From a virus, in IMG/VR virus record IMGVR_UViG_3300000115_000145, positions 1-27,245 of that record: DNA of 27,245 nt. One strand, 5' to 3'. Shown here piece after piece: positions 1 through 27,245 of this stretch. The position numbers were made by a program, and so were the translations under genes. How positions within the stretch are numbered: the first letter of the stretch is position 1; each line of letters starts with the position of its first letter. The notes beneath the pieces were generated by a model, which worked only from the letters and a program-made list of their open reading frames with translations, had not been told where the DNA came from and searched no databases.

Positions 1-14
1 GGAGACAGCGTAAT
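1..14. repeat. 14-bp direct terminal repeat, left copy
   Basis: Bases 1-14 (ggagacagcgtaat) are identical to 27232-27245. A chance match of 14 bases exactly at both ends is very unlikely. The repeat contains the stop codon of the gene at 26963, and a terminator follows at 57-92, so joining the ends makes one sensible transcription unit. This is most simply the overlap of a circular or circularly permuted assembly. A true short terminal repeat cannot be excluded. Confidence 0.85.
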
Positions 15-56
15 ATAAATACAATGTCTCAATAGAGATTACCAAGAGAAATTCAG

Positions 57-92
57 CCCACAGCGTAGTACAAGATGCACTGTGGGTTTTTT
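57..92 (+). terminator. Intrinsic terminator
   Basis: A perfect 7-bp stem (cccacag 57-63 with ctgtggg 80-86) is followed by six T (87-92). If the molecule is circular it lies about 45 bases downstream of the stop of the gene at 26963 and closes that early unit just before the next promoter. Confidence 0.8.
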
Positions 93-93
93 G

Positions 94-101
94 TATAAAT
101 A
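94..101 (+). promoter_or_regulatory. T4-type late promoter core (TATAAATA)
   Basis: This is an exact TATAAATA octamer, the core recognised in T4 by the gp55 late sigma factor. It lies 2 bases after a terminator. Transcription would start near 107, leaving a 13-base leader with an aggag ribosome site before the ATG at 120. The octamer-to-ATG distance equals that at 26107. Confidence 0.65.
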
Positions 102-119
102 ATATACAGGAGAAATACT

Positions 120-380
120 ATGATCACAGTACAATACAAAGAAGGTAATGAGTGGAAAACAGATGATAACACATTTGTAACACTTGACATTGCCAAAGCA
201 CACACAGTAAAACAGGGTTATGCTCAATACAAAGTATGGAATGATACTACACTGTTAGCACACTTGTTTAATCAAGTTGTAGCAGTTAACAAACCAAGAC
301 CTAAAAAGACCAAGCTAGAAGAACCAACACCGGTAGTAGAACATGTGGATGTTGAACTAGACACACCAGAAGAAGAATAA
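120..380 (+). CDS. Hypothetical protein, 86 aa, acidic tail
   Basis: I do not recognise this protein. The ATG at 120 follows an aggagaaa ribosome site by five bases. Residues 1-55 look like a small compact domain rich in aromatic residues. They are followed by a basic proline stretch (KPRPKKTK near 58-65) and a strongly acidic C-terminus ending DTPEEE. There is no signal peptide or membrane segment. The gene is isolated, with a terminator on its left, a late-type promoter directly before it and a non-coding region after it. Short acidic orphans in phages are often host-takeover or regulatory proteins, but nothing here proves that. Confidence 0.7.
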   Translation: MITVQYKEGNEWKTDDNTFVTLDIAKAHTVKQGYAQYKVWNDTTLLAHLFNQVVAVNKPRPKKTKLEEPTPVVEHVDVELDTPEEE

Positions 381-418
381 AACCCTCTTCAATTACAAAG
401 TGGAAAAAGGCATAAAGG

Positions 419-426
419 CATAAATA
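419..426 (+). promoter_or_regulatory. T4-type late promoter core (CATAAATA)
   Basis: The octamer is an exact NATAAATA match 38 bases after the stop of the 86-aa gene. No open reading frame of useful size follows, only a hairpin region ending in a strong terminator at 514-544. This suggests that the transcript is a small RNA. A palindrome (cttgca 427-432, tgcaag 440-445) straddles the predicted start near 432. Confidence 0.6.
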
Positions 427-431
427 CTTGC

Positions 432-544
432 AGGACCAATGCAAGTATGGCTATTGAATATAGTTGATTCCGGATACTATAGTACAGTAACGCAAGCATT
501 AAACCACACTAAGCCCATGTTATCTCAGTATAGCATGGGTTTTT
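432..544 (+). ncRNA. Candidate small RNA 1 with its own late promoter
   Basis: Between the CATAAATA box and the terminator there is about 113 nt with no credible coding frame. Visible structure: an internal hairpin (tatagt 459-464 with actata 476-481) and the terminal 10-bp stem at 514-539. The promoter-hairpin-terminator arrangement is what an independent small RNA looks like. I do not recognise a family. It could also be a decayed gene remnant or an untranslated spacer. Confidence 0.45.
514..544 (+). terminator. Intrinsic terminator of small RNA 1
   Basis: A 10-bp stem (cccatgttat 514-523 with atagcatggg 530-539, one G-T wobble) has a 6-base loop and is followed by five T (540-544). Confidence 0.85.
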
Positions 545-564
545 CCATGATTAGACGCTCATAT

Positions 565-595
565 ACGCTTATACAAGCGTGATCAATGAACATTG
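565..595 (+). other. Paired small hairpins between the two small RNAs
   Basis: Two perfect inverted repeats lie almost back to back: acgctt/aagcgt (565-570, 575-580; loop atac) and caatg/cattg (584-588, 591-595; loop aa). Neither is followed by T residues. They may be protein-binding sites or RNA processing signals. No gene is visible here. Confidence 0.4.
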
Positions 596-642
596 GTACA
601 CTTACCCTTCTGCCAGAAAATATTACAAAAAAGAGCTAAATA

Positions 643-726
643 CAAACGCTAATCAAACAGTGGGGGTTCTGCCTTGATTGGCTGGCCCAGACTGTTTGCA
701 TTCCTTGTTGATGTCTGGGCTTTTTT
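643..726 (+). ncRNA. Candidate small RNA 2, possible pseudoknot
   Basis: A one-mismatch late box (GCTAAATA 635-642) precedes about 80 nt without a coding frame that ends in a terminator. Two competing pairings are visible. Aatcaa 651-656 pairs with ttgatt 674-679. Caaacagt 654-661 pairs with actgtttg 691-698, crossing the terminator stem 685-692/713-720 and overlapping it by two bases. The second arrangement would be an H-type pseudoknot or an anti-terminator. The family is unknown and the promoter assignment is weak. Confidence 0.45.
685..726 (+). terminator. Intrinsic terminator of small RNA 2
   Basis: A perfect 8-bp stem (gcccagac 685-692 with gtctgggc 713-720) is followed by six T (721-726). 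It insulates the fibre operon promoter at 743. Confidence 0.85.
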
Positions 727-742
727 CTACGGTTTGAATTTG

Positions 743-750
743 GATAAATA
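743..750 (+). promoter_or_regulatory. T4-type late promoter core (GATAAATA), fibre operon
   Basis: This exact NATAAATA lies directly after a terminator and 35 bases before the ATG at 785. The genes from 785 to 4264 overlap end to end and must share a transcript, so this is their natural promoter. Confidence 0.65.
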
Positions 751-784
751 AACTTGTAATAAAACAACAACAAGGAAATCAATT

Positions 785-910
785 ATGCATAAAGAATTAG
801 AAAAATTATTAAAGAGCCTAACAACCCTATCTAACCTGGCTGTTATATACCTTGCAATTAAGTGGGGATACAGTGGATTAGAATTTATACTGAGGAGTTT
901 ACTAAACTAA
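785..910 (+). CDS. Small hydrophobic protein, 41 aa
   Basis: The frame opens at ATG 785 after an aagga ribosome site and ends with TAA 908-910, which overlaps the ATG of the next gene (TAATG). That coupled overlap is the junction style of the other fibre genes here and is the main reason to believe in this gene. Residues 1-11 are charged. Residues 12-26 (LTTLSNLAVIYLAIK) are hydrophobic enough for a membrane or amphipathic helix, and the C-terminus is leucine-rich. There is no recognised family. It may be a leader ORF that couples translation, or a small membrane protein. Confidence 0.5.
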   Translation: MHKELEKLLKSLTTLSNLAVIYLAIKWGYSGLEFILRSLLN

Positions 911-1239
911 TGGCAGCCACATACAACATAACAATTAACCAGAACGCAGACTTCCGCAGAGCGTTTCAGGTTAAAGAAGATAGTGTAATAGTAGATATAA
1001 CAAACTACACATTCAGCGGAAGATTAAAAAGCAGTTTCAATGATGACTCACATGTAGACTTTAATACAAGTATTGAGAATGGTGCAGCAGGTACATTCAG
1101 CATTAACTTAACAGATACAGTAACAGGTTCAATGAGCCCAGGAACATGGGTATATGATGTTGTTATGACAACAGATGCTGGTGTTAAGACTAGACTGTTA
1201 CAAGGCAACGCATTCCTAAAACAAGGAGTAACACCATAA
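910..1239 (+). CDS. Fibre-associated structural protein, 109 aa
   Basis: I chose ATG 910 (MAATYNITINQ) rather than the in-frame ATG at 862. It overlaps the upstream stop as TAATG, and the earlier start would lie inside the upstream gene. The protein has the pattern of small beta-rich virion proteins of marine T4-like phages, from memory: an INQNADF start, FQVKEDSVIVDITNY, then SGRLKSSF and a C-terminal GTWVYDVVM strand set ending LLQGNAFLKQGVTP. It probably forms a domain at the fibre or tail attachment. It overlaps the following fibre gene (TAATG at 1237-1241). Role inferred from family resemblance and position. Confidence 0.65.
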   Translation: MAATYNITINQNADFRRAFQVKEDSVIVDITNYTFSGRLKSSFNDDSHVDFNTSIENGAAGTFSINLTDTVTGSMSPGTWVYDVVMTTDAGVKTRLLQGNAFLKQGVTP

Positions 1240-3230
1240 TGACTGTATATACAACACTACCAACAGATGATGAGAATTTAGAAGTAACAGTAATAGATGA
1301 TCCAGATTTAGTAACCCTAAACATTAACCCTGCACAAGTAACAGGCTCAGGCGGTACAACAGGTACAGTTGAAAGAGTAGATACTGGAACAGGCTTAACA
1401 GGTGGACCAATTACTACAACTGGAACCGTAAGCATTGATGAAACAAGTGATATTAGTTTCAACAGTGTTACTTCAGACTTCTTTGGAGTACAACATTTTA
1501 CTGCCAAAGCAAGAGAAACTATTACGGCAGGACAACCTGTTTACATAAGTGGACATTCAGGCAACACACCAGAAGTTATGATAGCTGACTTTGATGATCC
1601 AACCAAGATGCCAGCATTTGGTATTGCTAGTGCAGACATTGCCAACAACAATAATGGTAGTATTAGTACATACGGTGATCTAAAGAACATAGACACAACA
1701 GGAACTACAGAAGGTGAAACTTGGGCAGTAGGTGATGAACTGTATGTAAACAATTCAAAACTAACAAACACACGCCCAACAGGCAGTAGTGAAGCAGTAC
1801 AAAAAATAGCTAAGATTATCAGAGTACACGCTAACACAGGACAAATGTTCTTGATGGGTGCAGGGCGTACAAATGATATTCCAAACTTAACTACTGGTAA
1901 TGTGTTTATTGGTAATGGTAGTGGATATGACAAGAGAACTTTAACAAGTGCAGATGTTACCAACAGTGCAGGATATATTACTGCATCAAGTACTGATACA
2001 CTAACAAACAAATCAGGAAGCAACTCACAATGGACAAATGACGCAGGTTACACAACCAACACAGGAACAGTAACACCAAGTTCAACAGATACATTTACAA
2101 ACAAATCAGGAAGCAATAGTCAATGGACAAATGATGAAGCTTATCTAAAAGCCAACGCATTGACTCCATACTATACAAGTACACAAGTAGATGCATTACC
2201 TGTAAGTACATTTAGTAATGACGCAGGTTATAGTACTACAACAGGAACTGTAACACCAAGTTCAACAGATACATTTACAAACAAATCAGGTAACATTAGC
2301 CAATGGACAAATGATGCAGGCTATTTGACAAGTGAGACTGATAACCAAACACTAAGTTTTGCTAATCCAAACCTCAGCATCTCTAATGGCAATAGTGTAG
2401 ACCTTAGTGCATTAAACACAACTACACTGGCATGGAGTGCAATTACTTCAACACCAACAACAATTAGTGGATATGGAATAACAGATGCGTTTGATGGTGA
2501 CTACAACAGTTTAACCAACCAACCAACTATTCCAACACAAACTGTAATAAACAACAATGCAGACAACAGCATTATCACAGGTAGTGCTACCGCAGATAAC
2601 CTTAACGGTGAAGCTGACTTTACTTGGGATGGAACTAATGCAGTTATAGATGGAACAGCAAGCAATCTAACAACACCAGTATTAAGTTTGGTAACAGACA
2701 ATAGCAGTTGGAACGCAGCACAATTAATGTGTACTGATAGTAATGGTAAAGTGTTTTCTCAAGTTGGACAACTTAATACAGCTGCTAGTGCTTATGTATG
2801 GAATATTACACTTGACCCAGATAACACACACGGGCGTACAGGTGTTACAAATTATGCTGGTGACTATTATGTAGACTTTAGAAAAGAATATGATGATCAA
2901 AGTGCAATCAAAATAACTCAGAATATTTTTGGTGCCAATGGTGGGTACATAATGAGAGTTAAAGATGACTTCAACGGTAACAGTCCAAGATATGATTTCA
3001 AACCAATGATAGTACAAGCTGAAGAATTCCGTGTTGAAGCCAGAGACGGTGTAAGAAGCACAGATTTAGCATTAACAGTTGATATTGATAAAGCAAAGTT
3101 TGAAGTTCCAATTGGGCATGCACAATTAAGTGCTGATCCTAGTAGTCCAGAAAATGGTTGGACATATTACAATACAACCACAGACAAGCTAAGGCTCTAT
3201 GCCGCAGGTGCATGGGTTGACTTGAACTAA
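1239..3230 (+). CDS. Tail fibre protein, 663 aa, T4-like marine phage type
   Basis: This is a host-recognition fibre candidate. Residues 1-75 are threonine- and glycine-rich (TGTGLTGGPITTTGTV), a typical fibre shaft. Residues about 81-216 (FFGVQHFTAKARETITAGQPV onward) form a domain I associate with fibres of marine T4-like phages. Residues about 245-370 hold three repeats built on TDTFTNKSG.ISQWTNDAGY; two are near-identical in DNA over 50 bases, exactly 180 bp apart. The C-terminus (PENGWTYYNTTTDKLRLYAAGAWVDL) recurs at the end of the next protein. The start overlaps the previous stop. No chaperone-cleavage or enzyme motif is seen. The fibre role is strong; the receptor is unknown. Confidence 0.8.
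   Translation: MTVYTTLPTDDENLEVTVIDDPDLVTLNINPAQVTGSGGTTGTVERVDTGTGLTGGPITTTGTVSIDETSDISFNSVTSDFFGVQHFTAKARETITAGQPVYISGHSGNTPEVMIADFDDPTKMPAFGIASADIANNNNGSISTYGDLKNIDTTGTTEGETWAVGDELYVNNSKLTNTRPTGSSEAVQKIAKIIRVHANTGQMFLMGAGRTNDIPNLTTGNVFIGNGSGYDKRTLTSADVTNSAGYITASSTDTLTNKSGSNSQWTNDAGYTTNTGTVTPSSTDTFTNKSGSNSQWTNDEAYLKANALTPYYTSTQVDALPVSTFSNDAGYSTTTGTVTPSSTDTFTNKSGNISQWTNDAGYLTSETDNQTLSFANPNLSISNGNSVDLSALNTTTLAWSAITSTPTTISGYGITDAFDGDYNSLTNQPTIPTQTVINNNADNSIITGSATADNLNGEADFTWDGTNAVIDGTASNLTTPVLSLVTDNSSWNAAQLMCTDSNGKVFSQVGQLNTAASAYVWNITLDPDNTHGRTGVTNYAGDYYVDFRKEYDDQSAIKITQNIFGANGGYIMRVKDDFNGNSPRYDFKPMIVQAEEFRVEARDGVRSTDLALTVDIDKAKFEVPIGHAQLSADPSSPENGWTYYNTTTDKLRLYAAGAWVDLN
2061..2290 (+). repeat. 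Internal direct repeat in fibre gene
   Basis: Bases 2061-2110 and 2241-2290 match except for one base, 180 bp apart. A shorter, more diverged third copy ends near 2019. They encode the TDTFTNKSG fibre repeat and could allow change in fibre length by recombination. Confidence 0.75.
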
Positions 3231-4264
3231 TGGGTACAATTAAATTACGCAGAGGTACAGGATCACCAGCAGGCAGTTTAGCACAATATGAAGTTGCTAT
3301 GGATGTTGCAGATAAAACACTTTACACTAGTAGTGATGGAAGTGATGCAGTAATTATTGGCGCTGACCCAAAACATTTCCTAGCCAACAATACCATAAGT
3401 GGCATAACAAATGTAACAACTGGACCAACTGAAAAAGCCTGGTTTAAAAATCAAAACAGCTCAACACCCTCAGTAAACACAGGTATAGCAATAGCTAGAG
3501 ATTTAACCAGTGATGGAGCAGTTAGTGGCAGAGAACCACGCAGTGCTGGATTATTATGGACAGTACTTAGTGATAGTGGTAACACCAATGGAAGTGCAAC
3601 AGAAATCTATCCAGGTGGTATTACCATGGAAAGTGGAAGCAATGATGGCTCAAGTCCAAACTGGATTAGAGCATTTACATATGATGATGGTATTAGTACA
3701 TTTAGTGAAGAAACATTGTTTGAAGGTACCAAGAATGAATTTCACATTTATCCAAAACTAAACACTGATGGTATTAAAAATGTAGCAGACAACTATAGTG
3801 AAATAGCAGCCTTTGAAAGTAAAACTCTTGCATCAGCTAACACAGTGGGTATTGAATTGCAGCGTAACTTGAGCACTGATGGTGCAGTAAGTGGCAGAGA
3901 TACTAGAGGTGTAACTCAACTGTATGGTATATATTCAGATGCAGGTAACACTAATGGAAGTGCTCAATACATTTATCCAGGTGGATTTGTTGGACAAAGT
4001 GGAAGCAATGATGGAACCAGTCCACATTGGCTACAAGCATTTACATATGATAATGGTATTAACAGTTTCAGTGAAGAAGTAATGTGGGAAGGTACCAAAG
4101 ATGAATTTCATGTTTATCCACCAACAGAGTTTCACAACACTATACAACTAGGCAGTCAAGCTAGTGACCCTAGTGGAACAAATGGAATGATGTACTATAA
4201 TAGTAGTACCAACAAGTTTAGAGGTTACCAAAACGGTGCTTGGATTAACCTAGACGGAACTTAA
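3230..4264 (+). CDS. Tail fibre protein with internal duplication, 344 aa
   Basis: The N-terminus (MGTIKLRRGTGSPAGSLAQYEVAMDVADKTLYTS) matches the short IKLRRGT domain at the start of many marine phage fibres and receptor-binding proteins. Residues about 84-175 and 205-297 are two copies of one module. Shared elements are STDGAVSGR, SD.GNTNGSA..IYPGG, SGSNDG.SP, AFTYD.GI..FSEE and EGTK.EFH.YP. The C-terminal 35 residues (DPSGTNGMMYYNSSTNKFRGY) resemble the end of the preceding fibre, so both probably share a tip or trimerisation fold. The start overlaps the previous stop (TAATG). It is a likely receptor-binding or accessory fibre. Confidence 0.75.
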   Translation: MGTIKLRRGTGSPAGSLAQYEVAMDVADKTLYTSSDGSDAVIIGADPKHFLANNTISGITNVTTGPTEKAWFKNQNSSTPSVNTGIAIARDLTSDGAVSGREPRSAGLLWTVLSDSGNTNGSATEIYPGGITMESGSNDGSSPNWIRAFTYDDGISTFSEETLFEGTKNEFHIYPKLNTDGIKNVADNYSEIAAFESKTLASANTVGIELQRNLSTDGAVSGRDTRGVTQLYGIYSDAGNTNGSAQYIYPGGFVGQSGSNDGTSPHWLQAFTYDNGINSFSEEVMWEGTKDEFHVYPPTEFHNTIQLGSQASDPSGTNGMMYYNSSTNKFRGYQNGAWINLDGT

Positions 4265-4288
4265 GAATAACAGTTAAGGAGCTCTACC

Positions 4289-4636
4289 ATGAGTAAAAAT
4301 GAGGAACACACTGAAGGAAAACAGGCTAAACCCAAGGGAAGACCAAAAATAGAAATAGATGTAAATGTACTAAAAAGCCTATTAGAAATACAATGCACAA
4401 TTACAGAGTGTGCTCATGTATTAGGTGTAAGTACAGATACATTACAAAGAAACTACAAAGATGTAATTAACCAAGGTAAAACTATGGGAAAGGTTACATT
4501 GCGTAGAGCACAGTGGAGAAACGCTATTGAAAAGAACAATGTTACTATGCAGATATGGTTAGGTAAACAGTGTTTAGGTCAAAGTGATAGTCCACTAGAT
4601 GAAGAAGCAGGAACTATCCTGCCTTGGACAGACTAA
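4289..4636 (+). CDS. terS: Terminase small subunit, 115 aa
   Basis: It binds the packaging start site and hands DNA to the large terminase. Residues 1-20 are basic and flexible (KPKGRPK). Residues about 26-58 form a helix-turn-helix (VLKSLLEIQCTITECAHVLGV). The C-terminal segment NNVTMQIWLGKQCLGQSD closely follows a motif common in phage small terminases. An aagga site precedes the ATG. The large terminase lies 600 bases downstream, after four tiny genes. The family is inferred from motif and position. Confidence 0.75.
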   Translation: MSKNEEHTEGKQAKPKGRPKIEIDVNVLKSLLEIQCTITECAHVLGVSTDTLQRNYKDVINQGKTMGKVTLRRAQWRNAIEKNNVTMQIWLGKQCLGQSDSPLDEEAGTILPWTD

Positions 4637-4653
4637 TATAAGGTAAAGCTATT

Positions 4654-4884
4654 ATGAGCAAACAGGAAGATCACAAGTGGGCGGAAGTCACAGAACAAAA
4701 CGCAAAAGATATTGTGGATATTAAACACAGTATCAAAAGTATTAAAGATAACCACTTGAGACACTTGGAAGCTGATATGGCAAAACAATCTAAAGCAATT
4801 GAGAAGATTGATACACGGATTTGGGCTGTGCTTATTATCCTTGTAGTATCAACAGTGATAGGGATGATTAAAAATGGCTTATAA
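4654..4884 (+). CDS. Coiled-coil membrane protein, 76 aa (XhlA/holin-like)
   Basis: Residues 1-52 form a charged helix with heptad-like spacing (DIVDIKHSIKSIKDNHLRHLEADM). Residues 56-72 (IWAVLIILVVSTVIGMI) are one clear membrane span with a short basic end. This layout matches XhlA-type phage lysis accessory proteins and some spanin or holin partners. It starts 17 bases after the small terminase stop and overlaps the lysine-rich micro-ORF at 4874. A lysis role is plausible but no endolysin is visible anywhere in the window. Confidence 0.65.
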   Translation: MSKQEDHKWAEVTEQNAKDIVDIKHSIKSIKDNHLRHLEADMAKQSKAIEKIDTRIWAVLIILVVSTVIGMIKNGL

Positions 4885-4924
4885 AAAGAAAAAGAAAAAG
4901 ACTAAAAAGAAATACGGCAAGTAG
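4874..4924 (+). CDS. Lysine-rich micropeptide, 16 aa
   Basis: The ATG at 4874 overlaps the end of the previous gene and the frame stops at TAG 4922-4924. It encodes MAYKKKKKKTKKKYGK, 11 of 16 residues lysine. Overlapping coupling and a conspicuous composition argue for translation. An oligo-lysine peptide could bind nucleic acid or membrane. It may be a chance frame in A-rich sequence. Confidence 0.35.
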   Translation: MAYKKKKKKTKKKYGK

Positions 4925-4945
4925 CCAAGTTAAAGGGGAAATATT

Positions 4946-5041
4946 ATGAAAAAATATTTAAAAGATAAAAAGGTATGGGCAGTAATAGTAGTACTAGGTA
5001 TTGCACTTATACTGTGGCAACATTTACCGGTAATAGGTTAA
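4946..5041 (+). CDS. Single-span membrane peptide, 31 aa
   Basis: A good aaagggga ribosome site lies just before ATG 4946. The peptide begins MKKYLKDKK, then a hydrophobic span at about 11-27 (WAVIVVLGIALILW), and ends HLPVIG. The stop TAA 5039-5041 abuts the next ATG at 5042. A basic N-terminus followed by one span fits a small phage lysis or holin-regulating peptide. No family is recognised. Confidence 0.55.
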   Translation: MKKYLKDKKVWAVIVVLGIALILWQHLPVIG

Positions 5042-5257
5042 ATGAAACTAACCCCCAAACAACTTGATGCGTGGCGTGTTATACCAAGGTTGCTAATACT
5101 TTGCTATATGTTTGCTTTCTATGAGAGCACACAATGGTTTATGGGATTAGATAGTCCAACTAATGCACAAGCAGGCTTTATTTCAACTATTGTTGGAGCC
5201 GGTGCAGCATTCTTTGGATTGTATGTTAACAGTGGAAACAACAATGCCACTAAGTGA
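5042..5257 (+). CDS. Putative holin, 71 aa
   Basis: Two membrane spans are visible, about 12-34 (RVIPRLLILCYMFAFYEST) and 43-62 (AGFISTIVGAGAAFFGLYV), separated by a short polar loop with SPTNAQ, and a polar tail. This resembles two-span holin-type proteins encoded next to terminase in many marine phages. It starts immediately after the previous stop and overlaps the terminase start at 5244. Holins set the time of lysis by permeabilising the inner membrane. The partner endolysin is not seen here. Confidence 0.6.
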   Translation: MKLTPKQLDAWRVIPRLLILCYMFAFYESTQWFMGLDSPTNAQAGFISTIVGAGAAFFGLYVNSGNNNATK

Positions 5258-6485
5258 TGTACAAAAGACAGTAAGTGATGACCCTAATAGATTCAAGGTT
5301 GTAGTAGCAGGGCGTAGATGGGGGAAGAGTTGGCTTAGTATGCATGAGATGGCCAAGCACGCAAGGTTTCCCAATAGTAAGATCTTTTATGTTGCACCAA
5401 CATATAAAATGTGTAGACAAATACTGTGGGATGACATTAAAGAAAAATTTATAAGAGCCCGTTGGGCTAAGAAGATTAATGAAAGTAATTTAGAAATAAC
5501 ACTAGTAAATGGCAGTGTTATATACTTACGCAGTGGTGATAACCCAGATAACTTGCGTGGTGTTAGTATGGATTACTTGGTAATGGATGAAGCAGCTATG
5601 ATTGATCATAAAATGTGGACAGAAGTATGTAGACCAGCCCTGTCAGACAGACAAGGTGGTGGTATGTTTATTACAACTCCACAAGGCAAAGGTAGTTGGA
5701 TATATGAACTATGGCAAGGTGCACATAGTCAAGAGAATTGGAGTGCGTTTCAGTACACAACATTAGATGGTGGTAATGTACTACCAGAAGAGATTGAAGC
5801 AGCACGCAATGAATTAGGTGAGCGTGAGTTCAAACAAGAATATGAAGCCAGCTTTGAAACATTTGCTGGTAGTATCTATTACAATTGGGATAGTAGTACA
5901 CACATAAAGCCACAAGACAGAGACTTTAAGAAGAATGAAATATTACATGTGGGAATGGACTTTAATGTTAGCCCACTAGTTGCAATGATTACCAGAGTTA
6001 ATGGTAATGAAATAAGCGTTATAGATGAGATTAGTATGCACGGATCAAATACATTTGAATTAGCAGAGGAATTGTTAAACCGTTATCCAGATAATAGATT
6101 ATGGGTTTATCCAGATGCGTCAGGAAAAGCACGCAAAACTAGTTCAAATACAAGTGATCATCACATACTAAGAAACAGTGGATTTCAACTCAAAGTAAAG
6201 AACATTAATCCACCTGTAAAAGATAGAATAGCAAGTGTAAACGCTAGTCTAAAAGCAACAGATGGTAGTGTAAAGCTATACATAGACCCCAAATGTAAGA
6301 ACTTAATCAAGTGTATAAGTGGACAAACTTATAAACAAGGAACACAAGTTCCAGATAAGAATGGAACAAATGATCTTTCACACATGAATGATGCATTGGG
6401 ATACTTAGTACATTGGATTAATCCAATAAGAAGAGATAAGCCAGAACATTTGGACAGAAGTCCTCAGTTGTTTGGGCATTATTAA
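5244..6485 (+). CDS. terL: Terminase large subunit, 413 aa
   Basis: This is the ATP-driven DNA packaging motor and nuclease. I start it at ATG 5244 (MPLSDVQKTV); the earlier in-frame ATG at 5163 would run through the holin gene. Walker A is GRRWGKS at 23-29. Walker B is YLVMDEA at 111-117. The coupling motif is TTPQGKG at 144-150. The RNase H-like nuclease has D239 in GMDFN, D291 in YPDAS and D383 in HMNDALGY. All key residues are present, so it should be active. Length is at the short end of the usual range. Its upstream overlap of 14 bases indicates coupled translation. Confidence 0.93.
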   Translation: MPLSDVQKTVSDDPNRFKVVVAGRRWGKSWLSMHEMAKHARFPNSKIFYVAPTYKMCRQILWDDIKEKFIRARWAKKINESNLEITLVNGSVIYLRSGDNPDNLRGVSMDYLVMDEAAMIDHKMWTEVCRPALSDRQGGGMFITTPQGKGSWIYELWQGAHSQENWSAFQYTTLDGGNVLPEEIEAARNELGEREFKQEYEASFETFAGSIYYNWDSSTHIKPQDRDFKKNEILHVGMDFNVSPLVAMITRVNGNEISVIDEISMHGSNTFELAEELLNRYPDNRLWVYPDASGKARKTSSNTSDHHILRNSGFQLKVKNINPPVKDRIASVNASLKATDGSVKLYIDPKCKNLIKCISGQTYKQGTQVPDKNGTNDLSHMNDALGYLVHWINPIRRDKPEHLDRSPQLFGHY

Positions 6486-6488
6486 AAG

Positions 6489-6496
6489 GATAAATA
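6489..6496 (+). promoter_or_regulatory. T4-type late promoter core (GATAAATA), portal
   Basis: An exact NATAAATA begins four bases after the large terminase stop, in the context aaaaggataaata shared with 8911. The predicted start is near 6502. A small hairpin (caaca/tgttg, 6510-6528) would lie at the 5' end of the mRNA. The portal ATG is at 6559. Confidence 0.7.
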
Positions 6497-6558
6497 ACAA
6501 ATATAGACTCAACAATTGATCACTGTTGAAAGTACTACCTTAAAAGGAAAATATAATT

Positions 6559-8037
6559 ATGTTAACATTAGAACAAATAGAACAAACCCATCCAAGCTAC
6601 ACTCAAGTGGCTGAACAGGCTAATTATCATTACAAATCATATGTGGGTGGTGAATTGTATAAAAGTGGTAGTTACTTAACACAGTACATTGGTGAAAACC
6701 AAGCACCAGGAGACCAGTATGGAAAGAGATTAAACTCAACACCATTAGATAACCATGTGCAAACCACTGTAGATATTTACAGAAGTTTCTTATTTAGAAC
6801 ACTTCCAAAAAGAGAATTAGGACTGTTAATCAACAACCCATTAGTTAATGCGTGGTTGTATGACACAGACCAAGAAGGACAAAGCATGGACAGTTTCTTA
6901 AAGACTGCCAATGATTTAGCAATGGTACACGGAAGTACTTGGATACTGGTAGATAAGCCAGCATACAAAGTACAAACACAAGCTGAAGCAATTGCTCTTT
7001 CAATCCGTGCTTATGCGGCTATGTATACACCACAAAATGTTTTAGATTGGTACTATGAAAGAAACATTGCAGGCAAGATGGAACTTGAATACATCAAAGT
7101 AAGAGAATCAGAGAATGATCAGTATGTTACATTTACTTGTTGGCACAAAGACTATGTAGAAAAATACAAAGTAGCCAAAGATGACCAAGGTGAATACCGT
7201 GCTATTACAGAACATACAGAGTATCCTAATCCTTTAGGTTATATTCCTTTTGTATTCCACGCTCCACTAAGATCACCTACAAAAGGTGTAGGTATTAGTT
7301 TGGTAGCAGATGTAGCCAACCAACAGAAGTTTATATACAACTGTATGAGTGAAATTGAATCTCACATAAGAATAAGTTCACATCCTACATTAGTTAAGCC
7401 TACAAGTACAGATGCAGTTGCAGGTGCTGGTAGTATACTTAACTTAGATGAAAGTGTTGATCCAGGATTGAAACCATACTTGTTACAACCTAGCTTAAAC
7501 ACAACAGACACTATATTACGCAGTATTGAAAACAGTGTAGCAGCAATACAACGCATGACACATACTTCAAGCATACAAGCTACACACGGAACACCAATGA
7601 GTGGAGTAGCATTACAAACTGAGCGTCAATTATTGAATGCTAAACTAAGTGATATTGCAGATACACTACAAGAAACAGAATACCAAATGTGGATTATGTG
7701 GTTGGATTGGCAAGCATTAAGTATGCCAGAAGACTTCATTATTGATTATCCAGATACATTTGATATGAGAGATGAACATTTGGAACTAGACTTCTTAATG
7801 AAAGCACGCAGTAGTGGTGTAAACAACAAGATGTTCCAAGATGAAATAAGCAAACAAGTTGTTGCACTCACAGTTGATGATGATGAATTACAAAGTGAAA
7901 TCTTAGCTGATATGAATAAAGATGACTTTGAGCCACATGAAATGACAGATCCTATGTCAGGTAAAACAGTTGTTGCAGAAACACTTGAGCAACACTTGGC
8001 ACTTGATGAAATGGGTTTTACACATGAGGGTGAATAA
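6559..8037 (+). CDS. Portal protein, 492 aa
   Basis: It forms the ring at one capsid vertex through which DNA enters and leaves. It lies directly after the large terminase and before the MuF-type gene, the standard head order. The N-terminal region (residues about 20-80, DNHVQTTVDIYRSFLF), the middle GYIPFVFHAPLRSP at about 227-240 and the helical stretch around ATHGTPMSGVAL near 349 fit SPP1/DUF4055-type portals. The C-terminal 60 residues are acidic. An aagga ribosome site precedes the ATG. Assignment rests on position and family pattern, without one decisive motif. Confidence 0.85.
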   Translation: MLTLEQIEQTHPSYTQVAEQANYHYKSYVGGELYKSGSYLTQYIGENQAPGDQYGKRLNSTPLDNHVQTTVDIYRSFLFRTLPKRELGLLINNPLVNAWLYDTDQEGQSMDSFLKTANDLAMVHGSTWILVDKPAYKVQTQAEAIALSIRAYAAMYTPQNVLDWYYERNIAGKMELEYIKVRESENDQYVTFTCWHKDYVEKYKVAKDDQGEYRAITEHTEYPNPLGYIPFVFHAPLRSPTKGVGISLVADVANQQKFIYNCMSEIESHIRISSHPTLVKPTSTDAVAGAGSILNLDESVDPGLKPYLLQPSLNTTDTILRSIENSVAAIQRMTHTSSIQATHGTPMSGVALQTERQLLNAKLSDIADTLQETEYQMWIMWLDWQALSMPEDFIIDYPDTFDMRDEHLELDFLMKARSSGVNNKMFQDEISKQVVALTVDDDELQSEILADMNKDDFEPHEMTDPMSGKTVVAETLEQHLALDEMGFTHEGE

Positions 8038-8039
8038 AG

Positions 8040-8912
8040 TTGGCTTTCAGCACTAAGAAACATGATAAGGTCTTACAACGCACACTTGATGAAATAGACT
8101 CAGGTGTATTTGATAATGTTAAGGCATTGGAAAATGAAATAGCGGAATTGGTAGCTCAGGGGTTACCAGTAGAGATGGTAAGACCACAGATCATAACAGC
8201 ATTCAATAGATATAGTGAGACTGTTAGGACTGTGGCACAACCTTTAACCAATATAAGTCAAGACTTTATAAGTCAAAGTGACTTACCTGTTGATATAGCA
8301 GATCAAAGTATAGAAAATACATTATTAACACAAAGTCAGAATACTCTAAGTACTACACTAAACAGTCAAAGTGAAGATGTAGTTAGCACAGTTGTACTTG
8401 CAACTGTAGCCGGATTAGGTATAAACAGTATAGTAAATCAAGTAAGAGGAAGAATTAGCGGAATACAAATGGATACTAATAAGCCAAGTATACGCAAATT
8501 ACAACGGAAACTACGCAAGATGCAACTAACACCAGGAACTAATGCAACAGAAATAGCGGCCACAGTAGCGGCTATTAGAGCTTTATTACCAGGTGATGTT
8601 AATACAAGTGCTAGTTTAATCACACGCATGAAGAGTGCAGTGGATAGCGTTGTAGGTAGTTTTGATGGTGCATTTGCTAAAGCAAGAGCCACACGCTTGG
8701 GAATAACAAGTTTCAAGTACAGTGGTGGACTAATTGAAACAAGCAGACCGTTTTGTAGACAGTTGTTGGGACAAACACTAACAATAGATGAAATACAAAA
8801 CAAGTGGAGTGGTAGTAGCTGGGCTGGCAAAGAGCCAGGTGATCCGTTTGTAGTAAGAGGCGGATACAATTGCAGACACTACTGGGTACCCATTGAATCT
8901 GATGAAGATTAA
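8040..8912 (+). CDS. MuF-type minor head protein, 290 aa
   Basis: The N-terminal 220 residues are mostly helical. The C-terminal domain has the MuF signature: YSGGLIETSRPFC (227-239), then GGYNCRHYWVPI (274-285), with C239 and the C278-R279-H280 set. MuF proteins sit with the portal inside the procapsid and in some phages enter the host with the DNA. The start is probably TTG 8040, three bases after the portal stop, with gaggg eight bases upstream. No extra toxin domain is fused to it. Confidence 0.85.
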   Translation: MAFSTKKHDKVLQRTLDEIDSGVFDNVKALENEIAELVAQGLPVEMVRPQIITAFNRYSETVRTVAQPLTNISQDFISQSDLPVDIADQSIENTLLTQSQNTLSTTLNSQSEDVVSTVVLATVAGLGINSIVNQVRGRISGIQMDTNKPSIRKLQRKLRKMQLTPGTNATEIAATVAAIRALLPGDVNTSASLITRMKSAVDSVVGSFDGAFAKARATRLGITSFKYSGGLIETSRPFCRQLLGQTLTIDEIQNKWSGSSWAGKEPGDPFVVRGGYNCRHYWVPIESDED

Positions 8913-8915
8913 AAG

Positions 8916-8923
8916 GATAAATA
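8916..8923 (+). promoter_or_regulatory. T4-type late promoter core (GATAAATA), scaffold/capsid
   Basis: An exact NATAAATA begins four bases after the MuF stop, in the same aaaaggataaata context as 6489. A hairpin (gatac 8940-8944 with gtatc 8950-8954) sits about 11 bases from the predicted start near 8929, echoing the leader hairpin at 6510. It would drive scaffold and major capsid protein. Confidence 0.7.
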
Positions 8924-8984
8924 AAGATATATAAAGTATGATACATTTAGTATCCAACCCTAAACTTAATAAAGGAATATTGAC

Positions 8985-9671
8985 ATGACAATTGATAACA
9001 ATCATGGTGTGGAAACACAAACTGAAACTGTAGACACTGGGGATACAGCAACAGGCCAAAATACAGAATCCCAGGTTGAAGCTAAGACATTCACTCAAGA
9101 TGAGGTTAATGAATTGATTGGCAAGCGTGTTGCCCAAGTTAACAAGAAATATGAAAATGTTAACTTAGAGGAATATAACGCACTCAAGAGCTTGAAAGAG
9201 CAAGTTGAGGAAGAGACACTGATCAAGAAGGAAGACTTTAATGGTGTTCTCAAGAAGCAGAAAGAAAAGTCAGAAGGAGAAATCCACAGACTTAGAACTG
9301 AACTTGAAAGCATTAAGATTGATGGAGCATTAATTGATGCAGCATCACGCAATAAAAGTATTGCTCCTGATCAAGTAGCTCAATTATTGAGACAGAACAT
9401 TAAATTAGATTCTGAAGGTACTGTAATAGTTACTGACAAAGAAGGCAAACAAAGGTACACAGATAATGCTGACCCTTTTAGCGTTGATAATCTAGTTGAA
9501 GAGTTCCTATCAAGTAACACTTATTTCAAAAGTGCCGGCCCAAGTGGTGCAGGTTCTACGGGTAATACAAATAACGCTGATCCACAGAGTTTGGATTTAG
9601 CACAACTTGACTTAAACAAGCCTGAGCATAGAGAAATCTATAAAAAGATGAAGGCTCAAGGCAAGGTTTAA
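8985..9671 (+). CDS. Capsid scaffolding protein, 228 aa
   Basis: The sequence is acidic and polar. Residues 1-35 are a low-complexity T/E/Q stretch. Residues about 40-115 form a charged coiled coil (EEYNALKSLKEQVEEETLIKK, then KQKEKSEGEIHRLRTELESI). A glycine- and asparagine-rich linker (GPSGAGSTGNTNN, near 185-197) leads to a short basic C-terminal helix (REIYKKMKAQGKV) of the type that contacts coat protein. Its place directly before the major capsid gene fits an internal scaffold. No separate capsid protease is visible in the head cluster. Confidence 0.8.
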   Translation: MTIDNNHGVETQTETVDTGDTATGQNTESQVEAKTFTQDEVNELIGKRVAQVNKKYENVNLEEYNALKSLKEQVEEETLIKKEDFNGVLKKQKEKSEGEIHRLRTELESIKIDGALIDAASRNKSIAPDQVAQLLRQNIKLDSEGTVIVTDKEGKQRYTDNADPFSVDNLVEEFLSSNTYFKSAGPSGAGSTGNTNNADPQSLDLAQLDLNKPEHREIYKKMKAQGKV

Positions 9672-9699
9672 GATTTATAATATAAAAGGATAAAATATT

Positions 9700-10545
9700 A
9701 TGGCAACAACTAACCAATACGCATCAGGATTTTCTTTACCGGATTTAATGGTGCCAACACAAGCAGCAACAATCTTTGCTGCACAAGAAAACTCACTATA
9801 CCTTCCAGGTGTATTGATTCCAACTGTAAATGTTCCAGCAGGTTCAGACTCAGTTAAAGTAGCTAAAATAGATGCAGTAGCAGCTCAGTCAATTACTACT
9901 GAAGCAGATCCAGGCGTAGACTTAACTGTTCTTAAGCCAGGTACAACACCAGTAACAATGGACTTAGAACTAATTGCAGCACGCTCAGTTTTGCGTGACA
10001 TTGGTGGCGTAAATCCAGCAGATTTAGGACGCACAATGGGTAATGCAGTGGCTGCCAAAGCAGATACTATGGTATCAACAGCAATGGCTGGCTTAACAAC
10101 AGCTGAATGGGTTGAAACAGGAACTCATACTGTGTTAGATGAATTGTACAAAGCAATTGGTACAATCCGTAACGCAGGTGAAACAGGACCACTTAACTGT
10201 GTAGTTTCAGCAGCAGCATACGGTGACTTTATGAAGCAAATTGGATCATCAGCATTTGCTAATGCAGATATTCAAAATTCTGCTATGAGGTCAGGCTTTA
10301 TTGGGGTATTAGCCGGCACACCGTGTTATGTATCAAGCTATTTGAATGATACTAACACATCATTAACAAATGTTAAGTTTGCAGTATTCTCTGGTGACGC
10401 TATGAGAATTGCTATGCAAGGTGGCGTTCAGTTAGAATCTGAAAGAAGAGCCAGTGCAGTTGGAACTGATATAGTTTCTAGCCTAGCTTTTCAAGTTGCA
10501 GTTATTGATGCAGCACGCGGTGTAATTGTACAGGACGCAGTCTAA
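9700..10545 (+). CDS. Major capsid protein, 281 aa
   Basis: It is placed directly after the scaffold and before connectors. The composition is alanine- and valine-rich with hydrophobic beta patterns, a stretch (AARSVLRDIGG near 88-98) followed by a long helix (NAVAAKADTMVSTAMAG), a central LDELYKAIGTIRNAG helix and a C-terminal SLAFQVAVIDAARGVIVQ strand typical of HK97-fold coats. It starts MATTNQYASG with no long delta domain, consistent with the separate scaffold. An aaagga site lies about 10 bases before the ATG. A strong hairpin follows the gene. The HK97 fold is inferred, not shown. Confidence 0.85.
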   Translation: MATTNQYASGFSLPDLMVPTQAATIFAAQENSLYLPGVLIPTVNVPAGSDSVKVAKIDAVAAQSITTEADPGVDLTVLKPGTTPVTMDLELIAARSVLRDIGGVNPADLGRTMGNAVAAKADTMVSTAMAGLTTAEWVETGTHTVLDELYKAIGTIRNAGETGPLNCVVSAAAYGDFMKQIGSSAFANADIQNSAMRSGFIGVLAGTPCYVSSYLNDTNTSLTNVKFAVFSGDAMRIAMQGGVQLESERRASAVGTDIVSSLAFQVAVIDAARGVIVQDAV

Positions 10546-10585
10546 TATTATTAGACATTAGTTACAGGGCTCTACGCCCTGTAAC
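10541..10585 (+). terminator. Tandem hairpins after major capsid gene
   Basis: The first hairpin, tctaat/attaga (10541-10555), includes the capsid stop codon. The second is a perfect 10-bp stem, gttacagggc/gccctgtaac (10561-10570, 10576-10585), with a 5-base loop. No T-run follows, so it is more likely an mRNA-stabilising 3' end or partial attenuator than a full terminator. It would let capsid mRNA outlast downstream message. Confidence 0.6.
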
Positions 10586-10607
10586 AAACTAATACAGGAG
10601 AAGTTAA

Positions 10608-11027
10608 ATGGCATTTGCTACAAATACAGATTTAGAAGAATATGCACCAGAAGTATTCCAACAAGGTGTTGATGACTGGACAGAAGAACTGGCCAAGGCA
10701 CAGACTGATGTTATTAATATGATTCAATTCAAGTGGTGGAACAAATTCTACAGCAGAACTGAATTTGACAGTAGTAAGTTAGTTGAAGCACAGTGGACTA
10801 AAACTACAGTGTATCATACTATGTATGCTTATATACTACCAAGACTTAGTACATTTAGACCAGAGGGTGACCCGTTTAGAGAACAAATAGAGTTTTACAA
10901 AGAACGCTATAATGAAGAATGGGAACTACAATTTGGTGTAGGTATAAAATATGACTTTGATGGAGATGGTTCAATTGACCAAAACAAAGATGTCAGACAA
11001 GTAAGTCAAACTAGGTTGTATAGATAA
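10608..11027 (+). CDS. Head-tail connector protein, 139 aa, with EF-hand-like loop
   Basis: It lies directly after the capsid gene where head-completion adaptors are encoded. The mostly helical sequence (DLEEYAPEVFQQGVDDWTEELAKAQ at 9-33) fits a gp15/gp6-like adaptor. Near the C-terminus YDFDGDGSIDQNKD (about 115-128) resembles an EF-hand calcium loop (DxDGDGxI). This suggests calcium-stabilised assembly. RBS aggag is at 10596-10600, and the stop overlaps the next ATG (TAATG at 11025-11029). Confidence 0.7.
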   Translation: MAFATNTDLEEYAPEVFQQGVDDWTEELAKAQTDVINMIQFKWWNKFYSRTEFDSSKLVEAQWTKTTVYHTMYAYILPRLSTFRPEGDPFREQIEFYKERYNEEWELQFGVGIKYDFDGDGSIDQNKDVRQVSQTRLYR

Positions 11028-11467
11028 TGGCACGCAGAGAAGATATACTAGTAAAAGTAGTTGAGTTGTTAAAGGCTCAACGCAGTGTAAGACTAGGCAA
11101 AGTTCAAAGAGATCCTATAGTGATTGAGGAACTAGCCGCAACAGCATTTCCAGCCGTATATGTTGAAAGCACAGATGAAGAAATAGTTGATATTACAATG
11201 ACTATGGGTTCATCTGGTTTAGAGCGTATGGGTGAATTGGAGATTGCGGTAGTGCTTGTTGTTGGTGGAAGAGAAAGAGATACACAGCGTAATATTGCTG
11301 TGGAAGCTATTGAAAATACACTAATGGCAGACCGTACATTAACTAATACTGTACAAGATATTAGGCTCTCAAGAGTAGAGACTGTAACAACCGGTGAAAG
11401 TGCACCTTTTGCCAGTTGCAGGATGGTGTTCACAACAGAATACTGTTATCAATTAAATAATACATAA
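11027..11467 (+). CDS. Tail terminator / tail completion protein, 146 aa
   Basis: Position between the connector and the tail tube gene and the alternating alpha/beta pattern fit proteins that cap the tail tube and join it to the head. A region AATAFPAVYVESTDEE (39-54) precedes LGELEIAV-like strands (MGELEIAVVLVVGG) and a helix (NIAVEAIENTLMA), with SRVETVTTGESAPFASCRMVFTTEY at the end, as in tail terminator families. It overlaps the previous stop and is followed within 13 bases by the tail tube gene. No catalytic motif is expected or seen. Confidence 0.7.
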   Translation: MARREDILVKVVELLKAQRSVRLGKVQRDPIVIEELAATAFPAVYVESTDEEIVDITMTMGSSGLERMGELEIAVVLVVGGRERDTQRNIAVEAIENTLMADRTLTNTVQDIRLSRVETVTTGESAPFASCRMVFTTEYCYQLNNT

Positions 11468-11479
11468 GGAGACATAATT

Positions 11480-11884
11480 ATGTCAACATGTTACGCAGGA
11501 AAAGATGGTGCTCTGTCAATAGCAGGTACAAACATTGCAATGTTAACTTCATGGAATGTAACACAGTCAGCTGAGACGCTGGAGTGTGCATATATGGGAG
11601 TTGATTGGAAAGACTATAAAGCAGGATTAAGATCATGGGAAGGTTCAGCAGACGCTAACTTTACTGATGATAATCCAGCAGATCCACAAGCAGCAAACTT
11701 TGCCGCTGTTGGTTCTGAGATAGCTGTAGTATTTTACCCAGTAGATGGTGGAAATATGAGTTTTTCAGGTACAGCAATTATTACAAGCATTGACAATAAT
11801 GCAGCACTAGGTGATGTTCAAACTGTAAGTTTGAGCTTTACAGGTTCAGGTGAACTGACTACAGACATTACTGCAGCCAGTTAA
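11480..11884 (+). CDS. Major tail tube protein, 134 aa
   Basis: It is beta-rich, starting MSTCYAGKDGALSIAG and including LTSWNVTQSAETLECAYMG, a SWEGSADANFT strand and a C-terminal VQTVSLSFTGSGELT strand. This is the pattern of short tail-tube proteins of siphoviruses. A strong aaggag site precedes the ATG at 11480. The gene is bracketed by the tail terminator and the frameshifting chaperones, and is followed by three hairpins, as expected for a highly expressed structural gene. Confidence 0.8.
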   Translation: MSTCYAGKDGALSIAGTNIAMLTSWNVTQSAETLECAYMGVDWKDYKAGLRSWEGSADANFTDDNPADPQAANFAAVGSEIAVVFYPVDGGNMSFSGTAIITSIDNNAALGDVQTVSLSFTGSGELTTDITAAS

Positions 11885-11895
11885 GTAAAACTTTT

Positions 11896-11976
11896 ATTAT
11901 GGGTCTTAACGGGCCCATAATATTACAATGTTAGTACCCCTATTAAGAGGCTAACACAACTGTGATATTAATCACA
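11896..11976 (+). terminator. Three hairpins after tail tube gene
   Basis: The 115-base gap holds a 10-bp stem attatgggtc/ggcccataat (11896-11921, one G-T pair), gttag/ctaac with an inner cct/agg (11930-11955) and tgtgat/atcaca (11961-11976). None has a clear T-run. They probably define or protect the 3' end of tail tube mRNA and lower read-through to the chaperones, as the hairpins do after the capsid gene. Confidence 0.55.
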
Positions 11977-11999
11977 AACAACAACAAGGAAGATATATT

Positions 12000-12353
12000 A
12001 TGAGCAAAGAAAACAAAAGCGTATTAGGTAATGCAACGCAACATTTTAGAAATGCATTATCACAAGAATTAAAACAAGTTGAAGTTCCAGAATGGGACAC
12101 AACTATCTATTTCAAAACAGCAACAACATTTGCTAGTGAAAAGAAAATACTTGATCTACACTCAAAGGGTGAGACAGTAGAAGCATTGGTAGAAACACTA
12201 ATTGCAAAATCACTTGATAAAGATGGAAACAGAGTATTCACAAACGCAGACAAAGTTGTACTAATGAGAGAAGTAGATCCAGAGGTTATTATCAGAGTTG
12301 TTACGGCAATGAATGAGGCAAAAGAAGAGGCAAAGCGTAGCCTGGGAAACTAA
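12000..12353 (+). CDS. Tail assembly chaperone G, 117 aa
   Basis: This is the first product of the frameshift pair that loads the tape measure during tail assembly. It is helical and charged; the core SQELKQVEVPEWDTTIYFKTATTFASEKKILDL and VVLMREVDPEVIIRVVTAMNEA fit the gpG-type family. The ATG at 12000 follows an aagga site. The last two codons before the stop are GGA AAC within the slippery heptamer, so most ribosomes end here and a fraction continue in the -1 frame. Confidence 0.85.
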   Translation: MSKENKSVLGNATQHFRNALSQELKQVEVPEWDTTIYFKTATTFASEKKILDLHSKGETVEALVETLIAKSLDKDGNRVFTNADKVVLMREVDPEVIIRVVTAMNEAKEEAKRSLGN

Positions 12354-12514
12354 GTAAAGATCTAGAACTACTGTTTGTCTTTAGGGTAGCAGAAAGTCTA
12401 GGTCAAAGTGTTGAGTGGGTGATGAATAATGTGTCACACATTGAATTAGAAGGGTGGGCTAAATACTATGAGTATAAAACTAACGCTCAAAAAGCCGCCA
12501 ATAAAGGGAAGTAA
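12000..12514 (+). CDS. Tail assembly chaperone G-T fusion (-1 frameshift), 171 aa
   Basis: A -1 shift at 12344-12350 re-reads base 12350 and continues CTA AGT AAA GAT to TAA 12512-12514, adding 54 residues. The added T domain includes LFVFRVAESLGQSVEWVMNN and IELEGWAKYYEYKT, the usual pattern of GT C-terminal domains with the tryptophan-rich helix. The T frame has no start codon with a ribosome site near its beginning, so frameshifting is the likely route to its expression. The tape measure gene follows after one small gene, as expected. Confidence 0.85.
12344..12350 (+). promoter_or_regulatory. Slippery heptamer G GGA AAC
   Basis: The heptamer has the X XXY YYZ form in the G frame, directly followed by the G stop codon TAA 12351-12353. 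Both tRNAs can re-pair as GGG AAA after a slip. A stop codon immediately after the slippery site is known to influence shifting. I see no strong hairpin downstream. Confidence 0.85.
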
Positions 12515-12516
12515 CT

Positions 12517-12828
12517 ATGTTAAAAGGTAAAAGCAGTAAAAGTGTTTACAAAGAAATCCTTAATCAAGTTAACGCTGATTGGGGCAACTATGTTAATGAA
12601 CTTGAAAAGAACCTACGCACAACAACACCAATAGACACTGGTGCTGCACGCAGAAAGTGGCGCCAGTTAAACAAATTAAAAATAAATGAACGCTCAAATA
12701 GAAAAAAGATACTTGATAACCGTGTTGGGTACGCAAGTATATTAGACGGGTCTGAAGGCAGGCCTACAAGTAGACAAGCACCCAGAGGTATTGTTGAACC
12801 AGCACTTAGGAAGACCAAACAAAAATAA
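12517..12828 (+). CDS. HK97 gp10-like tail completion protein, 103 aa
   Basis: The motif TPIDTGAARRKWRQL (36-50), then NRVGYASILDGSEGRPTSRQAPRGIVEPAL (68-97), matches the gp10-like family of neck or tail completion proteins. It starts two bases after the GT stop and ends 15 bases before the tape measure gene. Members usually lie upstream between the connector and tail tube, so the position after the chaperones is unusual. It is basic throughout. Confidence 0.7.
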   Translation: MLKGKSSKSVYKEILNQVNADWGNYVNELEKNLRTTTPIDTGAARRKWRQLNKLKINERSNRKKILDNRVGYASILDGSEGRPTSRQAPRGIVEPALRKTKQK

Positions 12829-12843
12829 AAGGATGACAATACT

Positions 12844-15486
12844 ATGAGCGGTACAAGTAGATATGAAATTGATATTGTTGCTAATAACAAGGCATCAAAA
12901 GCCTTAAGTAAAACTAACAAACAGTTAGGTAAAATAAACGCCAACGCTAAAAAGTCCAACAGTGCATTAAAGACTATGGGCACACTAGCAGCCAGTGCCG
13001 GTTTAGCGTTAGGTACTATTAAACTTGCACAAGGTTTTATGAATACTGCCAGACAGTTTGAGAACTTGGGTGTACAGTTAAAGTTTATTACAGGTAACGC
13101 CAAGTCAGGTGCAGAAGCATTAGATATTGTTGAAGCAGCAGCAAAACGCAGTTCATTTGCTATGGAAGATATGGCGGCAGCTGCTCCAAGTTTATTAACA
13201 GTAAGTAGCGTAGATCAACTAGCCAGCACATTAGATATGGCTGGTGATATTGCCGCGGCTACTGGAATGAGTTTCCAAGAAGTATCAAGTCAATTACAAA
13301 GAGCATTCAGTGGTGGTATTGCTGCTGCAGATATGTTCCGTGAAAAAGGTGTTAAGAGCATGCTTGGTTTCCAAGAAGGTGTAGAATATACAGCTGAAGA
13401 AACTGAACGCATGATCCGTGAAGCATTTGAGAATGGTAGTACAAGTTTAGCAGGTGCAACAAAAGATATGGCTAAGACTTGGGATGGACAAATAAGCATG
13501 ATGGGTGATGCTTGGACTGACTTCAAAAAAGTCACAATGGAAAGTGGTGTATTTGATGAACTTAAAATACAATTATCAAGAGTCAAAGGATTTATAGATA
13601 AAAACAAAGAAGCTATAAATGACATAGCAGAAGCATTAGGTAAAGGATTAGCAGTAATGGTTAAAGCGTTAGGTGATTCAATTGCATTTGTAGTTGAACA
13701 TTCACGCTTCTTTGCCACAGTAGCAAGTACAATAGTTGGAATAAAATTGTTTTCTTGGATAGCTAGATCTGGTGCAGCTATGAAGATACTAAACCTTGCA
13801 TTTAAGATGAGTCCTATTGGAAGATTAATTGGATTAGTAACAGGTTTAGCTGCAGTGTTTAGTTTGAACAATGGTTTAGGTAGAACAATAGCACAAGTAC
13901 AAGCAGTGCTTGATAGTTTAGGTGGTGCTTTAGCAAACTTTGGTAGATTCTTATATGGAAAAATGGGTGAAGTACTTGATTGGATAAAAGGCAAGTTTTA
14001 TGATTTTGTTGATAGTTTAATTGACGCATACAATTGGTTAGCTGATCTAATTCCAGGAATGAGTACTTTTGACAAATCAGCTAGAGATGTAGCAGGTTCA
14101 TTAAGTGCAATGGCCAAAGACGGATTTGAATATGTAAAAACAGCAGCCACTGATGCCGGACAAGCAGTGCTTGGTATGTTACCAGAAGAAGTAACAAAAG
14201 CTATATTAGATGCCGCTGAAGCAGCCGGTATTGCAGGTACAGAATATGATGCCTTACATGCAGAATTAGATAGACAAAGAGCAGTACAAGAAGCCTTAAT
14301 AGCAGTACAAAGCAGTTCAACAGTTGGAGCAACTGCCAACGCAACAGCAACAGGTAACTTAGCAGATGAAACTAAGAGATTAGCTGAAGAACAAGCCGCA
14401 GCCAAAACAGCTGCTGAAGAATGGGCTACAGAATGGACTAGATTACAAGCACAACTATTTCCAGTAGAAACAGAAATAGCAGAAATTAACGCTATGATTG
14501 AAACATTGGAGAGAAAAATTGCTGCTGGTGAAGATACAACAGGTCAAATGGCTTTAGCAGTAGTTAAACTAAAACAAAGATTAGTTGAACTTGATCCAGC
14601 AACACAGGCATTAATTGCAAGTCTGCAGAATTATGATGATGCAATAATGAGAGTTATTAGAAATCAAGAAGCAGATGCTCAAGCTAAATTAGATCTCAAA
14701 GAAGCAGCACTGTCATTGTATGATAGTTTGCATCCAATGGAAACACAGTTAAAAAGGTTAACTGAACAACAAGACTTAAACAGAGAAGCATATGAAAAGC
14801 AATTAATAACTATTGAGCAATATATGAAAATTCATAATAAGCTTCAAGAAAAAATTGATGAAACCAAAGAGTCTATGAAAGGACTGGGTACAACATTAAA
14901 AGAAACAACAGAAGATATGAGAACTGAAGGTGAAAAGTATGTTGAAAGCTTCAACAAAGACTTCAACAGAAAACTTGCTGATGGATTAGCCAATGGTACA
15001 TTAAACTTCAAAACATTTGCAGGAAGTTGGCGTAAAGTATTAGCAGACCTTATTAATGATACACTTAACGGTGGAACACTATTAAATGACATACTTGGTA
15101 TGTTTGGTAATTTATTTGGTGGCAAGGGCGGTGGACTAACCAGCTTATTTGATACAAAGGGTACAGTTGATAGTTTTAGTCAATTTGCAGGTGACCCGTT
15201 TAGCTCACATATGGCACGCAATATGATACCAAGTCTGTACGCAGATGGTGGTAAAATTGCTGCAGGTGAAACTGGTATTGTTGGAGAAGCAGGTGCAGAG
15301 CTAGTTACAGGACCAGCAACAGTTACACCAAACAAAGAAATTGGTGGTGTCAAGCCTGCGGTAAATATAACAATACAAGCAATTGACACACAGACGGGAA
15401 CTGAATTCCTGTTAAAGAACAAAAAGCAAATTGAAGGCATAATACAGCACGCCTACAATAGACGCGGCAAACAGGGGATTTATTAA
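12844..15486 (+). CDS. Tape measure protein, 880 aa
   Basis: It sets tail length and is ejected with the DNA. The N-terminus is basic and helical (NNKASKALSKTNKQLGKINANAKKS), with hydrophobic segments at about 43-66, 280-305 and 326-345. A TMP-type domain (residues about 75-210: FITGNAKSGAEALDIV, then AFSGGIAAADMFREKGV) and a coiled-coil region (about 480-710) follow. The end has SLYADGGKIAAGETGIVGEAGAELV, typical of lambda-like tape measures. At about 1.5 A per residue it would give a tail near 130 nm (family rule, not measured). The stop overlaps the next ATG (TAATG). Confidence 0.92.
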   Translation: MSGTSRYEIDIVANNKASKALSKTNKQLGKINANAKKSNSALKTMGTLAASAGLALGTIKLAQGFMNTARQFENLGVQLKFITGNAKSGAEALDIVEAAAKRSSFAMEDMAAAAPSLLTVSSVDQLASTLDMAGDIAAATGMSFQEVSSQLQRAFSGGIAAADMFREKGVKSMLGFQEGVEYTAEETERMIREAFENGSTSLAGATKDMAKTWDGQISMMGDAWTDFKKVTMESGVFDELKIQLSRVKGFIDKNKEAINDIAEALGKGLAVMVKALGDSIAFVVEHSRFFATVASTIVGIKLFSWIARSGAAMKILNLAFKMSPIGRLIGLVTGLAAVFSLNNGLGRTIAQVQAVLDSLGGALANFGRFLYGKMGEVLDWIKGKFYDFVDSLIDAYNWLADLIPGMSTFDKSARDVAGSLSAMAKDGFEYVKTAATDAGQAVLGMLPEEVTKAILDAAEAAGIAGTEYDALHAELDRQRAVQEALIAVQSSSTVGATANATATGNLADETKRLAEEQAAAKTAAEEWATEWTRLQAQLFPVETEIAEINAMIETLERKIAAGEDTTGQMALAVVKLKQRLVELDPATQALIASLQNYDDAIMRVIRNQEADAQAKLDLKEAALSLYDSLHPMETQLKRLTEQQDLNREAYEKQLITIEQYMKIHNKLQEKIDETKESMKGLGTTLKETTEDMRTEGEKYVESFNKDFNRKLADGLANGTLNFKTFAGSWRKVLADLINDTLNGGTLLNDILGMFGNLFGGKGGGLTSLFDTKGTVDSFSQFAGDPFSSHMARNMIPSLYADGGKIAAGETGIVGEAGAELVTGPATVTPNKEIGGVKPAVNITIQAIDTQTGTEFLLKNKKQIEGIIQHAYNRRGKQGIY

Positions 15487-18400
15487 TGGCTGATATGAAA
15501 CAAATATTTACATACCCAAGTAACAGTGGAACTGATTGGATTGATCCAAATTACATTGGTGATTCTAACAGTGGACTAACACGCAGAGCAGATGAGCTAC
15601 TAGCAGGTGCATACAAAAGTTGGAGTAACTTAGATCCAGTAAGTGACTTAGGTACAACTAATACTGAATTAATGCAAAACTTATCAAAGTTTATTACATA
15701 CTTTGATGAAGTAAAACTAATAGAGAATTTAACATTTTATGACTTTTGGGAAAACCCAATGGTTATATTAAACAAAACACCAGTTGCCCCAGATGCAACC
15801 ATACAATTAGGTGACACAAACAATCCTGGAACAATTACTACAACCGCTGATAATGAATTTGTAGATGGAATGAAAATAAGATTAAGTGGAATGAATGGTA
15901 CTTGGCAATTATTAACAAGCCCAAATACAGATTATTTTGCTAAAATTATTGCTACTGATCAATTACAAGTTGCAACAGACAGTGGACTAACAAATCTAAT
16001 TGGATATGTATCATCATTTACAGATGATTTGTCAACAACATTAACTGAAAACAATAGTGTTATTAAGATTACATTCAACAGTTCATATGATCTTCCAGAT
16101 GCAACACCAATCTATATTAACAGTGTTCAATATAATGGTCAATCAATGGTTGGAAATACTTACTATATTAAAGAAGATGCAGCACCAGTATATGATTTGT
16201 ATCAAGATAGTGCTTTAACTAACCCACTAACGCCTGCAGACATAAGACCGTTTTCTAATACTGTACACAGTGGAACAATAACACAACAATCAAGTCCAGG
16301 AGAAATAACATTTAGTAGTGCATTAACAAGTGATGAATTAATTGCTTACCCATCAAGTAACACTGGTTTCTATGGTGATGGCACATTATTCAATACTAAC
16401 TTAGATGATACTATCTATCTAAAAACAACTTCAGATCCATTAAAATATGAAATGTATAGAGATTCAGCTTTAACAAATCCGTTTAATACAGGTGATAACA
16501 AAATAATCTTAATGACAGATATTGGCAGCCTTAGCGTGGCATTTCCTACCATAACAGAACCATTAGATGATGAAGCACTAATAGTTGGCAATGATAATGA
16601 TTTCTTACCATACTTTGATGGAAGGGCAACACCATTAGATGAGTGCTTAGGAAATTTAGATCAGTTAGACGGAGTAACTGTGTATCCTAAAGATATTAGT
16701 ACTCAAGTTGGACAATATGATTTTGTAGAACTTTATTATGATGCGGCATATACAAGCCCAGTATCAAGAGATTCACTTAACCCTAGTTTATTTACAGACC
16801 AGGCAAACTTTACATTAGATCCTGCTGAATTGAATCTAACATACCTATCAAAAAGCGGACAAGGCAACAATTCTAAATATATGTATGCTGGAACTAGCAT
16901 ACCAGACTTTATAGGTGCAAATGATAAATTATATATTAATTCAAATAATCAGATCTTAAAGAAAGATGGCTCAACATATGTTGCAGCTGAATCTCAAACT
17001 TTCTTTAGTTTAAATGGAATAGATTTTATACCAAATGGAAGTATAAATGACACTGCCACTATTGATTTAAGTCTCCGCACTGATGTTACAATAAACAAAA
17101 TTAAATATGTTGGCCCAAATGTTAATAATAATCCATTATTATATGGAAATAAAAACGCTGCAAGTAATTTAGTTACCTACAATGGCGGTGACTATTATGT
17201 TGATGATATAGGTAATGGAATAAATGAAATGTACTTAGATGCAGGTTTAACACAACCACTTACATTAGCAAACTATATAGCATCTGAAGGAATGCCTGGT
17301 GCTAACTTAACAGCAAACACATTTGAATGTACATTTGAAAGACCACCATACACTACAACACATAATATTATAGACGCTAGAGACCTATTAACTGATGAAC
17401 AACGCATAATATACTTTAATGATGATGTTGAGTCAGCTATAGAAGATTCAAAGATTAATTTCTTTGATGCAAATACTTGGTATTATTTAGAGTACATTAC
17501 AGGAACTTCATCTCCATACAAATACAAAGTTTGGGAAGATGCAGCTTACACACAAAAACAAACAATTGATTGGCAAAATTATCTTACTACAACAGATATA
17601 ATGGACAATAGTGCAATTTATCCTAATTCAGGAAGAACAGTTTCTTATTACAATCCGCAAGGAATTATATTAGATTGGAATACTGATAATTTAGCATTAC
17701 AACTTATGCTACAAGGTGCTGAGCCTGATCTTAACATTACAAGTATTACTGGTAATGGACAAAACTTAGCAAATACACAGTATTATTATACCAAAGGCAC
17801 AGAAAATCAGAATGTTACAATTTACACAGACAGTGCAAAAACAATACCACTAACGGCAAGTTCAATAAGTGACAATAATGCAGGTTATACAAGCCAATAT
17901 AAGTTTATTGCAAATAAAAATACTGATGGAACAACAAATGGATTTGTAACTGATTCTACAGCACAACCTTACAATAGATTATCTGAACTTAATGGAACTG
18001 TATTAAACAAAATTGGACAGGGTGAAGGTGCAAAAAACTTAGAACATAGAAAGCTAATATTCAATGATACAGATGACATAAACACTGACAATAAACTTTT
18101 AGCACAAGCTGGATTATTAACTAACGGAGCAACATATTATACAGATTATGTTCAATCAACAAATAATAATAACTCTACTGGCTTAAGTTCAACAAATGGT
18201 ATAGGATTATTTACAACATTTAACAACTCTGAAGCATTACCATATGAACCATCAATTAGTACTACTCCAATTGCTAGTGCTGGTAGCGGACCGTTTACAC
18301 AAGTTCCAGAATTTCCAGAAACACTTATTACAAGTGATAAAGGATTAGAATTAGTAAAATACGCTGAATACCCATATAATGCAAATGGTGATACTATAGC

Positions 18401-21356
18401 AAGTACAACTGGAGTATTAATGGATGATGGTAGCAGTGTTGTATTAAATGATCCTGTTAACCACGCAAGTAGTTTTGGTTGGTTTACAATAACAACACAC
18501 AATAACTTTGCAAATGCAGTAGCAGTAAATGATTGGATCAGACTTAGTCCTACAGAAAAATGTAGATACACTGGATTTACACTAAACAGTGAAAGACTGT
18601 TTGAATTAGTTGATAACAGTGATGTTAAAATTCCAGTAACAATACCAACAACAGCAGATTATGACTTTACAGACTCAATGTACTTTCCTTGTAACGGTGA
18701 TGGTTACTTTGGTTCACCATATGATTATGACAACACACAATGGCAAGAATTTACTACAACACCAACAAGTGATGGTATTATAGCATCAGCAGGTAGCCAA
18801 GTACCAACAGCTTATCTTGATAGTGCTACTGGTGATTGGTATGTTGGTATAGACACAGGCAATACATATAAATCTGTCCAACAAGCTCCTGGTTCTGAAC
18901 AACCTATATATTTGTTTTGGAGTAAAGCAGATTGGGATAACGGTGGAAGACATTTAACAAGTGTTCCATCAACTCTTAAATCACAGTTTAGACCATACAC
19001 AAGCACTACTTTAAGAAGCACAAGTGCAACCTTTGATTATGAAGATGCTTTTGCATTTAACAATATTATTGGATTAGACACAGTTATTTCAGAGGGTGTT
19101 AGACTAGGTACAACAGTATACCCAACAACTGAAAATACCCGTTGGTTTGCAGCAAATGATTATAGTATTGATTTAACAGAACCAAGTACTGAAACTGGTA
19201 GACCACACAGTGGAACAGGTAATGAACCAGTATCATATATGTTTGCAACACAAAATACAGGATATGATCAATATAGACTTACACAAGATATTGTTATTCC
19301 AGCATTAGCAAGACACACACTTAGCAGTGCAACAGATATGCTTTATGTTGAAGAAATAACTTGGAGTAGTCCAACAGATCACACAGTTGATAGAGAACAT
19401 GTTGTTACATACAATCCTACATACAATAATACTGATACAACAGGTAACCCATATTACGGTTACTTTAATCACGGTGATATTATTGATTTACCAGGTGTTA
19501 ATGGATCAGCTACAGCAAGTTATGTATTACTAAAAAGAGGTAGCAATACTAAACTTAAATTTAGATATACAACAAGTGCAACACCAGATCCTACTACTGA
19601 TATTACAACAGAAGATATGACAGGTGAAGTATGGAGTGTACTACCATTGTTTACATGGCAAGACACCCCGGCTGGAACTAACACTTCACAAGGACGCCAA
19701 TCATCAGGTGGTTGGAATAATAATCAAATGTGGCTTTCACAATTCCCACAACCACAACTAGTTTCTCAAGGTAGTGGATATGACGCAAACATTATCTTAA
19801 ACGGTCCAATACAATCATTGCCAATGTTTACTAAACTTCAAACATCACCTACATACCCAAATACATATACGCAATCAACTGGTGCAGCGTACACGGGTAA
19901 TGTTACAGTTAGAGCAGGTAATATTGCTAATGGTACAGCACCTACAAGTGCAGAATTTGGATATGTATCAGGTCAAGCACCAGCATTAAATCATACTAAT
20001 GCATTTAAATTTAACGCAGAAAAACCTTGGAAGATGACAGATGTTGGAATAAATTCATACCCTATTTCTGAAAGTGCTATTGCAGGCTTATCACACAATA
20101 GTTATGCACAGGATTTTGAAACTCTTAACCCTGTAGTTGAAAGAAGTGAAATTAAGCGTTATTTGAATTCAGGTGATACCGCTAACTTTTATCCATATTA
20201 TGGAAACCCAAAAGGAATAATGCCAGTTGATATGGTTACACCAACTATTAACATAACACCTGCTTACCAGGGTGATGTTAACATGACTTTAGTTTCACCA
20301 CCAGCAGTAAATACAACACAGGGTACAGTATCAATCAGTCCAAATGAAACACAACCTTACAAAGCAGGTAGTGTTGATATTGTAATGCCAGGTAATGAAA
20401 CTTACAGTTATCAAGACACCAACAATACTACAGTGTATGAAGCCCAAGTACATGAAAATCAATGGTATGAGCCTGGGGGTTCTTATGTTGATAAAGCAAG
20501 TGCAGAAACAGATGCAACATTTGATATTACAGTCAATGGCAGTGGTAAATTACAAAGCGTGTCATTAAACACAACAGGTAGATTTGACAATGCTGAACCA
20601 CAATTAAGATACTTAGAATCACCACCAAACCAATATGTACCACCTACGCCTACACAAGCAGAATTAGAAGATGTGTGGGATACAGATGATGAATGGGCAA
20701 GTGATGGAAGCAGTCAATTAAAAGTTTGGCCAGATCATGTAACACCAATGAGTGCAGTTATTAACTATAACTCACCTACATTAGTTAACAATAGCCAAAG
20801 TGGTATCAAGTATACACGCAGTGTAGGACATACCAAGTGGAGACTTGAAGTAGAGTATCCACCAATGAGTGCAGAAGATTTCCAAAAGTTCCACGCAATT
20901 GCTCAAGCAGCACACGGACAAAGCACACCATTTTACTTTAATTTAAAAAACAAAGACGGTGTTAGCATACTATGGAGAGACTTTTATGATCAAGTAAATA
21001 CTACAACAAGTCCACTTATTAAAGATGATATAACACCTGGTGATACTACAATGTTAGTTGAAGGCTTTAGTTCAAATGAAACAGATGCATTCAAGCGTGG
21101 TGAAGTGTTTATTGATGGTAACAATGCAAACGGTTACTTGCACACAAGTTTAAGTGAAACAAGTTCAAACATATTTGGTGAAGCTAAAATACGCACACCT
21201 TGGCCGTTTAGAACAACTCAAACAGCAGGTAATAAGATTTACAAAAACCCAAATCATGCTGTTGTTACACTAGCAAGTGATAACTTTGAATACCAAGTTG
21301 ATGTAAACAATTATTATTATGTTAGCGTGGCATTTGATTTGGATAATTGGAAATAA
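15486..21356 (+). CDS. Giant tail-tip protein, 1956 aa, with Dit-like C-terminus
   Basis: This is the largest gene of the window. Residues 1-100 form a mixed head with no recognised fold. Residues about 120-800 contain seven spaced copies of a short module ending in Y.D(S/A)A.T.PL: near 161, 236, 321, 414, 581, 680 and 777. Residues about 800-1700 are asparagine- and threonine-rich beta sequence. The last 200 residues (YTRSVGHTKWRLEVEYPPMS, then FQKFHAIAQAAHGQSTPFYF) lie where GTA-type systems encode the distal tail protein (DUF2460/Dit) and have a similar pattern. It is probably a Dit with an enormous N-terminal adhesive extension. The Dit part is inferred. It might instead be a stand-alone adhesin. 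Confidence 0.7.
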   Translation: MADMKQIFTYPSNSGTDWIDPNYIGDSNSGLTRRADELLAGAYKSWSNLDPVSDLGTTNTELMQNLSKFITYFDEVKLIENLTFYDFWENPMVILNKTPVAPDATIQLGDTNNPGTITTTADNEFVDGMKIRLSGMNGTWQLLTSPNTDYFAKIIATDQLQVATDSGLTNLIGYVSSFTDDLSTTLTENNSVIKITFNSSYDLPDATPIYINSVQYNGQSMVGNTYYIKEDAAPVYDLYQDSALTNPLTPADIRPFSNTVHSGTITQQSSPGEITFSSALTSDELIAYPSSNTGFYGDGTLFNTNLDDTIYLKTTSDPLKYEMYRDSALTNPFNTGDNKIILMTDIGSLSVAFPTITEPLDDEALIVGNDNDFLPYFDGRATPLDECLGNLDQLDGVTVYPKDISTQVGQYDFVELYYDAAYTSPVSRDSLNPSLFTDQANFTLDPAELNLTYLSKSGQGNNSKYMYAGTSIPDFIGANDKLYINSNNQILKKDGSTYVAAESQTFFSLNGIDFIPNGSINDTATIDLSLRTDVTINKIKYVGPNVNNNPLLYGNKNAASNLVTYNGGDYYVDDIGNGINEMYLDAGLTQPLTLANYIASEGMPGANLTANTFECTFERPPYTTTHNIIDARDLLTDEQRIIYFNDDVESAIEDSKINFFDANTWYYLEYITGTSSPYKYKVWEDAAYTQKQTIDWQNYLTTTDIMDNSAIYPNSGRTVSYYNPQGIILDWNTDNLALQLMLQGAEPDLNITSITGNGQNLANTQYYYTKGTENQNVTIYTDSAKTIPLTASSISDNNAGYTSQYKFIANKNTDGTTNGFVTDSTAQPYNRLSELNGTVLNKIGQGEGAKNLEHRKLIFNDTDDINTDNKLLAQAGLLTNGATYYTDYVQSTNNNNSTGLSSTNGIGLFTTFNNSEALPYEPSISTTPIASAGSGPFTQVPEFPETLITSDKGLELVKYAEYPYNANGDTIASTTGVLMDDGSSVVLNDPVNHASSFGWFTITTHNNFANAVAVNDWIRLSPTEKCRYTGFTLNSERLFELVDNSDVKIPVTIPTTADYDFTDSMYFPCNGDGYFGSPYDYDNTQWQEFTTTPTSDGIIASAGSQVPTAYLDSATGDWYVGIDTGNTYKSVQQAPGSEQPIYLFWSKADWDNGGRHLTSVPSTLKSQFRPYTSTTLRSTSATFDYEDAFAFNNIIGLDTVISEGVRLGTTVYPTTENTRWFAANDYSIDLTEPSTETGRPHSGTGNEPVSYMFATQNTGYDQYRLTQDIVIPALARHTLSSATDMLYVEEITWSSPTDHTVDREHVVTYNPTYNNTDTTGNPYYGYFNHGDIIDLPGVNGSATASYVLLKRGSNTKLKFRYTTSATPDPTTDITTEDMTGEVWSVLPLFTWQDTPAGTNTSQGRQSSGGWNNNQMWLSQFPQPQLVSQGSGYDANIILNGPIQSLPMFTKLQTSPTYPNTYTQSTGAAYTGNVTVRAGNIANGTAPTSAEFGYVSGQAPALNHTNAFKFNAEKPWKMTDVGINSYPISESAIAGLSHNSYAQDFETLNPVVERSEIKRYLNSGDTANFYPYYGNPKGIMPVDMVTPTINITPAYQGDVNMTLVSPPAVNTTQGTVSISPNETQPYKAGSVDIVMPGNETYSYQDTNNTTVYEAQVHENQWYEPGGSYVDKASAETDATFDITVNGSGKLQSVSLNTTGRFDNAEPQLRYLESPPNQYVPPTPTQAELEDVWDTDDEWASDGSSQLKVWPDHVTPMSAVINYNSPTLVNNSQSGIKYTRSVGHTKWRLEVEYPPMSAEDFQKFHAIAQAAHGQSTPFYFNLKNKDGVSILWRDFYDQVNTTTSPLIKDDITPGDTTMLVEGFSSNETDAFKRGEVFIDGNNANGYLHTSLSETSSNIFGEAKIRTPWPFRTTQTAGNKIYKNPNHAVVTLASDNFEYQVDVNNYYYVSVAFDLDNWK

Positions 21357-21360
21357 TAGT

Positions 21361-21927
21361 ATGGCAACCCTAGAACAAATAGTAGCAAAAGAAACTATAC
21401 AATATTTTGACTGTGTTGAAATAGCAATTGATAGTACACACACATATTATCTTACACAAGCACCGTTTAACTTAACACTAACAGATGGCAACACATACAT
21501 TGCCGCAGGTGGATTATTACAAATGACTGAATTTGTAGATAATGCAAGTTTTAGTATTGAACAATTAGAAGTACAACTAGCAGGTATTGTAGAATTACCA
21601 ACTGGTGAAACAGTATTAAAAACTATACAAGAACTTGATTACATTGACAAACCACTAACAATATACCGTGCATTTATGGAAGACTACAGTGTAGCACATG
21701 AAGTTGTATTATACAAAGGTTACATCAACAGTATAACAGCAGCTTTAGGTGATGAAGGTGACAGTACAACAGCAAGTATTAGTACGGCATCACACTGGAC
21801 AGACTTTGACAGAGTAAGTGCAAGATACACAAATCAAAACAGTCAGCAAAACATACACCCTGCTGATGAAGGATTTAGTTTTGCAAAAGAAGTGCAAAAG
21901 GAAGTACAGTGGAAAGAAAATGCGTAG
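21361..21927 (+). CDS. DUF2163-like tail hub protein, 188 aa
   Basis: I start at ATG 21361 (MATLEQIVAKE), four bases after the giant gene's stop; the earlier in-frame ATG at 21319 would overlap it. Beta-rich N-terminal domain: YFDCVEIAIDSTHTYYLTQAPFNLTL, with YIAAGGLLQMTEF. The C-terminal part (DFDRVSARYTNQNSQQNIHPADEGFSFA) follows the pattern of the DUF2163/BR0599 family, which sits between Dit and the peptidase in GTA-type tails. Its last 8 bases overlap the next gene. Confidence 0.75.
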   Translation: MATLEQIVAKETIQYFDCVEIAIDSTHTYYLTQAPFNLTLTDGNTYIAAGGLLQMTEFVDNASFSIEQLEVQLAGIVELPTGETVLKTIQELDYIDKPLTIYRAFMEDYSVAHEVVLYKGYINSITAALGDEGDSTTASISTASHWTDFDRVSARYTNQNSQQNIHPADEGFSFAKEVQKEVQWKENA

Positions 21928-22339
21928 TGAAAATCAAAAGAAACTAGGACTATGGTTAGCAAGTAGACAATGGTTACCACATGAATTTGGTACCAATGAT
22001 TGTTGCACATTGCTAATGCATTACCATGATCATATGTTTGGTACAAATACTGTTGATGAAATATACAATAAATACAATGACATGAAAAGTGGAATAAGAG
22101 TTGCAAGCAAGTTCTTAACAGTTGATGAATGGTTCCCAAAACACGGGTATCAGCGTGAATTTAACCCTCAAACAGGAGACATAGTAATGGTCCAAAACAA
22201 TAGATTTTTTCCAAGCACATATATAATATGTATGAGTCAAGCCTGGAGTATAATGGATGGTGCAAAGAAAATGTCAAAGCATATAATTGAACAACCAGAC
22301 GCAGAATACAGTATATGGAGACATAAAGAATGGGCCTAA
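21920..22339 (+). CDS. NlpC/P60-like (DUF6950-type) tail protein, 139 aa
   Basis: I take ATG 21920 (MRSENQKKLG) because the upstream ATG at 21818 is deep in the previous gene. The pattern WLPHEFGTNDCCTLLM (18-33) has the N-terminal catalytic cysteine region (C28 or C29) of NlpC/P60-like tail peptidases. QTGDIVMVQNN (84-94) is the conserved strand after the active-site helix. These enzymes cut cell-wall peptide bonds at DNA entry. The position matches GTA gp14. A distinct catalytic histidine is not obvious, so activity is uncertain. Confidence 0.7.
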   Translation: MRSENQKKLGLWLASRQWLPHEFGTNDCCTLLMHYHDHMFGTNTVDEIYNKYNDMKSGIRVASKFLTVDEWFPKHGYQREFNPQTGDIVMVQNNRFFPSTYIICMSQAWSIMDGAKKMSKHIIEQPDAEYSIWRHKEWA

Positions 22340-23787
22340 GTCAAGTAGCAAAGTTTTTTATCAAACTAGCAATCAGTCTTTACAGTTATAATCAACAGCG
22401 TAAAGCACAAAAGAAAGCTGAGCGTCAAGCAAGAGCGGCAAGATCCAATGTACTAATCAACAAACAATCAAACAATGATCCCATATACATTTTATACGGA
22501 AAACAGCGTATGGGTGGAACAAGAGTGTATGTAGACACATCAAACGGAAGTGGTGATCTAAGTGCAACTACAAAATTAAACTTTGTATTGGTTATGTGTG
22601 AAGGTGAAATTGGCACAGTTAAAGAAGTATACTTTAATGATACTGTTGTATGGGATGATTCAAATGGTGGAACATTGACCAGCAATGGTAATGGTGGTTA
22701 TACTTTAGGTGGATGGATTAGTAAATATGCACCAACAATCACAAGCAACTGGTATCCAGGAACAGATACACAAACAGTAGATACAAGCCTACAAGGTTCA
22801 GTTGGAAGCAGTGTATGGACATCAGCACACAGATTACAAGGTGTTAGTTACTTTACAATGTTATTAGAAGCAGATGGTGAAAAGTACGGTGGACAATTAC
22901 CAACAGTTACATTTGTATTAGAAGGTAAAAAGATATTAGATATAAGCACACTAACAGATGGTGATGTTATTGGTGATATGACTTCAGCTAACTATACAAG
23001 CAGTGCAGATCAAAACCCTGCAGATGTACTTTATGATTATTTGATTAGTAAAGTGTTTGGCAAGGGATTAGAAAGAAATGAAAATGAAGTTTGGATAGCA
23101 GGAAAACATGTTAACCTAGCCAGCTTCAAACAAGCAAGATTAGACTGTGCAGCAGCCAGAGGCGGAAGTGGATACAACATTAATGGCTTTCTACAAACAG
23201 AAAAACAATTGTTTGATAATGTAGGTGAGATACTAGAAACTTGCAATGGCATATTATTATTTGTAGATGGCAAGTATGAATTCCGTATCAAAAAGCCAAA
23301 TGAAGAAGTAGGTATTCCTACTAGTGCAATCTTTACCAAAGATACTATAGTTGGAAAAATAGAACTAAGTTTACCAGACAAAGCACGCAAACTAAACAAA
23401 GCAACTGGTTTATTCAATAACCCAGACACAAAGTACAATGATGATGTTACCATCTATGATAACACTACATACAGAGTTGCAGACAATGGAAGTGTACTTG
23501 AATCACAAGAAGATTACACTATGATTACTGATGCAGATCAAGTTTTAGACTTGATTACACAAACAGTAGATATTAGTAGAGATGAATATACAATTAAGTT
23601 TATAGCGGCACACACAGCATTATTGCTACGCAGTGGTGATATTATAGAAGTTAGACATGATGAATTTGGATGGGGTACTGGCGCAGGACAAAGTCAAAAG
23701 TATTTCCGTGTACAAGAACTTAAACTAACAGAAGACAACACTGTAGATATAATAGCTACAATATATGATAGTAGCAAGGAGTTATAA
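22330..23787 (+). CDS. Central tail tip protein (gpJ / GTA gp15-like), 485 aa
   Basis: The start overlaps the previous gene by 10 bases. The N-terminus has a short hydrophobic helix then a basic helix (NQQRKAQKKAERQARAARSN). Next come LINKQSNNDPIYILYGKQRMGGTRVYV and FVLVMCEGEIGTVKEVYFND, a pattern typical of gpJ-like hub proteins, followed by LLEADGEKYGGQLPTVTFVLEGKKI and NPADVLYDYLISKVFGKGL, the conserved hub core. It ends after the hub and has no long C-terminal fibre, so host binding probably depends on other proteins. It is at the end of the tail-tip operon. Confidence 0.85.
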   Translation: MGLSQVAKFFIKLAISLYSYNQQRKAQKKAERQARAARSNVLINKQSNNDPIYILYGKQRMGGTRVYVDTSNGSGDLSATTKLNFVLVMCEGEIGTVKEVYFNDTVVWDDSNGGTLTSNGNGGYTLGGWISKYAPTITSNWYPGTDTQTVDTSLQGSVGSSVWTSAHRLQGVSYFTMLLEADGEKYGGQLPTVTFVLEGKKILDISTLTDGDVIGDMTSANYTSSADQNPADVLYDYLISKVFGKGLERNENEVWIAGKHVNLASFKQARLDCAAARGGSGYNINGFLQTEKQLFDNVGEILETCNGILLFVDGKYEFRIKKPNEEVGIPTSAIFTKDTIVGKIELSLPDKARKLNKATGLFNNPDTKYNDDVTIYDNTTYRVADNGSVLESQEDYTMITDADQVLDLITQTVDISRDEYTIKFIAAHTALLLRSGDIIEVRHDEFGWGTGAGQSQKYFRVQELKLTEDNTVDIIATIYDSSKEL

Positions 23788-24105
23788 ATGAGCATTATTA
23801 CACTAAATTCAGGAACAACAGCACACTTTATGGCACAAGGTACTGATGTGCAAGGCAGTATCAACTTAGATAGATTAAGTGATGTAACTGTCACAAGCGT
23901 ACAAGACAACCAAGTACTAAAGTATGACGCAAGCCAAAGTCAATGGGTAAATGTATCTACTGGTGCTATTACAAGTTTAGATCAACTAAGTGATGTAGTT
24001 ATTACAAGTGTACAAGATGGACAAAGTTTACAATATGACAACGCCACTGGAAATTGGGTCAATAGAGACATTACAGCTAACTCAATAGATGGTGGAACTT
24101 ACTAA
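23788..24105 (+). CDS. Small repeat tip protein, 105 aa
   Basis: It starts directly after the gpJ-like stop with an aagga site. Two tandem copies of LDRLSDVTVTSVQDNQVLKYD / LDQLSDVVITSVQDGQSLQYD (about 28-52 and 64-85), each followed by a WVN element. Such LSDV-VQ-GQ-L-YD repeats occur in marine phage tail fibres. It probably attaches to the hub tip or acts as a small receptor-binding piece. Confidence 0.65.
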   Translation: MSIITLNSGTTAHFMAQGTDVQGSINLDRLSDVTVTSVQDNQVLKYDASQSQWVNVSTGAITSLDQLSDVVITSVQDGQSLQYDNATGNWVNRDITANSIDGGTY

Positions 24106-24181
24106 CTATATGTAGTCATTTAAGGTGTTTTAACCGGCAAACTAGGACTATATACAGTATCAAAAAAACAAGGAAGTACTT

Positions 24182-24727
24182 ATGACAACCCCGGCATATA
24201 AACTGGCAGAAAAAGAACCAGAAACAATAACCAAGCCAGAACTCAAATTAGTATTTAAACAAATACTTGAAGTAGAAGAGTATCAAAAACTAACACACTT
24301 TGTTTGGGTTAAACAATACCTAGAAAACATACCAGGAACATATAGTGTATATGCAATGTACAAAGATGGCATAGCAATTGCCACTAATGCATTATGTATA
24401 AATGAATGGTTAGATGCACACAACTTACCACGCAGAAAACCATTACATGAACAAACTATTAAAAGAAAACTGTTGTTTAACAGAGATGATATACAAAAAA
24501 TTGACAACAGAAGCAGTGAATTTGAATACACTCCAGCTAAACCAGGACGCAAAAAAGGTTCAGTAATAACCAGCAAACACGGTGAAAGAGTAGCAGAACA
24601 AATATGGGAATTGTTTCAAGACGGACATGTACCAGGTGATATAGCACAAGCAATAGGTTGTACACCAGCTAATGTTTATTATCACATAAAAAAGACACAA
24701 AAGAAGCTTGACAAACAAGCAGATTAA
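24182..24727 (+). CDS. HTH DNA-binding protein, 181 aa, candidate regulator
   Basis: The N-terminal 110 residues are a compact unknown domain (KLTHFVWVKQYLENIPGTYSVYAMY at 36-60). A basic AT-hook-like patch PGRKKGS lies at 121-127. Residues 135-176 form a C-terminal helix-turn-helix of the sigma-4/LuxR/response type: ERVAEQIWELFQDGHVPGDIAQAIGCTPANVYYHIKKTQKKL. It is the only clear DNA-binding regulator in the window, following the tail operon with a 76-base gap and an aaggaag ribosome site. It could activate the NATAAATA promoters, switch early to late genes, or act in packaging. The function is unproven. Confidence 0.7.
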   Translation: MTTPAYKLAEKEPETITKPELKLVFKQILEVEEYQKLTHFVWVKQYLENIPGTYSVYAMYKDGIAIATNALCINEWLDAHNLPRRKPLHEQTIKRKLLFNRDDIQKIDNRSSEFEYTPAKPGRKKGSVITSKHGERVAEQIWELFQDGHVPGDIAQAIGCTPANVYYHIKKTQKKLDKQAD

Positions 24728-24733
24728 TGTTAT

Positions 24734-24741
24734 CATAAATA
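24734..24741 (+). promoter_or_regulatory. T4-type late promoter core (CATAAATA), ncRNA
   Basis: An exact NATAAATA lies seven bases after the HTH gene stop, with ctaatag after it. What follows is a 220-base non-coding stretch with extensive pairing, ending in a terminator at 24944-24970. No ORF is present. The predicted start is near 24747. Confidence 0.65.
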
Positions 24742-24746
24742 CTAAT

Positions 24747-24970
24747 AGTAAATTAAAACACTAAGAGTATTCCTACAATTAGACAGTTACATTCTCCAAA
24801 TATAATGTTTAGTTTTAATTTATAGTTGTATAAGGGTAATCTTGGACTTCATTGCCAAGCTCCAACAAACACAATGAAGCGTATCATTACGCTATCCTTA
24901 TTGTGCCATGCCGTTAGGCCCTATACTTTATACAATGAGTTACAAAAACCTGCAGAAATGTGGGTTTTTT
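24747..24970 (+). ncRNA. Structured non-coding RNA with three-way junction
   Basis: No coding frame exists between the late box and the terminator. An 11-bp helix (24749-24759 with 24812-24822) closes the 5' half. A second domain has P1 (24831-24838 with 24893-24900), P2 (ttcattg 24848-24854 with caatgaa 24872-24878) and P3 (gcgta/tacgc 24879-24883, 24888-24892, loop tcat), with P2, P3 and P1 directly abutting, so a stacked three-way junction. It is not a tRNA. I recognise no family. A regulatory or anti-host small RNA, or an RNA scaffold, are possible roles. Confidence 0.65.
24944..24970 (+). terminator. Intrinsic terminator after ncRNA
   Basis: A 10-bp stem (aaaaacctgc 24944-24953 with gtgggttttt 24960-24969, two G-T wobbles), a 6-base loop and six T (24965-24970). 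It isolates the ncRNA from the sigma70-type promoter that starts two bases later. Confidence 0.8.
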
Positions 24971-24971
24971 C

Positions 24972-25000
24972 TTGACAAAAATACCAAACTATGCTATAGT
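24972..25000 (+). promoter_or_regulatory. Sigma70 promoter TTGACA-17-TATAGT with operator-like palindrome
   Basis: -35 TTGACA (24972-24977), 17-base spacer, -10 TATAGT (24995-25000). An inverted repeat aactat/atagtt (24987-24992, 24996-25001) overlaps the -10. This is the promoter of the gene at 25112, presumably an early gene read by host polymerase. Confidence 0.75.
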
Positions 25001-25052
25001 TGTAATACAAATCAATAGAAAATTCTGTAACACCGTGTTTTTTACTGTTTTT

Positions 25053-25060
25053 GATAAATA
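25053..25060 (+). promoter_or_regulatory. T4-type late promoter core (GATAAATA) in same leader
   Basis: An exact NATAAATA lies between the sigma70 promoter and the ATG at 25112. This gene can therefore be read early by host polymerase and late by the phage-type system. Confidence 0.6.
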
Positions 25061-25111
25061 ATAGTAACAAAAGAAGACTTTTGTTTACGGCAAATAAAAT
25101 AAGGAATTAAT

Positions 25112-25648
25112 ATGACAACACAAACAACTTCAACAAATTTATATAAATCCAATGAATTTTCATACACAATTGAAGAATTCAAACAACCATTGAAAACAAG
25201 AACCGGTAAAACACGGTTAGATAGATATGGCAATCCACTTACAAGCATAAGAATTAAACAAAACGGCGCAGACAAACAGCGTATGATTGATAGAATGCAA
25301 AAACTCTATCAATTATGGAAACAGTATCCTGAATCATTTCCTGTTGAACCTGTACAGTTTGGTCTTGATCCTGTTCCAATGGACTGTGAACGGGTATTTA
25401 ATGATCTATTAGATCAAATAGCAAAATGGTTAGCTGGTCCAACTAATGATGTACTTGAAAGTTTTATTATTAGAAACAATTACTATGTTGACTTTCTTAA
25501 AAAACAAGCAGATGTTTTTTATACAGATGGAAGTGTAAGTGCTCAGATTGAAATGGATTATGCTATCCGTAGAGTGCGTAAAAGAAAAGCACCAATTAAA
25601 AAAGCAATTGATACAAACTTTGATAGTTTGTTTAAACTTGACAAATAA
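25112..25648 (+). CDS. Hypothetical protein, 178 aa
   Basis: I do not recognise it. An aagga site precedes ATG 25112. Residues 1-25 are polar; 26-55 contain KTRTGKTRLDRYGNPLTSIRIK, a basic stretch; 55-130 are helical and rich in aromatic residues (MQKLYQLWKQYPESFPV, then CERVFNDLLDQIAKWLAG); 150-172 are strongly basic (AIRRVRKRKAPIKKAI). The basic patches suggest nucleic-acid binding. It has both an early-type and a late-type promoter, the only early gene before the large non-coding region, so a role in replication or takeover is conceivable. No enzyme motif is seen. The promoter of the next unit overlaps its 3' end. Confidence 0.7.
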   Translation: MTTQTTSTNLYKSNEFSYTIEEFKQPLKTRTGKTRLDRYGNPLTSIRIKQNGADKQRMIDRMQKLYQLWKQYPESFPVEPVQFGLDPVPMDCERVFNDLLDQIAKWLAGPTNDVLESFIIRNNYYVDFLKKQADVFYTDGSVSAQIEMDYAIRRVRKRKAPIKKAIDTNFDSLFKLDK

Positions 25649-25665
25649 AAAAAATAATATATAAT
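25638..25665 (+). promoter_or_regulatory. Consensus sigma70 promoter TTGACA-16-TATAAT
   Basis: -35 TTGACA (25638-25643), 16-base spacer, -10 TATAAT (25660-25665): both hexamers perfect. It overlaps the stop codon of the 178-aa gene. The start near 25672 points into a 460-base leader with no gene, so it may drive a non-coding RNA, the small genes from 26133, or both. Confidence 0.75.
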
Positions 25666-25764
25666 ACTAACATTGGCTAATAAAAACAACCCCCACAGAA
25701 CCCTACATACCCTCTTTGACAACACAGCATTGAAGGCCAGAGAAACACTGGTTTAGAAACTTGC

Positions 25765-25797
25765 TTGAGGGACTATGGTGTTATAGTATACTAACAC
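25765..25797 (+). promoter_or_regulatory. Probable sigma70 promoter with operator palindrome
   Basis: TTGAGG (25765-25770), 16-base spacer, TATACT (25787-25792). An inverted repeat gtgtta/taacac (25778-25783, 25792-25797) brackets the -10, which suggests repressor control. The -35 is imperfect. Confidence 0.5.
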
Positions 25798-26018
25798 AGA
25801 CTTGACATATGAATACTAATGTAGGCAGAAATGTATTCTTAAAAATCACTGGTGTACGGTAAGCAGTAAGAGCCCAATGTCATAAAGTCTCTAAACACAC
25901 CCTAGGCTGTAACAGCCTACCTATGAGTGATAAGATCTAATAAGTTAAATCATATAATAACAAATAAACCAATATATAAATGTTTAATGTTCCACTTAAG
26001 AAAAGAAAATAAACAGAA

Positions 26019-26036
26019 AAAACTCTTTAGAGTTTT
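26019..26036 (-). terminator. Hairpin, possible minus-strand terminator
   Basis: A perfect 7-bp stem, aaaactc/gagtttt, loop ttta. On the minus strand it would be followed by six T (26016-26022 are A on the plus strand). On the plus strand the T-run is only part of the stem. It may end an antisense transcript; no minus-strand gene is evident. Confidence 0.35.
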
Positions 26037-26106
26037 GATGTTTCCTGTCTGTAAGACAGGTGTTACTAACAACAAATGATACACAAATGACTCTTTCTGA
26101 TTAGAG

Positions 26107-26114
26107 CATAAATA
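26107..26114 (+). promoter_or_regulatory. T4-type late promoter core (CATAAATA), right-end genes
   Basis: An exact NATAAATA with the same 19-base distance to the ATG (26133) as the promoter at 94. The leader is 13 bases and includes aggag. Confidence 0.65.
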
Positions 26115-26132
26115 TACATATAGGAGCAAACA

Positions 26133-26378
26133 ATGGTAGTAGAAATATACAGTTATGAATCAGGAATAAGATGCATAGATAAAAAGGAATACACAAGTCT
26201 AGAGGCTTGGGAAAAAGACCTTTTCATTTTGAAAATAAGAGGCATAGTAGGATATAAGCGTTATGATGAAATGGATATGGAACATTTTAATGAGTTAACT
26301 GAAACACAAAGAAACAATTTACCTTGCAAAGCAGAGTTTGACAAGGAAGCATACATAAACAAAGGAGAAACACAATGA
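26133..26378 (+). CDS. Hypothetical protein, 81 aa
   Basis: No family recognised. ATG 26133 follows aggag by seven bases. Small mixed alpha/beta sequence (MVVEIYSYESGIRCIDKKEYTSLEAWEKDL) with two cysteines, C14 and C65. First of three genes coupled by ATGA-type overlaps: its stop overlaps the next start at 26375. This tight small-gene cassette is typical of phage early accessory genes that inhibit host functions. Nothing identifies a target. Confidence 0.6.
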   Translation: MVVEIYSYESGIRCIDKKEYTSLEAWEKDLFILKIRGIVGYKRYDEMDMEHFNELTETQRNNLPCKAEFDKEAYINKGETQ

Positions 26379-26692
26379 ACACAGAAAGAATAAACAATTT
26401 TAATAGATGGTGGAGCAAGAATCATCACACTAAACCAGCACATTATTGGTTAATCAAGCATAGCAAAAGATGTATGCACAACTATAATATTGCACCAGAA
26501 CAGTATGATTATACACAGAAAATAATGAAAAGATACAATCTAAGTGAATACAAAACACTGTGTTGTGATGATGCAAGATTCTTATGGCGTATGACACACC
26601 CTACAATTAATCAACGGCGTGAGAGATTATTAAGTACTGCAATGTTCTTTGAAGAAAAACGCAAAGAAGTAGGGCGGAAATTCAGCAAATGA
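26375..26692 (+). CDS. Hypothetical protein, 105 aa, basic
   Basis: No family recognised. The start overlaps the previous stop (ATGA). Rich in tryptophan, histidine, tyrosine and basic residues: NRWWSKNHHTKPAHYWLIKHSKRCMHNYN (10-38), CC pair at 63-64, then THPTINQRRERLLSTAMFFEEKRKEVGRKF. The basic character and clustered H/C/W residues could indicate nucleic-acid or metal binding. This is speculation from composition. The 3' end overlaps the next gene's start at 26689. Confidence 0.6.
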   Translation: MNTERINNFNRWWSKNHHTKPAHYWLIKHSKRCMHNYNIAPEQYDYTQKIMKRYNLSEYKTLCCDDARFLWRMTHPTINQRRERLLSTAMFFEEKRKEVGRKFSK

Positions 26693-26892
26693 GTGAAGAA
26701 CATCCTTGGAGTGCTGAACGCCAAGCTGAAGAGATACTAACACGCTGTAAGCGTACACTGAGAATGTGGCGTGGAGTATACAAGAGTTTGGGTGTAGAGT
26801 TTCAGTACAAAGAACCCACAGCAGAGCAAATGCAACAAGCAATACGCATAGAAGCAGAGCGGTATAAAGATAAACCAGACAAAAAAGGTTGA
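26689..26892 (+). CDS. Hypothetical protein, 67 aa
   Basis: Start overlaps the previous stop (ATGA). The protein is helical and charged (ERQAEEILTRCKRTLRMWRGVYKSLGVEFQYKEPTAEQMQQAI) with a lysine-rich end. No family recognised. The -35 box of the promoter for the gene at 26963 lies at its end. Confidence 0.55.
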   Translation: MSEEHPWSAERQAEEILTRCKRTLRMWRGVYKSLGVEFQYKEPTAEQMQQAIRIEAERYKDKPDKKG

Positions 26893-26939
26893 CAACTAAG
26901 ACATCTTAGTGTATACTATAAGTATAACAATAATGTTAT
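26889..26939 (+). promoter_or_regulatory. Sigma70 promoter TTGACA-17-TATACT with operator
   Basis: -35 TTGACA (26889-26894), 17-base spacer, -10 TATACT (26912-26917). The spacer is a perfect inverted repeat actaag-acat-cttagt (26895-26910). A second, atact-ata-agtat (26913-26925), overlaps the -10, and a third, ataaca-ataa-tgttat (26924-26939), begins at the predicted start. This is what a repressor-controlled early promoter looks like. Confidence 0.8.
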
Positions 26940-26962
26940 GACACAAACAAAGGAGAAATATA

Positions 26963-27244
26963 ATGAATAACTATGCAGAACAATTTGAAACAGTAGCAAG
27001 GTATATTGCAGGTAAAATAGATAATGGATTTTATTTACCAATAACAGATAAAGAAACTGGTGAAATATTTGCTTATTCAGTATCTGGACCAGACAAGCCT
27101 TGGGCTGTTGCTTATGCTGACCCTGCCGCAGGTAATCAAGACTTCAATAAAGTATATTTGCTTGAACCAAACACAGATTATGAGTTAATTGTAACTATGC
27201 ATGTAGTAGAAGCACAAAAGCTAATTGCAAGGGAGACAGCGTAA
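26963..27244 (+). CDS. Hypothetical protein, 93 aa, under operator control
   Basis: No family recognised. An aaaggag site precedes ATG 26963. The sequence (MNNYAEQFETVARYIAGKIDNGFYLPITDKETGEIFAYSVSGPD) is a compact alpha/beta fold with aromatic-rich ends and no membrane segment or HTH. It is the only gene of its transcription unit: the palindrome-rich promoter at 26889 lies before it and, across the circle junction, the terminator at 57-92 ends it. Single genes under such tight control are often immunity, takeover or lysis-control factors. Its stop TAA lies in the terminal repeat. Confidence 0.65.
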   Translation: MNNYAEQFETVARYIAGKIDNGFYLPITDKETGEIFAYSVSGPDKPWAVAYADPAAGNQDFNKVYLLEPNTDYELIVTMHVVEAQKLIARETA

Positions 27245-27245
27245 T
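27232..27245. repeat. 14-bp direct terminal repeat, right copy
   Basis: Identical to bases 1-14. It includes the last codons and stop of the gene at 26963. See the left copy for the circular interpretation. Confidence 0.85.

Follow-up and report, generated by a model that had tools for sequence, protein, structure and literature searches.

A conserved two-domain RNA of uncultured marine phages with exposed anti-Shine-Dalgarno sequences

The genome of an uncultured marine siphovirus carries a structured non-coding RNA of two domains, the first closed by helix P1 and holding a hairpin, the second a four-way junction of helices P2 to P5. The RNA belongs to a new family of phage origin, and our best guess at its function is a variant of the anti-Shine-Dalgarno small RNA kind. 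By analogy with such RNAs we propose, with a probability of roughly 0.4, that it may act as a generic riboregulator directed against ribosome-binding sites. To our knowledge, only a small number of conserved structured phage RNAs have their own fold, and uncultured marine phages, which make up much of the ocean's viruses, account for very few of these.

The stretch of DNA analyzed here, referred to as the window, is IMG/VR record IMGVR_UViG_3300000115_000145, positions 1-27,245 (27,245 bases, 36% GC). It encodes siphovirus-type proteins, namely a large terminase, portal, tape measure and tail fibre J. Both ends (1-14 and 27232-27245) carry the same 14 letters, GGAGACAGCGTAAT, and the contig therefore probably represents a complete genome of ~27.2 kb that is circular (or circularly permuted). 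By portal protein, the nearest cultured phages are DSL-LC06 and the Pelagibacter phages HTVC026P, 111P, 112P and 202P, at only 37-38% identity. The features discussed below are the following.

24182-24727, + strand: upstream helix-turn-helix (HTH)-like gene, 181 aa, syntenic in relatives, outside the RNA
24708-24736, + strand: sigma-70-type promoter, -35 box TTGACA, 17-nt spacer with TG, -10 box TATCAT, 11/12 consensus matches
24743-24970, + strand: whole RNA transcript, ~228 nt, 5' end inferred from the promoter and 3' end from the terminator
24748-24823, + strand: domain 1, helix P1 (arms 24748-24759 / 24812-24823) and inner hairpins, from the fold and swap test
24789-24808, + strand: domain-1 hairpin ACAUU-CUCCAAAUAU-AAUGU, from the fold, with UUCUCC at 24792-24797, complement of the Shine-Dalgarno sequence GGAGAA
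24825-24936, + strand: domain 2, four-way junction closed by P2 (24825-24835 / 24926-24936), z -4.2
24834-24837, + strand: GGGU, start of J2/3, in 24/24 homologues, gone in the divergent forms L082, L090 and L098
24841-24859, + strand: P3 hairpin CUUGG-ACUUCAUUG-CCAAG, from the swap test, with loop CAU at 24850-24852
24860-24863, + strand: CUCC directly 3' of P3, anti-Shine-Dalgarno core, in 24/24 homologues and in L082, L090 and L098
24870-24905, + strand: P4 hairpin, variable in length and sequence, from the fold and covariation (helix 3)
24910-24919, + strand: short P5 hairpin GCC-GUUA-GGC, then CC, from the fold and covariation (helix 4), GCAG/CUGC in relatives
24944-24970, + strand: intrinsic terminator hairpin and U-run, from the fold
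24972-25000, + strand: next promoter TTGACA-17-TATAGT, directly 3' of the terminator

Transcription unit and relatives

An earlier reading made from the sequence alone had placed a structured non-coding RNA at 24747-24970, behind a late promoter and ahead of a good terminator. The region holds no plausible gene: the sole same-strand open reading frame of at least 40 aa is a 49-aa TTG frame, and none is kept among the 24 homologues. The terminator hairpin was found as described, and in relatives its stem letters vary with pairing retained. The late reading of the promoter is not supported: it is of sigma-70 type, with TTGACA at 24708 and TATCAT at 24731, and TTGACA stands exactly 17 nt 5' of the -10 box in all 24 homologues. 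Transcription would start near 24743, and the promoter type suggests synthesis by host RNA polymerase from early in infection. In the window and most relatives, the terminator is followed at once by a new promoter. With a promoter and terminator of its own and this second promoter immediately after, the RNA is predicted to be a stand-alone, independently transcribed unit. The upstream gene overlaps at its end with the -35 box of the RNA promoter. Its 181-aa product has a weak C-terminal HTH match and could possibly regulate the adjoining RNA.

The first close homologues were identified in IMG/VR via this neighbouring HTH protein and DNA patterns. In a wider search, an HTH profile added L046 and L047, a further pattern added L060, and a profile of tail fibre J returned 80 loci; a covariance model built from six sequences then found the RNA in more contigs, just downstream of J. 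The final set comprises 24 distinct RNAs with covariance-model E values down to 1e-20. Relatives share the genomic place of the RNA just after the HTH-type gene, and in every relative examined this is the end of the structural-gene block. The RNA core persists where the HTH neighbour drops to 30% identity (against L060), which argues that the phages need the RNA, and it also persists across two types of tail fibre J that are 37-39% alike. Tail fibre J, encoded at 22330-23787 in the window, occurs in both types among phages with closely related RNA and other flank, an arrangement that we read from the sequences as module exchange.

By covariance-model and pattern searches, the RNA was detected only in this group of viral contigs. 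Six pattern matches in cellular genomes had no P2 partner and were taken as chance. Similarly, of 62 loci retrieved with a looser pattern in a search for spread to other phages, a single new one fitted the model and lay on an already known contig, and a second weak match in L077 (E 0.37) was also ascribed to chance. The cultured phages DSL-LC06, HTVC026P and HTVC112P, those examined among the nearest by portal, had no copy of the RNA.

Fold and covariation

The window RNA folds at -55.4 kcal/mol against -37.7 kcal/mol for shuffled sequences (z -4.4, 0/200 shuffles as good), and the opposite strand reaches only z -1.7. In the fitted alignment of the 24 RNAs, 90.0% of cells are paired versus 72.5% after shuffling, and 19 of 25 pairs show two-sided changes. 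The covariation score is 0.396, compared with 0.126 for shuffled alignments and at most 0.10 (0.096) for slid partners; none of 500 shuffles reached any of the observed pairing or covariation values. Compensatory changes, which the sequence-only reading had put forward as the test of its proposal, are thus present in the homologues and favour an RNA.

A fitted alignment tends to favour its own model, and we therefore added two checks, arm swaps between relatives and unconstrained folding of single sequences. With arms delimited by conserved anchors, own arms paired better than swapped ones for P2 (-12.1 vs -8.1 kcal/mol), P1 (-10.6 vs -5.3) and P3 (-6.1 vs -1.8); swaps between near-identical relatives were uninformative, as expected. 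Model-free folding recovered P2 and P3 in all sequences and the four-way junction in nearly all.

The 11-bp closing helix claimed earlier corresponds to P1 (11-12 bp), which covaries. In P2, 6 of 10 pairs show two-sided changes and 100% of cells are paired; its arms read GUUGUAUAAGG/CUUUAUACAAU in the window, GUUUGCAAGG/CUUUGCAAAC in L074 and GUUGUAUCAAGG/CUUUGAUACAAC in L078. The second domain had been described as a stacked three-way junction (24831-24900) closed by TAAGG and CCTTA. Two of its helices stand, the former P2 and P3 being the actual P3 and the tip of the actual P4, but the closing helix does not: CCTTA is absent from 16 of the 24 homologues and is not paired in this way in the minimum-energy fold. 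TAAGG is instead the inner end of the 11-bp P2, where its partner is CTTTA at 24926-24930, and the junction is four-way.

The conserved unpaired strands are GGGU in J2/3, CAU in the P3 loop, CUCC after P3 and GCCC after P5. Two tertiary contacts were considered and rejected. A pseudoknot between the P3-loop UUCAUUG and CAAUGAAG of P4 is striking in the window, but L007, L008 and more distant relatives keep the loop without the partner. Likewise, for the loops of domain 1 and P3 to kiss through GGA/UCC, a GGA would be needed that is not retained in L057, L060 and L067.

Divergent forms that the model did not detect lie at the syntenic place in L082 (6395-6620), L090 (7079-7330) and L098 (6698-6950). 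L082 and L090 have the helices in the same order, and L098 keeps P1, a long P2 and P3. The form in L090 carries CCUCCUUUCU, which we take to be the usual anti-Shine-Dalgarno sequence of the 16S rRNA 3' tail. Domain 1 itself varies: in L054 (10451-10700) it has shrunk to a plain short hairpin, and the UUCUCC hairpin is therefore dispensable in that lineage.

Exposed elements and proposed function

Among the unpaired elements, CUCC after P3 is the best kept; it reads CUCCUU(U) in several families and CUCCAA in the others. Since L082, L090 and L098 lose GGGU and keep CUCC, pairing with GGG is not the sole reason for the conservation of CUCC. In most homologues a second element, UUCUCC, occupies the loop of domain 1. 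In the clade of L067, L069, L072 and L088 it is absent from domain 1 and present in the terminator loop, and it is missing from L054, L073, L078, L080 and L081. Because this element relocates yet stays exposed, it is the motif and not its place that is kept, which points to base pairing with something else. Predicted unpaired probabilities are 0.67-1.0 for CAU, 0.65-0.82 for UUCUCC and usually above 0.7 for CUCC. The family thus shares with small RNAs bearing exposed anti-Shine-Dalgarno elements a conserved, exposed Shine-Dalgarno complement, although CUCC is predicted to be largely paired with GGG in L057 and L080 and partly so in L078 and L081.

We gathered 198 start regions of these phages without any Shine-Dalgarno filter. 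The most enriched upstream hexamer was AAGGAG (33 seen, 0.9 expected), followed by AGGAGA, with GGAGAA in eighth place (24 vs 1.1). Their complements, CUCCUU, UCUCCU and UUCUCC, match both conserved exposed elements, a complementarity that was spotted after the fact. All 24 homologues also have CAU, which is complementary to AUG, at 6-10 nt 5' of CUCC, a distance that mirrors the Shine-Dalgarno-to-AUG spacing. It is on this mirrored spacing and on the complementarity to enriched hexamers that we base the proposal that the RNA covers ribosome-binding sites. The four-way scaffold would present short single strands (CUCC or CUCCUU after P3, the UUCUCC hairpin loop and the P3-loop CAU) that may base-pair with mRNAs of the host, the phage or both, at their Shine-Dalgarno sequences and start codons. 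Such pairing would block 30S initiation, as with small RNAs that have anti-Shine-Dalgarno loops, and protein production could thereby be switched off during infection. If pairing with start sites is general, the phages would possess a compact RNA means of control over translation. The more ambitious version, in which the scaffold with its mirrored ribosome-binding site and movable UUCUCC loop makes a new class of phage RNA acting as a global inhibitor or selector of translation initiation, is in our view doubtful.

Compared with random phage DNA, start regions are predicted to pair more strongly (-9.2 vs -7.1 and -6.7 vs -4.2 kcal/mol), and start sites of the same phage show no advantage over start sites from other phages (-9.17 vs -9.06 kcal/mol). 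No start in the window stands out as a target, and the best duplexes in the window fall inside genes. Because own and foreign start sites are equivalent and the best window duplexes are intragenic, the RNA does not seem specific for the phage's own genes; it may act on host mRNAs, have a general effect or bind a protein. The gene at 26375, whose CAAUGAA matches the window loop, was considered as a specific target and rejected: in relatives the start context diverges from the loop beyond AUGAA, and own pairs score like foreign ones.

A protein target leads to a somewhat unlikely alternative, a decoy or scaffold RNA whose junction (GGGU, CUCC, GCCC and UACU) and CAU loop together build a binding site in three dimensions. 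Such a site would sequester or redirect a protein of the host, for example RNA polymerase, a ribosomal protein, a defence sensor or a nuclease. Besides the failure to find a specific mRNA target, this reading would account for a four-way junction that exceeds what base-pairing small RNAs need, and for junction strands that are nearly invariant among the 24 beyond CUCC; with GGGU, GCCC and UACU nearly as conserved as CUCC, all four could form one tertiary core. Yet the divergent forms without GGGU (in L098 also without GCCC) still carry CUCC, and a UUCUCC that sits in another loop in one clade suits a linear pairing element over a tertiary site.

In our estimation it is improbable that the RNA works in trans as an antisense RNA to one particular host mRNA, with the P3 loop and CUCC complementary to the start site of that mRNA. 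The order and spacing of CAU-N6-10-CUCC are indeed those of a complemented start site, and the c4 RNA of phage P1, with loops that pair around a ribosome-binding site, is a phage precedent (PMC12197685). Loop letters outside CAU, however, vary widely (UUCAUUG, UUUCAUG, GCAUUGU, GACCAU), and a single target would have to track them.

The P3-loop CAU, present in all 24 homologues, also bears on a highly improbable reading, mimicry of initiator tRNA, in which the hairpin imitates the fMet anticodon arm and diverts an anticodon nuclease or initiation factor. L073, with its 5-bp stem and 7-nt loop UU-CAU-UG, comes closest to such an arm, but the base 5' of CAU can be G, C or A as well as U, the loops differ in length, ARAGORN reports no other tRNA features, and L082 lacks CAU.

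There is very little to recommend a cis-acting leader (riboswitch or attenuator) of the downstream genes: a terminator does follow the structured domain, but a new promoter follows it immediately instead of a regulated gene on the same transcript, the downstream genes vary between relatives, and inspection by eye shows no alternative helix between P2' and the terminator stem. We give equally slight credence to a packaging, virion or replication RNA (pRNA-like or primer RNA), which the compact junction and the position after the structural genes would suit, but the large terminase and portal of the phage are of the ordinary kind, Rfam yields no packaging-RNA matches, and the promoter is of sigma-70 type.

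Relation to known RNAs and further observations

The earlier view that the RNA fits neither a tRNA nor a known riboswitch is borne out: all helices covary, Rfam 15 gave 0 gathering-score matches for the window and 11 relatives (sub-threshold matches were weak and differed between relatives), and ARAGORN called no tRNA or tmRNA. We found no description of the RNA in the open-access literature.

Control of translation by loops complementary to ribosome-binding sites is known from alpha-r14 and c4 RNAs, and our anti-ribosome-binding-site proposal draws on them by analogy. The alpha-r14 or 'cuckoo' small RNAs of Rhizobiales (e.g. NfeR1) have anti-Shine-Dalgarno hairpins and, like the phage RNA, combine variable stems with more than one motif per RNA, retained in unpaired regions (PMC10746234, PMC3927594). 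There, however, CCUCCUCCC, a motif absent from all 24 sequences, occurs in each of three or four separate hairpins; here the fold comprises a P1 domain and a P2-P5 four-way junction, the elements are UUCUCC and CUCC, and the carriers are phages. The c4 antisense RNA of P1 and P7 (RF01695) is likewise a phage-encoded structured RNA with loops thought to pair with a ribosome-binding site (PMC12197685, PMC2864571). In contrast to c4, which targets the ant mRNA in P1/P7, the present RNA is a stand-alone unit of other fold, with no Rfam match to c4 in the window and 11 relatives and no specific complement at any window start. The manA and wcaG motifs of marine cyanophages are also structured RNAs of marine phages (PMC2864571), but they are cis-regulatory and precede genes, whereas here a free RNA has its own promoter and terminator and no Rfam match to either motif. 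Finally, CfrI (Cyanophage functional RNA I) of S-PM2 is a marine phage RNA of similar length (~225 nt; PMC12197685), but it is antisense to the psbA region; here the opposite strand encodes nothing kept in relatives, and no psbA was seen.

Two further observations concern other units. In the window (25059-25111) and relatives, the unit that comes after the RNA has a 5' leader in which a small inverted repeat, AAAAGAAGACTTTT, precedes the next gene, and this repeat recurs in several relatives upstream of different genes. In L091 (6640-6790), and also in L093, the syntenic place after the tail-fibre gene holds a different promoter-terminator unit of ~110 nt, in which two hairpins flank an unpaired UUCUCCA; it is perhaps an unrelated small RNA with the same exposed motif.
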